DNA from: Halococcus salsus
GTDB lineage: Archaea; Halobacteriota; Halobacteria; Halobacteriales; Halococcaceae
Direction of reading: 5' to 3'
Assembly (NCBI RefSeq): GCF_009900715.1
Contig: NZ_JAAAJC010000005.1
Location: 62,001-126,000, forward strand
Length of the DNA stretch: 64,000 nt
Position numbers and translations under genes: made by a program. A model generated the notes under the pieces. That model ran no database searches. It was not told the origin of the DNA and saw only the letters and a program-made list of their open reading frames with translations. Of this stretch, positions 1 to 64,000 are shown in pieces; position 1 is the stretch's first letter; each line of letters begins with the position of its first letter.

Positions 1-1
1 G

Positions 2-760
2 ATGGGGGTGGCGCTGTCGGCCTACGGCGCGTGGACGGTGATCCCCGCGAGCGCCGAGGAGGTGAAACGACCCGCGTGGACGCTCCCGCGGGCGATCCTC
101 GGGTCGCTGGTGGTCGTCACGCTGCTCTACACCGCCGTGATGGTCGTCTTCGTCGCGGTGATCCCCACGACCACCATCATGCCGAACGCACCCGTGTTTT
201 TTGCGCCGCTGAGCGTGCTCGCGGGCGCGGTGGGGCTCGGCGTCGTCGGGGAGTACCTCGTACCGCTCGCGGCGCTCGTCGCGGTCTTCACCACGATGCT
301 CGTCGGAATCACGGGGACCGCGCGGGTGCTGCTCGCGATGGGACGGCGGGGGTTGCTTCCAGCCGTCTTCGCTCGGGTCGATGACCGGACGGGGACGCCG
401 GTGGTCGGCGTAGCGGTCGTCGCGGCGGCGGCGCTCGGGCTCGTGTTCGTCCGTGGCTTCTACGGCCAGATCGTGCTCGCGGCCCTGGTCGGCACGGTCG
501 TTCCCTACGTCGTCAACGTGGTCGCGCTCGTCGGGCTCCGACGGTACCGCCCCGACGTGACGCCGACGTTCGAGGCCCCCGGCGGGCTCGCCCTCCCGGC
601 GGTCGCGCTCTGCTTTCTCGGTTCGATGGCGGCCGGACTCGGCGTCGAGCGCCCGCTGACCGCCGGACTCGTCGTCGGCGGGGTCGTGGTCGGGTTCGTC
701 CTCCAGGAGGTCGTCGTCGAGGGGAAGACGCGGAAGACCGCGGCGAGTTCAGATGATTGA
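2..760 (+). CDS. APC-family amino acid permease, C-terminal part
   Basis: This is the C-terminal part (about 250 residues) of a membrane transporter; the beginning lies outside the window, so the first ATG seen is not the true start. It holds about seven hydrophobic segments separated by short charged loops. The fragment has the arrangement of the second half of amino acid-polyamine-organocation permeases, including a conserved loop after a helix (around [14 protein letters not shown], residues 113-126) that family members use between TM8 and TM9. The likely role is uptake or exchange of an amino acid across the cytoplasmic membrane; the substrate cannot be told. It ends 25 bases before tmk on the same strand, so the two may be cotranscribed. 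Confidence 0.8.
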
Positions 761-785
761 AGACGCCCGTGGAGAGAGTCGGTGT

Positions 786-1376
786 ATGCTGGTCACGCTC
801 GAAGGCATCGACGGCAGCGGCAAGACCACCGTCTGGGAGGCGCTCCACGAGCGCTACCCCGACGCGGTGTTCACCCGCGAGCCGACCACCGACTCGTGGT
901 ACGGGGACGCCGTGGCGCGCTCGCTCGCCGACGACGACGCCGACCCGCTCGCCGAACTGTTCCTCTACACCGCCGACCACGCCGCCCACCTCGCCCGAAC
1001 CGTGCGGCCCGCGCTCGATGCCGGGGAACTGGTGATATCGGACCGGTACTCGGACTCGCGCTACGCCTACCAAGGCGCGGCGCTCGACGGCGTCGTCAAA
1101 CGACCGATGGAGTATATCCGGGGGATCCACCAGCCCTGGACCCGCCCACCGGACCTGACGGTCTACCTCGACGTCGACCCCGAGACCGGGGCGGCCCGGA
1201 GCGGCGCGACCAACAAGTTCGAGCAGGCGGGCTACCTCGCCGGGGTCCACGCGAACTACGAACGGCTCATCGGGTACGAACCCGAGCGGTTCGTCCGGGT
1301 CGACGCCAGCGCCGCCCCCGAGGACGTGCTCGACGGTGTCGAGGCGGCGCTCGAACGGGTCCTCGACGGCGGGTAG
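786..1376 (+). CDS. tmk: Thymidylate kinase
   Basis: The 196-residue product should phosphorylate dTMP to dTDP with ATP in the dTTP pathway. The P-loop GIDGSGKT lies at residues 7-14, the DR(Y/S) substrate motif ([13 protein letters not shown]) near residue 85, and a LID-like segment follows [13 protein letters not shown]. Length is normal for the family. I chose the ATG at 786 because [15 protein letters not shown] is the usual N-terminus; an upstream ATG at 753 would add 11 residues and overlap the permease end. No residues seem missing. Confidence 0.92.
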
Positions 1377-1400
1377 GTCGGCTGGGAGGTTCGGAAGGCG

Positions 1401-1658
1401 CTATCGTTTCGCGAGCGCGAACATGACCGGGGCGACCACGAGCAGCCCGAGCCCGATGTAGAGGAAGTAGCCCGGGCCGTCGATGCTCGGTACCAGCGCG
1501 AACAGGAGGCCGAAGGTCACGGTCTGGATCGCGAGCAGTTTGCCCGAACGTTGGGTGAGGCCGACGAGGAACGCGATGGCGAAGACGAAGACCAGGAGCT
1601 GCCCGAGGTTGTACTGGAGCAGGAAGTTATCGAGCGCCTGGAGCGGTGGCGTGAACAT
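1401..1658 (-). CDS. Small membrane protein, unknown function
   Basis: The product of 85 residues has three hydrophobic segments (about residues 18-35, 42-58 and 66-82) and no catalytic motif that I recognise. Such short three-helix proteins are common in haloarchaeal genomes. The ATG at 1658 is preferred to one at 1691 because a TATA-like element (rc of 1685-1698, GTAAGTTTGAAGCC) sits 27-36 bases before it and would be partly untranscribed for the longer form. It is convergent with tmk. Confidence 0.6.
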   Translation of the reverse strand: MFTPPLQALDNFLLQYNLGQLLVFVFAIAFLVGLTQRSGKLLAIQTVTFGLLFALVPSIDGPGYFLYIGLGLLVVAPVMFALAKR

Positions 1659-1712
1659 CCTCGTCAATCGATCGTGAGTAGTCGGCTTCAAACTTACGAC
1701 CCGCGCGACGGG

Positions 1713-1916
1713 TCACTCCTCGACCGGTCCGGTGAGATCCAGCGGTCGGATCCACCGATACCAGACCGCGAGCACCATCCCGAAGTAGCCGACGACCCAG
1801 ACCACCATCCCCACGGTGTCGTAGCCCGCCATCGAGAGGGCGTAGTCCGCGGCACCGGGGATCACGACGCCGGCGGCGAGGACGATGCCGAACAGTACCC
1901 GTTCGTCGATCGTCAC
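1713..1916 (-). CDS. Two-helix membrane protein, unknown function
   Basis: A 67-residue product reads from a GTG at 1916 (TIDERVLFGIVLAAG at the N-terminus). It has two or three hydrophobic stretches, a conserved-looking GAADYALSMAGYDTVGM loop and a YRWIRPLDL end, and ends in acidic residues. The open frame continues upstream to 2129, but that part is basic, Ser/Pro/Thr-rich and unlike real haloarchaeal protein, so the GTG is the likely start. It lies 54 bases upstream of the other small membrane gene on the same strand. No function is recognised. Confidence 0.5.
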   Translation of the reverse strand: MTIDERVLFGIVLAAGVVIPGAADYALSMAGYDTVGMVVWVVGYFGMVLAVWYRWIRPLDLTGPVEE

Positions 1917-2330
1917 GACGGGGTCACCCGAGCCCGTGGCCGTCGAGCGGCGTTCATGGTTCGGAGACGGGGCCGAACGGCCCTCAATCGTTCGGTTCGT
2001 CACGGTCCGCCCGGTGTCACACGTGGTCCCAGCCGGTCGCGGGTCCGGTCGAACCGTGGTCGTCGGACGGCGGGAATTCGGTCCCCCGACGGACGAACGA
2101 CCGCGAAATCGTGCGATGGCCCCGCACAAAGCTTATGCTCACGAGGCGCAAAGTATATGCTGGAGCGCGGGGCGCTCCGAGACAGCGAGGGGGAGACCCG
2201 TTGCGTGGCATCACCTGTAACGAAACCCCCCTGCTGTCTTCCTTCGGACTCGAAACACGGAGCCGACGGCGATCCGTTCGACCGTCGGATGAATTCTCCG
2301 AGACAGCGGGTCGAGCGGAGCCGCCGTCGT
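1917..2330. other. Gap without protein gene; holds a promoter and a stem-loop
   Basis: No convincing reading frame lies in these 414 bases. The right half is notably less GC-rich than its surroundings. It holds a TATA-like element on the plus strand (2149-2159) followed by two stem-loops, listed separately as a candidate small RNA. Nothing else was seen. Confidence 0.5.
2182..2237 (+). ncRNA. Candidate small RNA stem-loop
   Basis: ACAGC-g-AGGGGG (2182-2193) pairs with CCCCCT-GCTGT (2227-2237): 11 base pairs with one bulged G and a 33-base loop. A shorter perfect hairpin (GGAGCGC, loop GGG, GCGCTCC, 2162-2178) lies just upstream. A TATA element (GCAAAGTATATGC, 2148-2160) would place a transcription start near 2180-2185, right at the stem base. 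No ATG or GTG frame follows. The RNA reading is an inference from structure and promoter spacing only; it could also be a binding site or part of an untranslated region. Confidence 0.3.
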
Positions 2331-2582
2331 CTACATCCGTTTCAGACGGACTTCGGTGTCGTTGATCGTCTCGACGTCGTCACCACGGAGTTCGTGGGTG
2401 TCGTCGCCGTCGTCCCATCCAAGCGCGGACTTGATCTCGTCGAGGACCCCCGACTCCGACGCGGTGTCGTCGGTTTTGACGTGGGCCCGCCCGTCCCGAA
2501 CGTCGGTCACGCTCCCGAGTTCGGTCCCTTCGTGGTCGAGGACGGTGCTGCCTCGGTCGTCGTCGGTGAACTCTCGTGCCAT
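2331..2582 (-). CDS. PRC-barrel-like acidic protein, copy 1
   Basis: The 83-residue, very acidic product starts MAREFTDDDRGSTVLD and has the pattern of a small beta-barrel: a GTELGSVTDVRDGRAHV stretch (residues 22-38) followed by an acidic spacer, DEIKSALGWDDGDDTHEL (about 49-66) and a final strand with EVRLKRM. The first half resembles PRC-barrel domains that fold on their own or bind RNA or protein partners; the exact job is unknown. It is closely related to the gene at 3243-3488: the MAR-FTDDDRGS start, the GW-DGDDTHELRGDDV block and the C-terminus match. The ATG at 2582 is shared by both copies. Duplicate copies so close suggest a local duplication. Confidence 0.65.
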   Translation of the reverse strand: MAREFTDDDRGSTVLDHEGTELGSVTDVRDGRAHVKTDDTASESGVLDEIKSALGWDDGDDTHELRGDDVETINDTEVRLKRM

Positions 2583-2970
2583 CATCCGGTCGAATCCCCG
2601 GAGGGGCAACTGTGTTGTCCCCGCACCAGCAAGCTACGGGGCGGTGACGGACCGGGCGTATAGGGGTGGACTTACGACACCGACAGCGCACGGTGAAAAC
2701 CCGTCTCCTGCGAGGATTTCCACCTGCCGACCGCCTCGTCGGGGACTGGACTGCCCGCGGCCCTTCGGGGCGTTTATTGTGTACGACCATGAACGTCACC
2801 AGGGGAAGTGAGCTGCCACTGATCCAGTCCGAATCCGTCGCCGACCTCACTTCCCCTCTCCGTGAGAGCCCGGTCAGGGTGCGAACTGCAACGAGGTTTT
2901 ATGACCCCGTTATAACCAGCTTGATACTGCCCGCAGAGTTGGTTCATGGTGAGGACACGATGGAACGACC
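2583..2970. other. Gap with promoter elements and a stem-loop
   Basis: This 388-base stretch has no protein gene that I can support. It contains a TATA-like element GGCGTTTATTGTG (2769-2781), the inverted repeat at 2801-2857 listed separately, and a second strong TATA-like element CGAGGTTTTATGACC (2891-2905) that may drive the small zinc-ribbon gene at 2971. Confidence 0.5.
2801..2857 (+). ncRNA. Candidate small RNA: perfect 12-bp inverted repeat
   Basis: AGGGGAAGTGAG (2801-2812) and CTCACTTCCCCT (2846-2857) are exact reverse complements and enclose a 33-base loop. A TATA element (GCGTTTATTGTG) ends about 21 bases before the stem, so a transcript would begin close to the stem base. There is no start codon that leads to a protein. 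It parallels the stem-loop at 2182-2237, which also has a promoter in front and a 33-base loop. A protein-binding operator is the main alternative. Confidence 0.3.
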
Positions 2971-3081
2971 ATGTCGAAAGTAAGCGGCGGTTCGTCACGA
3001 GGCGTCGTCGAATACTGCAAGTTGTGTGGGAAGTCGTCCCTGAACGTCGAGGACGACCTCTGTGAGGACTGCCGCGCCTGA
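2971..3081 (+). CDS. 36-residue CxxC zinc-ribbon microprotein
   Basis: The ATG at 2971 opens a 36-residue frame ending at the TGA 3079-3081. It reads MSKVSGGSSRGVVEYC, then CKLCG (Cys16, Cys19), then CEDC (Cys31, Cys34), that is two CxxC knuckles 11 residues apart, the pattern of small zinc-binding proteins that are abundant in haloarchaea. Four metal ligands in so short a frame argue against chance. Function is unknown; a protein- or nucleic-acid-binding adaptor is likely from the family type. A TATA-like element lies at 2891-2905. It sits between the two PRC-barrel-like copies, on the opposite strand. Confidence 0.6.
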   Translation: MSKVSGGSSRGVVEYCKLCGKSSLNVEDDLCEDCRA

Positions 3082-3242
3082 ACGAGGGTTGTTCGCGGGC
3101 CCACCGAGCCCCGGCTGCCTCCGTTCTCGAACTGTAGGGAAGCCCCGCGGGCGGTGTAGGCGGTAAGCGACCCGAGACGTACACGTGGGTGGTCGTGAGT
3201 GGTTGTCCGCTGAAAGAAATCGGCGTGGGTTGGGAAGGTGCC

Positions 3243-3488
3243 TTAGAGGCGACGGAGGTGGATACCGTCGTCGTCGTAGGAGTCCACGTCGTCGCCGCGA
3301 AGCTCGTGGGTGTCGTCGCCGTCGTTCCACCCGAGCGCGTCCTTGATACTGTCGAGAACGCCGGAGTCGCTATCGCTCGTATCGACGCGTGCGTTCCCGT
3401 CCCGAACGTCGTTGACGGTCCCGACCCGGTTGCCAGCGTGGTCGAACACACCGCTTCCGCGGTCGTCGTCGGTGAAGTCTCGTGCCAT
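3243..3488 (-). CDS. PRC-barrel-like acidic protein, copy 2
   Basis: The 81-residue product starts MARDFTDDDRGSGVFD at the ATG at 3488, continues with RVGTVNDVRDGNARV, an acidic spacer and LGWNDGDDTHELRGDDV, and ends HLRRL. It is a paralogue of the gene at 2331-2582 over its whole length, with the same architecture and near-identical blocks at residues 1-12 and about 50-68. The frame stays open upstream to 3659, but that part is not protein-like. Function is not known; PRC-barrel proteins often act as small adaptors. The two copies point the same way and are 660 bases apart. Confidence 0.65.
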   Translation of the reverse strand: MARDFTDDDRGSGVFDHAGNRVGTVNDVRDGNARVDTSDSDSGVLDSIKDALGWNDGDDTHELRGDDVDSYDDDGIHLRRL

Positions 3489-3651
3489 TGCGACCGATCG
3501 ATGGCCGGCCGGAGGGAACGGTGTTGAGCAAGCACCAGCAAGGTATCGAGGGACCGGAGCACTACTCCGTCCTCGTAACGGCCGGTGAGAACCACGAGGA
3601 GACGGGAACTGAGGGGATGCGCCAACGGCCACTATCCGTGTGGAGAACGAG

Positions 3652-3725
3652 TGGGCCAACGCGGATTTGAACCGCGGACCTCCCGGTTATCAGCCGAGCG
3701 CTCAACCTAACTGAGCTATTGGCCC
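3652..3725 (-). tRNA. tRNA-Ile (anticodon GAU)
   Basis: On the minus strand the 74 bases fold into a complete cloverleaf: acceptor GGGCCAA with TTGGCCC and discriminator A, D-arm GCTC/GAGC, anticodon stem CTCGG/CCGGG around the loop CTGATAA (anticodon GAT at 34-36), and T-arm CGCGG/CCGCG with TTCAAAT. No intron is present and CCA is not encoded (the bases after the discriminator are CTC). It decodes AUC and AUU. Confidence 0.96.
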
Positions 3726-3782
3726 GGGAACGACGATTGCTGCCTGCCGTTTGTAAGCGTTTCTTTTCGGTGTCGGGACCGG

Positions 3783-4277
3783 TCAGCCGGAGCCCTCGTT
3801 GACATCGTACTCCTCGGGGTCCACGTCGTAGGTGTCGCCGGTCTCGGTCCCGCCGGGGAAGCCGCCGCCGTAGACCACGCCGCTCGCGATCCCGCCCGTC
3901 TTCCGGTCGAGGTACGGCACGATGAGCCAGCGCTTGAGCGCGCCCCGGACCGGCCACCGCGTCACCGGGACCACCAGCAGGACCCCCAGCAGGTCGGTCA
4001 CGAGCCCCGGGGTGAGCAGCGAGACGCCGGCGGCGATCAGGAGCCCGCCGTCGAGGAGTTCGTCGGCCGGGAGCCCGCCGCGCGCGACGTCGCGCTGGAT
4101 CTTCCGGATGGTGTGACGGCCCTCGGCCCGGACCAACAGCCCGCCCACGAGCGCGGTGAGGACCACGAGCGCCACGGTACCGACCCAGCCGAGCGGCGTC
4201 AGCGTCGCCACCGCGACGAGCACCACCATGTCGAACAGGGGGATCAGGAGAAGTAAGCCGAGTATCCGGAGCAGCAT
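3783..4277 (-). CDS. fxsA: FxsA family membrane protein
   Basis: The 164-residue product starts MLLRILGLLLLIPLFDM, the hallmark N-terminus of FxsA-type cytoplasmic membrane proteins, followed by a TLTPLGWVGTVALVVLTALVGGLLVR helix, a GxxTIRKIQRDVARGGLPADEL loop and a third and fourth hydrophobic stretch with TPGLVTDLLG. All of this is typical for the family. E. coli FxsA affects phage F exclusion of T7; its normal role is unclear. A 4316 start is possible, but a TATA-like element (rc of 4300-4312, AAAGGTTTTGC) sits 23-35 bases before the ATG at 4277, which fits the shorter form. The C-terminus is acidic and Gly-rich. Confidence 0.82.
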   Translation of the reverse strand: MLLRILGLLLLIPLFDMVVLVAVATLTPLGWVGTVALVVLTALVGGLLVRAEGRHTIRKIQRDVARGGLPADELLDGGLLIAAGVSLLTPGLVTDLLGVLLVVPVTRWPVRGALKRWLIVPYLDRKTGGIASGVVYGGGFPGGTETGDTYDVDPEEYDVNEGSG

Positions 4278-4365
4278 ACCTCGGGTACTCACCCCGGACG
4301 CAAAACCTTTGTTCATGCGTCAGGCTCGGCCGTGCCACGGTCGAGGACCGAGGGGATAAACTGAC

Positions 4366-4378
4366 GATGGGTTTTTTG
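4366..4378 (+). promoter_or_regulatory. TATA element for the TrmB-type gene
   Basis: GATGGGTTTTTTG lies 25-37 bases before the ATG at 4403 and fits a haloarchaeal BRE/TATA element. It argues against the in-frame ATG at 4367, which lies inside it. Confidence 0.45.
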
Positions 4379-4402
4379 TTCGGGGAACGGAAGACCCCAT
4401 CA

Positions 4403-5209
4403 ATGGCGAGCCTCAGGGATCTCGGGCTCTCGGAGTACGAGGCGCGGGTCTATCGGACGCTGCTCGACACCGGCCCCACGACCGCGAAGGAGCTCTCACG
4501 CGAGAGCGAGGTGCCGATGGGACGGATCTACGACGTGCTGGCGAACATCGAGACCCACCGGCTCGCGCGCTCGCAGAACGCGAGCCGACCCAAGAAGTAC
4601 GTCGCGGTCGAACCCGAGACCGCGCTCGACCGGCTGCTCGACGACCGCCACCAGGAGCTCGAAGCCAAGGCCGACCAGTACGAGGCGGTGGTCGACGAGC
4701 TCAGCCAGACCCTCGACGCGGCCGAGTCCACGGACGAGCGGTTCTGGACCGCGGCTGTGGGGCCCGAGGACACCGTCGACCTCCTGGTCGAGCGGATCGC
4801 ATCGGCCGACGAGAGCGTGGTGATGGTGGCCTCGATGCTCTCGGCCCAGTTCGACGTCGACACGGTGGGGGACAGGGTCGCCGAGGCGCTCGACGCCGCC
4901 CTCGACCGCGGGGTCGAGGTCTCGCTGTTGATGCGACCCGAACTCGTCGACGCGCTGCCCGAGACCGTCGGCGAGCGCTACGCCTACGTGCTCTCGCCGA
5001 GCGAGCGGTTCAGGACCCGAACCAGTGACGCCGTCGAGCACACCTTCACCGTGGTCGACGGGGCCGAGACCTGCATCGAGGTCGGCCACCCGCTCGACCG
5101 CACGAAGGTGTTCGCGATGATCGACCTCGCGGACCAGGGGTTCGCGACCCAGGTCATGGCGGAGTTCGAACCCCGGTGGGAGCGGGCCGAACCGCTCGAC
5201 CTCGAATAG
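4403..5209 (+). CDS. TrmB family transcriptional regulator
   Basis: The 268-residue product starts MASLRDLGLSEYEARVYRTLL, the characteristic winged-helix N-terminus of TrmB proteins (residues 1-75, with TAKELSRESEVPMGRIYDVL as the recognition region). A coiled-coil-prone linker (about 85-115) and a C-terminal phospholipase-D-like/sugar-binding-type domain (about 120-268) follow. TrmB proteins bind operators near transport or sugar-metabolism genes and respond to small ligands. A permease gene begins 40 bases downstream on the same strand and may be its target or partner. The ligand cannot be inferred. Confidence 0.87.
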   Translation: MASLRDLGLSEYEARVYRTLLDTGPTTAKELSRESEVPMGRIYDVLANIETHRLARSQNASRPKKYVAVEPETALDRLLDDRHQELEAKADQYEAVVDELSQTLDAAESTDERFWTAAVGPEDTVDLLVERIASADESVVMVASMLSAQFDVDTVGDRVAEALDAALDRGVEVSLLMRPELVDALPETVGERYAYVLSPSERFRTRTSDAVEHTFTVVDGAETCIEVGHPLDRTKVFAMIDLADQGFATQVMAEFEPRWERAEPLDLE

Positions 5210-5249
5210 CGAGGGAAACACGGATGGTACCCGGCGGGCCATCGGTGAC

Positions 5250-6452
5250 GTGCTCCGTGCGACCACCCCCGACCTGCTCGTCGCGGCGGTCGTCGTCGCG
5301 ACCTTCCTTGCGCTCGCGGTCCCACGGGTTCGAGGGATCCCGCTCTCACGCGCGCTGACGGCGGGCCTCGGTGCGGTCGCCGTCGTCGCGCTCGGTGGGC
5401 TCTCCCCCGAGGCCGCGTTCGCGAGCGTCGACCCGACGACCCTCTTGCTAGTCTTCGGGATGTTGGTCCACGTCGAGGCGCTCTCGACCTCCGGGGTCTA
5501 CAGCTGGGCCGGGGCGGCGCTCGCGAACCGCGCGAGGACTACCCGCCGGCTCACCCTGGGTGCGACGTGTCTCGCGGCGGGTCTGAGCGCGGTCGCGCTC
5601 AACGACGCGACCGTCATCCTGTTGGCTCCGGTAGTGCTCGACGCCGCCGCGACCGCCGACGCCGACCCGACCCTCCCGGGCATCGGGCTCGTGGTCGGCG
5701 CGAACGTCGGGAGCCTCGCCACGCCGCTCGGCAACCCCCAGAACGCCTACATCCTTGCACAGAGCGCCGTCTCCGCCGGCGAGTTCGTCCGTCGGCTCGC
5801 GCCGGTGGCGGTCGTCTGCCTCGGGCTCGCCCTTGTCCTCCCTCTCCCGTTCACCGACCGCCGTCGGTTGCCTCCCGTCCCGGAGCCGTCGTTCGACCGG
5901 GGGTGGGCGGCGCTCGGCGGCGGCTTCCTCGTTGGCACGTTGTTCCTACTCGTCGCGTTGCCCGAGGTCGACGCGGGTGCGCTCGCCGCCGGAACGGCGC
6001 TGGCGCACCTCGGGGCCGTTCAGGTCGGGCGGCGGGTTCCCGCGGACGAAATCCTCGAACGACTCGACTGGGGTGTTTTAGTGCTGTTCGTCGGGCTGTT
6101 CGTCTTGACGGGGGCGATCCGCGGCGATAGCGTGTTCGTGGCGCTCCTGAACACCGTCGAGGGTGCGGGCGTCGTCGGTCGGACGGCCGCGACGTTCGGG
6201 CTCTCGGCGGTCGTGAGCAACGTGCCCGCCGTGCTGTTGCTCGCACCGGTCACCGCCGGCGAAACGGAGTGGCTCCGGCTCGCGGCGGTGAGCACGCTCG
6301 CGGGCAACGCGACGCCGGTGGCGAGCGCCGCGACCCTCATCGTGCTCGAACGCGCGCGTCGGTCGGACCAGCGCCTCTCGGTACTACGGCTGGTCGCCAT
6401 CGGACTCCCGGTCTCGGTGCTCACGACGGTGGTCGCGGTCGTGCTCGTCTGA
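5250..6452 (+). CDS. ArsB/NhaD (SLC13-type) ion permease
   Basis: The 400-residue integral membrane protein has about eleven hydrophobic segments. It contains two related family motifs: LSAVALNDATVILLAPVVL with GANVGSLATPLGNPQN (about residues 112-170), and LSAVVSNVPAVLLLAP plus AGNATPVASAATLIVLE in the second half (about 315-370). Such a pair of re-entrant Asn/Pro motifs is typical of the ion transporter superfamily (ArsB, NhaD, SLC13), which carry arsenite, sodium or anions. Start is a GTG at 5250. It follows the TrmB regulator and may be controlled by it. The substrate is unknown. Confidence 0.85.
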   Translation: MLRATTPDLLVAAVVVATFLALAVPRVRGIPLSRALTAGLGAVAVVALGGLSPEAAFASVDPTTLLLVFGMLVHVEALSTSGVYSWAGAALANRARTTRRLTLGATCLAAGLSAVALNDATVILLAPVVLDAAATADADPTLPGIGLVVGANVGSLATPLGNPQNAYILAQSAVSAGEFVRRLAPVAVVCLGLALVLPLPFTDRRRLPPVPEPSFDRGWAALGGGFLVGTLFLLVALPEVDAGALAAGTALAHLGAVQVGRRVPADEILERLDWGVLVLFVGLFVLTGAIRGDSVFVALLNTVEGAGVVGRTAATFGLSAVVSNVPAVLLLAPVTAGETEWLRLAAVSTLAGNATPVASAATLIVLERARRSDQRLSVLRLVAIGLPVSVLTTVVAVVLV

Positions 6453-6465
6453 GAAAGAGCAGGCG

Positions 6466-7413
6466 TCAGTCGTCGTCAGGTACGTTCGCGTCGTTCAGTT
6501 CCGTCCGGAGCTGACCGACCTCGGCGACGCGCTCGGCGTGGGCGTTGTGCTGGTGGATCGACTCGTCGTTCGACTGCTTCATCGTCACCACCGCGTCGTC
6601 GGCGAGGTCGGGGAACTCGCTCACGACCCCGTCGGCCATATCGCGCACGCAGTCCTCGACGAACTTCGCGTTGGCGTGGGAGGTCTCGGTCATGTGGTCC
6701 TCGTCGGGCCGTTTGGCGAGGTTGTAGATGTGGGCGCTCATCGAGTCGCGCGCGACCTCGATGACGTCGTGGAGGTCGACCTCGGGTGCGCTGTCGCTTT
6801 TGATCCTGAGGGTGGCGTGGCCACGTTGGGAGTGGCCCGCCTGTGGCACGCGGTCGATGAACTCCGTGACGGTTTCGTCGTCGACGCCCAGGTCGGAGAG
6901 GGTCTCGCGGGCGCGGGCGTTCGACATCCCCTGTGAACACGGACAGACCGTCATGCCCGTGACGCGGGCCCCGATCTCCTCGGTGGTGCCCTCCTCGGTG
7001 GCGCACGCGCTGGCGATGATGGTCGCGGTGGACTGAGTCCGCTTGTCGCTCGCGGGCGTTCGCTCGCGGGTGACGTACTCGGCCTCCATCTTCACGGTGG
7101 CCTCGGAGGTGTACTCGTGTTTTTCGAGGAGACGTTCGGCGGCGTCGCCGCAGACGTCCTCAACACGGTAGGCGGGTTCGGCCACCGCGGCTTCGAGGGT
7201 CTCGTCGATGACCTCCATGTTGCGGCTCATATCCGCGCCCTTGCGCCACGAGGGGAGGTCGACGAACACTTCGAACTCCGCCATCAGGACGATCGGACGG
7301 TCGTCCTTTCGGCCGAGTTTGACGAGCTTCTCGACGCCAGTGACGCCGACGTGGTTGAGGCCCACGCTGACGTCGGGTTGGGTTGCCTGTACGTCCGGCA
7401 GCTGCTGGCTCAT
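6466..7413 (-). CDS. mptA: GTP cyclohydrolase MptA (type IB)
   Basis: This 315-residue enzyme should open the GTP ring to make 7,8-dihydro-D-neopterin 2',3'-cyclic phosphate, the first step of archaeal pterin synthesis. It matches the FolE2/MptA family: [23 protein letters not shown] (about residues 46-68), [35 protein letters not shown] (around 154, the metal-ligand Cys) and HSQRGHATL (about 193). Length is normal. The DNA just before the ATG reads TTAAAGG, more like a Shine-Dalgarno site than a TATA box at the right distance, so the mRNA probably has a leader. Its product could feed folate-like or archaeosine pathways. Confidence 0.93.
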
Positions 7414-7475
7414 CCTTTAAGACAACGGTTCGGCGCGGGTTACGTGTTGTGGAAGCCGCCAGCGTTTCCGCCGTA

Positions 7476-8297
7476 TCAGTCGAGCTTGTCGAGCGCGCCG
7501 AAGAAGTCCAGCGGGGGACCGGCGATCCGCATCGGTTCGTCGGCCACACGGATGGTGAGTTCGGCGGGCGGCTCGATCGGTTTTCGTGTGCGGCCGTCAC
7601 CGACCACGACGGCGTCGGGCGCGTCGGTGACGCGAACGGTGACCTCGCTGCCGGCGTCGACCACCGCCGGCGGTCGTGGGTCGGTGGCGCACATGTCGGT
7701 GACGATCAGGCCGGGGACGTCCGGATGGACCAGCGGCCCGCCCTCGCTCAGGCTGTAGGCGGTGCTCCCGGCGGGGGTGGCGACCAGCACGCCGTCGGCG
7801 TGGCTCTCGAAGAAGGGGTCGCCGTCGACGTCGACCGCGAACTCCCCGCCCCGGCCCGGGCCGCGTCCGGTGGCCACGACGACCTCGTTGAGCGCGGGCG
7901 GGAGCGAGACGTTCTCACCTGCGGCCCGGAGCCGTGGGACCGTCCGGACGTCCGGGTCGCCGGTCGTGCGGACCTGCTCGATCGCGCGGTCGATCTCGGC
8001 GAGCGCGTTCTCGGGTGCGGTGACGTTGAGGAAGCCGACTTCGCCGAGGTTGACGCCCATCACGGGGGTGGTGCCCGCGCCGCGGGCGGCGAAGAGGAAG
8101 GTGCCGTCGCCGCCGATCGAGACCACGAGGTCTGCGTCGTTCATCCGGGTGACGGCGTGGCCCGCGATATCGAGCGCGTCGGCGGTGGCTTCGTCGACCA
8201 GAACTTCGATACCCGACTCGTGGAGTCGGTCGCGGGCGTCGTCGGCGAGTGCGGCCGCCCGGTCGTTTCCCCGCCGGGCGACGATCCCGACCTTCAT
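7476..8297 (-). CDS. nadK: NAD kinase
   Basis: The 273-residue product should phosphorylate NAD(H) to NADP(H). The GGDGT motif lies at residues 62-66, NEVVVATGRGPGR around 137, and the second signature GVLVATPAGSTAYS at about 168-181. Length fits. It lies upstream of mptA on the same strand with a 62-base gap, so cotranscription is possible. A second, divergent member of this superfamily is found at 55095-56174. Confidence 0.93.
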   Translation of the reverse strand: MKVGIVARRGNDRAAALADDARDRLHESGIEVLVDEATADALDIAGHAVTRMNDADLVVSIGGDGTFLFAARGAGTTPVMGVNLGEVGFLNVTAPENALAEIDRAIEQVRTTGDPDVRTVPRLRAAGENVSLPPALNEVVVATGRGPGRGGEFAVDVDGDPFFESHADGVLVATPAGSTAYSLSEGGPLVHPDVPGLIVTDMCATDPRPPAVVDAGSEVTVRVTDAPDAVVVGDGRTRKPIEPPAELTIRVADEPMRIAGPPLDFFGALDKLD

Positions 8298-8707
8298 CGT
8301 CGCGAGTTACGGCCGCCCCGCAAAAAGCCGCGTGGTCCGCCGCGCGGCGGTCACGGTACGGGCGGCGCGGTGCGGCCGCCGTGCGGTTGTGGTCGGCGAT
8401 GCGGTGGCGGTGTGGCTGCGGTTCCTGGCGTCTCGGCGAGCGTTAGCGAGCCGAGGCTCAGGAGAGCTGTGCTCTCCTGACGGATGAAGGGCGGAGCGCT
8501 TGGTGTGAGCGAAGCGAACACCGCGAGCGGAGCGAGCGCGCGGAGGGCTTCAGCGGAGGCGGTAGCGGAGAGCGGTAGCGTCCGCGCGAACGGTGTGAGC
8601 GGGGTTCACCGTGAGCGCCGAAGGCGCGAGCGGGAGTTTTTAGTGCAGGTTTTTGCGAGGGGTTGAGCGCGAGCGCAGCGAGCGCGATGCCCCGAAGTAA
8701 AAAAGTG
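8298..8707. other. Gap filled by dispersed repeat, family I copy A
   Basis: These 410 bases upstream of nadK hold no protein gene that I can support. Most of the sequence (8370-8650) belongs to the repeat described separately, with a dense GAGCG/GCGAAG pattern. Confidence 0.6.
8370..8650 (+). repeat. Dispersed intergenic repeat, family I, copy A
   Basis: The block GTGCGGCCGCCGTGCGGTTG (8370-8389) recurs exactly at 45779-45798. The block 8482-8570 (starting GGATGAAGGGC, with TTGGTGTGAGCGAAGCGAAC inside) recurs, reversed and with about ten differences, at 54001-54088. A perfect hairpin TCAGGAGAGC-TGT-GCTCTCCTGA (8458-8480) lies between. No reading frame is conserved between copies, so the conservation is at DNA or RNA level. 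Confidence 0.7.
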
Positions 8708-9742
8708 CTATTCGGGCTTCAGCCCCTCCTCCTCGACGCGCATCACGGCTTCGCCGTCGGCGAGGTTCGGCGCATCGACCAGACGGACGATCCGTTTCGT
8801 GCCCTTCGATTTCCGGAGGTACATCCGGAAGGTGGACTTGTGGCCGAGGATGTTCCCGCCGATCGGCTGGGTCGGGTCGCCGAAGTAGGAGTCGGGGTTC
8901 GAGGAGACCTGGTTCGTCACCACCGTCGCGGCGTTGTAGAGGTTGCCAACCTTGTCGATGTCGTGGAGGTGTTTGTTGAGCTTCTGCTGGCGCTGGGCGA
9001 GCTCGCCCCGACCGACGTACTCGGCACGGAAGTGTGCGGTCAGCGAATCGATGCAGACGAGGCGGACGGGCCAGTCGGTGTCCTCGTGCTCGCTCGCGAT
9101 CTCCTGGGCCTTCTGGGCGAGGAGAATCTGATGATTGGAGTTGAACGCCTTTGCAACGTGGATGTTGTCGAGGATCGAGTCGATGAGCTGCTCCATCGCC
9201 TCTTCGCTGTTGGGGCCGCCCTCGATCTCGCGGGCCTCCATCGCGCCGGCGATGGCTTCGTCGGGCAGGCCGCGCACCATCTGGGCGATCCGTTCGGGCC
9301 GGAAGGTGTCCTCCGAATCGATGAAGATCGCGCTGCCTTCGAGGCCACCGTACTCGCTCGGGAGCTGGACGTTGACCGAGAGCTGGTGGGTGACCTGGGA
9401 CTTCCCCGCGCCGAACTCGCCGTAGACCTCGGTGATCGACTGGGTCTCGACGCCCCCGCCCAGAAGCTCGTCGACCTCGTCGATCTGCCAGGAGAGCTTG
9501 CCGATCTGTTCGCGGCGTTCGAGGACGTTCGCGCCGGTCTCGAACCCACCGATGTCGGCGGCGTCACGAGCGGCGTTGATGATGTCCGCCGCCGTGCTCT
9601 CGCCGATGTCGGCGGTGTTCGAGAGCTCGCCGGGGCTCGCGACCGCGATACCCTGATAGGAGTCGAACCCCGACTCGACGAGTTTGTCGGCGGTCGCGGG
9701 ACCCACACCGGGGAGGCTTTCGAGATCCGCTGTTGCTGCCAT
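8708..9742 (-). CDS. radA: DNA repair and recombination protein RadA
   Basis: The 344-residue archaeal RecA/Rad51 homologue forms nucleoprotein filaments for strand exchange. It starts [21 protein letters not shown] (helix-hairpin-helix domain, residues 5-55), with Walker A GEFGAGKS at 108-115, a Walker [12 protein letters not shown] near 235, and a loop-2 region [20 protein letters not shown]. All key residues are present; no intein is inserted. An ATG 27 bases upstream lies inside a TATA element (9763-9777) and is rejected as a start. It lies 91 bases downstream of pspAB on the same strand, with its own promoter. Confidence 0.97.
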
Positions 9743-9762
9743 ACACTCGGGTTGGGCGGCTT

Positions 9763-9777
9763 CGGTCATAAAGCCTC
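9763..9777 (-). promoter_or_regulatory. TATA element for radA
   Basis: On the minus strand GAGGCTTTATGACC is centred about 28 bases before the radA ATG at 9742. It contains the rival upstream ATG and so decides the start. Confidence 0.6.
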
Positions 9778-9833
9778 GTTAACAGGCCAGTGAAAGTGGA
9801 AACGGCCCGGTGAAAGGCACGTCTTGCAGGCGA

Positions 9834-10433
9834 TTACTCCCAGGGATGAGCGCCGGCGTCGGGCCAGAGCGGGTACCAGTAGTCCTTCTCCGGTTCGACC
9901 GTGAGTTCGCCGTCGAGAACGGATTCGAGTTTGAACTCGACCGTCGAATCGCGCTCGTTGCCCGAGCGCGGGGCGAACGGGTAGTACGCACCGCGGCGGA
10001 AGGAGTAGACCCAGTACACGGGCCCGTTCTTCTCGAAGCCGAACAGCGCGGCGAGGAGGCGGGAGCCGTAGCCGCGTTCGATCAGCGTGTCGGCGGCGAA
10101 GTGAACGCTCGTGACGAGGTCCTCGAAGTCCGAGTCGGAGAGGACGACCCACTGGTAGCCGTGCGAATCGTCGACGAAGCGGGCCTTCGTGCCGGTTTCG
10201 ACCTCGCCCGCGTCGAGGATGGCTTTGACTTCCTCGACCGCGTCGGCGAAGTCGGTGCTGTCGACGCCCGAAAAACAGAGCGCCGCCGCGTTCGCGGGCT
10301 CGAATCCCAGGTCGGCCTCCATCGTGAGGTAGGCCGTGCTCATCCCGAAGAGGTCGTCGGGGTCGGCGTCGCGCGTCGCACTCGCCTCCGCGCCCATCCC
10401 GAGCGCCGACCGAAGTCCGTCGAGCAGTCCCAT
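9834..10433 (-). CDS. pspAB: PspA-associated protein PspAB
   Basis: This 199-residue soluble protein starts MGLLDGLRSALGMG and resembles the archaeal/actinobacterial PspAB family that occurs next to htpX or PspA genes in membrane-stress loci. Features are LFGMSTAYLTMEADLGFEP (about residues 29-47), VLSDSDFEDLVTSVHFAADTLIERGYG (about 95-121) and the well conserved end VEPEKDYWYPLWPDAGAHPWE. It has no transmembrane segment. A TATA box (rc of 10453-10468, GGGTTTTTATTCCC) fixes the start. htpX lies upstream on the same strand but is separated by a repeat element of about 160 bases. Molecular role is unknown; the assignment rests on recalled family similarity plus context. Confidence 0.8.
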   Translation of the reverse strand: MGLLDGLRSALGMGAEASATRDADPDDLFGMSTAYLTMEADLGFEPANAAALCFSGVDSTDFADAVEEVKAILDAGEVETGTKARFVDDSHGYQWVVLSDSDFEDLVTSVHFAADTLIERGYGSRLLAALFGFEKNGPVYWVYSFRRGAYYPFAPRSGNERDSTVEFKLESVLDGELTVEPEKDYWYPLWPDAGAHPWE

Positions 10434-10522
10434 AGCCCGGTTTGTCGCGCCGGGAATAAAAACCCGAAGCGATACGACGCGACCCACATCGCGAGTGCCG
10501 TGTCGCAAACCGAATCAGACCA

Positions 10523-10680
10523 GGTGGCGCGCGCTCGCGGTCGTGCGCGAACGGACGTGAGCGCGCGACCGCGAACACTGCGCGAGGGATGAGCGAGCGA
10601 AACGAGCGAACGCGAGTGGAGCGAACGAATCGGTTGGGGAGGCTCGTGGCGGTCGCGGGGCGGTGCTGTGCAGTCTCTCA
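10523..10680 (+). repeat. Dispersed intergenic repeat, family II, copy B
   Basis: The copy starts GGTGGCGCGCGCTCGCGGTC, includes GCGAGGGATGAGCGAGCGAA and the most conserved block TTGGGGAGGCTCGTGGCGG (10634-10652), and ends GCAGTCTCTC. Related copies lie at 33827-34150 (reversed), 35075-35250 and 60700-60850. Between the conserved blocks the spacer differs in each copy. Confidence 0.7.
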
Positions 10681-10745
10681 GTTGGATCGGGATCAGTACG
10701 GTAGATAAGGAATGACTGTTCGGTTGGGTCGGGATCAGTGCGGTA
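10681..10745 (+). repeat. 23-bp direct repeat, two copies
   Basis: GTTGGATCGGGATCAGTACG(GTA) at 10681-10703 recurs at 10723-10745 with 21 of 23 bases identical and a 42-base period. Function unknown; it could be a binding site for a regulator of htpX, whose coding end lies downstream at 10863, or a by-product of the adjacent repeat. Confidence 0.5.
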
Positions 10746-10862
10746 CAGCGTGGCGGCGGGAAACACCGAGACGAGGTGTGGCCTCTCAGCTAGACCAGAA
10801 TCTGCGCGGAAAAACGTACAACGAAGGCACAAGCAACGAGTGGTTCGGGTGGAGACGGGAGT

Positions 10863-11738
10863 TCAGGCGGTTTCGAGTTCCTTCTCCATCTCGCGGAGGC
10901 GCTCGATCCGGTTCTCGGTTGAGGGGTGCGTCGAGAGCAGCTTGCCGATCGCGCCGCTCTTGATCGGGATGATGAAGAACGCGTTCATGTCGGCCTGCGT
11001 CCGCAGGTCGTCGTCCGGTACGCGGGCCATCCCGTTGTCGATCTTCATCAGCGCCGAGGCCAGCGCCGACGGCCGACCGGTGATCATCGCGCCACCCCTG
11101 TCGGCGGCGTACTCGCGGTAACGCGAGAGCACGCGGATGAGCAGGAACGACACCACGCCGACCACGAGCGAGACCAACACCGCGACGATGATCGGCGCAC
11201 CGCCCTGGTCGCGGTTGCCGCCGCCGAACAGCCAGCCCCAGCGCACGATCATGAACGCGAGCGTCGAGAGGAACGTCGCGATAGTCATCACCATCACGTC
11301 ACGGTTCTTGACGTGCGAGAGCTCGTGGGCCAGCACACCCTCTAACTCCTCTTGATCGAGGGTGTTCATGATCCCGGTGGTGGCACACACCGTCGCGCTC
11401 GATGGCGACCTCCCTGTGGCGAACGCGTTCGGGACTCTGGAGTTCGCGACCGCGATGGTGGGTTTCGGGAGGTCGGCCTGCTGGGCGAGTCGGCCCACCG
11501 TGGCGTGGAGCTGGGGGTACTCCTCCTCGCTGACCTCGTGGGCACCCATGCTCCTGAGCGCGAGTTTGTCGCTGAAGAACAGCTGCCCGCCCATGAACAG
11601 CGCCATCACGACGACCATGAGGGCCATGCTCTGGAACACCGCGAAGAGGATCCCGGCGAAGACGACGTACAACACGAGCAACAGGATCATCGTCAGCCCC
11701 ATTCGGGCCTGGAGACCCCGGTCCGCCTTCCATTTCAT
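10863..11738 (-). CDS. htpX: Membrane zinc metalloprotease HtpX
   Basis: The 291-residue M48-family protease cleaves misfolded membrane proteins. Two N-terminal helices (about 14-34 and 37-54), the zinc motif HELSH at 138-142 with the third ligand Glu209 in REYAADRGG, and two further helices (about 150-170 and 182-203) are all present, as is the ATGRSPSSATVCAT substrate strand (107-120). Length is normal. Its usual partner gene pspAB lies downstream on the same strand, after a repeat-filled gap. Confidence 0.95.
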   Translation of the reverse strand: MKWKADRGLQARMGLTMILLLVLYVVFAGILFAVFQSMALMVVVMALFMGGQLFFSDKLALRSMGAHEVSEEEYPQLHATVGRLAQQADLPKPTIAVANSRVPNAFATGRSPSSATVCATTGIMNTLDQEELEGVLAHELSHVKNRDVMVMTIATFLSTLAFMIVRWGWLFGGGNRDQGGAPIIVAVLVSLVVGVVSFLLIRVLSRYREYAADRGGAMITGRPSALASALMKIDNGMARVPDDDLRTQADMNAFFIIPIKSGAIGKLLSTHPSTENRIERLREMEKELETA

Positions 11739-11844
11739 ATACGTATTTCTTGGGGCTCAAATCGTAAATCTCCATCGCTCCGGCGTCTCGTCCCCCGGAA
11801 CCAAAAGAACGACAACCCCGGCGACCGACCGTTGTGGGGTGAGT

Positions 11845-11858
11845 CAGACGGCTTAACC
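11845..11858 (+). promoter_or_regulatory. TATA element for nmd3-like gene
   Basis: CAGACGGCTTAACC ends 22 bases before the ATG at 11881, the spacing of a leaderless haloarchaeal gene. Confidence 0.45.
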
Positions 11859-11880
11859 GCCGCCGCCTCCCAGGGGAGCC

Positions 11881-12978
11881 ATGAGCGAATCACGCGTCTT
11901 CTGCCCCAGATGTGGCGACCCCGTCGAGTCGCCGGGGGAGGCCAACGGGCGCACGCCCCTCTGCCTCGACTGTTACTTCGACGAGTTCTCGCTGGTCGAC
12001 GCCCCCGACCGGATCGAGGTCGCGGTGTGTGCGACCTGCGGCGCGGTCAAACGCGGCAAGCGCTGGATCGATGTCGGCGCGCGCGACTACACCGACGTCG
12101 CCGTCGACGAGGTCACCGAGGCCCTCGAAGTCCACGTCGACGCCGAGGAGTTCTCGTGGGGAGTCGTCCCCGAGCAGGTCGACCAGAACACGGTCCGGAT
12201 GCACTGCACCCTCTCGGCGGTCGTCCGCGACCAACCGGTCGAACGCGAGGTCACGGTGCCGGTCCTGATATCGCGGGGCACCTGCACCCGCTGTGGTCGG
12301 ATCGCGGGCGATTACTACGCCAGCACGATCCAGGTTCGAGGCGCGGGGCGCACCCCGACCGACGCCGAACTCACGGGTGCGCGGGAGATCGTCAACGAGT
12401 ACGTCGGCGAGCGCGAGGCCGCCGGCGACCGCAACGCGTTCGTGACCGAGATCAAGGAGACGGGTGACGGGCTCGACGCGCGGGTCTCGACAACCCAGAT
12501 CGGTCGGGCGGTCGCCGACCGAGTGGTCCGACGATTCGGGGGCACGGTCGACGAATCTGCGACCCTCGTCACCGAGGACGAGGACGGCGACGAAGTGTAT
12601 CGGGTCACCTACGCTGTCCGCCTGCCGGAGTTCACGCCCGGCGACGTCATCGACGTCGACGACGACGGTCCTGTCCTCGTGGAGAGCGCCCACGGCAACC
12701 TCAAGGGGACGCGAGTCACGACCGGCGAGCACTACGAGGCCGACTTCGAGGACGGTATCGCGCCCGACGCGCGCCGGCTGGGCCGGGCGATGGACGCGGC
12801 CGAGACCACGCTCGTGACCGTGGAGGACGACAACGCGGTCCAGGTGCTCGATCCCGAGACCTACGCCGCGAAGACGGTCCCGCGACCGGACTACCTCGAC
12901 CCCGCGGCCGACACCGTCCCGGTACTGAAGAGCCGCGCGGGGCTCCACGTCCTGCCGGCGACCGCCGAAACCGACTAA
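11881..12978 (+). CDS. NMD3-related ribosome biogenesis protein
   Basis: The 365-residue protein matches archaeal homologues of NMD3, which in eukaryotes is the 60S subunit export adaptor and in archaea presumably acts in large-subunit assembly or quality control. Zinc knuckles: CPRCG (Cys8, Cys11), CLDC (Cys28, Cys31), CATCG (Cys50, Cys53) and CTRCG (Cys135, Cys138). A further domain (about 165-300) and an OB-like end follow. The eukaryotic C-terminal export signal is absent, as expected. A TATA box sits at 11845-11858. Confidence 0.9.
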   Translation: MSESRVFCPRCGDPVESPGEANGRTPLCLDCYFDEFSLVDAPDRIEVAVCATCGAVKRGKRWIDVGARDYTDVAVDEVTEALEVHVDAEEFSWGVVPEQVDQNTVRMHCTLSAVVRDQPVEREVTVPVLISRGTCTRCGRIAGDYYASTIQVRGAGRTPTDAELTGAREIVNEYVGEREAAGDRNAFVTEIKETGDGLDARVSTTQIGRAVADRVVRRFGGTVDESATLVTEDEDGDEVYRVTYAVRLPEFTPGDVIDVDDDGPVLVESAHGNLKGTRVTTGEHYEADFEDGIAPDARRLGRAMDAAETTLVTVEDDNAVQVLDPETYAAKTVPRPDYLDPAADTVPVLKSRAGLHVLPATAETD

Positions 12979-13003
12979 TCCCCCGGCCCGTAACCCCCAT
13001 CCA

Positions 13004-13090
13004 ATGGACCGACAACAGTGGATCGCGTTGACCCTCGTCGTGCTGATGGTCGGCTCCTCGGTCGCCTACGCCGCCGGGGCCGTTCTCTGA
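13004..13090 (+). CDS. 28-residue single-helix membrane microprotein
   Basis: ATG at 13004 to TGA at 13088-13090 gives 28 residues: a charged start (MDRQQW) and one hydrophobic helix (IALTLVVLMVGSSVAYAAGA). It lies 25 bases after the nmd3 stop, so it is likely cotranscribed. GC-rich third positions match its neighbours. Conservation must be tested before it is accepted; function is unknown. Confidence 0.5.
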   Translation: MDRQQWIALTLVVLMVGSSVAYAAGAVL

Positions 13091-13120
13091 ATCACCACCC
13101 GAAGACGCGGAACGCCGCTA

Positions 13121-13131
13121 CAGTTTTTTAC
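13121..13131 (+). promoter_or_regulatory. TATA element for the NhaC-type gene
   Basis: CAGTTTTTTAC lies 24-34 bases before the ATG at 13155. Confidence 0.45.
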
Positions 13132-13154
13132 GCCTCCCCCCGGTCGTAGCGGCT

Positions 13155-14828
13155 ATGCCGCTCGAAAGCATCGCCGCCGGTCCCTGGTCGCTGCTGCCCG
13201 CGCTGCTCGCCATCTCGCTCGCGTGGTACACCCGTGACGCGCTGGTCGGGCTGTTCGTCGGGATCGCCGGCGGGGCCGTGGTCTACGGCGTCTTCCGGCC
13301 CGCGGCGGTCGGGATCCCCGACGGTCTAGCCGGCGGGCTCTCGGGGATCGTTCTGGGAGGTGTCCTCGGACTGACGACGATCCCCGACCTGATCGCCACG
13401 TCGCCGCTGTTCGCCAACCCGTGGTACGTCAAGAACGTCCTGGTCGCGCTGTTCGCCATCGGCGGGCTGATGGGGCTGATGATCCGCTCGGGCGCGATCC
13501 GGGGCGTGCTGGAGGCGCTCGCCAGCCGAGTCGACTCGCCCGCCGACGCGGAGAAGGCCTCGTTCCTCGCAGGGATCGTCATCCACATCGACGACTACTT
13601 CAACTGTTTGGTGGTGGGGTCGATGATGCGCCCGCTGACCGACGAGTACGACGTCTCGCGGGCGAAGCTGGCCTACTACGTCGACAGCGCGGGCAGCCCG
13701 GCGGCCCGCCTCGCCTTCTACTCGACCTGGGGGGTCGCGCTCGTGGGCTTCATCGGCGCGGGGATCACCGCCGCCGCCGAGCAGAACGTCCTCCCCTCGG
13801 GGATGTCGAACTACGTCACTCAGACCGGCGACGGCCTCGAAGCCGCCACGTCGGCGGTCTGGCCGCTCTACTTCAACAGCCTCGGGTTCGCCTTCTACTC
13901 GTGGACCGCCCTAGTCATCGCCGCGCTCGTCGCCTGGCAGGTCGTCCCGAACGTCCTCGGGATGGGTCGTGAGGAGACGCGTGCTCGCAACGGGGAGGGC
14001 GTCGTCGGACCCGACGACAACCCGCTGGTCTCGGATGAGATGGCGAACTACGAGATGTACGACGGCGCGACCCCCGACTGGCGCAACTTCGCGGTCCCGA
14101 TCGTGACCATCGTCGCCGTGGGATTGCTGGCGATGTTCTGGCGCGCCTCGCCCGTCGTGAACTCGCCCCAGACCACGACCGCGTTCTCGCTGCTCGGCTC
14201 CCGGTTGGTCCTCCCCGCCGGCGGGCCGTGGTCGTTCGACATCGGCGGGATCCGGCTCGGCCTCGCCGCGCTCGCGGGGTTGATCGTGGGGTTCGTGCTC
14301 TTTCGGGTCCGCGGCGACATCCCCTCGAACGCCGACGCCACCGACGCGATGCTCAACGGCTTCAAGGGGATCTTCCTCGCGGCCGCGATCCTCACGCTCG
14401 CGATCACGATCCAGAACACCGTCTCGACCCTCGGCGTGTCGAGCTTCGTCACCGACTGGTTTCGGGGGGTTCCGGTCGGCCTGATCCCGATGCTCGTCTT
14501 CGTCGCGACGGGCTTCATCTCCTTTTCCGACGGCAGCTCGTGGGCGACCTACGGGATCATGTTCCCGATCGCGATCCCGGTGGCGTTCACGACCGGCGCG
14601 AACCTCCCGCTCGTGCTCGGCGCGGTGCTCTCGGGTGGGATCTTCGGCGACCACTGCTCGCCGATCTCCGATACGACAGTGCTCTCCTCCTCGACCAGTG
14701 GCTCCGACCACATGGTCCACGTCAAAACCCAAGTCCCCTACGCGCTGGCGTGTGCGGCGATCGCCGGGGCGCTCTTCCTCGTGCTCGGGTTCCTCGTGCC
14801 CGGCGGCTTCTCGCTCATCCCGTACTGA
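13155..14828 (+). CDS. NhaC-family Na+/H+ antiporter
   Basis: The 557-residue protein has about twelve hydrophobic segments. It shows family motifs: LAGIVIHIDDYFNCLVVGSMMRPL (about residues 137-160), YYVDSAGSPAA, and a C-terminal FISFSDGSSWATYGIMFPIAIP and GGIFGDHCSPISDTTVLSS (about 453-515), all typical of NhaC/malate-lactate antiporters. Expected role is sodium extrusion coupled to protons or organic-acid exchange across the cell membrane. It has its own TATA box (13121-13131). Confidence 0.9.
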   Translation: MPLESIAAGPWSLLPALLAISLAWYTRDALVGLFVGIAGGAVVYGVFRPAAVGIPDGLAGGLSGIVLGGVLGLTTIPDLIATSPLFANPWYVKNVLVALFAIGGLMGLMIRSGAIRGVLEALASRVDSPADAEKASFLAGIVIHIDDYFNCLVVGSMMRPLTDEYDVSRAKLAYYVDSAGSPAARLAFYSTWGVALVGFIGAGITAAAEQNVLPSGMSNYVTQTGDGLEAATSAVWPLYFNSLGFAFYSWTALVIAALVAWQVVPNVLGMGREETRARNGEGVVGPDDNPLVSDEMANYEMYDGATPDWRNFAVPIVTIVAVGLLAMFWRASPVVNSPQTTTAFSLLGSRLVLPAGGPWSFDIGGIRLGLAALAGLIVGFVLFRVRGDIPSNADATDAMLNGFKGIFLAAAILTLAITIQNTVSTLGVSSFVTDWFRGVPVGLIPMLVFVATGFISFSDGSSWATYGIMFPIAIPVAFTTGANLPLVLGAVLSGGIFGDHCSPISDTTVLSSSTSGSDHMVHVKTQVPYALACAAIAGALFLVLGFLVPGGFSLIPY

Positions 14829-14855
14829 GGGGCAGAGGAGCGCCGTCGATCGGAC

Positions 14856-16580
14856 TTAGTCCGAACCCCAGACGTCCGCGAGCGGGTGGTTCTCCGGGTC
14901 GTCCCGCGACTTTCGTCGTCGGTCGCGACGACTCCCGGAGTCGCCGTCCCCGCCGGCTGCACTGGGGTCGAACGCCGGGAGCTCCGGGGTCGTCATCCGG
15001 TCGACCTGGGCCGCGAACCAGTCGGGCATCGCCGACCGCGAGCGCTCGAAGAGGTCGAGCAGGCTCGAATCCGCGAGGTAGGTCCCCCCGTGGTCGTCGG
15101 GCGCGCGCACGACCCGACCGCAGGCTTGAATCACGGTACTCAGGGTCGTCCGGTAGTACCAGTTCCACTGGCCGTCCTCCAGTCGGCGGGCGACCCGCGA
15201 GTCGCGGGTGTTGGGATAGGGAGCCTTGCAGAGCACCTGCCACCGCGCGAGGTCGCCCTCCAGGTCGAGCGCCTCCTCCATCTTCACGGAGATGAGTAGT
15301 TCGGGATCGTCGCTCGCGAGCCAGGCGTTCAGCTGGGCGTCGCGGTCCTCGCGGTCGTGGCTCCGGATCCGACCCTCGACCCCGAACTCGCGGAGTCGCT
15401 TTTCCAGTCCCTCCGCGATGGCGTAGGAGTGGGCGTGGACGATCCCCTTCTCGTCGGGGTGGTGGGCCATGAGCCGGACGACGAGCCGGGCGATCTTCGG
15501 GAGGGTCTCCTCGCGGTGGTCGTAGGTCATCTTGCCCTGGGTGGTGTCGAACAGGGGGCGGTTCTCGACCGGGAAGGTGTGCGAGACGTCGACCAGCGCC
15601 GTCTCGTCGGGGTCGAGCCCGACACCACGACAGAAGCCCTCCTTGTCGAGGATGGTGGCCGAGAGGAGCGCGAAGCGGTTTCCACGGTCCCAGACCGTGT
15701 GACGGAGATAGCGCTCGGGGTTGAGGGGTTTGATCGTCACCGGCTCGCCGTCGCCGCCGTCGACGACCCACGTGCTCGCGCTGGTCGGGTCGCGGTAGTC
15801 CGAGACGAACCAGTTGAGGTTCGAGATGAGTTCCTGGAGCCGGTCACGTTCTTCGACCTCCGAAATCGAGAGTTCGTCGGCCCCGACAAGGGTGTCCTTC
15901 CGGCGGCTACAGATGGTCGTGACGTGGTCGGCGAACCGGGCGGCCGCCTCGACGCCGTCGATCTCGGGGACCTCCAGTTCGTCCCAGACCGACACCGTTC
16001 GCGGTCGAAGGTCGATCGTGGCGTACATCTCGGCCCACTCGGCGAGCCCGTGGGCCTCGTCCACGACCACGACGTCGCGCCGGCCGAACGCGTCCGAGCC
16101 AGCGGTCTGCATGAAGTAGGCCAACGTCATCGCGGCGATCGAGCGGTTCGAGGCGATCGTCCGGTCGGAGAAGTACGGACAGCGGTGGCGGATCGAACAG
16201 TCGAAGCCCGTCTGGCGTGCGCACGGCGCTCGGTCCACAGGGGTATTCGTCTCGCCGGGGAGGAGACACGAGTAGTTGCGTTTGCCCCTGATGACCTGGA
16301 GGTCGGAGAGGAGGGGATCGGCGGCGACGTCGTCGAGCTGGGAGACCTGCGGGGTGGTGTAGTAGGCGTCGGTCGCGTCGGCGGGGTCGGCCTCGTCGGG
16401 CCGGCGCGCACAGCCCGCGATGGCGCGCGCGAGCAGCGACTTCCCGGAGCCGGTGGGGGCGCGGACGAGCACCACCCGGTTGCCCGCCGCGAACGCCTCC
16501 CGGATGCGGCCGAGCGCGTCGCGCTGGGCACCGCGATATTCGGGGGCGGGAAACTCGTCCTCGATCCGCGCTGGGTTCAC
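14856..16580 (-). CDS. DinG/XPD-like Fe-S DNA helicase
   Basis: The roughly 574-residue superfamily-2 helicase has Walker A RAPTGSGKS (about residues 41-48), four Fe-S-type cysteines (about 105, 120, 128 and 134) between motifs I and II, a DEAH box at about 174-177, and motif VI QACGRVVRAPDDHG near 500. The cysteine spacing and DEAH box place it with the XPD/DinG/Rad3 group, 5'-to-3' helicases with a 4Fe-4S cluster. The GTG at 16580 is preferred; the only start further up is a TTG at 16604. It follows the small zinc-finger gene by 36 bases on the same strand. The role in repair or replication restart is inferred. Confidence 0.88.
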   Translation of the reverse strand: MNPARIEDEFPAPEYRGAQRDALGRIREAFAAGNRVVLVRAPTGSGKSLLARAIAGCARRPDEADPADATDAYYTTPQVSQLDDVAADPLLSDLQVIRGKRNYSCLLPGETNTPVDRAPCARQTGFDCSIRHRCPYFSDRTIASNRSIAAMTLAYFMQTAGSDAFGRRDVVVVDEAHGLAEWAEMYATIDLRPRTVSVWDELEVPEIDGVEAAARFADHVTTICSRRKDTLVGADELSISEVEERDRLQELISNLNWFVSDYRDPTSASTWVVDGGDGEPVTIKPLNPERYLRHTVWDRGNRFALLSATILDKEGFCRGVGLDPDETALVDVSHTFPVENRPLFDTTQGKMTYDHREETLPKIARLVVRLMAHHPDEKGIVHAHSYAIAEGLEKRLREFGVEGRIRSHDREDRDAQLNAWLASDDPELLISVKMEEALDLEGDLARWQVLCKAPYPNTRDSRVARRLEDGQWNWYYRTTLSTVIQACGRVVRAPDDHGGTYLADSSLLDLFERSRSAMPDWFAAQVDRMTTPELPAFDPSAAGGDGDSGSRRDRRRKSRDDPENHPLADVWGSD

Positions 16581-16616
16581 GAGTGAGGAACCGCCGCCCG
16601 GCAAGTAAGTCCTGCG

Positions 16617-16823
16617 CTACTCGCGCCCGAGCGCCGCGACGTCGGCCGCCCGTGGGTCGTCGGGCAGCCGGTCGATGCAGTCGTAACAGAGGAGGTGGTC
16701 GGAGCCGTCGGCGAGTTCGAGTGCGAGGCCGCCGGCCGCGTCGCCGCCGAAGGTCCAGAGGTTGGCGATGCCGCCCGCGACCTTGACCGGGCGACCACAG
16801 CCCGCACACGGGTCGGAAGCCAT
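16617..16823 (-). CDS. Small CxxC zinc-finger protein
   Basis: The ATG at 16823 gives a 68-residue product MASDPCAGCGRPV, with Cys6 and Cys9, then CYDC (Cys46 and Cys49). In between lies a beta-rich stretch ANLWTFGGDAAGGLALELADG. The two CxxC pairs suggest one zinc ion. The frame extends upstream as far as 17828, but that part is antisense to a real membrane-protein gene. It lies just ahead of the helicase gene on the same strand, so they are likely an operon and may work together. No function is known. Confidence 0.7.
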   Translation of the reverse strand: MASDPCAGCGRPVKVAGGIANLWTFGGDAAGGLALELADGSDHLLCYDCIDRLPDDPRAADVAALGRE

Positions 16824-16913
16824 ACGCTCCCTCGGGGAAGCCGGCGGAAAGCCCTTCTCCCTCCCGGGTGCCGACGAGCGCGGACTTATGCCCCGGTGGC
16901 ACGTGGACACGCC

Positions 16914-17678
16914 ATGAACGCGGCCGACGGCGCGAGCGGGGTCGATGGCGGGGAGGAATCGCCCGACTTCGGCGAGACGTGGACCTACGAGAGCATCGTG
17001 GGGGCGCTGCCGGGGATCGAGGTCTCGACCACGCTCGCGCTCGCGATCCAGCTCGGCATCTTCGAAGTCGGTGTGGTGGTCCTCGCGTGGTACTACGACC
17101 TCTGGAACGTCGCGCTGATCGGCAGCGCCGCGGTGTTCGTCGCGGGCATCGGCAGCATCGAGATGGTTCGGGTGTCGCGTCACCTCCGGTCGGTCGAACT
17201 CCCCGACGCCTACCGACGCCTCGTGTTCGGCTCGAACATGGACGTCGTCCTCGCGGTGCTCGCCTTCTGTGCCATGCTGGTCTACCTGTTCGTCCCGAAC
17301 GCCCAAACCGGTGCGCCGCCGCTGCTCGACCAGCTCATCGGGACCGACCCACCGGTTCTCGTGGTCTACTTCCTCCTGATGGTGCTCTGGGACGTCTGCT
17401 ACCGTATCGGCACGGGCTGGTGGGCGACCGTCACCGCGCTCTGGCGGTCGTATCGCTACCGCTTCGACCCCGAGACCACGCGGACGTTCTTCTGGGCCGA
17501 CGTGGAGACCGTGGCCTTCGGCCTGATCCAACTTCTCCTGGTCCCGTTCGTCCTCGACTATCCCGTGTTGCTCGCGGTGTTGATCGCCCACGTCGCGGCG
17601 GTCATGGTGGTGACGGGGCTGTCGCTGGTGTTGCTCTACACCAAGCGCGAAGGAACCGAGCCAGCTACGACGACCTGA
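16914..17678 (+). CDS. Conserved multi-helix membrane protein
   Basis: The 254-residue product has an acidic soluble N-terminus (residues 1-45) and about six hydrophobic segments (near 45-65, 70-88, 108-127, 145-172, 205-225 and 226-248). Charged loops contain RVSRHLRSVELPDAYRRLVFGSN and LWRSYRYRFDPETTRTFFWADVET. No transporter or enzyme motif is recognised. The ATG at 16914 starts 90 bases from the divergent zinc-finger gene. Its stop overlaps by 14 bases the end of the small gene on the other strand. Confidence 0.7.
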   Translation: MNAADGASGVDGGEESPDFGETWTYESIVGALPGIEVSTTLALAIQLGIFEVGVVVLAWYYDLWNVALIGSAAVFVAGIGSIEMVRVSRHLRSVELPDAYRRLVFGSNMDVVLAVLAFCAMLVYLFVPNAQTGAPPLLDQLIGTDPPVLVVYFLLMVLWDVCYRIGTGWWATVTALWRSYRYRFDPETTRTFFWADVETVAFGLIQLLLVPFVLDYPVLLAVLIAHVAAVMVVTGLSLVLLYTKREGTEPATTT

Positions 17679-17844
17679 GCTCGCGGAACTGCGCGAGGAG
17701 GTCGTCGGCGTTCGCGTCACCGGTGTCGTACTCGACGGTGCCCTCGTAGCTGCTCCGCCGGTCGTCGTCCGGACTGGTGTCGACCGTACTGGTTTTCTGT
17801 TCGCGGCGTTCGTGTTCGGCCGCGTCATAGGCTCCCATTGACAT
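17665..17844 (-). CDS. Small acidic conserved haloarchaeal protein (DUF5786-like)
   Basis: The 59-residue product starts MSMGAYDAAEHERREQKTS and ends DDLLAQFRELRSS. It is highly charged and has no cysteines or helices in the membrane. I recall a haloarchaeal family of this size and start (DUF5786), but cannot check it. The MSMGAYD start at 17844 fits that family better than the MGAYD start at 17838. It is convergent with the membrane protein gene, overlapping its stop by 14 bases. Function is unknown. Confidence 0.6.
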   Translation of the reverse strand: MSMGAYDAAEHERREQKTSTVDTSPDDDRRSSYEGTVEYDTGDANADDLLAQFRELRSS

Positions 17845-17978
17845 GGTATACAGGATCACGATTGGGCGCTGGTTGATAAGAAAGTATCGGTGGTCCGGAT
17901 TTCCGGCGAAATTACACCGCAGCCACCGTCGAACGGGCGTATCGACACCGATAAGCCCGCGGAGTGCCCAGGGAGAGC

Positions 17979-18980
17979 GTGGCCGGACCCCTCCGTTTTC
18001 GCTGGTCGCACGAGACCTGGGATCGCTCCCGGGTTCGCCGCGACCTCCACGCATCCCTCGACGAGGCGCTCGGCGCGCGTCTCGACGGGCCCTGGTATCG
18101 ACCCCCGCCCGGATACGACGCCTGCCGCCTCGAAATGGACAACGGCGACCGCGCGCTGTTCGCCTGGGGCGAGGACGCCTTCTGGCTCGGCAACACCCAG
18201 ACCCCCGAGGCCCTCTGGCGCACCGAGAAGTACACCTTCGACGAGGTGCCCTACCGGGTCGCACGGTGGGCCCAGCGCGAACTCCTCGCCGAACTCCATG
18301 TCCAGGACCCGTGGCTCACGGCCTACGACCACGTCGCGTGGTTCTTCCTCCCCGTGCTGTTCTCGAAGGACGGCCGGACGAGTTCGCGCGCGTTCTTCGC
18401 CGACCACGCCGCGGGCTTTCCGGACGCGACCACCGACGACGCGCTCGGCTTCTACGAACGGTTCCTCTCGACCGGTGTCTTCGACGACTACCGCTACACG
18501 ATGGCGGCGAAGCTCGGGACGAGCCGACAGGTCGACCTCACGCGGATGAGCGCGACGATGGGCGAGTTCAACGCCGCGAAGGTCCTCACCGACGCCGGCC
18601 AGCCCATCGTCCCCGAGGTCCAGATGGACTCGGGCCACGCACTCGACTACCGGGTCGAACCGGTCGACGGCCCGCCGGCGCTCGTCGAAGTCACCCGCCC
18701 GAGTCGCCCGGTCGACCGCGCGGCGGGCACCCCGGCGGCCGCGGTCAGGGGAACCGCGGGCTCGAAGACCGACGGCCAGCTCGCCGCCCACCCCGACGCC
18801 GTCCTGTTCGTCGACTGTTCGTCCTTTCACGACGACGAGTGGGCCACGCTCGCGGCCGAACGCCCCGCCGTCGGCCACCGTCCGGCCGTCGTGTTCCGGG
18901 TCCGGCCCGACGGCTCGACCGCGGGCTACACGACGGGAACGGTGCCGTTCGACCTCTCGGGGACCAGTCTCGACGCGTAG
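17979..18980 (+). CDS. Conserved haloarchaeal protein (DUF5784-like), nuclease-like fold suspected
   Basis: The 333-residue product has a well-conserved look throughout: LRFRWSHETWDR at the start, ALFAWGEDAFWLGNTQTPEALWRTEKYTF, RYTMAAKLGTSRQ, and a C-terminal part with GHALDYRVEPVDGPPALVEVTRP and AGSKTDGQL. It recalls the haloarchaeal family DUF5784, all from memory. The D...EV(T) spacing with a Lys downstream is reminiscent of PD-(D/E)xK endonuclease folds, but the canonical motif is not exact. Start is GTG 17979 (VAGPLRFRW); an in-frame GTG at 17964 would add five residues. Confidence 0.6.
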   Translation: MAGPLRFRWSHETWDRSRVRRDLHASLDEALGARLDGPWYRPPPGYDACRLEMDNGDRALFAWGEDAFWLGNTQTPEALWRTEKYTFDEVPYRVARWAQRELLAELHVQDPWLTAYDHVAWFFLPVLFSKDGRTSSRAFFADHAAGFPDATTDDALGFYERFLSTGVFDDYRYTMAAKLGTSRQVDLTRMSATMGEFNAAKVLTDAGQPIVPEVQMDSGHALDYRVEPVDGPPALVEVTRPSRPVDRAAGTPAAAVRGTAGSKTDGQLAAHPDAVLFVDCSSFHDDEWATLAAERPAVGHRPAVVFRVRPDGSTAGYTTGTVPFDLSGTSLDA

Positions 18981-19026
18981 CGACTATCGATATTCGGAAG
19001 TCGGTCGGCCCACAGGAGCCATCGAG

Positions 19027-19566
19027 ATGGAGATCCGTCGACTCCCCGCCGAGGAAGCCGCCGTCCGCCGCTACGCCGAGGAGCTGTGGCTACCGTACAA
19101 CCGCGAACTCGAAACCGTCGTCGAGAGCCACGTGCTCGCCGACGACGTGGCCCTCGTCGACGAACTGGTTCCGTGGGCGCTCGACAAGATCGAGACCACC
19201 GACTACCGTATCGCGGTCGCCATCGACGCCGAAACGTCGGGCACGGACGACGATTTCGCCGAGATTGACGGCGACCTACTCGGGTTCATCGCCACCAACC
19301 TCGGCGAGTCACCGTCGATCTTCGAGTGGCCCGACCGACTGCTGGTGAACGAACTCTACGTCCGCGAACCCTATCGTGGGACCGGGCTCGCACACGACTT
19401 GATGGAACGAGCCCGAAGTCGAGCAGACGAAGAGGGCTGTACGGAGCTCGTCCTCGACGTCGACGTCGACAACGAGCGCGCGCTCGCGTTCTACGAGAAG
19501 GTTGGTTTCGAGCCGCTCCGTCACCGGATGCGTGTCGACGTCGCCGACCTCGACGGGGTGGGATGA
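19027..19566 (+). CDS. GNAT-family N-acetyltransferase
   Basis: The 179-residue protein has the GNAT core in its second half: LLVNELYVREPYRGTGLAHDLMERARSRADEEGC (about residues 105-140, with the acetyl-CoA loop R-x-x-G-x-G/A variant RGTGLA), then LVLDVDVDNERALAFYEKVGFEPL (about 143-165). The substrate is unknown. The N-terminal 80 residues form the beta-sheet entry with MEIRRLPAEEAAVRRYAEELW. Acts in the cytoplasm. Confidence 0.85.
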   Translation: MEIRRLPAEEAAVRRYAEELWLPYNRELETVVESHVLADDVALVDELVPWALDKIETTDYRIAVAIDAETSGTDDDFAEIDGDLLGFIATNLGESPSIFEWPDRLLVNELYVREPYRGTGLAHDLMERARSRADEEGCTELVLDVDVDNERALAFYEKVGFEPLRHRMRVDVADLDGVG

Positions 19567-19581
19567 GAAGCGGTGACCGGG

Positions 19582-19869
19582 CTACAACGAGACCGGTTCG
19601 GGGCCGTCCTCGTCGACCCGGGTGGGGTCGCGGTCGGAGTAGAACTTCCGGCCGATCGCGTCGTCGCCGAGCGCGCTGTAGAGCATCAGCCGAGCTTCTT
19701 CGGCCGTCTCGAACGTCGACTCGTCGACCCTGCCGAAGACGTCGCCGAGGGTCTCGGTGCCGTTCGGGAAGGCGATCTCGAGGTCGCCGTGAGCCTCGAT
19801 GAGGTCTGCCGTCGTCGTTGGGTAGCTGTGTGCGCCGAGCCGCTCGTCCGCGCCGTTCATGAATCGCAT
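19582..19869 (-). CDS. Small conserved haloarchaeal protein (DUF5789-like)
   Basis: The 95-residue soluble protein starts MRFMNGADERLGAHSYPTTT and has NGTETLGDVFGRV and YSALGDDAIGRKFYSDRDP in the middle and end. It resembles a haloarchaeal family that I recall as DUF5789, unverified. An in-frame ATG at 19896 would place the start inside the TATA element, so 19869 is chosen. No function is known. It is convergent with the GNAT gene (15-base gap). Confidence 0.6.
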   Translation of the reverse strand: MRFMNGADERLGAHSYPTTTADLIEAHGDLEIAFPNGTETLGDVFGRVDESTFETAEEARLMLYSALGDDAIGRKFYSDRDPTRVDEDGPEPVSL

Positions 19870-19890
19870 ATCCAACACCAGCGCCGAGAC

Positions 19891-19906
19891 TATCATAAAC
19901 GTTTTC
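19891..19906 (-). promoter_or_regulatory. TATA element for the 95-residue gene
   Basis: On the minus strand GAAAACGTTTATGATA is centred about 28 bases before the ATG at 19869 and is one of the clearest BRE/TATA pairs in the window. Confidence 0.6.
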
Positions 19907-20013
19907 TATAAATCCTCAGTAGGCTATGAAGGACCATCTAGGACTTGGGTAGGGGAGGTGTCGTTCCCCGGCCGTCCAGAACGAACTTATCCGAGGCCGG
20001 TGTCCGAGAGGAC

Positions 20014-20793
20014 ATGCCCGCCGCCGACCTCCACGTCCACACCACAAACTCGGACGGGACGATGCAGCTGCGCGAGGTCCCCGAAGCCGCCCACAGGGCC
20101 AACGTCGGGACCGTCGCGATCACCGACCACGAGCGCCTCAACCGGGAGCTCGACACCCCAATCGACGAACGCGACGGGATCGAGATGATCCACGGGATCG
20201 AACTCCGGGTCGAGAGCGACGCGGGACAGGTCGACCTGCTCGGCTACGGCATCCGGCCGACCGACGACCTCCTGACTGAGCTCGACCGCCTCCAAACGGA
20301 TCGGATCGAGCGCGGGCGGGCGATCATCGACTGCGTCGAGGACCGCTTCGACTACGACCTCGACATCGAACCCGCCGAGGGGATCGGCCGGCCCCACATC
20401 GCGCGGGCGATCGCCGACTCCGGTGCGACCTACGACTACGAGGGCGCGTTCGAGGAGGTCATCGGGGCGGACTGTCCGTGTTTCGTCGCCCGCAACCTCC
20501 CAACCTTCGAACGCGGCGCGGCGCTCCTGGCCGAGGCCTGTGGCGTGGTCTCGCTGGCCCACCCGCTCCGCTACGGTGATCCCGAGGCCGCGCTCGCGCT
20601 CACCGCCTCGCCCCACGTCTCGGCCGTCGAGCGCTACTACGACTACGGCCGGACGGTCGACACCGCGCCCGTCGAGCACACACTCGAACGCAACGACCTC
20701 CTCCCGACCGGCGGGAGCGACGCTCACGATGCCGTTCTCGGTCGAGCAGGGCTCGACGGTGCGGAGTTCGAGGCGTTCTACGAGCGGCTGTAA
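20014..20793 (+). CDS. PHP-domain metal-dependent phosphoesterase
   Basis: The 259-residue product has the PHP metal-binding set: HVHTTNSDG (His7, His9), TDHE (Asp38, His39), Glu63 in GIELR, a later LAHPLR His and GGSDAHD near the C-terminus. PHP enzymes hydrolyse phosphate esters or nucleic-acid-like substrates with two or three metals; the substrate here is not known. The frame extends upstream to 19945 by a TTG, but the ATG at 20014 with the PHP motif six residues later is right. Confidence 0.87.
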   Translation: MPAADLHVHTTNSDGTMQLREVPEAAHRANVGTVAITDHERLNRELDTPIDERDGIEMIHGIELRVESDAGQVDLLGYGIRPTDDLLTELDRLQTDRIERGRAIIDCVEDRFDYDLDIEPAEGIGRPHIARAIADSGATYDYEGAFEEVIGADCPCFVARNLPTFERGAALLAEACGVVSLAHPLRYGDPEAALALTASPHVSAVERYYDYGRTVDTAPVEHTLERNDLLPTGGSDAHDAVLGRAGLDGAEFEAFYERL

Positions 20794-20919
20794 TCGGGTG
20801 GATTTCTCGTCGTCCGTGCCGGAGAGCGGTCGGCGGTGAGGGCGGCTCGGCGACCCTTCACACCGGATCGCCGACACGACGCCGCAGGGTTCAATGCCCG
20901 TCGACCCCAACCCCGGATG

Positions 20920-21081
20920 ATGCAGTGTCACTACTGCGATGCAGACGCCGCGGTCGCCGTCGAAAAGGATGGCCTGAAGGTCGGTCTCTGCCGAACGCAT
21001 CTCCGTGAACGGCTCCGCGAACTCGCCGACGACGACGCCCTCGCCGGACTCCAGGACGAACTCGACATCGACCGGTCCTAA
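20920..21081 (+). CDS. Small C2-type cysteine protein (DUF6757-like)
   Basis: A 53-residue product starts MQCHYCDADAAV with CHYC (Cys3, Cys6) and continues VEKDGLKVGLCRTHLRERLRELADD, with Cys/His (CRTH) as the second pair; so a CxxC...CxxH zinc knuckle is likely. I recall a haloarchaeal family of this pattern (DUF6757), not verified. An ATG three bases earlier (20917) would give MMQC. The longer frame from 20836 is rejected because that stretch is not protein-like. Function unknown. Confidence 0.65.
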   Translation: MQCHYCDADAAVAVEKDGLKVGLCRTHLRERLRELADDDALAGLQDELDIDRS

Positions 21082-21093
21082 CTTTCCCCCGAC

Positions 21094-21252
21094 TCACGCC
21101 CCGATATCCCGGACCGTGAACAGGTTCACGTTGGCGACGTTGACCTCGTAGACGTCGCTGACCCCGTCGTCGAGCCGCCCGCGCGCCCGAAACGCGTAGA
21201 CACCCGATCCGACGTTTCCGAGCCGGAGCAGCCCGTCCGAGAGGGAGCCGAC
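21094..21252 (-). pseudogene. Possible gene remnant or start-less small ORF
   Basis: On the minus strand this region reads as a plausible haloarchaeal C-terminus: SLSDGLLRLGNVGSGVY, then RLDDGVSDVYEVNVANVNLF, ending at TGA 21094-21096. Codon use is typical, but the frame has no ATG or GTG nearby; only TTG codons in a basic, odd stretch upstream could start it. It may be what is left of a deleted gene, or a small gene with a rare start. Confidence is low. Confidence 0.3.
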
Positions 21253-21323
21253 TAAGCGATGGGGTCGCAGTCGGCGAACGCGGCGCAACAACTGCCGTCC
21301 CGTCGTGCCAAGGTGGTCTGAGT

Positions 21324-21470
21324 GTGATCCCCGTCCTCGGGGTCGTAGTCGCCGCGCCCGTTGGCTTCTACGCGACGCTCGTGACGGCCCACCTCTACGC
21401 CAGCGGGTTCGACGCGCCGACGCCCGCTGTCGAGAACGGGACCGAGCCTGACGCACACGCCGTCGCCTGA
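21324..21470 (+). CDS. 48-residue single-helix membrane protein
   Basis: From a GTG at 21324 the frame codes IPVLGVVVAAPVGFYATL, one hydrophobic helix, followed by VTAHLYASGFDAPTPAVEN and an acidic end, to the TGA at 21468-21470. Codon use fits the genome. It lies in a 426-base gap with a possible gene remnant on the other strand. The frame could be chance; conservation in relatives would decide. Function unknown. Confidence 0.4.
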   Translation: MIPVLGVVVAAPVGFYATLVTAHLYASGFDAPTPAVENGTEPDAHAVA

Positions 21471-21507
21471 GCACCGGGCTACGGCTATTTCCGTTCGGAG
21501 CCCGTCG

Positions 21508-22005
21508 ATGCGCCCGATGTTCGCCAACGAGAACGACGTCGAGTGGACCGACATCGGCCCCGCGGACACCGGGTTTCGCCGAAAACAGCTCGGCCGGGCG
21601 GCCGGCGGCGAGGGGCTCGGCTGTAGCCTCTACGAACTCCCGGCGGGCGAGCGCGCGTGGCCGTATCACTACCACACGAGAAACGAGGAGGCGCTCTACG
21701 TTCTCGACGGGACCGGACACCTTCGACTGCCCGACGAGGAACGGAAACTCTCTCCCGGGACCTACGTCGCGCTCCCGACCGGCGAGGAGAGCGCGCATCG
21801 AGTCGTCAACGACGCCGACGACGTCCTCCGCTATCTCGCGATGTCGACGATGGAGGAGCCGGACGTGGTGGGCTATCCCGACGCCGACGCGGTCGGGGTC
21901 TACGCCGGGTCGCCCCCCGGCGGTGACGAGGACGAACGGGTCTTGTCGGGCTTCTTCGAGACCGAGGACCGGGTCGACTTCTGGGAGACCATCGACGACG
22001 GGTGA
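21508..22005 (+). CDS. Cupin-domain protein
   Basis: This 165-residue protein has the cupin beta-barrel signature: AGERAWPYHYHTRNEEALYVLDGTG (motif 1, about residues 46-70, with His ligands) and SPGTYVALPTGEESAHRVVND (motif 2, about 81-101). The metal ligands H-x-H and a downstream His are present. Cupins range from isomerases to dioxygenases and binding proteins, so the reaction is open. An in-frame ATG at 21517 is an equally good start and fits a TATA-like GGCTATTT near 21483 better. Confidence 0.82.
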   Translation: MRPMFANENDVEWTDIGPADTGFRRKQLGRAAGGEGLGCSLYELPAGERAWPYHYHTRNEEALYVLDGTGHLRLPDEERKLSPGTYVALPTGEESAHRVVNDADDVLRYLAMSTMEEPDVVGYPDADAVGVYAGSPPGGDEDERVLSGFFETEDRVDFWETIDDG

Positions 22006-22047
22006 GCCGACCGGAGCGATTTTTTCGCCGGACCACGTAGGAGCGGT

Positions 22048-22422
22048 ATGGCGACCGAACGACCCCGACTCGTCTACGACGACGACTGTGGGTTCTGTAC
22101 GTGGTGTGCCGACTGGGCCGTCCGCAACGGCGACTTCGACCCGGTGGGCTTTTCGGACCTCTCGGCCGACGAGCGGGACCGACTCCCCGAGGACTGGGAG
22201 GAGTGCGTCCACCTGCTCGCCGACGGCCAAGTTTACTCGTGCGGGAAGGCGACCGAAGAGGTGCTCGCCCGTACGGGACAGGTACCCGGCGACCTCGTCC
22301 ACTTCCTCGACGGGTTCGCCGACTACGAACGGTTCCGAGAGCGGGCCTACCGCCTCGGGGCCGACAACCGCGACCTCCTCGGGAAGGTGGTGAGCGCGAG
22401 CCCGCCGGCGGGCCGCGAGTAG
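22048..22422 (+). CDS. DCC-family thiol-disulfide oxidoreductase
   Basis: The 124-residue protein has the DxDCxxC signature at LVYDDDCGFCTWCADW (Cys14, Cys17, with an extra Cys20), typical of the DUF393/DCC family that is related to thioredoxin-fold oxidoreductases. FLDGFADYERFRERAYRLGADNRDLLG is the conserved C-terminal half. It likely catalyses thiol-disulfide exchange; partners are unknown. It follows the cupin gene by 42 bases and may share its transcript. Confidence 0.85.
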   Translation: MATERPRLVYDDDCGFCTWCADWAVRNGDFDPVGFSDLSADERDRLPEDWEECVHLLADGQVYSCGKATEEVLARTGQVPGDLVHFLDGFADYERFRERAYRLGADNRDLLGKVVSASPPAGRE

Positions 22423-22476
22423 TCGGCGCGCCAGCGAGGTGTTTATCGGCGCGCTCGCCGAACCCCGACCGAACCC

Positions 22477-22896
22477 ATGAGCGAACCGGACGACCCCGAC
22501 CGAATCCTCCGCGAGGCCATCGAGGCGTTCGACTGCGTCGCGGGCACCCTCCACCGCGCCGACGGGGACCGCCTCCACCTCGTCGCCAGCGAGGGGATGC
22601 CCGACTCCGTGCTCGACCCCATCCAGACGATCCCGTTCGGCAAAGGGATGGCGGGAGCGGCGGCCGAGCGCCGCGAGCCCATCCAGCTCTCGAACCTCCA
22701 GACCGACGACTCCGGCGTGGCCGAACCGAGCGCGCGCGACACCGGGATGGAGGGCTCGCTCGTCGCGCCGGTGATCGATTCGAACGGGAACATCGAGGGT
22801 GCCATCGGCGTCGCGAAACCCGAAGCCTACGAATTTTCGGAAGAAGAGCGAGACGAACTCATGGCGATGGGCGAGGAGTTCGCCGACCGGCTCTGA
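22477..22896 (+). CDS. GAF-domain protein
   Basis: The 139-residue product is a single GAF domain: FDCVAGTLHRADGDRLHLVASEGM (about residues 18-41), IPFGKGMAGAAAERREPIQL (about 51-70) and SLVAPVIDSNGNIEGAIGVAKPEAYEFSEEERDEL (about 91-125). It has no attached kinase or output domain, so it may sense a small ligand and act through a partner. It lies one base before the end of the convergent acyl-CoA dehydrogenase gene. Confidence 0.82.
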   Translation: MSEPDDPDRILREAIEAFDCVAGTLHRADGDRLHLVASEGMPDSVLDPIQTIPFGKGMAGAAAERREPIQLSNLQTDDSGVAEPSARDTGMEGSLVAPVIDSNGNIEGAIGVAKPEAYEFSEEERDELMAMGEEFADRL

Positions 22897-22897
22897 G

Positions 22898-24061
22898 TTA
22901 CTCGAAGGCCGAGATACCAGTCAAGTCCTCACCGAGGATCAGCGAGTGGATGTCGTGAGTCCCTTCGTAGGTATACACTGTTTCCATGTTGGCCATGTGG
23001 CGCATCGGCGAGTACTCCAGGGTGATGCCGTTGCCGCCGAGCATCTCGCGGGCGATCCTGGATTGGTCGCGCGCCATCCGGACGTTGTTGAACTTCGCCA
23101 TCGAGACGTGCTGGGGGCGCATCTCGCCGCGTTCCTTGAGGTCGGCCAGCCGGTGGGCGAGCAGCTGTGCGGTGGTGATCTGGGTCGCCATCTCCGCGAG
23201 CTTGTTCTGCTGGAGCTGGAAACCACCGATGGGCTTGCCGAACTGCTCGCGGTCGGTGGCGTACTCCTGAACCGTCTCGAAACAGTCCATCGCCGCGCCG
23301 ACCGCGCCCCAGACGATGCCGTAGCGCGCCTGGGTGAGACACGACAGCGGGCCTTTCATCCCCGAGACGCCGGGCAGAACGTTCCCCTCGGATACCCGAA
23401 CCCCGTCGAGGTCGAGTTCGCTCGAAACCGACGCCCGGAGCGAGAGCTTCCCGTCGATCGAGCGGACGTCGAGCCCCTCGCTGTCGGTCTCGACGAGGAA
23501 GCCACGAACGGGGTTCCCCTCCTCGCTGGTGTCGCGCGCCCAGACGAGGACCACGTCGGCGATCGAGGCGTTCGTCGACCAGCGTTTCTGCCCCGTGAGC
23601 ACGTACTCGTCCCCATCTCTCTCGGCGGCGGTCTCCATCCCGGCGGGGTTCGAACCGTGCTCGGGTTCGGTGAGCGCGAACGCGCCGATCGCCTCGCCCG
23701 TCCCCATGTCGGGGAGCCAGCGCTCCTTCTGGGCCTCGGAGCCGTAGGTGTGGATGGGGTACATCACCAGCGCGCCCTGGACGCTCGCCATCGATCGGAC
23801 CCCGGAATCGCCCGCTTCGAGCTCCTGCATCAGGAGGCCGTAGGCCTTCTGCGAGCAGTCGGCGAGACCGTAGCCGTCGAGGTTCGGTGCGAAGAAGCCC
23901 CGTTCGCCCATCTCGGGGATCAGTTCGGTGGGGAAGGTGCCCGCCTCGAAGTGGTCGGCGATCTCGGGTCGCACCCGGTCGTCGACGAACTCGCGGGCGC
24001 TGTCGCGCATCGCACGCTCCTCCTCGCCGAGGTCGGCGTCGAGGCCGACGTAATCGAGCAT
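22898..24061 (-). CDS. Acyl-CoA dehydrogenase, glutaryl-CoA dehydrogenase-like
   Basis: The 387-residue flavoprotein has the family signatures GAFALTEPEHGSNP (about residues 125-138), FGKPIGGFQLQQNKLAEM (about 283-300) and EMLGGNGITLEYSPMRHMANMETVYTYEGTHDIHSLILGEDLTG at the end. The catalytic Glu of the TYEGT motif and the Arg of QARYGI, which recall glutaryl-CoA dehydrogenase, are present. It should oxidise an acyl-CoA and pass electrons to ETF; whether it also decarboxylates is not clear. Confidence 0.87.
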   Translation of the reverse strand: MLDYVGLDADLGEEERAMRDSAREFVDDRVRPEIADHFEAGTFPTELIPEMGERGFFAPNLDGYGLADCSQKAYGLLMQELEAGDSGVRSMASVQGALVMYPIHTYGSEAQKERWLPDMGTGEAIGAFALTEPEHGSNPAGMETAAERDGDEYVLTGQKRWSTNASIADVVLVWARDTSEEGNPVRGFLVETDSEGLDVRSIDGKLSLRASVSSELDLDGVRVSEGNVLPGVSGMKGPLSCLTQARYGIVWGAVGAAMDCFETVQEYATDREQFGKPIGGFQLQQNKLAEMATQITTAQLLAHRLADLKERGEMRPQHVSMAKFNNVRMARDQSRIAREMLGGNGITLEYSPMRHMANMETVYTYEGTHDIHSLILGEDLTGISAFE

Positions 24062-24246
24062 GGTAGAACGAGGGGATCGACCCTGATAAACGTCCTGTAT
24101 GGGCGTTCGGGTTCCGTTCGCGCCTTTCGATCAGTGACGGGCCGCTTCCGGCGCCGAGCGATGGGTGGAAGCGAGCGGCCGAAAACGAGTTCTCGGGGGA
24201 TCAGGCTGCGACGACCGGTCGACGTGCGACGTCGGTGGGTGAGCCG

Positions 24247-24957
24247 TCAGTCCGACTCCGCCGAGGGGGCTGGCTGGGCGGCCGACGCGCTGGGGCCGTT
24301 CCCGCGGATGAACGCGGTGAACCGGCCGAACAACGTCTTCGCCTCGCAGGCCTTCGTGTAGTTCTCCTCGGTGATGTCGTCGAGCACGCGGTCGATACGG
24401 TCGTCGGGGAGGTCCTTCCCGCCGGCGACGACGCGGGCGGTCTCCATGTCGTACTCGGGGTGGAACTGGACGCCGAAGGCGTTGTTCACCCGGAAGCCGT
24501 GGACGCCGCAGTCGTTCTCGGCGGTCTGGACGGCACCGGGCGGGAGCTCGGTGACGGTGTCCGAGTGGGTCGTGAAGACCGTCATCGGTTCGTCGCCGAG
24601 CAGGAGGCTTTCGTCCCGGCTCTCGACCTCCCGGTAGCCGATCTCGTACTCGCCCATGTCCTCGACACGCCCGCCGAGCGCGTCGGCGAGGACCTGGTGA
24701 CCGAAGCAGACGCCGAGCACGGCCATCCCGCGCTCGACCGCCGTTCGGACCCACCCTTTCAGGGCGTCGATCCAGGGCTCGTCCCAGTAGACCGACGACC
24801 GCGACCCGGTCACGACCGCGGCATCGAAGTCGTAGGTGTCGGGGACCGTCTCGTGGACGTCGAACTCGACGAGCTCCGCGTCGAGTTCGCGTCGGAAGTT
24901 CTTCGGGGTGTTCTCATCGCCGGACGCATTCAACAGCGCGATCCGCAAGTCGTTCAC
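24247..24957 (-). CDS. Class I glutamine amidotransferase-like protein
   Basis: The 236-residue protein has a complete class I triad: Cys84 in VLGVCFGHQVLADALGG, His166 and Glu168 in FGVQFHPEYD. It lacks a fused synthetase domain, like the stand-alone GMP-synthase-type or YLR126C-like amidotransferases. It probably hydrolyses glutamine or a gamma-glutamyl compound; gshA (gamma-glutamylcysteine synthesis) lies next to it, 64 bases away on the same strand, which makes a gamma-glutamyl substrate an interesting guess. Start is a GTG at 24957. Confidence 0.82.
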   Translation of the reverse strand: MNDLRIALLNASGDENTPKNFRRELDAELVEFDVHETVPDTYDFDAAVVTGSRSSVYWDEPWIDALKGWVRTAVERGMAVLGVCFGHQVLADALGGRVEDMGEYEIGYREVESRDESLLLGDEPMTVFTTHSDTVTELPPGAVQTAENDCGVHGFRVNNAFGVQFHPEYDMETARVVAGGKDLPDDRIDRVLDDITEENYTKACEAKTLFGRFTAFIRGNGPSASAAQPAPSAESD

Positions 24958-25021
24958 TGTTCCTCGATACGGTGTCCAGGTGCCTTTAGCTTACGATACC
25001 AGCAGGTATTGTGAACGAGTG

Positions 25022-26101
25022 TCACGCGCCCACCCGGAGGTCATGACACACCGCCTCCAGACCGCCCTCGCGGTGGAGCCGGCGCTGTCGGAGCGCGCCG
25101 CTTTCGTCGTCGAGGAGTCGTGCGATCCCGTCGATCCCGAGCCGCTCGCACTCGCGCTCGACGATTTCGGCGAGCGGGACCGTCCCCGTCTCCTCGCGGT
25201 CGATGAACGTCGCCTCGTGGCCGTTCCGCGTCGCGCGCCACTTGTTCTCGACCAGGGTGTGGTAGCGGTGGTTCCGGCCGGTCTCGCCGTCCTCGTAGCG
25301 CTCCGCGAGGTCGACCACGAGTGCCTGGACGTACTCGACGAACGCGAGGGTGCGCTCGACGTCCGACTGGGCGTCGGGCATCCGGACCTCGACGGTGCCA
25401 CAGCCCGTGTGGAGCCGGACGTCGTACCAGAGGTCCTGCCGGTCGGCGATCGAGTTGGTCTCGATCAGCAGCCGTTCGAACCGCTGGAATTCCGCGAAGT
25501 CCTCGAAGACCGGCGGTATCCCCGTGTTCGGGATCGCCCCGAAGACGTTCGTTCGCGCCGACGCCAACCCCGTATCGACCCCCCGCCAGTACGGCGAGTT
25601 CGCCGAGAGCGCGAGCATCACGGGCAGGAACCAGCGGATCTCGTTTGCGACCCACGTCGCCTTGTCGGGGTCGTCCACCCCGACGTGAACGTGGAGCCCC
25701 GCCGTCGTGTTCCGGTTCTGTGGGAGCTGGATCCGATTGCGCATGTCGTAGTAGCGCGGGGCTTCGGTACATTCGAGCCGGTCCCAGTGGGCCGCGGGGT
25801 GGAGCCCCGCCGCCGCGATGCCGAACCCGTGGTCGGCGGCGTACTCGACCAGCGCCTCCCGGATCGCCACCACGCGGTCGTGAGCCGCTGCGAGATCCTC
25901 GCAGACCGGGGTTTTGGTCTCGACGATACACTTGAACATCTCGCGGTCGAGGCGGCCATCGAGCACCGGGGGCGGGTCGCCGTCCGCGATGAGTTCGTCG
26001 ACCGCGCTCGTCGGGTAGCCCTCGCCGTCGATAGCGAAGAATTCCTCTTCGACCCCAAGAGTTCCGAGATCCACGAACTCATCGGTCTGACTTTCGCTCA
26101 T
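25022..26101 (-). CDS. gshA: Glutamate--cysteine ligase (gamma-glutamylcysteine synthetase)
   Basis: The 359-residue enzyme makes gamma-glutamylcysteine, the main low-molecular-mass thiol of many haloarchaea. It matches the YbdK/GCS2-type carboxylate-amine ligase family: LGVEEEFFAIDGEGYP (about residues 15-30), AAGLHPAAHWDRL, QNRNTTAGLHVHVGV (about 129-143) and CGTVEVRMPDAQSD (about 234-247). Length is normal. It uses ATP, L-glutamate and L-cysteine. A TATA-like element (rc near 26112-26122, CACTTATCGG) precedes the ATG. The amidotransferase gene follows. Confidence 0.9.
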   Translation of the reverse strand: MSESQTDEFVDLGTLGVEEEFFAIDGEGYPTSAVDELIADGDPPPVLDGRLDREMFKCIVETKTPVCEDLAAAHDRVVAIREALVEYAADHGFGIAAAGLHPAAHWDRLECTEAPRYYDMRNRIQLPQNRNTTAGLHVHVGVDDPDKATWVANEIRWFLPVMLALSANSPYWRGVDTGLASARTNVFGAIPNTGIPPVFEDFAEFQRFERLLIETNSIADRQDLWYDVRLHTGCGTVEVRMPDAQSDVERTLAFVEYVQALVVDLAERYEDGETGRNHRYHTLVENKWRATRNGHEATFIDREETGTVPLAEIVERECERLGIDGIARLLDDESGALRQRRLHREGGLEAVCHDLRVGA

Positions 26102-26247
26102 TCGTCCCGATAAGTGTGCTGAGAGTGTAAAAGTGTGTCTTCGATCATTTCACGTGGTATGCAGTCACACGAAACACCCGTGGCTCACGTCGGAGTTCGA
26201 ACGAACAGCCGGAGGGGGCGTCAGCGGGGGGAATTCGCAGATAAGAG

Positions 26248-27648
26248 TCAGTTGGCGGCCTGGTCGATCCAGTCCTCGACCGTGGCTTCGGCCGCGCCGG
26301 TGGCCTCGGCCACGGTTTCGGGGTCGGCGGCTGCGAGGTCGGCGCGGGAGTCGATGCCGGCCTCTCGGAGGCGGTCGGCGTAGGTCCCGCCGATGCCGTC
26401 GACGCCCACGAGGTCGTCCCCGTCGTCGGCCTCGATACCGTCCTCGTCCTCGTCGGCCGTCGCGGGCGGTTGCTCCGCCTCGGCCGCGTCCGAGCCCTCG
26501 CTTTCGTCGGGGTCGTCGACCTCGATCGCGACGTCCTCGGCCGGCTGGGAGCGCTCCGCGTACCACTCACAGACCTCGGGCCAGACGTTCTCGTGGGAGC
26601 TCCCCGAGACCGAGAGCCCGATGTGGCCTGTGGGGTACTCGATCACCGAGGTGTCGTCGCTGGCGACGACCTCGTTGAATGGCTTGCTGGTGTCCGAGGG
26701 GATCAGGTGGTCGTATTCACCTGTGATCTGGAGGACCGGCATGTCGATGTTCCCGATGTCGACGTGTTTGTCGCCGAGGTAGAGCTCGTTGTTGTAGAGC
26801 TTGTTGTCCTGGTAGATGTCCGTGACGAACTGGGCGAACGTGTTGCCGGCGACGTCGATACCCTCCGAGAGCCACCGTTCCATCCGCCCGAAGTTCTCGA
26901 CGAAGTCGTCGTCCTCCAGGTTGTCGTAGAGCCGGACGTACTTCGAGACGTAGTTCGCCACCGGGTCCATCAGCGCGAAGCCCACGTCGAGCATCTCGGC
27001 GGGCGCGTTGCCGTAGGTCTCGGTGAGCCCGTCGGGCGAGAAGTACTCGTCGTCGCCCCAGAGTTCGAGCACGCCGCCCGTGTCGTCGAAGCAGAGCCCG
27101 GCCGCCATCAGCCCGAGGTTCCGGACCTTCTCGGGGTGGAGCGCGGCGTACATCACCGACATCGTGCCGCCCATGCAGTACCCCAGGATGTTGATCGAAT
27201 CCTGACCCGAGCGCTCGCGCACCTCGTCGACGCAGTTCTCGATGTACCGGTCGACGTAGTCCTCGAGCGTGAGGTGCTGGTCGAGCCGCGAGGGCTCGTT
27301 CCAGTCGATCATGTAGACGTCGAAGCCCGCCTCCAGCAGTCGGCGGATCACCGACCGATCGGGTTGAAGGTCGAGGATGAACGGTTTGTTGATCAGCGCG
27401 TAGATGACGAGGATGGGGACGTCGTGCTGTTCGTCGGTCAGCGGCTCGTAGTGGAGGAGTTCGAGCTTGTTCTCCGAATAGACCACGTCGCTCGGGGTCT
27501 GACCGACGTCCACCGACGCCATCTCGGCGAGCTGTTCGGGCCCCATCTCGACCTTTTCGACGGTGTCGGCGGCGGCCTCGAAGCTCCGTCGCTGGGCGTC
27601 GAGCGCGGCGGTGAACGGGTTGAACGCGCGCCCGGACCGTTCGGCCAT
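26248..27648 (-). CDS. phaC: Class III PHA synthase subunit PhaC with HhH tail
   Basis: The catalytic subunit polymerises (R)-3-hydroxyacyl-CoA into polyhydroxyalkanoate on granules. The 466-residue protein has the PHA-synthase lipase box GYCMGG at 156-161 (nucleophile Cys158), Asp313 in GEYDHLIP and His342 in PTGHIGLS. Residues 1-370 are the usual class III length. An acidic linker (372-412) and a tail [19 protein letters not shown] (414-432) to the end form a helix-hairpin-helix-like domain, similar in pattern to the RadA N-terminus. It follows phaE by four bases. The tail is odd for the family and is discussed in the findings. Confidence 0.95.
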
Positions 27649-27652
27649 CGGG

Positions 27653-28204
27653 TCAGTCCTCCAGCAGCCGGTCGAGTTTCTTCGAGATCTCGTGCTGGCT
27701 GCGTTCGAGTTCGAGGAGACGTTCGGCCACCTCGTCGACGTCGTCGCGGGTGGCGAAACCGAGGCTCTCGAGGGTGTCCTGGCTCATGTCGTCGACCTCC
27801 TGCTGGAGCTCCATCAGGTCGCCGACCATCTCGCCCGTGCCCGCGGCGAAGGCGGTGGTACCCATGACTTCGGAGTAGGCCTCGTTCGCGCTCTGGAGCC
27901 AGATGTCGCGGAACTCGCTCGGGTCGACGTCCTCGCCGCGCGCGGCGTCGGTGATCCGCGACTGCATCTGTTCGGCGGCCTCCATCCAGACCTCGTAGGC
28001 CCGGCCGTAGCCCTCCACGCCGTCCTCGATGGTCGCCTCGTCCGGGACGGAGCCCTCGAACGCGCCCATCCAGGACTCCATGAACGCGGCCTGGGCCTCC
28101 ATGTTCTGTTCGAACGACTCGGCGACCGCCTCGTTCATCTCGTTCATCATCGTCGCCCAGTTCCGCTGGATCTCCTCGGGGTCGGTTCCGCTCATACGGC
28201 TCAT
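27653..28204 (-). CDS. phaE: Class III PHA synthase subunit PhaE
   Basis: The 183-residue subunit partners PhaC. It is helical, with long charged segments: [37 protein letters not shown] (about residues 10-46) and a C-terminal coiled coil [30 protein letters not shown] (about 154-183). Its size is typical of haloarchaeal PhaE, much shorter than the bacterial subunit. ATG 28204 or the in-frame ATG at 28195 can start it. It is 33 bases downstream of phaP and directly ahead of phaC. Confidence 0.92.
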
Positions 28205-28237
28205 TGGTGTGTAGGGGTGAAAAACTGTGGTGGTCGT

Positions 28238-28903
28238 TCAGGCGGAAACCTGGTCCTCGAACGTCTCGGCCTGGCTTTCGAGCTGGTCTTGGAACTCCTC
28301 GACCTGTGATTCGAGCTGGTCTTGGAACTCCTCGGCCTGTTCGAGCTGGCGTTCGGACTGACTCTCGAGGCGCTCTTGGAACTCCTCGATACGGTCCATC
28401 TGATCTTCGAGCTGGTCCTGGAACTGCTCGACGTACGCCTCGTTACGGCTCTCGGTTTCCTCGATGACCTCGACGGTCTGCTCCTGGAGCGCCTCGTGTG
28501 AATCGGCGAGCTGGTCGAAGCCCTCGTCGAGGGCGTCGAGGTACTCGGCGGAGAACTCGTCGTAGTCGTCGAGCCCCTGTTCGAAGCTGTGCAGGAACTG
28601 GTCGAACGTCTCGGCGTGGACCTCCGTGAGCTGGGCGAAGCCCTCGTCGGTCGTCTCGCGAAGCGTCTCGACGGTCTCGTCGGGCATCGCCGGCTCGACC
28701 GCGTCGAGGTACTGTGCGGTCGCGGTGTGGGTGGCCTCGACGCTCTGCTGCTGGAGGCTCTTGCCCGTCTTCATCCCCGAGAGCGCCATCCGGCCGGCGC
28801 TCTTCTGGAGGCTGACGCCCTGTTTCATCGCCTGCTGGCTGCCTTCCAAAGCTGTGCGCTGCATCTCGAACATCGTGCTGACTGGTGTGGTGTACTGACT
28901 CAT
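28238..28903 (-). CDS. phaP: Phasin PhaP, PHA granule coat protein
   Basis: The 221-residue, helix-rich acidic protein starts MSQYTTPVSTMFEMQRTALEGS and ends in near-exact heptad-type repeats of EFQDQLESQ (about residues 178-218), a long coiled coil. Phasins coat PHA granules and control their size and number; the position in the pha operon supports this. Its ATG overlaps the phaR stop in an ATGA, so translation is probably coupled. The repeated EFQDQLESQ units may reflect local expansion. Confidence 0.9.
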   Translation of the reverse strand: MSQYTTPVSTMFEMQRTALEGSQQAMKQGVSLQKSAGRMALSGMKTGKSLQQQSVEATHTATAQYLDAVEPAMPDETVETLRETTDEGFAQLTEVHAETFDQFLHSFEQGLDDYDEFSAEYLDALDEGFDQLADSHEALQEQTVEVIEETESRNEAYVEQFQDQLEDQMDRIEEFQERLESQSERQLEQAEEFQDQLESQVEEFQDQLESQAETFEDQVSA

Positions 28904-29205
28904 GATTCGTCCCTGTTGCGTTTGACCGGTATCACGACGGTCTGAACGATGTCCCCTTCCTCGATGTCCAGCGCCTCGCGCTCGGCGTCCGGGATCGATA
29001 TCCGGCCGCCACTCTGGACACGCGTCTTGAACGTCGCCGTCCCCATCGTCGACGCCGCCATCTCGGGCAGGCTGCTCGGCCCCGCACCGTTGTTGAACAG
29101 CTGTTGGGCGAACTCCGTCTGTCGCTCGACGGCCTGCTCGCTCGCCTCCTGGAACTGCCGCGCCCAAACCGCCGGCGGCCACATCGTCTCGTCTTCGTCG
29201 GTCAT
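28900..29205 (-). CDS. phaR: PHA regulator PhaR (AbrB-type DNA-binding protein)
   Basis: The 101-residue protein has an N-terminal helical part (TDEDETMWPPAVWARQFQEAS, followed by AVERQTEFAQQLF) and a C-terminal AbrB/SpoVT swapped-hairpin domain: RVQSGGRISIPDAEREALDIEEGDIVQTVV (about residues 63-92). In Haloferax mediterranei the equivalent PhaR binds PHA granules and its own promoter and autoregulates the phaRP genes. Here it is first in the phaR-phaP-phaE-phaC operon. The ATG at 29205 is used; the upstream frame to 29268 includes the promoter. Confidence 0.87.
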   Translation of the reverse strand: MTDEDETMWPPAVWARQFQEASEQAVERQTEFAQQLFNNGAGPSSLPEMAASTMGTATFKTRVQSGGRISIPDAEREALDIEEGDIVQTVVIPVKRNRDES

Positions 29206-29232
29206 CGCTCGCTTCCACGTAGCCCCCACGGA

Positions 29233-29246
29233 CGGATAAGGATTGC
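29233..29246 (-). promoter_or_regulatory. TATA element of the pha operon
   Basis: On the minus strand CAATCCTTATCCGT lies 28-41 bases before the phaR ATG. It is the likely operon promoter. Confidence 0.5.
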
Positions 29247-29249
29247 TCT

Positions 29250-29280
29250 CAAAACCACTCGTTACCATAGGATGGTTTTG
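29250..29280. promoter_or_regulatory. Candidate operator between phaR and the hydratase gene
   Basis: CAAAACCA (29250-29257) and TGGTTTTG (29273-29280) are exact reverse complements 15 bases apart, directly upstream of the pha operon TATA element. AbrB-type regulators such as PhaR bind this kind of AT-rich palindromic site, so autoregulation through it is plausible but unproven. Confidence 0.35.
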
Positions 29281-29384
29281 TATGGGGCCATCGGGGATGG
29301 CGGGTCACTACCCGACAGCGAGAAACGCCGATACGTTCGGGGCATGGAGGCTCTCCCGATGGAAAACGGTCGAAGATGGTGGTC

Positions 29385-29398
29385 GAAACGGTTTATGG
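29385..29398 (+). promoter_or_regulatory. TATA element for the MaoC hydratase gene
   Basis: CGAAACGGTTTATGG is a good BRE/TATA match (29384-29398) and lies 30-44 bases before the ATG at 29428. Confidence 0.5.
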
Positions 29399-29427
29399 TG
29401 CTGGAGCCAGTACGTGAGGGGTAGTCC

Positions 29428-30015
29428 ATGAGCTCCGAATCACAGCCCTCCGCGCTGGCCGAAGCGTGGGTCCGCAACTCCACGTACTTCCTCGACAGCG
29501 TTCTTGCGGCCAACCGCGCCACCCTCTCGGCGTTCGGCGTCCCGACCAGCACCGAGAACGGCGTCGTCGGTGGCGAGGAACGTCCCGAGTGGGACGTCGA
29601 ACTCACCGAGAACCGTCGCGACGCGCTCACGGTCGGCGACCGGGTCCGGGTCTCGAAGCGCCTCACCGACGACGACGTCCACGCCTTCGCGGCGGCCAGC
29701 GGCGACACCAACCCGCTCCACCTCGACGACGAGTACGCCGAGAGCACGCGGTTCGGCGGGCGGATCGCCCACGGCACGCTCGTCTCGGGGCTCATCAGCG
29801 CCGCGCTCGCGCGCCTTCCCGGACTCGTCATCTACCTCTCACAGGACCTCGAATTCCAGCGCCCGGTGGGAGTGGGCGACCGCGTCACCGCCGACTGCGA
29901 GATCGTCGAGGCGCTCGGCGAGGACCGCTACCGGCTCCGCACCACGGTGACCACCGAAGAGGGCGAGGTCGCCATCGACGGCGAGGCGGTCGTCCTCCTC
30001 GACGAAGAGGCCTAG
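29428..30015 (+). CDS. MaoC-family (R)-enoyl-CoA hydratase, PhaJ-like
   Basis: The 195-residue hot-dog protein has the hydratase signature TDDDVHAFAAASGDTNPLHLDDEYAESTRFGGRIAHGTLVSGL (about residues 79-120), with the catalytic Asp and His in D-x4-H. The C-terminal half reads FQRPVGVGDRVTADCEIVEAL. It is divergent from the pha operon (222-base gap). By position it should convert enoyl-CoA to (R)-3-hydroxyacyl-CoA for PhaC. An N-terminal helical stretch, NSTYFLDSVLAANRATLSAFG (about 12-32), resembles granule- or phasin-like sequence and is an extra. Its stop overlaps the hydrolase stop by 3 bases. Confidence 0.87.
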   Translation: MSSESQPSALAEAWVRNSTYFLDSVLAANRATLSAFGVPTSTENGVVGGEERPEWDVELTENRRDALTVGDRVRVSKRLTDDDVHAFAAASGDTNPLHLDDEYAESTRFGGRIAHGTLVSGLISAALARLPGLVIYLSQDLEFQRPVGVGDRVTADCEIVEALGEDRYRLRTTVTTEEGEVAIDGEAVVLLDEEA

Positions 30016-30878
30016 AGGAACCGGCCGACGACGCGTTCGAACTTCTCGGGATACTCCCGCGGCGGCCAGTGGCCACACTCCTCGAAGGCGATGAACCGCG
30101 CGTCGGGGATCCTCTGGGTCGCGCGTTCGGACCAGTGGACGGGGAAGATCGGGTCCTCACGGCCGTGGACCAGCAGTGTCGGCTGCTCGACCTCCCCCAG
30201 CCGGTCGAGATAACACGTCTTGAGCCCGGTCGCGCGGAACTCGTCGCGCTGCCACTCGCCGAGCGCGCGCGCGGCCATCGGCCCGACGGCACGCTGGACG
30301 TCGGCGACGAACCCGGCGGAGGGGCTCACGGCGATACCGCCGAGGCCCGTCGCGACGGCCACCGGGTTCGAGAGGCTCGTGCCGAGCAGGCCGTCGAACC
30401 CCGGCACGTTGAGCAGCATCGACCCGCCCGGTCGCCACGGCGCGTCACGACCGAGTCCGTAGCTATCCACGAGAACCAGGCGTTCGATCCGCTCAGGGTC
30501 TTCGAGCGCCGCGCCGAGCGCGACCCCGCCGCCCATCGAGATCCCGACCAGGCTCGCCCGCTCGATATCGAGAGCCGTCAGGAACCTATCGAGGGTTTCG
30601 AGGTAGTTCTGGTGGGTGTACGACGGAAGGGTGTCGCTCTCGCCGTGACCGGGGAAGTCGAGGGCGAACACGCGGCGGTCGGCGGCGAACGCCGGGAGTG
30701 CGTGTTTCCAGGAGACGTCAGCCGCGTCGAGGCCGATGCCGTGGAGCAAAACCACCGGCGGTTTCTCGCTCTCCTCGCCCGCGACGAAGTAGCGGATCCC
30801 GACCCGTTCGTCGTCGACTTCGACCGTCACCGTCTCCGACACAACGTCGGGGTTCGCGTCCAGGGCTTCGGTTGTCAT
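30012..30878 (-). CDS. Alpha/beta hydrolase
   Basis: The 288-residue protein has the fold: PPVVLLHGIGLDAADVSW (oxyanion loop, about residues 40-57), the nucleophile elbow VGISMGGG (Ser near 113), VHGREDPIFP (Asp near 237) and CGHWPPREYP (His near 268). It could be an esterase or a thioesterase acting on a small substrate; it is not a clear depolymerase. The ATG at 30878 is preferred over the longer upstream frame. It is convergent with the phaJ-like gene, sharing the stop region. Confidence 0.85.
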   Translation of the reverse strand: MTTEALDANPDVVSETVTVEVDDERVGIRYFVAGEESEKPPVVLLHGIGLDAADVSWKHALPAFAADRRVFALDFPGHGESDTLPSYTHQNYLETLDRFLTALDIERASLVGISMGGGVALGAALEDPERIERLVLVDSYGLGRDAPWRPGGSMLLNVPGFDGLLGTSLSNPVAVATGLGGIAVSPSAGFVADVQRAVGPMAARALGEWQRDEFRATGLKTCYLDRLGEVEQPTLLVHGREDPIFPVHWSERATQRIPDARFIAFEECGHWPPREYPEKFERVVGRFL

Positions 30879-30919
30879 ACCACACGCAGGCTGGGGGCGG
30901 GTATGAGGGTTCGGGAGCC

Positions 30920-31429
30920 CTACTTCTCGACGTCGAGCAACGCCACGCGTTCGAGCACCAGGGCTTCGAGGTCCGCGTCGGTGGCGTCGAGTTCGGGGTC
31001 CGCGACGTCGAAGTACGCCCGAACCCGTTCGGAGTCGAACTCGCCGAGCGTCCCGTGCTGGTCGAGCCGCTCCGCGACCGCGCTCGCGGCCGCACGTTCG
31101 GCCTGAACCGAGTCGTCGGCCCCGTCGGCAGCGACGAGCACCACGACCGGTCCGCGACCTTCGCGTACCCCAAGTTCGAGCGCCCGGTCGATCTGCCGGC
31201 GGCCCGCGGCGTAGAGCATGACCTCGACGCCGCGGTCGCGGGCGACCGCCTCGCCGCGCTCGCGCGCCCGGTCGGCGAGGTCGAGCGCTCGTGAGAGATG
31301 CGCGCGCGAGACGACGTAGTTCGCGTCGAAGGCCTGGACCGTACAGCCGTGCGCCTCGCCGACCTCGTCGAGCCACGCCACGAACTCGCCGACGTTCTCG
31401 ACCGTAGCTTCGCCTTCGACGAGTTTCAT
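30920..31429 (-). CDS. cgi121: KEOPS complex subunit Cgi121
   Basis: The 169-residue protein matches the Cgi121/TPRKB subunit of KEOPS, which helps make the t6A37 modification on ANN-decoding tRNAs. It has the family's CTVQAFDANYVVSRAHLSRALDLADRA (about residues 29-55) and MLYAAGRRQIDRALELGV (about 72-89) stretches. The gene is 19 bases behind hel308 on the same strand, a pairing often seen in haloarchaea. Start is the ATG at 31429. Confidence 0.87.
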   Translation of the reverse strand: MKLVEGEATVENVGEFVAWLDEVGEAHGCTVQAFDANYVVSRAHLSRALDLADRARERGEAVARDRGVEVMLYAAGRRQIDRALELGVREGRGPVVVLVAADGADDSVQAERAAASAVAERLDQHGTLGEFDSERVRAYFDVADPELDATDADLEALVLERVALLDVEK

Positions 31430-31448
31430 CGGGGTCCCTCGATCGCCA

Positions 31449-33674
31449 TCAGAACTCCCCGAGGTTCGACTGGTCGTTCTCCCCCTCTCCGACGACCGCC
31501 ACCGAGCCGTCGGCCTCGACGTCGTCCATCGAGGGATCGGTTCGGCCCACGTTGTCGAGAACGTTCTCGGCGGTCTTGCGGCGGCCACGGAGCGCGCCCA
31601 GCACGACGGCCTTGTCGGCGTTCCGGAGGTCGGTCCGGGTCTCGATACCGGCCTCGTAGAGCCGGCGGGCCCGTTTGCGACCCACGCCGCGCACGCCCGC
31701 GAGGTCGATGAGTTCGGTGCGGATCCCGTTGGCGACCCTGGTCCGGGCCTCCCGTACGGCCGGAGCCCACTCCAAACCGAGCTCGCCCGCGAGTCGTTCG
31801 GCGGCCGACAGCAGCCACTCCGCGGTGTCGACCTTCCCTCGGAGGTCGCCCGGCCCCACGGAGTATCGGTCGGTGATCTCGCTCTCGTCGAGTTCGCTCG
31901 CCCAGTCTTCGAGCAGGCGGGCGGTCTTGAGCGCCGAGAGCCAGTCCTCCCAGCGGGCCTCGAACTCGCTGGGTTTCATCCCCAGGAGTTCGGTCTCGCG
32001 CTCGTTGGCGAGCATGGTGTACTCCTCGCGGTCGCCCGACCGGAGGTAGAGTTCGTACATGTCGGGCGTGCGGCTCACGAGGTGGAAGAGGCCGAGCGCA
32101 CTTGGCCGACTCTCGGCCGCCTGAAGCCCGTCGACGATCTCGGCGGCGCTCATCGGGTCGAGGTAGAGCCGCGAGACGGTGTGGCCCAGGGAGGTCGCGG
32201 TGAGGTCGTCGCCGTCGCGGTCGAGGAAGTCGTTGACTTCGAGGTAGTCGAGCATGTCGTCCGTGACGCGTTCGAGCCGCCCGCCCTCCGTCGTCTGCGT
32301 GGCGTAGAGCGTCTGGTCGAGGAACTCGAGCAGCCCCTCGCGTGAGCTCGCGAACCCCGAGGCCACGGTCGCGAGCAGATGCGTCCGCAGGGCGGGTTCG
32401 GCCGCGAGCTTCGAGCGCACGGCCTCGGGTTCGGTCCAGATGTATCGGTCGAAGAGTTCGTCGAGTTCGTCGTGGCTCTTCGCGAGCAGGAGCGCCTCGC
32501 CGTAGGGGTCCAATCCCGGTCGCCCCGCCCGGCCACACATCTGGTGGACTTCAAGTACGGAGAGCGGGGCCATCCCGCCGGCCTCACCCGAGTACCGCCG
32601 CCAGTCGCGCACCACGACCCGACGGCTCGGGGTGTTGACGCCCGCCGCGAGCGTCGGCGTGGCCGAGACCACCTTCAGGAGTCGGTCTCGGAACGCGCCC
32701 TCGACGAGTTCGCGGTGTTCGCTCGCGAGGCCGGCGTGGTGGAACGCGCCGCCGCGCTCGACCGCGCTCGCGAGGTCCTCACTGGTCTCGGTGTCGCTCA
32801 CGTCCCGGATCTCGGCCGCGACGCTCGCCAACTGGGTTCGCTCCTCGTTCGTGAGTTCGTTCTCGACCGTGCCGGCGAGCCGACGCGCCGCGGCCTCGGC
32901 GTTGCGCCGGGAGTTCACGAACACCAGCGTCGATCCGCCGTCATCCAAGGTATCGCGGACGATGGCCTCGGTGGCCTTCTCGCCGTCCCTGACCTGGAGT
33001 TCGCGCTGGTTGCCGTCCTCCAAGTGTACTGCCTGGCCGTAGTGGACGCCCTTCTTCAGGTCGATCGGTCGCCACGTCGAGTCGACGAGTTCGGCGTCGA
33101 GCCACTCGGCGAGGATCTCGGGGTTGCCGATGGTGGCCGAGAGCGCCACGACCTGCAGCCCCGGATTTCGCTGGCGGAGTTTCGCGAGGGTGACTTCGAG
33201 CGTCGGCCCCCGGTTCCCGTCGTCCACGAGGTGGACCTCGTCGGCCACCACACAGGACAGGTCGTCGAGCCACGGCGCGCCGTTTCGGACGAGCGAATCC
33301 ACCTTCTCGCTGGTCGCGACGATGATGTCACAGGTCGCGAGCCACTCGCCGTCCGAATCGTAGTTGCCAGTCGAAACGCCGACCGTGAGGCCGTACTGCT
33401 CGAAGGCCTCGAACTCGGTGCGTTTCTCGCCCGCGAGCGCGCGGAGCGGCACGATGTAGAGGGCGGTCCCGCCGCGCGCGACGCTCGCCGTCATCGCGAG
33501 CTCGGCGATCAGTGTCTTCCCGGAGGCCGTCGGCACGCTCGCCACGAGGCTCTCGCCCGCCGTGGCCCCCGCCTCGACCGCCTCGGCCTGGGGCGGGTAG
33601 AGTTCCTCGACGCCCTCGTCACGCAGGTGGTCGGGCAGCCACTCGGGCACTCCCGACAGTTCGGTGACGTTCAT
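31449..33674 (-). CDS. hel308: ATP-dependent DNA helicase Hel308
   Basis: The 741-residue Ski2-like helicase has motif I PTASGKT (48-54), DEVH box at 145-148, motif [12 protein letters not shown] near 178-187, motif [11 protein letters not shown] (near 388) and a C-terminal helix-hairpin-helix [20 protein letters not shown] (about 658-677), as expected for archaeal Hel308/Hjm, which unwinds forked DNA at stalled replication forks. Length fits and no motif is missing. It is upstream of cgi121. A TATA element lies 25-38 bases before the ATG. Confidence 0.95.
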
Positions 33675-33698
33675 TACGGGTTTTGTGGCGGTTTAACG

Positions 33699-33712
33699 GT
33701 TTAAGCTATCGT
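33699..33712 (-). promoter_or_regulatory. TATA element for hel308
   Basis: On the minus strand ATAGCTTAAACCG sits about 25-38 bases before the ATG at 33674. Confidence 0.5.
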
Positions 33713-33826
33713 CCGAGCGCGGCGAAAGTGAAAGAGTTCGGAGCACGAGGATGGGACTGAGCTTGAGAGGGAATTCAAAAGGCGAGTGGAGGACGAGCGA
33801 CAGCGAACCCGCAACGCGACCGCGCG

Positions 33827-34150
33827 AATCCCGGTGCAAACGAGAGACCGCCCCGCTCCCGCACGGCACCGCTCCCGCCCCGCGACGGCCACGAGCCTCC
33901 CCAGCCGACTGCGCTCCTCGTTCACTCCCGCCGGAAGAACTTCGCTCTTCCGTGCTCTCGTTCGCTCTTCCGTGCTCTCGTTCGCTCCCTCCGGTCGCTC
34001 ACGAGAACGCTGGTCGCTCACGAGAACGCTGGTCGCTCACGAGAACGCTGGTCGCTCACGAGAACGCTGGTCGCTCACTACGGTGCTCATCCCTCGCACG
34101 AGTGTCGCGGGCCGCCCGTCGGGCGGCCCGCAGGCCGCGCGCCGACCGCC
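33827..34150 (-). repeat. Dispersed repeat family II, copy C, with inserted module
   Basis: In reverse orientation this copy has GTGCGAGGGATGAGC (34085-34099), CGGCTGGGGAGGCTCGTGG (33890-33908) and GCGGTCTCTCGTTTGCACCG (33832-33851), matching copies B, E and G. Between the first two blocks it carries an extra 150-base segment (33931-34082) that holds a hairpin module otherwise found in family I copy D (46168-46229), a 20-base direct duplication and a 19-base tandem array. Confidence 0.7.
33946..34076 (+). repeat. Tandem repeats: 20 bp x2 and 19 bp x4
   Basis: A 20-base unit CGCTCTTCCGTGCTCTCGTT occurs twice in a row (about 33943-33982). Four copies of the 19-base unit CACGAGAACGCTGGTCGCT then follow head to tail up to 34076, with exact spacing of 19. 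The units are contiguous, with no spacers, so this is not a CRISPR array. Confidence 0.8.
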
Positions 34151-34235
34151 ACGCCGTGGGTAGGATTCGTGACTTGGTTCTCGATTTGTGGTTCGGTCCC
34201 GTCACGCCTATGTCGCCACCGGCGAAAGTCCGGGT

Positions 34236-34478
34236 ATGCGAATCGAGTACGACCGCGACACCTGTATCGGGATGTTCCAGTGCGTCGCGGAGTGGGAGGG
34301 GTTCGAGCGCGACGAGGACGCCGGCAAGGCGGTCCTGGTCGACGGCGAGGAGCGCGATGACGACACCATCGTGCGCGAGATCCCCGCCGAGGCGGAACTC
34401 GACGCGAAGTTCGCGGCGCGGGTCTGTCCGGTGGACGCCATCGCGGTCTACGACGACGGCGAGCAGGTGATCCCCTGA
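34236..34478 (+). CDS. Ferredoxin, probably [3Fe-4S]
   Basis: The 80-residue acidic protein has TCIGMFQC (Cys10, Cys16) and VCPVDAI (Cys63) and no other cysteine. Three cysteines in C-x5-C...CP fit a single [3Fe-4S] cluster rather than [4Fe-4S], as in many archaeal and actinobacterial single-cluster ferredoxins. It probably carries electrons to an oxygenase or other partner, which is not evident nearby. The ATG at 34236 is preferred over the longer frame from 34188. Confidence 0.85.
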   Translation: MRIEYDRDTCIGMFQCVAEWEGFERDEDAGKAVLVDGEERDDDTIVREIPAEAELDAKFAARVCPVDAIAVYDDGEQVIP

Positions 34479-34526
34479 AGCAGGCACAATCGTTATGCTG
34501 ATTCCCGAGGATCGAGCGTGTGAGCG

Positions 34527-34637
34527 ATGACCGAGCCACACACGCACCTCGCCGAGTGGGCCGCGCTCGTCGGGGCCGACCTCCCCGAGTGCGTTCGCGA
34601 CGGCGAGCGCGGGAGCCGTACGCCCGCCGAACGGTGA
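34527..34637 (+). CDS. Possible 36-residue small protein
   Basis: The ATG at 34527 opens a 36-residue frame (MTEPHTHLAEWAALVGADL and on to a TGA at 34635-34637) with a helical, acidic first half and one Cys. It lies between the ferredoxin and the SnoaL-like gene, all on the plus strand. Codon use is genome-typical. There is no motif. It is reported because the spacing leaves room for a gene, not because a family is recognised. Confidence 0.35.
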   Translation: MTEPHTHLAEWAALVGADLPECVRDGERGSRTPAER

Positions 34638-34707
34638 GCCTCGACCGCCGAGCGGGAATCCTCGGCCGCCGGCAGGTTCTTGTTCGGAACACCCGATAGC
34701 GCTGGGC

Positions 34708-35037
34708 ATGGCCGAACGACCCGTCGAAGCCTACTACACCGCCATCGACGAGGGCCGCTACGACGACCTCCGCGGGCTCCTCGCGCCCGGGTTCGTCCAC
34801 GACCGCCCCGACCGCACCATCGACGGCCCCGATACGTTCGTCGGGTTCATGCGCGACGACCGCCCGCTGACCGACACCAGCCACGTGCTCGACGCGGTCT
34901 GTGCCAACGAGGACGACAGCGAGTTCGCGGTCCGCGGCCGCCTGCTCGACGCCGACGGCGACCCGCTCTTCGGGTTCGTCGACGTCCACACCGTCGAGGG
35001 CGGAACGATCGCCCACATCGAGACCTTCACCAACTGA
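34708..35037 (+). CDS. SnoaL/NTF2-like small protein
   Basis: This 109-residue protein has the cone-shaped NTF2-like pattern: PVEAYYTAIDEGRYDDLRGLLAPGFVHDRPDRTIDGPDTFVGFM (residues 5-48) and GDPLFGFVDVHTVEGGTIAHIETFTN at the end. Members are hydrolases, isomerases or ligand-binding proteins; no reaction can be assigned. Length is normal for a single domain. Confidence 0.8.
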   Translation: MAERPVEAYYTAIDEGRYDDLRGLLAPGFVHDRPDRTIDGPDTFVGFMRDDRPLTDTSHVLDAVCANEDDSEFAVRGRLLDADGDPLFGFVDVHTVEGGTIAHIETFTN

Positions 35038-35352
35038 GTCAGGTGCCGTGTCGGCTCCGACACCGATCAGCCGTGGTTGGCGCGCGCTCGCGGTCGTGTG
35101 CGAACGACAGTGAACACCGACCGCGCATCGGCGTGCGAGGGATGACTGAGCGAGCCGCAGGCGAGCGAAGGAATCGGCTGGGGAGGTGTGTGGCCTGTGC
35201 GGGCGGGAGCGGTGGCGGTGCTGTGCGGTCTCTCGCTTGCACCGGGATTTGCCGTAGGCGAATCAGCCGGGAAAACAGATCAGGGAACAGACTCGGAGGT
35301 GGAATCGGAGAGAAAGACCGATCCGAAATCAGGGACGGACCGAAATCGTCGT
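35038..35352. other. Gap with dispersed repeat family II copy E
   Basis: The 315 bases between two convergent genes hold no protein gene. Repeat copy E occupies 35075-35250; the rest (35251-35352) is a Gly/Glu-rich looking stretch without start-stop structure. Confidence 0.55.
35075..35250 (+). repeat. Dispersed repeat family II, copy E
   Basis: It begins GGTTGGCGCGCGCTCGCGGT, has GTGCGAGGGATGACTGAGCG, then CGGCTGGGGAGGTGTGTGGC, and ends GCGGTCTCTCGCTTGCACCG. The last block is almost the same as in copy C (reversed). The middle spacer is short and unlike the other copies. Confidence 0.7.
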
Positions 35353-36711
35353 CTACTCTTTCTTCCCAGCGCCGACGGCGCTCTCGCCGACGGGTTCGTG
35401 CCCCTCGATGCGTTCCTGCCCGCCAAGGTACGGCTGAAGCGCCTCGGGCACCGTCACCGTACCGTCGTCGTTCTGATAGTACTCCAGGATCGCGACCATC
35501 ACGCGGGGGAGCGCGAGCCCCGAGGCGTTGAGGGTGTGGAGGTACTCCGTCGACTCGTGGCGCTCGGGGCGGTAGCGCAGGCCCGCGCGGCGGGCCTGGA
35601 ACGCCTCGAAGTTCGAGACCGACGAGACTTCGAGCCACCGGCCGCCCTCCGCGGGCCCGTCGTCCATGTCGTCGCCGGGGGCCCAGAGTTCGAGGTCGAC
35701 CTGTTTGGCGGCCTTGAACCCGATGTCGCCCGCACAGATCTCGAGCACCCGGTAGGGGAGGTCGAGCCGTCGGAGGACTTCCTCCGCTTCGTCGAGCAAC
35801 CCCTCGAAGCGCTCGTAGCTCGATTCGGGTTCGACGAAGTTCACCATCTCCACCTTGTTGAACTGGTGGACGCGGACGATCCCGCGGGTCTCGGTGCCGT
35901 GTTCGCCCGCCTCTTGGCGGAAGTTCGGGGTGTACGCCTGGTGTTTGAGCGGCAGGTCGTCCCGCAGGAGGATGTCGTCGGCGTACATGTTCGTCACCGG
36001 CACCTCGGCAGTCGGACAGAGCCAGAGGTCCTCGTCGTCGAGCTTGTAGGCGTCGTCGGCGAACTTCGGGAGCTGGCCCGTCCCGGTCATTGATTCACTA
36101 CTGATCGGGATCGGCGGGAAGATGTCGACGTAGTCCTGCTCGCGGTGGACGTCGAGCATGAACTGGATCAGGGCGTGTTCGAGCCGCGCGCCGTCGCCCT
36201 TCAGGAAGTAGAAGCCACCACCCGAGACCTTCGCCCCGCGCTCGAAGTCGAGGACGTCGAGCTCCTCGCCGAGGTCGTAGTGCGGGGTCACGTCCTCGGG
36301 CAGCTCTCGGAGTTCTCCGAATCCCTCGCGGCGGAGTTCGACGTTGTCGGATTCGTCTTCGCCGGCAGGGACGCTGTCGTGGAGAACGTTCGGAATCCGA
36401 AGCAGCGCCTCGTCGAGGTCGGCTTCGAGGTCGTCGGCGCGGTCCTCTATCTCGTCGATCTCGTTCTTGAGCTCCGAGGAGCGCTCGATGGCTTCCTCGG
36501 CTTCCTCGTCCTCGCCGGCGGCTTTGAGCTCGCCGATACGGCTCGATATCTCGTTGCGCTCGTGGCGGAGTTCGTCGCCGCGGTTCTTGGCCGCGCGCCA
36601 CTCCTCGTCGAGGGCGAGCACCGCGTCGAGGTCGACGTCGTCGGCCCCGCGGGCGGCGAGCGCCTCGCGGACGGCCTCGGTGTGGTCGCGGAGGAACTGT
36701 CTGCTCAGCAT
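35353..36711 (-). CDS. serS: Seryl-tRNA synthetase
   Basis: The 452-residue class II enzyme charges tRNA-Ser. It has a long N-terminal coiled coil (about residues 20-110, for tRNA-Ser recognition), then the catalytic domain with motif 2 (TPNFRQEAGEHGTETRGIVRVHQFNKVEMV, about 263-292) and motif 3 (GLALPRVMVAILEYYQNDDGTVTVPEALQPYLGG, near the C-terminus). It is of the ordinary bacterial/archaeal type, not the methanogen type. The ATG at 36711 gives the standard start MLSRQFLRDHTEAVREAL. Confidence 0.96.
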   Translation of the reverse strand: MLSRQFLRDHTEAVREALAARGADDVDLDAVLALDEEWRAAKNRGDELRHERNEISSRIGELKAAGEDEEAEEAIERSSELKNEIDEIEDRADDLEADLDEALLRIPNVLHDSVPAGEDESDNVELRREGFGELRELPEDVTPHYDLGEELDVLDFERGAKVSGGGFYFLKGDGARLEHALIQFMLDVHREQDYVDIFPPIPISSESMTGTGQLPKFADDAYKLDDEDLWLCPTAEVPVTNMYADDILLRDDLPLKHQAYTPNFRQEAGEHGTETRGIVRVHQFNKVEMVNFVEPESSYERFEGLLDEAEEVLRRLDLPYRVLEICAGDIGFKAAKQVDLELWAPGDDMDDGPAEGGRWLEVSSVSNFEAFQARRAGLRYRPERHESTEYLHTLNASGLALPRVMVAILEYYQNDDGTVTVPEALQPYLGGQERIEGHEPVGESAVGAGKKE

Positions 36712-36760
36712 TTGCCGACCCTTTCGGGCCGCCCGCCAAAGTCCTACTGTTTGACCGGAG

Positions 36761-36770
36761 GCTTTTCGTC
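36761..36770 (+). promoter_or_regulatory. TATA element for the metallo-hydrolase gene
   Basis: GCTTTTCGTC in GGAGGCTTTTCG lies 22-31 bases before the ATG at 36792. Confidence 0.4.
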
Positions 36771-36791
36771 CCGCTCGCGCGTGGGTCGGCC

Positions 36792-37694
36792 ATGGCAATC
36801 GGTGACGTCTTCACGGTCGATGGCTGTCCCGACCTCCACTACGTCGACACCGGGATGTACGACACCGAGGAGTACGGTGCCGTCTACATCGTCGACGCCG
36901 AGGAGCCGGCGCTCGTCGACACCGGTATCGGCACCCGGTACGAGAACATCCTCGACGCGCTCGACACGGTCGGCATCGCGCGCGACGAACTGAAATACAT
37001 TCTGCCGACCCACGTTCACCTCGACCACGCCGGCGGCGCGGGCTATCTCGCCGAGGCCTGCCCGAACGCCACGGTTCTCACCCACGAGATCGGGGTACCC
37101 CACCTCATCGACCCCAGCCGGCTGGTCGCGGGCACGAAGGCCGCCGTCGAGAGCCAGTGGCAGTTCTACGCCGAACCGAAGCCCGTCCCCGAGGACCGCA
37201 TCGAAGGGCTCGAAGACGGCGACGAGGTCGACCTCGGCGACCACACCCTCGACGTCCACCACGCGCCGGGTCACGCACCACACCAGGTGATGTTCCACGA
37301 CCGCGCGGACGACGTCCTCTTCACGGCCGACGCCGCGGGGATCTGGGTCCCCTCGGTCGAACGGATCCGTCAGACCTCGCCGCCGGCGAACTTCGCCCTC
37401 GAAACCTGCCTCGACGACGTCGAGACCATCCAAGCCATCGACCCCGAAACGCTCTGTTTCGGCCACTTCGGGCCCCGCGAGTACGAGGAGCCGCTGATGG
37501 ACGGGTACGCGCGGGTCCTGGAGGAGTGGGTCACGGCCGTCCGCGAGAAACGCGCCGAGCTCGGCGACGACGAGGCGGTCATCAACTACTTCGTTGCGGA
37601 GACGGGGATGGACGAGGTGTGGTCCGCGCGGAAGGCCCGCGCCGAGGAACGGCTCAACGTCCGCGGCGTCCTCGCCTTTCTCGACGAACAGTGA
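36792..37694 (+). CDS. Metallo-beta-lactamase-fold hydrolase
   Basis: The 300-residue protein has THVHLDHAGG (73-82; metal ligands H-x-H-x-D-H), ...APGHAPHQ (near 163), FTADAAG and CFGHFGPR as further metal-binding positions. The pair of metals is probably Zn or Fe. Substrate is open; candidates are thioesters or small lactones, with an acyl-CoA ligase gene following 32 bases downstream. It is divergent from serS (80 bases). Confidence 0.87.
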   Translation: MAIGDVFTVDGCPDLHYVDTGMYDTEEYGAVYIVDAEEPALVDTGIGTRYENILDALDTVGIARDELKYILPTHVHLDHAGGAGYLAEACPNATVLTHEIGVPHLIDPSRLVAGTKAAVESQWQFYAEPKPVPEDRIEGLEDGDEVDLGDHTLDVHHAPGHAPHQVMFHDRADDVLFTADAAGIWVPSVERIRQTSPPANFALETCLDDVETIQAIDPETLCFGHFGPREYEEPLMDGYARVLEEWVTAVREKRAELGDDEAVINYFVAETGMDEVWSARKARAEERLNVRGVLAFLDEQ

Positions 37695-37726
37695 GGGCTT
37701 TAGTGCGCCGAGCGTGAGGATTCGGT

Positions 37727-39658
37727 ATGGATTGGCAGGAGGCGGAAGCCGATTTCGAGAGCGAAGTGCTCGGCGAGGGCACGCTCTCGGTGATGTTCGA
37801 GGAGAGCGCCGCCCGGAACGCCGAGCGGGTCGCCCAGCGGTACAAGGGCGGGATCTACGACCGTTCGCTCGCCGGCGGGGTGGTCCCGGCCGCCCCCGAC
37901 GGCGAGTTTTCTGATCTAACCTACGAGGGGATGCGCGGGATCGTCCGGAACCTCGCGGCGGGCTTTCGCGAGCTAGGCATCGAATCGGGCGATCGGATCG
38001 GTCTCTTTTCGAACACCCGGATGGAGTGGGCGCAGTCGGACTTCGGCATCCTTGCGGCCGGCGGGGTCGTGACCACGGTGTATACGAGTTCGTCACCCCG
38101 GCAGGTCGAGTACCTCCTCTCCGACCCGGGCGCGACGGGCGTCGTAGTCGAGAACGAGGAGCTCCTCGAACACGTCCTCGAAGTCGAGTCGGAGCTCGAC
38201 CTCGACTTCATCGTCTCCATCGACGAGTTCGAGGGCTACGACGGGAGGGACGATGTCCTCACGCTCGCCGAGGTCCACGACCGCGGCGCGGCGGCCTTCG
38301 ACGCCGACGAGTACGAGTCGTGGCTCGCCGCACGCGACCCGGAGGCGCTCGCGAGCCTCGTCTACACCTCCGGTACCACCGGCCGGCCGAAGGGAGTCAA
38401 GCTCAGCCACCGCAACTTCCGGGCGAACGTCGACCAGGTCTACCGACGGTTCGGCCCCCGACCCGACAAGGGCGACACGCCGACGATCGGTCCCGGTTCG
38501 ACTAGCCTCTCCTTCCTCCCGCTCGCGCACGTCTTCGAGCGCCTCGCGGGCCACTTCATGCAGTTCGCCGCCGGCTCCACGGTCGCCTACGCCGAGAGCC
38601 CCGACACCCTCCGCGAGGACTTCTCGCTCGTCACCCCCACCTCGGCCACCAGCGTGCCGCGGGTCTACGAGAAGCTCTACGACACCATCCGCGAGCAGGC
38701 CTCGGGGTCGACAGTGAGCTCCCGGGTCTTCGAGTGGGCCACCGAGGTCGGACAGGTCTACCACGAGAGCGAGTCGCCCGGCATCGGACTGCGGGCGAAA
38801 CACGCGCTCGCGGATCGGCTGGTGTTCTCCCAGGTCCGCGAGGGCGTCGGCGGCAACATCGACTTCTTCATCAGCGGCGGGGGGAGCCTCTCGCCCGAGC
38901 TCGGGCGGCTGTTCGCCGCGATGGGACTCCCGATCCTGGAGGGATACGGTCTCACCGAGACCGCACCCGTCGTCGCGGTCAACCCGCCCGAAGCCCCGGA
39001 GATCGGCACCATCGGGTACCCCGTCCACGACGAGGAGGTGCGCGTGGACTCGACGGTGGTCCCGAACGACTTCGACGCCGAGGGCGAGGTCGGCGAACTC
39101 CTCGTGAAGGGGCCGAACGTCACCGAGGGCTACTGGGAGCGCCCCGAGGAGACCGACGACGCGTTCGACGGGGAGTGGTTCCGGACGGGCGACGTGGTCG
39201 AGCAGCGCCCCGACGGCTACCTCGCCTTCCGCGAGCGCTCGAAGCAGCTCCTCGTGCTCTCCACGGGGAAGAACGTCGCGCCGCGGCCGATCGAGGACGC
39301 CTTCGCGAGCAACCCGCTCGTCGAGCAGTGTATGGTGGTCGGCGACGGCGAGAAGTTCGTGAGCGCTATCGTGGTGCCGAACGTCGGGCGCGTCCGCGAG
39401 TGGGCCACGGAGGAGGGGCTCGACCTCCCCGAGGACCCCGAGGAGCTCTGTCACGACGACCGGGTGCAAGAGCGCATCACCGAGGAGATAGAGCAAGTGA
39501 ACGAACGGTTCGAGCCCTACGAGCAGATAAAACGGTTCGTGCTCGCACCGGAGGAGTTCACCGAGGAGAACGACCTCGTGACGCCGACGATGAAGAAGAA
39601 ACGCCGCAACATCCTCGCCCGGTACGAGGACGACATCGACCGGCTCTACGACCGGTGA
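37727..39658 (+). CDS. Long-chain fatty-acid--CoA ligase (AMP-binding)
   Basis: The 643-residue enzyme is an adenylate-forming ligase: YTSGTTGRPKG at 213-223, GYGLTETAPV near 405, ...WFRTGDVVEQRPDGYLAF (about 484-501) and the C-terminal domain with a catalytic KKK/Arg end. The length and FISGGGSLSPELGRLFAAMGL stretch are typical of the long-chain type. It should activate fatty acids with ATP and CoA. A TATA-like GGGCTTTAG (37695-37703) precedes the ATG. The metallo-hydrolase gene directly upstream may be functionally linked. Confidence 0.9.
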   Translation: MDWQEAEADFESEVLGEGTLSVMFEESAARNAERVAQRYKGGIYDRSLAGGVVPAAPDGEFSDLTYEGMRGIVRNLAAGFRELGIESGDRIGLFSNTRMEWAQSDFGILAAGGVVTTVYTSSSPRQVEYLLSDPGATGVVVENEELLEHVLEVESELDLDFIVSIDEFEGYDGRDDVLTLAEVHDRGAAAFDADEYESWLAARDPEALASLVYTSGTTGRPKGVKLSHRNFRANVDQVYRRFGPRPDKGDTPTIGPGSTSLSFLPLAHVFERLAGHFMQFAAGSTVAYAESPDTLREDFSLVTPTSATSVPRVYEKLYDTIREQASGSTVSSRVFEWATEVGQVYHESESPGIGLRAKHALADRLVFSQVREGVGGNIDFFISGGGSLSPELGRLFAAMGLPILEGYGLTETAPVVAVNPPEAPEIGTIGYPVHDEEVRVDSTVVPNDFDAEGEVGELLVKGPNVTEGYWERPEETDDAFDGEWFRTGDVVEQRPDGYLAFRERSKQLLVLSTGKNVAPRPIEDAFASNPLVEQCMVVGDGEKFVSAIVVPNVGRVREWATEEGLDLPEDPEELCHDDRVQERITEEIEQVNERFEPYEQIKRFVLAPEEFTEENDLVTPTMKKKRRNILARYEDDIDRLYDR

Positions 39659-39724
39659 TCGGCGAGCCGGTATCACGGTCGCGGTGACAGAGCGGGGGGT
39701 GAGTTACGGCTTGCCGATGAAGGT

Positions 39725-39734
39725 CTTATATACC
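39725..39734 (+). promoter_or_regulatory. TATA element for the CPA1-type antiporter gene
   Basis: CTTATATACC lies 36-45 bases upstream of the GTG at 39770; a short 5' leader is expected. The nearby ATG at 39756 is in another frame. Confidence 0.5.
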
Positions 39735-39769
39735 GCGATGGTTTACGGATATTCAATGGAGGCTCGTGA

Positions 39770-41647
39770 GTGGCTACTGGTAGTGCGGGGCTGATCGCAC
39801 TCATCGCGGGGATCATCGCACTGGGGGTCATCTCCCAGGTCCTCGGCGACCGATTTCAGCTCCCGAGTATCATTTTCCTGTTGAGCGTGGGCCTGGTCCT
39901 CGGTCCGTTGTCGGGGCTGGTGCTCTCACATCGCATCATCACCGCGAGCACCTTCGGCGGCGCGCTCCCGATCATCGTGGGGCTCGCGGTGGCGATCATC
40001 GTCTTCGAGGGGGCCTTCCACCTCCGGGTCGAGGACCTCAGACGGACCTCGACAACGATGGTGCGGCTCACCACACTTGGCGCGGTGATATCACTGGTCG
40101 GGACGGCGGTCGTCGTCCACTACGCGATCCCCGCGCCGTGGGACGTCTCCTTCCTGATCGGTGCACTCCTCGTGGCGACCGGCCCCACCGTGATCTCGCC
40201 GATCCTCGACGTGGTGCCGGTGCGCGACAGCGTCGCGACCACGCTCGAAACCGAGGGTATCGTCAACGACGTTACCGCCGCGATCCTCGCGGTGGTGGTG
40301 TTCGAGGTGGTCTTCCAGGCCTCCGAGGGCGTCGGCGCGATCCTCGTCGTCTTCGCCCTCAAACTCGGCGTCGGGCTCGTCGTCGGGGCCGTCGTCGCCG
40401 GGCTGCTCTGGGCGTTCCTCAAGTACGTCCACCTCTCGCCGGGCAACGCCCCCCGAAACGCCCGCCTGCTCGTGCTCGCCGGTGCGCTCGTGGCCTACGG
40501 CGTGGCGAACGTCGTGACCTCGGAGGCCGGGATCGCCGCCGCCGCGGCCGCCGGGATCATCGTCGGCAACCTCGACGTCCCTTACGAGTCGGAGATAACC
40601 GATTTCAAGGGCGACATCACGCTGATCGTGCTTTCGTTCGTCTTCATCGCGCTCGCCGCGCTTCTCGACTTCGAGGCGCTCCCGCTCGGCCTCGGTGGCC
40701 TCGCGGTCGTCTTCGTCGTGATAGTCGTGCTCCGCCCGCTGCTCGTCTTCATCTCGACGGTCGGCGGTCGGTTCACCCGCGAGGAGAAGCTGTTCATGAG
40801 CGGGGTCGGGCCGCGGGGGATCATCCCGGCCTCGGTCGCGACGCTGTTCGCGGTCGAACTCCAGTCGATGGGGCTCGATACGGCGGCACAGACCCTCGTC
40901 GGCACCGTCTTCCTCGTGATCTTCGCCACCGTCGTGATCGAGGGCGGGTTAGCCAGATACTTCGCGGAGTACCTCGACGTGATCCCCATGCGCGCACTCA
41001 TCGTCGGCAGCGGCAAGGTCGGTCGCGACCTCGCGGCACGCCTCGAAGCCCGCGGCGAGAACGTCGTGATAATCGAAAGCGACGAGTCGATCGCCGAGAC
41101 CGCCCGCAACGACGGCTACGCCGTCCGGATCGGCGACGCCACCGACAGCGACGTGCTCCGGACCGCCGGGGCCGAGAACGCCTCGACGGTGGTCGCCACG
41201 ACCGGCGACGACGACGTCAACCTCCTCGTGGCCCAGCTCGCCGCCACCACGTTCGACACCGAACAGGTGATCTCGCGGGTGAACCAACCCGGGAACGAGG
41301 ACGCGTTCGCGGAGCTCGACGTCGAGACCATCTCCTCGACGAACGCCACCTCGTGGGCGATCGACAACCGGATCGAACGCCCCGCGCTCTGGAACTGGAT
41401 GACCGAGCTCGGCCGGTCGGGCGACGTCCAGGAGTTCGAGGTCACCGCCGAGGACGTCGCGGGCAAGACCATCTCCGAACTCGGCTCGGCCATCCCCGAC
41501 GGCTGTCTGATCGCCCTCGTCGGCCGGGACGGCGAGAACAAGGTCCCCGACGGCGACTTCGAGCTCCAACACGGCGACCGCATCACGCTCGTCGGCCAGA
41601 ACCAAGCCGTCAAGGACGCGCTCTCGCGATTCCACCCCGCCGACTAA
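39770..41647 (+). CDS. CPA1-type Na+/H+ antiporter with TrkA domains
   Basis: The 625-residue fusion has a membrane part of about 12 helices (residues 8-400) with the antiporter core motif ATGPTVISPILDVV (about 136-149) and EGIVNDVTAAI, then a cytoplasmic TrkA-N (RCK) domain starting MRALIVGSGKVGRDLAARL at about 407, with the nucleotide-binding GSGKVG loop, and a TrkA-C domain (about 555-622). It exports Na+ (or K+) in exchange for H+, gated by NAD(H) or similar ligand. Start is GTG. Confidence 0.93.
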   Translation: MATGSAGLIALIAGIIALGVISQVLGDRFQLPSIIFLLSVGLVLGPLSGLVLSHRIITASTFGGALPIIVGLAVAIIVFEGAFHLRVEDLRRTSTTMVRLTTLGAVISLVGTAVVVHYAIPAPWDVSFLIGALLVATGPTVISPILDVVPVRDSVATTLETEGIVNDVTAAILAVVVFEVVFQASEGVGAILVVFALKLGVGLVVGAVVAGLLWAFLKYVHLSPGNAPRNARLLVLAGALVAYGVANVVTSEAGIAAAAAAGIIVGNLDVPYESEITDFKGDITLIVLSFVFIALAALLDFEALPLGLGGLAVVFVVIVVLRPLLVFISTVGGRFTREEKLFMSGVGPRGIIPASVATLFAVELQSMGLDTAAQTLVGTVFLVIFATVVIEGGLARYFAEYLDVIPMRALIVGSGKVGRDLAARLEARGENVVIIESDESIAETARNDGYAVRIGDATDSDVLRTAGAENASTVVATTGDDDVNLLVAQLAATTFDTEQVISRVNQPGNEDAFAELDVETISSTNATSWAIDNRIERPALWNWMTELGRSGDVQEFEVTAEDVAGKTISELGSAIPDGCLIALVGRDGENKVPDGDFELQHGDRITLVGQNQAVKDALSRFHPAD

Positions 41648-41672
41648 CCGTTCTCCTCTGTCTCCGTCGAGA

Positions 41673-42626
41673 CTACATGTAGCCGAGGTCGCGCAGGCGC
41701 TCCATCAGCCCCTCCTTGTCCTGGGCGCGGCCCTCGCGCTCGGTGGAGCCCTCCAGGTCCTGAAGCCACGCGGGGCGCTCGCTGGACTTGCCCGACCCGG
41801 ATTCGGTCCCGAGCGAGCGAAAGCCCTCGAAGTACTTCGGGCTGACAGGGATGTCCTCGGCGGTGAGACCGTCGGGGAGGTCGTCGGTACTCTCGGGGAC
41901 GTGGCCGGCCGGGTAGCCCTCGACGGTGTCCGGGACGACGGCGTTCCAGAAGGCGTCCCAGACGTCCACCTCCTCGAACTGGAGGATGGGGTGGACCCGG
42001 TCGTGGGGCGGGTAGATCTCGGGGTCGTGGCGCGGGCTGAAGAAGGTCTCGCCGGCGCGGGCCTCCTGTTCGTCCCAGCGGACGCCCGAGAAGATCCCGT
42101 CGAACCCCGTGGATTCGAGGACCTCGTTCAGCGCCACCGTCTTCAGGAGGTGGTTGCCCTCGAACGAATCCGCATCCAGGGTGAGGGTGTCGCCTTCGTA
42201 GTCGATACGGTCGAGCTCGCGGCGGTTCGTCTCGCCGAGGTCCGAGAGCGGGATCTCGTCGCCTGGCTCGGCACCGAGACCGGCGATGGCCTCGTTGCGC
42301 GCGAATCGGAGGTCGAGGTCCCACTGCTCGGCCCAGCGCTCGGCGAACGCCATCACCTCGGGGAAGTGTTCGAAGTGGTCGATGAACACGACCGGCGGAA
42401 CGTCGATATCGCGCTCGCGCGCGACCTCTCGTACCACGTAGAGTACGAGCGTCGAGTCCTTCCCGCCGGTCCACATCACTGCGGGGTTCTCGTACTGGTC
42501 GAGCGCGGTCGCAGTCACGCTCGCGGCCTTTTCGAGTTTGTCCGAGAGGGTCGGGTACGCGCCCGCGTCGTGGTCGTCGCCGTCGGTGTAGTCCACGTCG
42601 AGGTACTCGGGGAACTGGTGGCTCAT
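41673..42626 (-). CDS. PAPS-reductase-like protein, paralogue 1
   Basis: The 317-residue protein has the PP-loop TGGKDST at 53-59 (in AVMWTGGKDSTLVLY) and a second family stretch FSGVRWDEQEARAGETFFSPRHDPEIYPPHDRVHPILQFEEVDVWDAFW (about residues 180-228), which resembles the CysD/PAPS-reductase superfamily of sulfonucleotide enzymes. It ends DKEGLMERLRDLGYM. It lacks the CysH redox C-terminal cysteine motif. The paralogue at 43422-44393 shares its whole plan. So an adenylylating or sulfur-transfer enzyme is likely, not necessarily assimilatory sulfate reduction. Confidence 0.82.
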   Translation of the reverse strand: MSHQFPEYLDVDYTDGDDHDAGAYPTLSDKLEKAASVTATALDQYENPAVMWTGGKDSTLVLYVVREVARERDIDVPPVVFIDHFEHFPEVMAFAERWAEQWDLDLRFARNEAIAGLGAEPGDEIPLSDLGETNRRELDRIDYEGDTLTLDADSFEGNHLLKTVALNEVLESTGFDGIFSGVRWDEQEARAGETFFSPRHDPEIYPPHDRVHPILQFEEVDVWDAFWNAVVPDTVEGYPAGHVPESTDDLPDGLTAEDIPVSPKYFEGFRSLGTESGSGKSSERPAWLQDLEGSTEREGRAQDKEGLMERLRDLGYM

Positions 42627-42769
42627 CGACGGCTCAAACGGGCACCGGGGTAATGTAGGTTTTCGCCGACGCGTGGCCGATGGGTGTGGGCTAGATCGAC
42701 AGGAGAACCGAAATCACGGTCTTCAGGTGGGCGGAACGGCTTTTTCCTCGGACGACCTCTGGGTGCATC

Positions 42770-42982
42770 GTGAGTACCACGACAGGCGGACGGCGTGTGA
42801 GCGGTAAAGCGGGCTACGAGTACAAGGTCGTCAAAGCGCCGACCAGCTTCTGGTGGTTTCGCATCGAGCGCGACGAGACCGAACGGCTGTTGAACGAGCT
42901 CGCGGCGGACGGGTGGGAGCTCGACGAGGCCGTCGTCAACTGGTGGGGCGGTGCCGAACTGTTCCTGCGCCGGTCGCGTTGA
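42770..42982 (+). CDS. DUF4177-type small protein, copy 1
   Basis: The 70-residue product has the signature YEYKVVKAPTSFWWF and LLNELAADGWELDEAVVNWWGG (about residues 45-66) typical of DUF4177, a small alpha/beta protein of unknown role, often found as regulator-like or membrane-adjacent product. Start is GTG at 42770, or the in-frame GTG at 42797 (SGKAGYEYKVV), which is the family's usual position. It lies between the two PAPS-reductase-like paralogues. Confidence 0.7.
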   Translation: MSTTTGGRRVSGKAGYEYKVVKAPTSFWWFRIERDETERLLNELAADGWELDEAVVNWWGGAELFLRRSR

Positions 42983-43094
42983 AGACGGTCCGTCGGTCCT
43001 TCGTTCGTTCCTCCGATTCGACTTCGCTGCTCAGCTATCCGCCGTGACCGAAGTGGGGTAATTCCCGAGGATGAACGCCGTGGCTCTCCCCTAC

Positions 43095-43280
43095 TTACGA
43101 CATCCGTTCTTCTCGTTCCGTCTCTTCGTTCTCGAGGAGTTCTTTTATCTCCTTGACGTCGTTCGATATCTGGAAGACCTTCACGATGGCGGCGATGACG
43201 ACGATGACGATCGCTATTTGAATCAGTAGCCACACCAATCCGAGAATCCCGAATATTTGGAGTTGCAACAGAGTAGACAT
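43095..43280 (-). CDS. Small single-pass membrane protein with coiled-coil tail
   Basis: The 61-residue product has one hydrophobic stretch (about residues 9-36: GILGLVWLLIQIAIVIVVI) and a charged, heptad-like tail (NDVKEIKELLENEETEREER). The shape recalls small membrane anchors or holin-like and phage-shock-type proteins. A TATA box lies at 43311-43325 on the minus strand. It lies between DUF4177 and the second PAPS-reductase-like gene. Function unknown. Confidence 0.65.
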   Translation of the reverse strand: MSTLLQLQIFGILGLVWLLIQIAIVIVVIAAIVKVFQISNDVKEIKELLENEETEREERMS

Positions 43281-43310
43281 GAGCATGCAGAACACGACCA
43301 TCGGGATAGG

Positions 43311-43325
43311 AATATACTTTGGGCG
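43311..43325 (-). promoter_or_regulatory. TATA element for the 61-residue gene
   Basis: On the minus strand CGCCCAAAGTATATT lies 31-45 bases before the ATG at 43280. Confidence 0.5.
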
Positions 43326-43421
43326 ACTCGGGCACTTCTTTTATATCACGTAGTGCGGCATACGAAAGAGCTGGATACACATCCGGAGCTACCGCGGTTG
43401 AAAGGGTGAGCTACCCGAACT

Positions 43422-44393
43422 TCACATGTAACCGAGGTCGCGCAGGCGCTCCATCAGGTCCTCCTTGTCTTGGGCGCGGCCGGCGCGTTCGGTCGTGTTG
43501 TCGAGATCCTGGAGCCAGGCGGGCGTGGACTCGGTCTTGTCGGTCGAGACCTCGCTGCCCAGCGAGCGGAAGCCCTCGAAGTACTTCGGGCTGACAGGGA
43601 TGTCCTCGTGGGTCAGGCCGTTCGGCAGGTCGTCGTAGTCCTGGGGCACGTAGCCCTCGTCGGGGTACTCCTCGACGGTCTCGGGCACGACGAAGTGCCA
43701 GAAGGTCTCCCAGACGTCGGCCTCGTCGAACTGCAGGATCGGCTGGATGCGGTCGTGGGGCGGGTAGATCTCGGGGTCGTGGCGCGGGCTGAAGAAGGTC
43801 TCGTCGGCGCGGGCCTCCTGTTCGTCCCAGCGGATGCCCGAGAGGATGCCGTCGATGTCGTACTCCTCGAGGGCGTCGTTGAGCGCCACGGTCTTGAGGA
43901 GGTGGTTGCCCACGTAGGTGTCGAGCAGGAACGGGAAGGTGTCCTCCTCGTACTCGAGGATGTCGCGGATGTGGTGCTGGTTGTGCTCGGAGAGCTCCGA
44001 GACCGGGATGTCGTCACCGGGTTCGATGTCGTTCTCCTCGACGTAGCGGCCGGCGTCGTCGTTGCGGGCGTAGACGACTTCGAGGTCCCACTCGTCGGCC
44101 CAGTGCTCGACGAAGTCGAACAGCTCGTCGAAGTGCTGGTAGTGGTCGATGAAGATCACGGGCGGGACGTCGAGGTCGAAGCGGTCGGCGACCTCCTTCA
44201 CGAAGTAGAGGGTGAGCGTCGAGTCCTTCCCGCCGGTCCACATCACGGAGGGGTTATCGTACTGTTCGAGACCGCGTCGGGTGACCTCGATCGCCTTCTC
44301 GATCTTGTCCTCTATCGTCGGGTAGTCCTCGGGGTCTTCACCTTCGCCGTCGGTGTAATCCACGTCGAGGTAGTCGGGGAACTCGGTTGCCAT
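43422..44393 (-). CDS. PAPS-reductase-like protein, paralogue 2
   Basis: The 323-residue protein has the PP-loop TGGKDST at 53-59, the same position as in the paralogue at 41673-42626. It has SGIRWDEQEARADETFFSPRHDPEIYPPHDRIQPILQFDEADVWETFW (about 187-235) and ends DKEDLMERLRDLGYM, as does its relative. Between them the two differ mainly in the middle (about residues 85-165). Retention of all catalytic-loop residues in both suggests two active enzymes. Start is ATG 44393, with a TATA-like ATTATATC at 44404-44412. Confidence 0.82.
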   Translation of the reverse strand: MATEFPDYLDVDYTDGEGEDPEDYPTIEDKIEKAIEVTRRGLEQYDNPSVMWTGGKDSTLTLYFVKEVADRFDLDVPPVIFIDHYQHFDELFDFVEHWADEWDLEVVYARNDDAGRYVEENDIEPGDDIPVSELSEHNQHHIRDILEYEEDTFPFLLDTYVGNHLLKTVALNDALEEYDIDGILSGIRWDEQEARADETFFSPRHDPEIYPPHDRIQPILQFDEADVWETFWHFVVPETVEEYPDEGYVPQDYDDLPNGLTHEDIPVSPKYFEGFRSLGSEVSTDKTESTPAWLQDLDNTTERAGRAQDKEDLMERLRDLGYM

Positions 44394-44553
44394 AGCGTAA
44401 TGAGATATAATTACGTCCATGAAAGGCGTTGCGGCTTCGCTTTCGAGTGTGACGTGATACCGCACACGATGGTCCCTCACAACGACCGACGGGAATGGTC
44501 GCCCACTGAGTATGTCGAGCAAAATCGGGCCGCTCGGTCACCGAGTTGCCCTC

Positions 44554-44742
44554 TCAGCGTCGCGTGGCGCGGTACTCGCCGTGCTGGACGCCGACGAACA
44601 GGGTGACAATGCCGAAGACCAGCAGGCCGCCGAGCACCATCCCGACCGTCGAGGCGGTCATCGGGCTCATGAACGTGCCGATGGCGATGATCGCGAACAA
44701 CACCACGAATATCCCGGCCGTCTTCGGGAGGTCGAACTCCAT
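44554..44742 (-). CDS. Small two-helix membrane protein
   Basis: The 62-residue product starts MEFDLPKTAGIFVVLFAII and has two hydrophobic segments (about residues 9-28 and 31-53) ending in GEYRATRR. I recall a haloarchaeal family with this start (DUF7333), not verified. It is between the second PAPS-reductase-like gene and the aldo-keto reductase, all on the minus strand. No function known. Confidence 0.6.
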   Translation of the reverse strand: MEFDLPKTAGIFVVLFAIIAIGTFMSPMTASTVGMVLGGLLVFGIVTLFVGVQHGEYRATRR

Positions 44743-44799
44743 GCCGGGTCTACGGGCGCAGCGAGAATACGTTTTCGTTACTCGGCAATCGGCGGAGCC

Positions 44800-45630
44800 C
44801 TACCAGGGGGAGTCGTCGGGGTCGACCTGGCGCTCGACGGTGTCGATCCCGTCGATGGTCTCGACGTCCTCGTCGTCGAGGTCGAGGTGCAGGGACTCCC
44901 AGTTGTCGCGGATGTGCTCCTCGCTCGTGGCCTTCGGGATCACGGTGACGCCCTTCTCGCGGAGCCACGCGAGACTGACCTGGGCCTCGCTCGCGTCGTG
45001 TTTCTCGGCGACCTCGCTTATCTCGTCGACGTCGAAGACCTTCCCGCGCGCGAGCGGGGAGTACGCGACGAGTTCGATGTCGTGTTCGTCGCAGTACTCC
45101 CGAAGTTCCTCTTGGGGGAGGAGGGGGTTCATCTCGACCTGGTTCGCGAAGATCGGTTCGTCGAGGATCTCCCGTGCCTCGTCGAGGTGCTCGGGCTCGA
45201 AGTTCGAGACGCCGATGTGGTCGATGAGGCCCTCGTCGACGAGTTCCTCGAAGGCCGGGAGGGTCTCTTCGGGTTCGTACGTGTTCTGCGGCCAGTGGAT
45301 GTAGAGCAGGTCGACCGAATCGACGCCAAGTTTGTCGAGGCTCTCGTGGGTCGAGTCGATGACGTCGTCGTGCGCGAGGTTCTCGGTCCAGACCTTCGTG
45401 GCGAGGAAGAACTCCTCGCGGTCGAGGTCGGCCTGTTCGATGCCGTCGCCGACGCTGTCCTCGTTGCCGTAGGCCTGGGCGGTGTCGATATGGCGATAGC
45501 CCATGTCGAGGGCGGTTCGGACGCTCTCGGCACACGCCTCGGGGTCCTCGTTCTCCCAGGTGCCGAGCCCGAAGGTCGGCATCCCGCTGGCTCGCTCGAC
45601 GCTCTCCGACGTGAGTTCCTCTTGAGACAT
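44800..45630 (-). CDS. Aldo/keto reductase
   Basis: The 276-residue NADPH-dependent reductase has MGYRHIDTAQAYGNEDSVGDG with Asp49 and Tyr54, the catalytic Lys in FFLATKVW (near 77), and HWP at about 111 for the tetrad. The C-terminal SPLARGKV and VIPKATSEEHIRDN motifs bind NADPH. It reduces an aldehyde or ketone; the natural substrate is unknown. The start at 45630 is preferred; an upstream frame is antisense to repeats. Confidence 0.9.
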   Translation of the reverse strand: MSQEELTSESVERASGMPTFGLGTWENEDPEACAESVRTALDMGYRHIDTAQAYGNEDSVGDGIEQADLDREEFFLATKVWTENLAHDDVIDSTHESLDKLGVDSVDLLYIHWPQNTYEPEETLPAFEELVDEGLIDHIGVSNFEPEHLDEAREILDEPIFANQVEMNPLLPQEELREYCDEHDIELVAYSPLARGKVFDVDEISEVAEKHDASEAQVSLAWLREKGVTVIPKATSEEHIRDNWESLHLDLDDEDVETIDGIDTVERQVDPDDSPW

Positions 45631-45907
45631 ACACGCAGGACAACGGGCGACAGTTGAAAAGCGGTTGTGAAACCGGCGAATGGAACTGGTTCGTGTGCGT
45701 GTCATGCCCTCTCTCGCACGATCTCGGGCGGTGGAGGGTCGCCACGATCGAGCGGACGGTGACGGAGCGGTGGGTTCGGTGCGGCCGCCGTGCGGTTGCG
45801 GTGCAGGCCTGGTGGATGAAGGGCGAACGAGCGGTGCGAGGCACGAGCAACGCGAGCGCCTCGATGCGAACGGCGAACGGGGCGTGGCCGACCACTGGGA
45901 GGTGGTT

Positions 45908-46007
45908 CGAAAATCTCCGATTTTCGTCACTGAGCGGAGCGAAGCTCCGCGAGGTCCAAAAGAGTCGGAGACTCTTTTGACGATCACGAGAGAGCTTTGC
46001 TCTCTCG
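45908..46007 (+). repeat. Array of four perfect hairpins with three-base loops
   Basis: CGAAAATC-TCC-GATTTTCG (45908-45926), GCGGAGC-GAA-GCTCCGC (45934-45950), CAAAAGAGTC-GGA-GACTCTTTTG (45957-45979) and CGAGAGAGC-TTT-GCTCTCTCG (45987-46007). Stems are 7-10 perfect pairs and follow one another at 7-8-base spacing. A fifth, CGGAAGAGC-GAA-GCTCTTCCG (46207-46227), lies in the inserted module. Confidence 0.8.
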
Positions 46008-46167
46008 AACGACCACGAGGCGAACGGCGACCGCAGGAAGCCGTGAGCGAAGTGAGCCGTGAGCGGAGCGACTGAGGGCTTCGGCGGAGGCGGTACTGAG
46101 CGGTCGCGGAGAAGTCAGCGTTTGCACCGCGAACGAGCGGAGCGAGTGAGCGGGCCGACGACTGACC

Positions 46168-46229
46168 GCAGTTCTCGTGAGCGACCAGAGGGAGCGAACG
46201 AGAGCACGGAAGAGCGAAGCTCTTCCGGT
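46168..46229 (+). repeat. About 60-base hairpin module inserted in copy D
   Basis: Copy F (53837-54090, reversed) runs straight from the GACTGACC block to the GGGAAGGAGG block. Copy D has about 60 extra bases between them, with the hairpin CGGAAGAGC-GAA-GCTCTTCCG at 46207-46227. The same sequence (reversed, slightly changed) is found inside family II copy C (33931-34010). It looks like a small mobile or recombining module. Confidence 0.7.
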
Positions 46230-46312
46230 GGGAAGGAGGAAGCTTTTGATCCACATTTTGCCAGCGAGCCGAAGGCGAGCGCAGCAAAAGGTGGGGCGTA
46301 AACGGTGGGGGC

Positions 46313-46696
46313 CTAGTGTTCGACCAGTTCCACGAGCACCCCACCCGTCGACTTCGGGTGGAGAAACGCCACCTCGTGGCCCCACGCGCCGGGTCGCGGG
46401 TCGGTGTCGATCGGCTCGACGCCGTGGTCGACGACCCGGTCGAGCGTCGCCCGGATATCGTCGGTGGCGAGCGCGAGATGGTGGATGCCCGGTCCATTGG
46501 AGTCGAGATAGCGCGCGATGGTGCCGTCGTCTTCGGGTTCGAGGAGTTCGAAATAGCCGTTTCCGCAGTCGAGAAAGACGACGGTCATCCCATCGACGGT
46601 CTCCTCGTGGACGACCGGGGTGTCGAAGAGGATCGAGAAGCGGTCGGCGAGGCCGCTGGCGTCGTCGGTCGCGATGCCGGCGTGGTCGAAGTTCAC
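46313..46696 (-). CDS. mce: Methylmalonyl-CoA epimerase
   Basis: The 127-residue glyoxalase-fold protein interconverts (R)- and (S)-methylmalonyl-CoA. Metal ligands are His5 (MNFDHAGIA), Glu51 (FELLEPE) and His74 ([11 protein letters not shown]), with the final Glu in LVELVEH. Start is GTG 46696, overlapping the mutase stop in GTGA, so the pair is coupled. Length is normal. Confidence 0.92.
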
Positions 46697-48375
46697 AGCG
46701 CAGCCCCGCCCTGGTGTTCGCCGAAGACGTCACGCATCGCGTCGCAGATCTCGCCGGTGGTGGCCTCGGCCTTCACCGCGTCGACGAGGTACGGCATCAG
46801 GTTCGCATCGCCCGCGGCGGCGTCGTGAACCGCCGCGAGGGCCTCCTCGACCGCGTCGTCGTCGCGCTCGTCACGGACGGTTTGGAGCCGCTCGCGCTGG
46901 CGCTCTTGGTCTTCTTCGGTGACCTCCTCGATGTCCACTTCGGGCTCCTCGTCGACCTGGTACTCGTTGACGCCGACGATGGTTCGCTCGCCCTCGTCGA
47001 TCTCGCGCTGGCGCTCGAAGGCCACGTCCTGGACCTGGCGCTGAACCCACTGGTCCTCGATCGCCCGGAGCATCCCGCCCTTCTCATCCACTGTATCGAG
47101 GATCTCGAAGGCCTCTTCCTCCAACTCGTCGGTCAGGCTCTCGACGTAGTAGCTCCCCGCGAGCGGGTCGACGGTGTCGGCGGCTCCCGACTCGTGGGCG
47201 AGGATCTGCTGGGTCCGGAGGGCCGTGCGAACGGATTTCTCCGTGGGAAGCGCGAGCGCCTCGTCCTTCCCGTTGGTGTGGAGGCTCTGTGTCCCCCCCA
47301 GAACTGCGGCGAGCGCCTGGTAGGCCACCCTGACGACGTTGTTGTCGATCTGCTGGGCGGTCAGGGCGGAGCCCGCGGTCTGGGTGTGGAACTTGAGCTT
47401 CTTCGAGTCGGGGTCGTCGGTCCCGAACCGCTCATCCATGATCTTGGCCCACATCCGGCGGGCGGCCCGGAACTTCGCGACCTCCTCGAAGACGTTGTTG
47501 TACGACGCGAAGAAGAAGGAGAGCTGGGGCGCGAACTCCTCGACCGCGAGGCCCGCGTCGAGCGCGGCCTCGACGTACTGGATGCCGTCGCCGAGCGTGA
47601 AGGCGATCTCCTGGGCCGCCGACGAGCCCGCCTCGCGGATGTGATAGCCCGAGATCGAGATGGTGTTGAAGTTCGGGACCTCCTCGGCGCAGAACTCGAA
47701 GATGTCGGTTATAATTCGCATCGAGGGCTCGGGCGGGTAGATGTAGGTGTTGCGCGCGACGTACTCCTTCAGCACGTCATTCTGGATGGTCCCCCGGAGC
47801 TCCTCGCGCGGGACGCCCTGCTCGTCGCCGACGGCGATGTACATCGCGAGCAGGACCGAGGCGGGCGCGTTGATGGTCATGCTCGTCGATACCTCGGAAA
47901 GCGAGATGCCCTCGAAGACGGTCTCCATGTCGTGGATCGAGTCGATCGCCACCCCGCTCTTCCCGACCTCGCCGGCAGCCATCTCGTTGTCCGAATCGTA
48001 GCCCATCTGCGTCGGCAGGTCGAACGCCATCGACAACCCCGTCTGGCCCTCGTCGATGAGATACTGATAGCGCTCGTTGGTCTCCTCCGCCGTGCCCATC
48101 CCGGCGTACTGGCGCATGGTCCAGAGCCGCCCGCGGTACATCGTCGGGTAGACCCCGCGCGTGAACGGCTCCTCACCCGGAAATCCGAACGCCTCGTCGT
48201 ATTCGTGGTCAGCGAGGTCGTCGGGGGTGTAGAGCCGGTCGACGGTGTGGCCGTCGGTGTCGGTGGTGAACTCGTCCTTTCGCTCGCCGAAACGGTCGAG
48301 CACCGGGTCGAGGGTCTCGTCCTCCCAGTCGTCTTTCGCCGACCGGATCGCGGCGAGGTCGTCGGGGTCGAACAT
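46693..48375 (-). CDS. Methylmalonyl-CoA mutase, large (catalytic) subunit
   Basis: The 560-residue product corresponds to the substrate-binding TIM-barrel part of coenzyme-B12-dependent mutase, [45 protein letters not shown] (about residues 80-125) being typical. The B12-binding (DxHxxG) C-terminal domain is absent, so a separate small subunit is needed; it is not in this window. With the epimerase it links propionyl-CoA to succinyl-CoA. ATG 48375 is used; an upstream TTG at 48381 is not needed. Confidence 0.92.
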
Positions 48376-48422
48376 GGCCAACCTCGGGCCGACGCGACCT
48401 TAACGGTTGTTCGCCGACCCTC

Positions 48423-48995
48423 TCATCCGGTGTCGTACTTGTAGGTCGTGCTCTCGGTCTCGATCCCGAAGTCCTCCGGCGCCTCCTCGACCTCGCCCTC
48501 CTCGCGTGCGGGGGCGGCGTGTTTGAACCGCTCGCGGAGGCGCTCGGGCAGCGAGAACGACTCGACGGCCAGGCGGAGCGCCACCGCGTCCGGCATGGTC
48601 TCGCGTTTGGCCTCGAAGCGGCTCCCGAGCACGTCGGGGAGATCGGTTGGATCGACGCGTTCGAACCCGAACTGGTCGAGGTAGTCGGGCTGGTCGGTGA
48701 AGGCGTAGACCGTCTCGAAGCCCTCGTCGCCCGCGCGGTCGAGCAGCCGCTCGACGACGTGGGCTCCGACACCCTGGCCGCGCCACCCGTCGAGGACGCC
48801 GATACCGGTGAGCTCGCAGGCGGGGTCGTCGGCGCGGTGGACCCGGATCCGGCCGAAGCCCGCCTTCTCGTCGGACTCCTCGTCGATCGCGACGACGTAA
48901 TCGCGCGACCGGAACGCGGCGTCGTCGAGGCCCATCGCCTCGATCCGGTCCAGAAGCCAGACTTCCTCGCGGTTTCTCGCGTTCCGGACGTACAT
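48423..48995 (-). CDS. GNAT-family N-acetyltransferase
   Basis: The 190-residue protein has the GNAT core: ELTGIGVLDGWRGQGVGAHVVERLLDRAGDEGFETVYAFTDQPDYLDQFGFERVD (about residues 60-115), with the acetyl-CoA loop RGQGVG. The C-terminal 65 residues (LPDVLGSRFEAKRETMPDAV and on) are an extension found in some haloarchaeal relatives. Substrate unknown. It lies upstream of the mutase on the same strand with a 47-base gap. Confidence 0.85.
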   Translation of the reverse strand: MYVRNARNREEVWLLDRIEAMGLDDAAFRSRDYVVAIDEESDEKAGFGRIRVHRADDPACELTGIGVLDGWRGQGVGAHVVERLLDRAGDEGFETVYAFTDQPDYLDQFGFERVDPTDLPDVLGSRFEAKRETMPDAVALRLAVESFSLPERLRERFKHAAPAREEGEVEEAPEDFGIETESTTYKYDTG

Positions 48996-49097
48996 ACCAT
49001 CCGTTGGACCGCCGGCGACTAAAAGCGTTTTCGGCAGTGCTCCGGGGCTCGTTTCCGGTGCGGAAGGTGAGTAGGGAGTGGTTCGCGGCTGCGGCGC

Positions 49098-50525
49098 TCA
49101 GTACGGGATCAGGATGAGCGCCGCGGCGAGGAACGGTATCAGGAGCAACATTACCGTCGCGGCGTAGCCGAAGACGTCGCGGGCGCGCATCCCGGTGATC
49201 CCCAGGAGCGGGAGCGCCCAGAACGGCTGGAAGAGGTTGGTGTGGGCGTCGCCGACCGCGTAGGCCACGACCGCCTGTCCGGGCGGCACCCCGAGCTGGT
49301 CGGCGGCTCCCAAGACCGTCTCGCCGATGACGGTCCACTCGCCGCCGCCGGAGGGCACGAAGAAGTTGATGATCCCGGCCGTGATCCACGCCACCGCGGG
49401 GAAGGTCGCGGGCGTCGAAATCGAGACCAGCGTCTCCGCGAGCGTCGTTGAGAGCCCGGAACTGTTCATCATCCCGATGATCCCGGCGTAGAAGGGGAAC
49501 TGGAGGATGATGCCGCTGGTCGCCAGCACCGCCTCGCCGAACTCGTCCTCGTAGGCCTCCGGGCTGGTGAACAGCGCGAGACCGATGAACAGGAAGAGGA
49601 AGTTCATCACGTTGAGGTTGAGCGCGGCCAGCCCGTCGGTCGCGAAGGTCCAGACCGCGACCGCGACACCGGTGAGTGCGATAACCCCGCCGATGACCCG
49701 GCTGTTGTTGATCCGGTCGCTGGGGGTGGGGTCGGCGGGGTCGTCACCCGTCGTGGTCGTACCGCCGTCGGTGGCGGCCGTTCCGGTGTCGCTGCCGGTG
49801 GAGCGGAGCTTGCTCGGCGAGACGAACGCCGTGATGCCCGCGCTCTCCTCGCGGGTCGGCGCGAGCAGGTAGAGCACGACCGCGGTGTAGACGATGCCGA
49901 GCACCGTGAGCGCGAGCGAGTAGCCGCTGAAGACCGTCTGGGAGGTGGAGATGAGGCCGTCGACGATGCCCTGCTCGACGAAGACGTTGCCCGGGGTGTT
50001 CATCAACAGCGGCGCGGAGCCCGCGAGCCCCCAGTGCCAGGTCAGACCCATCCCCATGTAGCCCGCGACACAGAGCAGCGGGTAGTGGACCGAGAGCCCG
50101 CGTTCGTGGGCCTGGCGCCCCATCTCGCGGGCGAGCACCGCGCCGACGATGAGGCCGAGCCCCCACTGGATCCAGGCGACGACCATCGCGATCACCCCGA
50201 CCAGCACCACCGCCTGCCTGCCGTCGTTCGGGATCCGCGTGAGGCGCTCGATCCCCCGCCGAACGAGCGGGTGGTAGGCCACGACGTAGCCCGTCGCGAG
50301 GATGAGCACCATCTGCATCCCGAAGGTCAACAGGGTCCAGAAGCCGTCGTACCAGTAGCCCACCATCGCCGCCGGTCCCGCGCCCTCGACGAGGATTCCG
50401 GCGACGAAGACCACGTAACTCAGGAGGATGGCGAACAGGAACGGGCTCGGCATCCACCGCTCGACCACGTCCGCGATCGCCGACCCGAGCCGCTGTACCA
50501 CCGTGCCGCGTTCTCTGGTTGCCAT
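49098..50525 (-). CDS. Short-chain fatty-acid transporter (AtoE family)
   Basis: The 475-residue protein has about twelve hydrophobic segments and the AtoE/TIGR00366 pattern: ADVVERWMPSPFLFAILLSYVVF near the N-terminus and FFVPSGGGEWTVIGETVLGAADQLGVPPGQAVVAYAVGDAHTNLFQPFWALPLLGI near the C-terminus. A Gly/Asp-rich cytoplasmic loop (about 232-270) is less conserved. It imports acetate-, propionate- or butyrate-like acids. It is divergent from the acyl-CoA synthetase gene and near methylmalonyl-CoA genes, consistent with short-chain acid use. Confidence 0.88.
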   Translation of the reverse strand: MATRERGTVVQRLGSAIADVVERWMPSPFLFAILLSYVVFVAGILVEGAGPAAMVGYWYDGFWTLLTFGMQMVLILATGYVVAYHPLVRRGIERLTRIPNDGRQAVVLVGVIAMVVAWIQWGLGLIVGAVLAREMGRQAHERGLSVHYPLLCVAGYMGMGLTWHWGLAGSAPLLMNTPGNVFVEQGIVDGLISTSQTVFSGYSLALTVLGIVYTAVVLYLLAPTREESAGITAFVSPSKLRSTGSDTGTAATDGGTTTTGDDPADPTPSDRINNSRVIGGVIALTGVAVAVWTFATDGLAALNLNVMNFLFLFIGLALFTSPEAYEDEFGEAVLATSGIILQFPFYAGIIGMMNSSGLSTTLAETLVSISTPATFPAVAWITAGIINFFVPSGGGEWTVIGETVLGAADQLGVPPGQAVVAYAVGDAHTNLFQPFWALPLLGITGMRARDVFGYAATVMLLLIPFLAAALILIPY

Positions 50526-50635
50526 GGAACGATCGTCCGAGTGGAGGACGGCGAATAAAACTACCGACGGGTTGTCGCCGGTTTGTGGGGCGGGCGCAAA
50601 GGTTCTTGTGAGCGCCGGCTCGATAGTCGGGAACG

Positions 50636-52657
50636 ATGGGGTCAGCTTCCGACACCGAGGGGTTCGTCCACGAGCCGAGCCAGGAGTTCGTCGAATCCAC
50701 GAACGTCCACGCGTTCATGGAGGAGTACGACATCGCGGACTACGACGAACTGATCGCACGGACCTGTGGCGACGTCGAGGGCGTCGACGAATCGGGGATC
50801 GACTGGTTCTGGGACGAGCTCCCCGAGTATCTGGGAATCGACTTCTTTGAGGCGTACGACGAAGTCCGCGACGATTCGGACGGCCCGCAGTTCTCGGACT
50901 GGTATCCTGGCGGGAAACTCAACATCGCTCACAACACCCTCGACCGGCACGCCACGGGGGAGCACCGGGACGACGTGGCGTGTCTCTGGGAAGGTGAACC
51001 GGGGGACGTGCGCGAGGTGACCTTCGGCGACCTCCACGACCAAGCGAATCGAGTCGCGAACGCGCTCGAAGCTCGGGGCGTGGGGACCGGCGATACCGTG
51101 GCGCTCTACATGCCGATGGTCCCCGAGGTCATCGCGATCCTCTACGGCTGTTTCAAGGTCGGCGCGATCGCGGTCCCGGTCTTCTCGGGGTTCGGCGTCG
51201 ACGCCACCGCGACCCGGATCGCCGACGCCGAGCCTTCCGTCCTGTTCACCGGCGACGGGTTCTACCGCCGCGGGGGCGAGGTACGGCTGAAGGAGGCCGC
51301 CGACGACGCCATCGAGCAGGCCGGGCACGTCGAACACACCATCGTCTACGACCGGTTGGGACTCGTGCCCGACGCGGATGCTGACGACGATGGATCGAAC
51401 GAGATCCCGTGGGGCGACCGCGACGAGTCCTGGACCGAAGCCATCGAAGACGAGTCTCCCGACTACGAGACGAAGTCCCTCGATTCGGGGCAGGAGTCGA
51501 TCCTGCTCTACTCATCGGGCACGACCGGCCAGCCGAAGGGCATCGTCCACACCCACGCGGGCGTGCTGATGCAGTGTGCGAAGGAGATCTACTTCGGCTT
51601 CGACCACGAACCCGACGACAACTTCTTCTGGGTCTCGGATATCGGCTGGATGATGGGCCCGTGGACCCTGCTCGGCAACCACGCCTTCGGAGGGACGGTC
51701 GTGATGTACGAGGGCGCGCCCGACCACCCCGAACCCGACCGCTTCTGGCGGATGATCGACGACCACGACGTCACCCAGTTCGGCATCTCGCCCACCGCGA
51801 TCCGCGCGCTCCGCAAGCAGGGCGACGAGTGGGTCGAGGGCCACGACCTCTCCAGCCTCCGATTCCTCGGCTCGACCGGCGAGCCCTGGGACGAGGAATC
51901 GTGGTACTGGTTCTACGAGCACGTCGGCAACGGCGAGACGCCGATCATGAACATCTCGGGCGGCACCGAGATCTGCGGCTGTTTCCTGATGCCGCTGCCG
52001 ATCCAGCCGTTGAAGCCCTGCACCCTCGGTGGGCCAGGGATCGGGATGGACATCGATATCGTGAACGAGGCGGGCGAATCCGTTGCCGACGAGGGCGAGC
52101 GGGGCTACCTCGTCGCGCGTGACTCCTGTCCCTCGATGACGAAATCCCTCTGGAGCGGCGACGAACGCTATCTCAACGAGTACTGGTCGACGTTCACCGA
52201 GCCGCCGATGTGGAACCACGGCGACTGGGCCCAGAAGGACGAAGACGGCCTCTGGTTCCTGCACGGGCGGGCCGACGACGCGCTCAACGTCGCGGGCCGG
52301 AAGGTCGGGCCGGCCGAGGTCGAGGGCGCGCTGATGGACCACGACGCGGTGAACCAGGCCGCCGCGGTCGGCGTCCCCGACGACACGACGGGCACGGCGG
52401 TCGTGGCCTACACCGTCCTCGAAGACGACGTCGAGGGATCGGACGACCTCCGCGAGGCGCTCCGCGACCGGGTCGGCACCGACCTCGGCAAACCCTTCCG
52501 CCCGCGCGAGGTGCTGTTCGTCGAGGAGTTCCCGAAGACCCAGTCGGGGAAGATCATCCGGCGGGCGATCGCCTCGGTCTACCGGGGCGAGGAGCTCGGG
52601 GACATGAGCTCGATCGAGAACCCCGCGGCGCTCGACGCGGTCGAACGCGCTCGGTAG
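50636..52657 (+). CDS. Acyl-CoA synthetase, acetyl/propionyl type
   Basis: The 673-residue adenylate-forming ligase has YSSGTTGQPKG at 292-302, STGEPWDEESW and ISGGTEICGCFLMPL (about 410-455), ...RADDALNVAGRKVGPAEVE (about 545-563) and the catalytic Lys of KTQSGKIIRR near 640. Length and the N-terminal ACS-type domain fit acetyl- or propionyl-CoA synthetases. It is divergent (110 bases) from the SCFA transporter and likely activates its substrate. Confidence 0.9.
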   Translation: MGSASDTEGFVHEPSQEFVESTNVHAFMEEYDIADYDELIARTCGDVEGVDESGIDWFWDELPEYLGIDFFEAYDEVRDDSDGPQFSDWYPGGKLNIAHNTLDRHATGEHRDDVACLWEGEPGDVREVTFGDLHDQANRVANALEARGVGTGDTVALYMPMVPEVIAILYGCFKVGAIAVPVFSGFGVDATATRIADAEPSVLFTGDGFYRRGGEVRLKEAADDAIEQAGHVEHTIVYDRLGLVPDADADDDGSNEIPWGDRDESWTEAIEDESPDYETKSLDSGQESILLYSSGTTGQPKGIVHTHAGVLMQCAKEIYFGFDHEPDDNFFWVSDIGWMMGPWTLLGNHAFGGTVVMYEGAPDHPEPDRFWRMIDDHDVTQFGISPTAIRALRKQGDEWVEGHDLSSLRFLGSTGEPWDEESWYWFYEHVGNGETPIMNISGGTEICGCFLMPLPIQPLKPCTLGGPGIGMDIDIVNEAGESVADEGERGYLVARDSCPSMTKSLWSGDERYLNEYWSTFTEPPMWNHGDWAQKDEDGLWFLHGRADDALNVAGRKVGPAEVEGALMDHDAVNQAAAVGVPDDTTGTAVVAYTVLEDDVEGSDDLREALRDRVGTDLGKPFRPREVLFVEEFPKTQSGKIIRRAIASVYRGEELGDMSSIENPAALDAVERAR

Positions 52658-52759
52658 CGGGGATCGTTTCGCGGTGAATGTCACCATTATTTGGCGTCAA
52701 CGGGCGTTTCGAGGGCTCTCCCGCCAGACCTATACCCGTCGCGTCCCTATCCGTATTCA

Positions 52760-52957
52760 ATGACGCCCACCACCACCCACCGCCACGCGGACGATAGCAT
52801 GGGGGACAAGGCCGTGCTCTACTGTCCCGAGTGCGGTCACGAGAGCCCGATCGACGGCGACTGGAACGTCGACCACGACGCCGACTCCCTCGTCTACACC
52901 TGTCCGGTCTGTTCGACCGCGGTCACGACCCGCCCCGAGCAGGTCCTCGAAGCCTAA
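52760..52957 (+). CDS. Small CPxCG zinc-ribbon protein
   Basis: The 65-residue product contains CPECG (Cys22, Cys25) and CPVC (Cys48, Cys51), a full zinc-ribbon pair. The core LYCPECGHESPIDGDWNVDHD looks conserved. The ATG at 52760 or the in-frame ATG at 52799 (MGDKAVLYCPECG) could start it; the shorter form is the pattern I recall from relatives. It is convergent with the isomerase gene and overlaps its stop by four bases. Function is unknown. Confidence 0.65.
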   Translation: MTPTTTHRHADDSMGDKAVLYCPECGHESPIDGDWNVDHDADSLVYTCPVCSTAVTTRPEQVLEA

Positions 52958-53796
52958 CCCATCCCCTCGTCGGTGATCACCGAGTCGATCAGCCGAACGG
53001 GCGTCGCGTCGTAGGCCGGGTTGTCGATCCAGAAGCCCTCCGCGGGTTCGCGCATCACCTCGCTGCTCGCCCGGAACTCGTTCTCGAAGACGAAGCCCTC
53101 GTCGATGACTTTCGCCCCCGAACCGACCACCGTCACCGGCACGTCGCACTCCGCGGCGGTGGCGGTGATCGGGAAGGTTCCCACCCGATTGTAGAGCGTG
53201 TCGTCGACGATACAGTCCATCCCCACGAGCACCCGGTCACACTCGGGGAGGTAGTGGCCCGACGCGCCGTCGACGATCAGGTGGGGCTCGACCCGATCGA
53301 CGGCCGCGAGGGTTCGCGCACTTTTGCGACCGAGGTAGCGGGGCCGCGCCTCGGTGACGTAGACCGTGAGCTCGGCCCCGTCACGACACGCGAGTTCGAT
53401 CGCTTCCAGTACCGTGGAGGAGTAGTCGTGCGTGAGGATCGTCATCCCGTCCTCGATCGCCATCGCGCCGTACTCCGCGGCCCGGCGTTTCGCCATCTCG
53501 ACGCGTTCGATCACCCGCCGAACCGCGACCCGAACCCGGGCTTTCGCCGCGTCGATGTCGTCGAAGTCGTCGTCGAGCGCGGCGACGATCTCGCGCTGGG
53601 TGTTCTGGAGCGAGGCGTGCGAGGGGTTGGCCTGTCGGAGCGCGCTGGCGTTGCGCTCGACGTCCCGCACGAAGTCCTCGACGCTCCGGAACTCGCGCTC
53701 GGTGAGCGAGGCGAGCGCGTGGGCCGCCTTCACGGCGACCACCGAGGAGCTGTGGCTCTGCATCTCGCGGATCTCCTCGACCGTCTCGTCTATCAT
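52954..53796 (-). CDS. eIF2B-related protein, probable ribose-1,5-bisphosphate isomerase
   Basis: The 280-residue protein matches the archaeal eIF2B-alpha/MtnA superfamily: MTILTHDYSSTVLEAIELACRDGAELTVYVTEARPRYLGRK (about residues 117-157) and GMDCIVDDTLYNRVGTFPITATAAECDVPVTVVG (about 191-224), with the catalytic Cys (193) and Asp (194) of MDCI. In Thermococcus this family converts ribose-1,5-bisphosphate to ribulose-1,5-bisphosphate in AMP degradation; some members were earlier called eIF2B. No RuBisCO is in the window. The start is the ATG at 53796. Confidence 0.8.
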   Translation of the reverse strand: MIDETVEEIREMQSHSSSVVAVKAAHALASLTEREFRSVEDFVRDVERNASALRQANPSHASLQNTQREIVAALDDDFDDIDAAKARVRVAVRRVIERVEMAKRRAAEYGAMAIEDGMTILTHDYSSTVLEAIELACRDGAELTVYVTEARPRYLGRKSARTLAAVDRVEPHLIVDGASGHYLPECDRVLVGMDCIVDDTLYNRVGTFPITATAAECDVPVTVVGSGAKVIDEGFVFENEFRASSEVMREPAEGFWIDNPAYDATPVRLIDSVITDEGMG

Positions 53797-54199
53797 AGCA
53801 GGCCACTCACGGCCACACGGTTTTACTTCTCCGGCTCCACCTTTTGCTGCGGTCGCTCGTTCGCCTTCGGCTCACTCGCTCCCTGGCAAAATGTGGATCA
53901 AAAGCCTCCTCCTTCCCGTTGGTCAGTCGTCGGCCCGCTCACTCGCGCTTCGCGCTTATTCGCGGTACGATCACTCACAGCTCCGCAATCACCCCGCACC
54001 GCGACCGCCTCCGCCGAAGCCCTCGCCGCGCTCACTTCGTTCGCGGTGTTCGCTTCGCTCACACCAAGCGCCTCGCCCTTCATCCGCCAGGCCCACGACC
54101 GTACCACAACAGCCGTCGCACCCGCTCCGCGACCGCAGGCCGCACCGCCCGTCGGCGGACGACGGCCGGGCTTTTAGTCACCGGTTCCCAAGGGGTGAT
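53797..54199. other. Gap of 403 bases with repeat family I copy F
   Basis: It lies between two divergent genes and holds no protein gene that I can support. Most is the repeat below. The end (54185-54199) carries AAGGGGTGAT, a possible Shine-Dalgarno for the CinA-like gene. Confidence 0.55.
53837..54090 (-). repeat. Dispersed intergenic repeat, family I, copy F
   Basis: Reversed relative to copies A and D. 54001-54088 matches copy A 8482-8570; 53837-53945 matches copy D 46141-46167 plus 46230-46290, including CAAAATGTGGATCAAAAGC (53887-53905). It lacks the 60-base module of D. Confidence 0.75.
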
Positions 54200-54892
54200 A
54201 TGCGCGTCGCGCTCCTCTCCGTCGGCGACGAACTCCTCGCGGGCGACACGGTCAACACCAACGCGGCGTGGCTCGGCGAGCATCTCACTGAGCGCGGCGT
54301 CGAGGTCGTCCGCTCGGTCGTGGTCCCCGACGACATCGAAACCATCGCCGAGGCCATCCGCGGCCTCCACGAGCGCGCCGACGCCGTCCTCATCACCGGC
54401 GGCCTCGGTCCGACTCACGACGACCTCACGATGGACGCGGTGGCGGCGGCCTTCGACCGCGACCTCGAAATCAATGACGAGGCCGTCGCGTGGCTCGAAG
54501 AACACGGCGGCTACCACAGCGACGACCTCGCCGAGGGCACCGCGGCCCTCCCGACCGGCGCGCGCGTCCTCCACAACGAGGCGGGCGTCGCCCCGGGCTG
54601 CGTCGTCGAATCGACCTACGTCTTCCCCGGGGTCCCCGACGAGATGCATGCGATGTTCGAGGGCGTCGCCGAGGAGTTCTCCGGCACCGTTCAGTCCGTG
54701 GAGTTCGTCCACGTCGACGAACCCGAGAGCGCGCTTCTCGACCGTTTCGAGGAGCTTCGCGACCGATTCGACGTCACGGTCGGGAGCTACCCCGGCGAGC
54801 ACGTCAGAGTCAAGATCCAGAGCCCGAACGAGGAGACGGCCAAGTCGGCGGCCGACTGGCTGGCCGACCGCGTCGACCTCGTCGAGGAGTGA
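54200..54892 (+). CDS. CinA-like molybdopterin-binding-domain protein
   Basis: The 230-residue protein is a MoaB/CinA N-terminal-type domain: SVGDELLAGDTVNTNAAWLGEHLTERG (about residues 7-33), LITGGLGPTHDDLTMDAVAAAF (about 65-87) and FPGVPDEMHAMF (about 142-153). CinA family enzymes act as pyrophosphatases or as ligand-binding proteins. The C-terminal amidase domain of bacterial CinA is missing, which is common in archaea. AAGGGGTGAT lies just before the ATG and may be a Shine-Dalgarno site. Confidence 0.83.
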   Translation: MRVALLSVGDELLAGDTVNTNAAWLGEHLTERGVEVVRSVVVPDDIETIAEAIRGLHERADAVLITGGLGPTHDDLTMDAVAAAFDRDLEINDEAVAWLEEHGGYHSDDLAEGTAALPTGARVLHNEAGVAPGCVVESTYVFPGVPDEMHAMFEGVAEEFSGTVQSVEFVHVDEPESALLDRFEELRDRFDVTVGSYPGEHVRVKIQSPNEETAKSAADWLADRVDLVEE

Positions 54893-54898
54893 GCCCGG

Positions 54899-55018
54899 TC
54901 AGCGGTAGAGGTAGGCCATCCACGCGACCGCGAGCACGATCCCCGCGATGCCGACGACGAAGCCCGCGCCGTTGATGATCCCGGTCTGGACACCCTCTTG
55001 GAGGACGAGTCCGTTCAT
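54899..55018 (-). CDS. 39-residue single-helix membrane microprotein
   Basis: ATG at 55018 to TGA at 54899-54901 encodes 39 residues (MNGLVLQEGVQTGIINGAG, then FVVGIAGIVLAVAWMAYLYR). It has one strong hydrophobic helix (about 19-37). Codon use and GC3 match neighbours. It lies tail-to-tail six bases after the CinA-like gene. It is not recognised as a known family; conservation would confirm it. Confidence 0.5.
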   Translation of the reverse strand: MNGLVLQEGVQTGIINGAGFVVGIAGIVLAVAWMAYLYR

Positions 55019-55094
55019 GAGGGTCGATTACGCCCCCGACAGTATAGGTGGTTCGAGTCGGACGGCTTTTGCCGATTCCTGACCGACCCGACGC

Positions 55095-56174
55095 ATGCGA
55101 CGCGTGGGCTTCGTGGTGAACCCGGTGGCCGGGATGGGCGGCCGAGTCGGATTGAAGGGCACCGACGGGAAGGTTGAGGAGGCCCGCGAGCGCGGAGCCG
55201 AACCGCGCGCCCCCGACCGCGCTCGCGAGGCGCTCGACTCCCTGGCGAGCCACGCCGACGGGGTCGACCTCCTCACCGCTGGCGGCGAGATGGGCGAACG
55301 AGTCGCCAATGCGGCGGGTTTCGACCCCGAAGTCGTGACCCGACCACCCGACGAAACCACCGCCGACGACACCCGCACAGCCATCGAGACGTTCGCCGAA
55401 CGCGATGTCGACCTCGTCCTGTTCGTCGGTGGGGACGGCACCGCGGTCGACGTCGCCGAGACCCTCGCCGACCTCGACTCCTCGATCCCGATCCTCGGTG
55501 TTCCTGCGGGCGTCAAGATCTACTCGTCCGTGTTCGCGGTCTCGCCGCGCGCGGCGGGCCGGATCGCGGCGACCTTCGAGCGCACCGAGTCGAGGGAAGT
55601 CAACGACATCGACGAGGACGACTACCGCGCGGGCGAGGTCCACACCGAACTCAGAGCGCTCGTCGAGGTCCCCGTCGCGGAGGAGGTCCAATCCAGCAAG
55701 CAGCTCGCGGGCGGCACGGTCGAGACCCTCGCGGCGGGGGTCGCGGCGAGCGTCGAGCCCGGCACGACCTACGTCCTCGGTCCCGGCAGCACCCTCGGCG
55801 CGATCAAGAACGAGCTCGGCTTCGAGGGAACTTCACTCGGTGTCGATGTCTGGCGGGCGGACGAATCGAACGACGGCGAACTCCTCGTGCTCGACGGCAG
55901 CGCCGACGAGATCGAGGCCGCGCTCGGCGAACACAACGTCGTCGTGGTCTCGCCGATCGGCGGCCAGGGCTTCGTCTTCGGTCGCGGCAACCAGCAGATC
56001 GCGCCCGCCGTGCTCCGGCGCTCCGAGGTCGAGGTGGTGGCCTCCCGGCGCAAACTCGACGGTATCGGCATTCTCAGAGTCGACACCGGCGACCCGGACC
56101 TCGACGGCGACCTCCGGGGTTGGCGGAAGGTTCGAACTGGCCGGTTCGAACGCCGGATGATGAAGGTCGTGTAG
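55095..56174 (+). CDS. ATP-NAD kinase-family protein (second copy)
   Basis: The 359-residue protein has the superfamily GGDGTA motif (VLFVGGDGTAVDVAETL, about residues 113-129) and the later LGPGSTLGAIKNELGFEGTSLGVDVW stretch. It starts VGFVVNPVAGMGGRVGLKGTDG, typical of the AcoX/predicted-sugar-kinase branch of the NAD-kinase fold rather than true NAD kinases. So the substrate is probably not NAD. Length is longer than the true NAD kinase at 7476-8297 (273 residues). The FVFGRGNQQIAP block is also a hallmark of the branch. Confidence 0.83.
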   Translation: MRRVGFVVNPVAGMGGRVGLKGTDGKVEEARERGAEPRAPDRAREALDSLASHADGVDLLTAGGEMGERVANAAGFDPEVVTRPPDETTADDTRTAIETFAERDVDLVLFVGGDGTAVDVAETLADLDSSIPILGVPAGVKIYSSVFAVSPRAAGRIAATFERTESREVNDIDEDDYRAGEVHTELRALVEVPVAEEVQSSKQLAGGTVETLAAGVAASVEPGTTYVLGPGSTLGAIKNELGFEGTSLGVDVWRADESNDGELLVLDGSADEIEAALGEHNVVVVSPIGGQGFVFGRGNQQIAPAVLRRSEVEVVASRRKLDGIGILRVDTGDPDLDGDLRGWRKVRTGRFERRMMKVV

Positions 56175-56203
56175 CGCCGACCGACGCACGAACACGCTGG
56201 CGA

Positions 56204-57280
56204 TCACTTGTCGGTCAGCACTCGGACGTCCTCGGCGTCGAACGTCAGGTGGACGTCCCCCTCGGGCGGCCGCTCGCCACCGGTTTTGACGAGTATCGAT
56301 CGGTCGTTCCAGCGACAGTGAACCCGATAGGCGTCGCCGAGGAACTCACGGCTTTCGACCGTCGCGGCTAGCGTCGTGGTGGCTTCCCCCGACGGTTCCA
56401 CGCCCCCATCGACCACCCGGATGGCCTCGGGTCGGACACAGAGCGTCACCGGCTCGTTCGCCCCCACGACGGTGTCGTCGGAGAGCGCGACATCGGTTCC
56501 GTCGACCGACGCTCGCGGCGGGTTCGTCCCGGTCACCACCGCTTCGAAGCGGTTGTTGTCGCCGACGAACGCGGCGACGAAGCGCGAGGCGGGCTCGCGG
56601 TAGACCCGTTCGGGGGTGTCGACCTGTTCGATCCGACCGTCGTTGATCACGGCGACTCGGTCGCTGACCGCGAGCGCCTCGGCCTGGTCGTGGGTGACGT
56701 AGATCGTCGTGATCCCGAGGTCGCGCTGAATGTCCTTGAGCGTGACCCGGAGCCGCTCGCGGAGGCGCGCGTCGAGCGCCGAGAGGGGTTCGTCGAGGAG
56801 GAGTACGTCGGGTCCCGGTGCGAGCGCGCGGGCGAGCGCGACGCGCTGTTGCTGCCCACCCGAGAGGTCCTCGGGGTCGCGGTCGGCCATGTCGGCCATG
56901 TCCACGAGCGAGAGGAGATCCGCGACACGCTCGTCCGCCGTACCCTCGTCCGGTGGGTCGTGGAATCGCAGGCCGTAGGCGACGTTCTCGCGTACCGAGA
57001 GATGGGGAAAGAGCGCGTAGTTCTGGAAGACGACGCCGAGGTTCCGGTCCTCCGGCGGCACGCCGTCCATCTCCCGCCCCTCGATCCGAACTGCACCCGT
57101 CGCGGGGGTCTCGAAGCCCGCGATCGCCCGCAGAGTCGTGGTTTTGCCACAGCCCGATGGGCCGACGAGAGTGAAGAACTCGCCCTCGGCGACCGTGAGC
57201 GAGACGTCACGGAGCGCGGCGACGTCCCCGAACCGGACGGTCACGCCGTCGAGCTCGACGCCCGTCTCCTCCCGGCTCAC
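56204..57280 (-). CDS. ABC transporter ATP-binding protein (thiamine/iron/spermidine type)
   Basis: The 358-residue subunit has Walker A GPSGCGKTT (40-48), Q-loop VFQNYALFPH, signature LSGGQQQ (139-145), DEP (163-165) and a C-terminal TOBE-like regulatory region (about 235-358), as in MalK/PotA/FbpC-type ATPases. It energises the permease encoded just upstream. The GTG at 57280 overlaps the permease stop in GTGA, which decides the start. Confidence 0.93.
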   Translation of the reverse strand: MSREETGVELDGVTVRFGDVAALRDVSLTVAEGEFFTLVGPSGCGKTTTLRAIAGFETPATGAVRIEGREMDGVPPEDRNLGVVFQNYALFPHLSVRENVAYGLRFHDPPDEGTADERVADLLSLVDMADMADRDPEDLSGGQQQRVALARALAPGPDVLLLDEPLSALDARLRERLRVTLKDIQRDLGITTIYVTHDQAEALAVSDRVAVINDGRIEQVDTPERVYREPASRFVAAFVGDNNRFEAVVTGTNPPRASVDGTDVALSDDTVVGANEPVTLCVRPEAIRVVDGGVEPSGEATTTLAATVESREFLGDAYRVHCRWNDRSILVKTGGERPPEGDVHLTFDAEDVRVLTDK

Positions 57281-59061
57281 GGCTGCCACCGCCCGCCGAG
57301 CCGGTCGATCACGAGGAAGCTCGCCGCGGTCACGACTAACAACACTGTGCCCATCGCGGTCGCGGGACCGAGGCTCGGCCCCACGGACCGGTTCCCGATG
57401 TAGCGTTCGAGCGCCACGGGCATCGTGTAGGTGTTCACGCCCTGGGAGAGGAGGACCGTCGAGTCGAACTCCCCGATCGAGATCGCGAACGCGAAGGCGG
57501 CCCCCGCGAGGACGGCCGTCGCCACCAGCGGGAGTTCGACGTCGAGGAGGACCCGAAACCGACTCGCGCCGAGCGAGCGCGCCGAATCGAGGAGGCGGGA
57601 GTCGATCCCGGAGAGGGCGGGTGTGACGTTCCGGCTCACGAACGGGTAGGCCGCGACGGCGTGGGCGAACACGATGGCGACCGGCCCGCTCGCGACGAGG
57701 CGGTGGCCGGCCACCGTCGTGCCGAACACCAGCGTCTGGAGCATCCCGAGACCGACCACGACACCGCTGACCGCGAGCGGCGCGCTCATCAGGGTTTCGG
57801 CAACTCTGGACCCGCGACCGCCCCGCGCCGCGAGCACCGAGACCACCACCCCCATCGGCACCGCGAGGAGGAGGGTGCCGAGGCTGAAGAGGAGAGAGTT
57901 CCGGACCGCAGGCAGTGGTCGTATCGTCCCAACGGCGGTCGCGGCCTGCTGGCGCGCGAGGAAGGCGTAGTTCGCTGTCGTGAGTCCGTTCGGTCCCGTG
58001 AAGCTCTCGACAACCATGCTCACGAGCGGGCCGACGAACAGGAGCACCACGACGAGTCCGTAGGCGAACAGTCCGACTCGAACCGGGTCGCGGAGGGTGC
58101 GCCAGCCGACCGAAAGTCGGTGGCGGGAAAGCGTCGTGGTGCCGCGCGAACGGACCTGTCGTGCCTCGTATCTGAGGTAGAGGTAGGTCAGCGAGAGCGA
58201 GAGCACCGTCTCGATGGTGCCGAGGGTCGCGGCCTCGCCCAGCGCGAGGTCCTGCACGCGGGCGTAGAGCCAGACCTCGACGGTGGCGAGCTGGAGCCCG
58301 CCGAGCGCGAGCACGATCGGGAACGAGAGAAAGGTGAAGACGAACGTCAGCAGTGCCGCGGTGAGGACCGCGGGAGCGAGTTCGGGCAGCACGACGTCGC
58401 GAAACGCCCTGAGTCGGGACGCACCGAGCGACCGCGCGCTCTCGACCCGGCGGGCGTCGACCGACTCCCAGGCGGTCGTCACGAGCCGCGTCACGAGCGG
58501 CGCGTTGTAGAAGGCGTGGGCGAGCACGACCGCCTTGAGGGTGAACAGCACGCCGCCGACCGGGCCGAGGCCGAGCAACCCGAGGAGGTCGTTGAGCGAG
58601 CCGTTCTGCCCGAACATCGCGAGGAAGCCGACCGCGACCATGATCGAAGGGAGGACGAACGGCACGATGGTGAGCGATCGGAGGGTCCGCCGGCCGACGA
58701 ACTCGAACCGTGCGAGGAGGTACGCGCCCGGAAGTCCAACCGCGACGCTGGCGACCGTCGAGAGCGCGGCCTGCCAAGCCGTGAAGCCGAACAGCCCGAA
58801 CCCTATCGAGGGAAAACCGGCTCGAACCCAGCCACCGAGACCTGCGGGCACCCCCAACGGGTCGCGCACCGCGCCGGCCAGCACGCCGGTGTAGAAGGGG
58901 TCGCCGAGGACGTCCGCGAGCGGGCCGAGGGTGAGCCGGCCACTCCGCACGACGGCCGCGACGAGGACGCTCCCTACCGGGTAGTAGAACACGACGAGGA
59001 GTATCGCGAACGTCGCGACGACCCCGACCGGGAGCGCGAGGCGCTCCGCCCGCCGCGCCAT
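57277..59061 (-). CDS. ABC transporter permease, fused two-domain type
   Basis: The 594-residue protein is a duplicated permease: about 12 hydrophobic segments and two EAA loops, SARSLGASRLRAFRDVVLPE in the first half and SARSLGASRFRVLLDVELPL in the second. This ThiP/FbpB organisation supplies both membrane domains in one chain. The start at 59061 overlaps the binding-protein stop in ATGA; a 5'-longer frame exists to 59100 but would eat into that gene. It is the middle gene of the operon. Confidence 0.93.
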   Translation of the reverse strand: MARRAERLALPVGVVATFAILLVVFYYPVGSVLVAAVVRSGRLTLGPLADVLGDPFYTGVLAGAVRDPLGVPAGLGGWVRAGFPSIGFGLFGFTAWQAALSTVASVAVGLPGAYLLARFEFVGRRTLRSLTIVPFVLPSIMVAVGFLAMFGQNGSLNDLLGLLGLGPVGGVLFTLKAVVLAHAFYNAPLVTRLVTTAWESVDARRVESARSLGASRLRAFRDVVLPELAPAVLTAALLTFVFTFLSFPIVLALGGLQLATVEVWLYARVQDLALGEAATLGTIETVLSLSLTYLYLRYEARQVRSRGTTTLSRHRLSVGWRTLRDPVRVGLFAYGLVVVLLFVGPLVSMVVESFTGPNGLTTANYAFLARQQAATAVGTIRPLPAVRNSLLFSLGTLLLAVPMGVVVSVLAARGGRGSRVAETLMSAPLAVSGVVVGLGMLQTLVFGTTVAGHRLVASGPVAIVFAHAVAAYPFVSRNVTPALSGIDSRLLDSARSLGASRFRVLLDVELPLVATAVLAGAAFAFAISIGEFDSTVLLSQGVNTYTMPVALERYIGNRSVGPSLGPATAMGTVLLVVTAASFLVIDRLGGRWQP

Positions 59062-60200
59062 CAGGTGCTCGCCACGAGCCGCGACCAGTCCTCGACCCAA
59101 CCGCCGACCGACCCCGCGAGCTCGTCGTAGGACATCGTGACGGGGTTCGGGGGTTCCTTCGCGTACTTCTCGAACTCCTCTCCCGGGGAGACACCCTTCA
59201 CGGCGGGGAACTGGACGTTTCTGACCGCGATCTCCGACTGGGCCCGGTCGGTGAGCACGAAGCTCATGAACTCACGGGCGAGCGTCGGGTTGCTCGCGTC
59301 GGCGAAGGTCGCCATCGCCTCGGGGTTGGCGTAGCCCTCCCCGTCGAGGAAGCCCACTTGATGGCGGCGGAGCTGGGCCTTCGAGTCGTGGTAGTAGACC
59401 TGGTCGGTCGAGTAGGAGACCACCATCGGGGCCTCGCCGTCGGTGAAGGCCTGGTAGGCGGGCTCCCAGTCCGAAAGCACTCGCACCCCGTTGTCGAGGA
59501 GGTCCCGCCAGTAATCGAGGTAGCCGTCCTCGCCCTTCGCGAGGATCGTCCAGAGCAGGAACGCCTGCCCGGGATCCGACTGCTGGGCGTTCTCGGTGAT
59601 GAGCTTGTTCGCGTACTGGGAGGTGGTCAGCGCGTCGAAATTCTTCGGCCCGTCGACCTTCGTCCCGTCGTAGACAAGCGTGATGTAGCCCGTATCGTAG
59701 GGGATCGCCCGTCCTCGCGGATCGACGTCCAGCGTCTGCTTGAGCGCATCCGTCCCGTCGACGTTCCCGCTCGACCGGAACAGGGGGCTGTCGAGCTGCC
59801 GCCGGACGCGGACGAGGTCACTGGTGTTCAGCCCAACGTACAGGTCCGCGTCGATGGGGGCCCCCTGCTGGGCGCGCTGGACGAACTGGTTGACCCCGTT
59901 CTCGGGGACTTGGAACTCCACGGTCGCGTTCGAGTGGCGCTCCTCGAAGGCGGATTTCAGCCACGCGCCCGCGGTGTCCTCGCCGGTGAACGACGCGTAG
60001 GTGGCGACCGTGAGGGTGCCGCCTCCGTTCGCCGACCCCACCGTCGCGGTCGTGTTACCGGTCGTGGTCCCCGACCCGCCGGTCGCGCTCCCGTTCGAGC
60101 CGGAGCCGTTCGTCGACCCGTCGCCGCTCGTACAGCCCGCGAGCAGCGTCGCCCCGACCGCGCCGCCCCCGGCTCGCCGGATGAACGCTCGTCGTTTCAT
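59061..60200 (-). CDS. ABC transporter substrate-binding lipoprotein (thiamine-type)
   Basis: The 379-residue protein has a Tat-type lipoprotein signal (KRRAFIRRAGGGAVGATLLAGC, lipobox Cys23), a Gly/Ser/Thr-rich linker (24-60) and a periplasmic-binding fold. Patterns such as GYITLVYDGTKVDGPKNFDALT and DLLDNGVRVLSDWEPAYQAFTDGEAPMVVSYSTDQVYY recall thiamine/iron-binding proteins of the TbpA/AfuA group. Thiamine is the best guess; iron is the alternative. It is the first gene of the three-gene operon; the -25 region shows no TPP riboswitch. Confidence 0.87.
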   Translation of the reverse strand: MKRRAFIRRAGGGAVGATLLAGCTSGDGSTNGSGSNGSATGGSGTTTGNTTATVGSANGGGTLTVATYASFTGEDTAGAWLKSAFEERHSNATVEFQVPENGVNQFVQRAQQGAPIDADLYVGLNTSDLVRVRRQLDSPLFRSSGNVDGTDALKQTLDVDPRGRAIPYDTGYITLVYDGTKVDGPKNFDALTTSQYANKLITENAQQSDPGQAFLLWTILAKGEDGYLDYWRDLLDNGVRVLSDWEPAYQAFTDGEAPMVVSYSTDQVYYHDSKAQLRRHQVGFLDGEGYANPEAMATFADASNPTLAREFMSFVLTDRAQSEIAVRNVQFPAVKGVSPGEEFEKYAKEPPNPVTMSYDELAGSVGGWVEDWSRLVAST

Positions 60201-60272
60201 TACCGAGTGATTTCACCGGGTGGAGGTAAACCTGTTGTCCTTGATCGGTGGACGGTCGTGGGCCGCCACGGT

Positions 60273-60634
<362 letters not shown>

Positions 60635-61043
60635 CAGGGCAACGGCTCGAAACGAAGTTCTGCTGGCGAGGTCGGAGCGTTTTGCTGACGAGGTTGGAGC
60701 GGTCGGCGCGCGCATGCGGGTGGCGCGAGCGATAGCGAGCGGCGGCCGCGAATCGGCGTGCGAGGGATGAACGACGCGAGGGCGGTGCCCGAGCGGAGTG
60801 AGTCGGTTGGGGAGGCTCGTGGCCGTCGCGGGACGGTTGCGGTGGCGGAGCGGTTGGTATTTGACCCGCGAACGAATGGTGTGAGGGTCGACTGAAGGCA
60901 GAACCTCACTGCGATCGGAGCGTGGCCGATCGCCGGGAGGGAACGAGGCGAACGAAGCTCTTCCCGTGGGAACCCGACGGGCTGTTAGTCCATGTTTCGC
61001 CGGGGAGCGAACGAACTGCGCGACCGTGGCAAGACGTGGATGG
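60635..61043. other. Gap of 409 bases with repeat family II copy G
   Basis: Between two convergent genes. It holds no protein gene. Repeat copy G occupies most of it, and its right end resembles family I. Confidence 0.55.
60700..61010 (+). repeat. Dispersed repeat family II, copy G, degenerate
   Basis: Contains GTGCGAGGGATGAACGACGC (60757-60776), then GTCGGTTGGGGAGGCTCGTG (60802-60821). After it, ACGAGGCGAACGAAGCTCTT and TCCATGTTTCGCC (about 60943-61002) are degenerate forms of the family I 3' end (46209-46265). So this copy joins both families. Confidence 0.6.
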
Positions 61044-61439
61044 TCAGGGGAGCGTGTTGCCGCTGGTGGTCACGTTCGCGGTGCCGACGGTCGTGCCGTT
61101 GACCGTGTTCACCGCCACCACCGTCGCGGTCGTGCCGACCGGGAGCGGGAGCGTGACGCTGGTCTGGCCCGCATCGACCGTCGTCGTGTAGAACGACTTC
61201 CCGCTCTCGGTCACGACCGAGAGTTCGGTCACCCCGAGGCTCGTCGTCGCCTGCGGGGTCAGCGAGACGGAGGCCTGGATGGAGGAGGCACCCCAGGCAT
61301 CGGACGTCGAGAAGCCCTCGAAGACCGCTGGGCTGTTCGATTCAACGGTGATCGTCGGTTGGGCCGTTACACAGCCGGAGCCGACGAGCGCGACGACGAC
61401 CACGAGGACGAGGAGCCGGGGGCGAAGGGTGGAGGTCAC
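61044..61439 (-). CDS. Small lipoprotein, unknown function
   Basis: The 131-residue product starts by GTG 61439, with a signal peptide (LRPRLLVLVVVVALVGSGC; lipobox Cys23) and a beta-rich, Thr/Ser-rich extracellular part without further cysteines. No family recognised. It sits alone on the minus strand with the divergent DUF4177 gene 97 bases away. Confidence 0.65.
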   Translation of the reverse strand: MTSTLRPRLLVLVVVVALVGSGCVTAQPTITVESNSPAVFEGFSTSDAWGASSIQASVSLTPQATTSLGVTELSVVTESGKSFYTTTVDAGQTSVTLPLPVGTTATVVAVNTVNGTTVGTANVTTSGNTLP

Positions 61440-61536
61440 TGTTCTCCGGTCGGCCCCGAACGGCCTTCTAGCTTACGTGATGGGCCACTCAGTCCGCGAA
61501 TGCGAAACTATCAACCGGCGGGCCGCGTTGGGTTCG

Positions 61537-61749
61537 ATGATGACCACTGACGACCCGACCGCGTGGGAATATCACACCCTCCGGCCGCCTCGCGAGGCGA
61601 CCAAGAAGGAGGCGAGCGACCCGGTCGCCGAACTCAACGAACTCGGTGCGGAGGGCTGGGAACTCGTGACCACCGTCGAGTACTCCGGCGGCGGCACCAA
61701 GTACCTCGTTCTCAAGCGTCCGCGCGACGCGGCCACGGACTCCCAATGA
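61537..61749 (+). CDS. DUF4177-type small protein, copy 2
   Basis: The 70-residue product (ATG 61537, or the next ATG at 61540) contains AWEYHTLRPPREATKKEASDP and LNELGAEGWELVTTVEYSGGGTKYLVLKR, the DUF4177 pattern, as in the gene at 42770-42982. Its stop overlaps the ATG of the downstream membrane-protein gene by ATGA, so they are cotranscribed and coupled. Function is unknown; the pairing with a membrane protein is the clue. Confidence 0.75.
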   Translation: MMTTDDPTAWEYHTLRPPREATKKEASDPVAELNELGAEGWELVTTVEYSGGGTKYLVLKRPRDAATDSQ

Positions 61750-62816
61750 GCGACGCGGCGGACACCATCGACACCCAGGAGGAGGACACCCAACTCGACC
61801 AGGAGAGCATCGAGGACATCGGGACCGCGAACACGATGCGCGAGCGCTCCGGTGAAACCCGTCTCAAGGTCTGGTTCTTCCTTGCGGGCCACCGGGTGGT
61901 CGTCACCGGGCTGCTCGCGCTGTTGATCTTCGGGGTGTTCGTGCTCGGTGGCACGTATTTCTATCAGTTCCTCCTCACCGACGCCCAGACCGCCGACACG
62001 ATCGAGACGCTGTTCTCGACGATGATCTCGGCCATCATCACCGGCGTCACCCTCGTGCTGACTATCTCCCAGATCGTTATCAGTCAGGAGAACGGCCCGC
62101 TCGGCGACCAGCGCGAACGCATGAGCAACACCATGGACTTCCGGGACTACACCGAGGAGCTGACGGGTTCGCCGACCCCCGCCGACCCGTCGGCGTTCCT
62201 CAGAGCCCTCATCCTCGAGAGCAAGGACCGCGCCGAGGGGCTGCGCGAGTCGATCGCCGACAACGACAACGACGACCTCCGTGGCGAGGTCGACGAGTTC
62301 ACCAACAGCCTGATCGAGAACGCCGACACCGTCTCCGGCCGGCTCGACGGCGAGACGTTCGGCTCGTTCGACGTGCTCTCCGGCGCGCTGGATTACAACT
62401 ACGGCTGGAAGGTCTTCCAGACCGAGCGGATCGCCGACGACTACACCGACGACCTCTCGGCGGAGAGCTTCGAGCGGCTCGACGAACTCAAGACGGTGCT
62501 CACGATGTTCGGCCCGGCCCGCGAGCACATCAAGACGCTCTACTTCGAGTGGGAGCTGATCAGCCTCTCGCAGAACATCCTCTACGTCTCGGTGCCGGCG
62601 CTGATCGTCGCGGGCTTCATGACGACCTTCCTCGGCGGGAGTTCGCTCTCGGGGGTCGTCCTCGGGGTCTCGGTGCTCGTCTGGGTGACCTCCATCGCGT
62701 TCGTCATCACCTGTCTACCCTTCCTCCTGCTCATCTCCTACATCGCACGGATCGCGACCATCGCGAAACGCACCCTCGCGATCGGGCCGTTCATCCTGCG
62801 CGACTCTCAGCGCTGA
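61746..62816 (+). CDS. Four-helix membrane protein with acidic N-terminus, coupled to DUF4177
   Basis: The 356-residue product has an acidic cytoplasmic N-terminus (1-45), two hydrophobic helices (about 50-72 and 86-110), a long soluble, charged middle part (about 115-275, with SKDRAEGLRESIADNDNDDLRGEVDEF and LDYNYGWKVFQ), and two helices at the C-terminus (about 282-305 and 308-338). No transporter or kinase motif is recognised. It overlaps the DUF4177 gene by four bases. The layout could suit a sensor or channel-like protein. Confidence 0.65.
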   Translation: MSDAADTIDTQEEDTQLDQESIEDIGTANTMRERSGETRLKVWFFLAGHRVVVTGLLALLIFGVFVLGGTYFYQFLLTDAQTADTIETLFSTMISAIITGVTLVLTISQIVISQENGPLGDQRERMSNTMDFRDYTEELTGSPTPADPSAFLRALILESKDRAEGLRESIADNDNDDLRGEVDEFTNSLIENADTVSGRLDGETFGSFDVLSGALDYNYGWKVFQTERIADDYTDDLSAESFERLDELKTVLTMFGPAREHIKTLYFEWELISLSQNILYVSVPALIVAGFMTTFLGGSSLSGVVLGVSVLVWVTSIAFVITCLPFLLLISYIARIATIAKRTLAIGPFILRDSQR

Positions 62817-62865
62817 ACCCTCGAACTACTTTTCGCGGCGTGCGACACATCCCACGAATCACATC

Positions 62866-64000
62866 TCAGCTGTCGTCTTGGTCGTCGGCTTCGTCCGTCG
62901 TCCCGTCGACGTTCGGCGTCGCGTCGTCGGTGACGTCCTCGCGGTCGGCCTGTGGGTCCGTCCCGATGCTCTCGCCGAGCGAGACCGTCGGGGTCAGGGG
63001 TTCGCCCCGAACGAGTTCGGGGAGCACGATCCGAATGGCTTCGAGCACCGCGACGAACGCGATGGGGAGGAAGAAGAAGCCGTACCAGCCGAACAGGATC
63101 GGGCCCAGCAGGTAGGCGAACATGATCACCACGGCGTCGAGCTGGCGGCCGGTGAGCACGGGCTGGATGAACGTCTGCGGGATGATGTCGAGCACGAGGA
63201 AGTAGACGACGAGCGCGCCGACGACGAACAGGTACGCGCCGCTCTCCCCGCTCTCGAACGCCTGCACGGCCAGATACGCCACGACCGGGAGGTAGATCAC
63301 CTTCCCGACGACGATCGGGATCAGGCTGGTGATCCCCGTCAACACCGCGAGCACGAACACCAACGGGATCGTGAGGCCCGCGGGCGCGATCAGGTTGGTG
63401 GCCACGTACACCACGCCGGCGAGCACCGCCATCACGCCCACGAACAGCAGGTTGCCGAAGAAGACGGATTCGAGGTCCTCGTCGACCGCCGCGGCGTAGG
63501 CGTAGGCGGTGGTGTCGCGCCCGCCTACGAGGGTTCGAAAGCCCTCGGCGAGCTGGTCGTCGTTGGTCAGGAGGAAGTGCGCGAGCGTCAGCGCCAGCCC
63601 GACGAGCACGAGCCCGCCGGCGACCCCGCCGAGCACCTGGCTCCCGAGCGTGAACGCGGTCTGGGCGAGCTGACGGGGCTGGCTGATGGCTTGCTGTGGG
63701 TTCTGGAGCAGGGTCTGCACCGTCTGTTCCTGTGCCGGCGGCAGCATGCTGAGGTCGAGCGCGCCGCTCGTCCCGTTGCCGAGGCTCACGACGCCCGAGA
63801 GCTGCTGGATGATGCTGAGGCCCGTATAGAGCACGAGGGCGATGATCGGCACCACGATCAGGAGGACCGTGAGCCCCGCCGCGATGCCGTCGGAGTCGAT
63901 GTAGTTCCCGAGCCACCGGCAGATCGGGCGGGTGGCGTAGTAGCCGAAGACCGCGAGCACGACCATGCCGGCGAACGAGGACACCACGAACGCGACGAAG
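62866..64000 (-). CDS. AI-2E/PerM-family membrane protein, N-terminal end missing
   Basis: The 378-residue part of a longer protein runs off the window edge; the frame stays open to the last base. It has about seven hydrophobic segments and the family's conserved C-terminal part FVVGALVVYFLVLDIIPQTFIQPVLTGRQLDAVVIMFAYLLGPILFGWYGFFFLPIAFVA (about residues 240-300 of the visible part). Members are permeases or antiporters (AI-2 export, Na+/H+). The last 60 residues are an acidic tail. Confidence 0.85.
   Translation of the reverse strand, partial: FVAFVVSSFAGMVVLAVFGYYATRPICRWLGNYIDSDGIAAGLTVLLIVVPIIALVLYTGLSIIQQLSGVVSLGNGTSGALDLSMLPPAQEQTVQTLLQNPQQAISQPRQLAQTAFTLGSQVLGGVAGGLVLVGLALTLAHFLLTNDDQLAEGFRTLVGGRDTTAYAYAAAVDEDLESVFFGNLLFVGVMAVLAGVVYVATNLIAPAGLTIPLVFVLAVLTGITSLIPIVVGKVIYLPVVAYLAVQAFESGESGAYLFVVGALVVYFLVLDIIPQTFIQPVLTGRQLDAVVIMFAYLLGPILFGWYGFFFLPIAFVAVLEAIRIVLPELVRGEPLTPTVSLGESIGTDPQADREDVTDDATPNVDGTTDEADDQDDS

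Follow-up and report, generated by a model that had tools for sequence, protein, structure and literature searches.

A putative mobile double-hairpin DNA element nested in the intergenic repeats of Halobacteriales

The short hairpin module carried by a repeat element of Halococcus salsus is probably a non-autonomous mobile DNA element of about 50–59 bp, built of two adjacent hairpins with fixed linkers, which would be moved as a folded single strand by a host enzyme or another candidate enzyme, the arms being copied from each other and the host repeats remaining passive. This unit, here called DHE2, follows the plan N-C-(H1, 9–10 bp stem, 3-nt loop)-WGC-(H2, 6 bp stem, loop most often TCGCTTCGCTC)-AC, measures 50–59 bp and contains no gene, and its architecture is constant among the units gathered from H. 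salsus, from its congeners and from further families of the order. As judged from aligned sequences, DHE2 was shown to be a discrete unit that inserts next to C with a target duplication of at most one ambiguous base.

Copies in the window and distribution in the order

The window, that is, the whole stretch of 64,000 nucleotides that was analysed, belongs to a 3.52-Mb draft genome (G000), and the genus sample comprised 10 genomes. Three DHE2 copies are present in the window, in repeat elements D, C and B. Elements D, F and B form one repeat family and C belongs to another; each family has about 40 scored places in the genome, and both are mosaics with sub-blocks in common. The unit copies were scored with R2, a covariance model built from 21 DHE2 units. 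The features are as follows.

8430–8481, minus strand: third DHE2 copy, in element B (R2 match of 55.9 bits; H1 TCAGGAGAGC/GCTCTCCTGA, H2 CTCGGC/GCCGAG)
33790–34150: element C of repeat family II, flanked by a helicase gene (31449–33674, minus strand) and a ferredoxin-like gene (34236–34478, plus strand)
33930–34008, plus strand: DHE2 copy in C (R2 match 33931–34008, E = 1.4e-8), enlarged by a 20-bp duplication at 33941–33980; predicted empty site CTCCC^GCTGGTCGCTC
33993–34078, plus strand: 19-bp tandem array, GGTCGCTCACGAGAACGCT repeated 4.5 times, running across the right-hand boundary of the C copy into the adjoining sequence
45740–46300: family I repeat element D, which hosts the module, between AKR (44800–45630, minus strand) and mce (46313–46696, minus strand)
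45908–46013: four tight hairpins with 3-nt loops in D (45908–45926, 45934–45950, 45957–45979 and 45987–46007)
46171–46229, minus strand: DHE2 copy in D (R2 match of 68.9 bits, E = 6e-12); predicted empty site, on the minus strand, CTTCCC^TGCGGTCAG
46229 and 46228, minus strand: N and C of the D copy, followed by H1 (46207–46227, stem of 9 bp, minus-strand loop TTC)
46204–46206, minus strand: linker TGC of the D copy
46198–46203 with 46173–46178, minus strand: H2 stem of the D copy, enclosing the loop 46179–46197
46171–46172, minus strand: terminal AC of the D copy
53834–54190: element F of repeat family I, which has no DHE2 and lies upstream of cinA (54200, plus strand)

The preliminary description had noted about 60 bases in D that are absent from F at the corresponding place, and nearly the same bases, reversed, in C, expanded there by a 20-base duplication and a 19-base sequence repeated four times. 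These observations hold. The 62 bases at 46168–46229 were confirmed, the true unit within them being 46171–46229. The minus strand of C matches the D module at 98% identity over 48 nt (33961–34008, E = 4.6e-19) and at 97% over a further 37 nt (33931–33967). The hairpin of D, CGGAAGAGC-GAA-GCTCTTCCG (46207–46227), corresponds in C to a hairpin with one mispair (CGGAAGAAC/GCTCTTCCG). In C, the 20-bp duplication at 33941–33980 is exact, the 19-bp sequence forms an array of four at 33993–34068 plus one partial copy, and collapsing these duplications gives back a D-type unit. Because the microhomology GGTCGCTCAC is common to both sides of the array, slippage or unequal recombination may have acted in C after insertion. 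The D and C copies have in common an unusual H2 loop of 19 nt, which suggests that both descend from one recent source, slippage having then enlarged the copy in C. A module moving between the two families, as proposed earlier, is not what the flanks indicate: they differ between D and C, as if two closely related copies had inserted independently at sites of one kind. Nor is the module confined to these two places, since a search of the genome with the module alone returned 24 matches at E ≤ 1e-4, and the window itself holds the third copy at 8430–8481, which had been overlooked.

Hairpins of this kind are more frequent than chance would give. Perfect hairpins with a 3-nt loop and a stem of at least 9 bp number six in the window; 200 dinucleotide shuffles gave 0.9, and at most 6. 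Element D has five with a stem of at least 7 bp versus 0.05 expected (maximum 1 in 500 shuffles). The excess is limited to long, tight hairpins; for stems of at least 7 bp and loops of 3–5 nt, no excess was found in the window (37 versus 32 ± 5).

Beyond this genome, R2 at a cut-off of E ≤ 1e-3 found DHE2 in 254 of the 293 genomes examined from Halobacteriales and in 72 of the 87 genera, with many genomes carrying near 20 or at least 20 copies. A sample drawn from the whole phylum gave matches in 16 of its 19 Halobacteriales genomes; the other 101 genomes, from outside the order, had no match and double as a negative control. The closest named relatives of the mce protein are from Halobacteriales, and loci around mce in named genomes gave two DHE2 matches. 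Elsewhere in the window (41675–44606), two neighbouring paralogous reading frames lie 1.75 kb apart, are 77–88% identical in blocks and look like a tandem gene duplication.

Filled and empty sites, insertion target and host repeats

Syntenic counterparts in the closest sister genome, G007, were present for all 12 of the module-bearing or related loci tested. Between loci L249 and L366, a DHE2 of 51 bp is present in one and absent from the other, the exact orthologous empty site in G007 being CTCATC^CCTCGCAC; L262 and L365 differ likewise by a 51-bp DHE2 at the exact empty site AAAAACCT^GGACTAAAAA, and the flanks are nearly identical in both pairs. The first pair differs, in addition, by a 58-bp unit of another type, DHE1 (TCGTT-H1-TGATGA-H2-AACCA), present or absent at GCGAAG^CGTCTTCCG, which sits inside the hairpin CGGAAGACGC-GAA-GCGTCTTCCG. 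Yet another double hairpin behaves in the same way at L227/L373 (62 versus 2 bp), and a 134-bp composite at L212 lies exactly at CCC^GATGGTC, the sequence that G007 has. At the orthologous empty sites, the target duplication amounts to 0 bp or one ambiguous C. On sequence grounds, sites of this kind, empty in a relative, prove that DHE2 copies either inserted or were excised exactly; at any single locus, an exact loss in G007 would look identical. The earlier view of the module as a small insertion by a tiny palindromic mobile element is borne out by these exact empty sites of other copies.

The target follows a simple rule. The base preceding the unit is C at all 88 sites with distinct flanks, and CC at 65 of them. 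Units with the AGC linker mostly follow TCC, and those with the TGC linker (T subtype) lie at the 5′ edge of hairpin triloops: the mean triloop stem at T-subtype sites is 2.29 bp versus 0.06 and 0.71 bp when the loop is shifted by one base, so that elements nest inside elements. In other species, units are found within hairpin loops (GCATCCC^TTCGGGATGC and GCATCCC^TCCGGGATGC) and within tRNA 3′-end fragments, of which intact (empty) duplicates occur at the same locus.

Several haloarchaea have tandem tRNA 3′-end fragments (GGTTCAAATCC...CCCA) interleaved with hairpin sequences (L295, L297, L310, L311, L317 and L344); where a tRNA was found, these fragments lie downstream of intact tRNA-Val and tRNA-Gln genes. 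A disruption of tRNA genes by the units beside GGTTCAAATCC was considered and rejected, because Aragorn finds no tRNA even with the unit removed; the sequences are 3′ fragments.

In G007, a single family I element joins mce and cinA, and AKR together with a complete D-like element is located about 36 kb from the mce–cinA junction. Judged by this gene order, D and F are chimeric junctions of rearrangements relative to G007, with the breakpoints inside the elements. Synteny breaks at window positions 46300 and 53834 and, in G007, at C9:66571–66889, C10:3484–3665 and C10:43477. One simple inversion was rejected, since AKR lies about 36 kb away and the G007 order is not obtained; two element-to-element inversions would turn one gene order into the other. 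F had been taken for a sister copy of D from which the module is missing. The absence itself stands, whereas the reading of F as the empty sister site of D was ruled out by the synteny with G007, because recombination breakpoints provide no valid empty site. The D insertion, being situated at a rearrangement junction, cannot be polarised: this insertion occurs in neither G007 ortholog of its flanks, being absent on the AKR side, while the mce-side ortholog has a DHE2 of separate origin, placed elsewhere (AAAAGCC^CGCGTCACC). The module is missing, too, from the G007 ortholog of C, where the entire variable loop is different.

The last two of the four tight hairpins in D fit the DHE1 model (R1 match 45952–46013). 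The cassette holding the four hairpins (window 45837–46080) is near-identical to its G007 ortholog, the rest of that element being far more diverged, and occurs in G007 in about 10 copies of 90–99% identity (C41:56681, C43:34059, C9:1420 and others), several with internal duplications; by these comparisons, it is a recently expanding sub-element. The ends of family I (e.g., window 46255–46300) are conserved as a block, CCACCTTTTGC-loop-GCAAAATGTGGATCAAAAGC, within which many different nested hairpins replace one another as the loop in the various copies.

Double-hairpin units are also of more than one type. DHE1 units (56–60 bp; L224, L240, L249, L251, L259, L265, L091, L093, L096, L103 and L166) come from several genera; most have G^CG as their insertion site, with no duplication, and their stems covary fully. 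A third type, TCATC-H-tgtgccA-H-GATGA, is present in G000 (L227, 540–740), absent at the G007 orthologous site L373, and found again at L285 and L286.

Stem covariation and candidate movers

The stems vary in a strictly paired manner. In an alignment of 13 DHE1 sequences picked by their linkers only, 182 of 182 stem cells are paired, and in DHE2 the same is true of 99.1% of 316 cells, where H1 in part of the sample was chosen by stem pattern, which inflates H1 pairing, and H2, like all of DHE1, was not. The two alignments together have 71 cells that deviate from the commonest pair; every one of them is changed on both sides, none on one side, and none is a G-U pair. Such two-sided changes exceed those of all 500 shuffles and far exceed those of slid controls, the pairing falling to 25–56% when the partner is slid by one to three columns. 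A larger set of 89 units, for which four of the six H2 pairs were required, gave 1315 Watson-Crick pairs, 3 G-U pairs and 22 others among 1340 cells; thus, G-U makes up 3 of the 25 non-Watson-Crick cells, about the rate of random mispairs.

Covariation in stems is a classical sign of RNA structure, and RNA structures normally pass through G-U pairs. If the hairpins were kept for a role in RNA, be it as a small RNA, as a terminator or as an intermediate that is copied into DNA again, the strong covariation and the intergenic location would be expected; this explanation is very unlikely, given that G-U pairs are absent from both alignments and number only 3 among the 1340 cells of the larger set, that the Rfam covariance models gave no match even at a relaxed threshold, and that many copies lie within other repeats or between divergent genes. 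Complete covariation with neither one-sided changes nor G-U pairs in the two alignments points instead to maintenance at the DNA level, for which copying from arm to arm would be the simplest account. In the orthologous copies L230/L364, the differences are confined to loop and junction bases, and no stem rewriting is seen. Alternatively, the hairpins might have been born on site by template-switch (quasi-palindrome) mutation, with nothing moving, as the diverse perfect stems with 3-nt loops throughout the elements, and the loops in both orientations (GAA and TTC), might suggest. However, the linkers WGC and AC and the H2 loop of DHE2, and TCGTT, TGATGA and AACCA of DHE1, are conserved across families of the order, which indicates shared ancestry of the units and makes such a birth a highly improbable explanation. 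Template switching is largely refuted as the origin of the units and is plausible as a process that keeps the arms matched.

What moves the element is a separate matter. A Y1 HUH transposase acting in trans on a single-stranded double hairpin, of the REP/RAYT or IS200/IS605 type and as proposed for REPINs and PATEs, would fit the anatomy: two hairpins, no target duplication, a defined left target base and an ssDNA-like dependence on structure. Haloarchaea do have PATEs derived from IS605 (PMC3119063), and Y1_Tnp is present in the H. salsus genome and in 186 of the 293 Halobacteriales genomes. The H. salsus genome, however, encodes a single Y1 (IS200-type) transposase, which adjoins a TnpB-like reading frame and is thus IS605-like; no DHE2 lies beside it, there being no R2 match within 3.4 kb of this one IS605-like TnpA, and no RAYT was found, this being the sole Y1 match in the genome. 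Across the order, 163 of the 254 genomes that have DHE2 also carry Y1, as do 23 of the 39 genomes lacking DHE2 (p = 0.59), a test weakened by incomplete genomes and fossil copies. Y1 is absent from 91 DHE2-bearing genomes, among them two from the genus of H. salsus: G008 (99% complete, 18 copies) and G003 (97%, at least 20 copies). Since the presence of Y1 is unrelated to that of DHE2 and no DHE2 accompanies the Y1 gene, the RAYT- or IS200-type mover suggested in the preliminary description is not supported and a Y1 enzyme appears unlikely, although an ancestral or divergent RAYT-like mover could have operated. It could also be supposed that no transposition took place and that homologous recombination and gene conversion among repeat elements shuffled the sub-modules. 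D and F are rearrangement breakpoints relative to G007, and the orthologous loci of C, L206, L240 and L251 differ by replacement of the whole variable loop and not by clean insertion. As a full explanation, this is quite unlikely, because it does not fit the clean insertions of 51 and 58 bp between otherwise nearly identical flanks, the units in unrelated surroundings such as tRNA 3′ fragments, or the unit boundaries that stay constant across many genera. Recombination probably acts in addition, spreading loops together with the units in them.

A feasible model is that DHE2 moves as a folded single DNA strand, for which lagging-strand or repair intermediates would be natural sources, and that a host enzyme or another one, recognising the shape and the linkers and not the stem sequence, places it at a nick or in a hairpin loop. 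With every move or afterwards, one arm would be copied from the other through hairpin-templated repair or template switching, which would keep the arms complementary. The host repeat families would serve as passive landing sites and as substrates for recombination, and no cellular function would be required to explain the element.

Relation to known elements and significance

By analogy, the nearest described behaviour is that of the SMR-A repeats of Haloquadratum walsbyi, which have no transposase, make no target duplication and prefer the palindromes of other repeats, and whose mobilisation was called enigmatic (PMC3119063). DHE2 resembles them in its haloarchaeal host, the lack of a transposase and of target duplication, and insertion inside palindromes (the T subtype at triloops, and one DHE1 in a hairpin). 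By contrast, SMR-A repeats measure about 110 bp, end in prominent inverted repeats and have PATE/IS605 palindromes as their targets (PMC3119063), whereas DHE2 spans 50–59 bp without such repeats, has two side-by-side hairpins with hypervariable covarying stems and is distributed order-wide. In anatomy, DHE2 is nearest to the mitochondrial double-hairpin elements and to REPINs. The former, known from fungi and sponges (Paquin et al., 2000, as cited in PMC2800124), are described there as tiny, gene-less and intergenic, with two adjacent hairpins, evidence of mobility and a mechanism that is unknown; the two adjacent hairpins and the presence or absence between relatives are alike, a likeness by description with no homology claimed, and those elements, unlike DHE2, reside in organelle genomes. 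REPINs or BIMEs are likewise mobile units of two hairpins, occur in high copy number between genes, and have been proposed to parallel IS200/IS605 chemistry; in REPs, the stem sequence is conserved, the tag is GTAG or CGTC, and a RAYT gene is linked (PMC3116915). DHE2 shares the two-hairpin mobile unit and lacks the RAYT and the constant tag, which is found in none of 89 units, all starting with N-C and a variable stem; unlike in REPs, the stems vary freely and the linkers are conserved. PATEs, IS605-derived elements of haloarchaea, have palindromes and neither a transposase nor a target duplication, in which they agree with DHE2, and carry IS605 end sequences near both termini (PMC3119063); at the one IS605-like locus examined, in the H. 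salsus genome only, there was no R2 match. Compared with MITEs, DHE2 has neither terminal inverted repeats, its ends being N-C...AC, nor a target-site duplication (0 bp or one ambiguous C). The cyanobacterial SDR, very small mobile repeats, are said to be hairpins of about 24 nt inside other repeats, with compensatory stem changes, and would differ from DHE2 in being single, bacterial and unrelated in sequence. Haloarchaea are not mentioned in the available passages of a REP survey that includes archaea (PMC12306157), and no description of DHE elements in haloarchaea was found in the open literature (subscription papers being outside the scope). Lacking defining features of REPINs, MITEs and SMR-A, DHE2 is classed as a new variant among tiny non-autonomous palindromic mobile elements.

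It is tempting to speculate, tentatively, that DHE2 belongs to an order-wide class of ultra-small archaeal mobile DNA that is defined by shape, with fixed linkers and insertion site, stems rewritten arm from arm and a hairpin-recognising mover other than an IS200/RAYT transposase. DHE1, DHE2 and the third type would lie nested within each other as well as within tRNA 3′ fragments, and would thereby build the GAGCGA-rich intergenic repeats of haloarchaea.

These results provide a sequence definition, unit boundaries, a target rule and a species distribution for a class of elements in the repetitive intergenic DNA of most haloarchaea sampled. With exact pairs of empty and filled sites in sister species, the movement of gene-less hairpin elements, such as fungal DHEs, cyanobacterial SDRs and Haloquadratum SMRs, becomes testable in tractable hosts, e.g., Haloferax. 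Two alignments without a single one-sided stem change form an unusual natural record, which suggests arm-to-arm copying at DNA hairpins, and the host repeats double as points of genome rearrangement.
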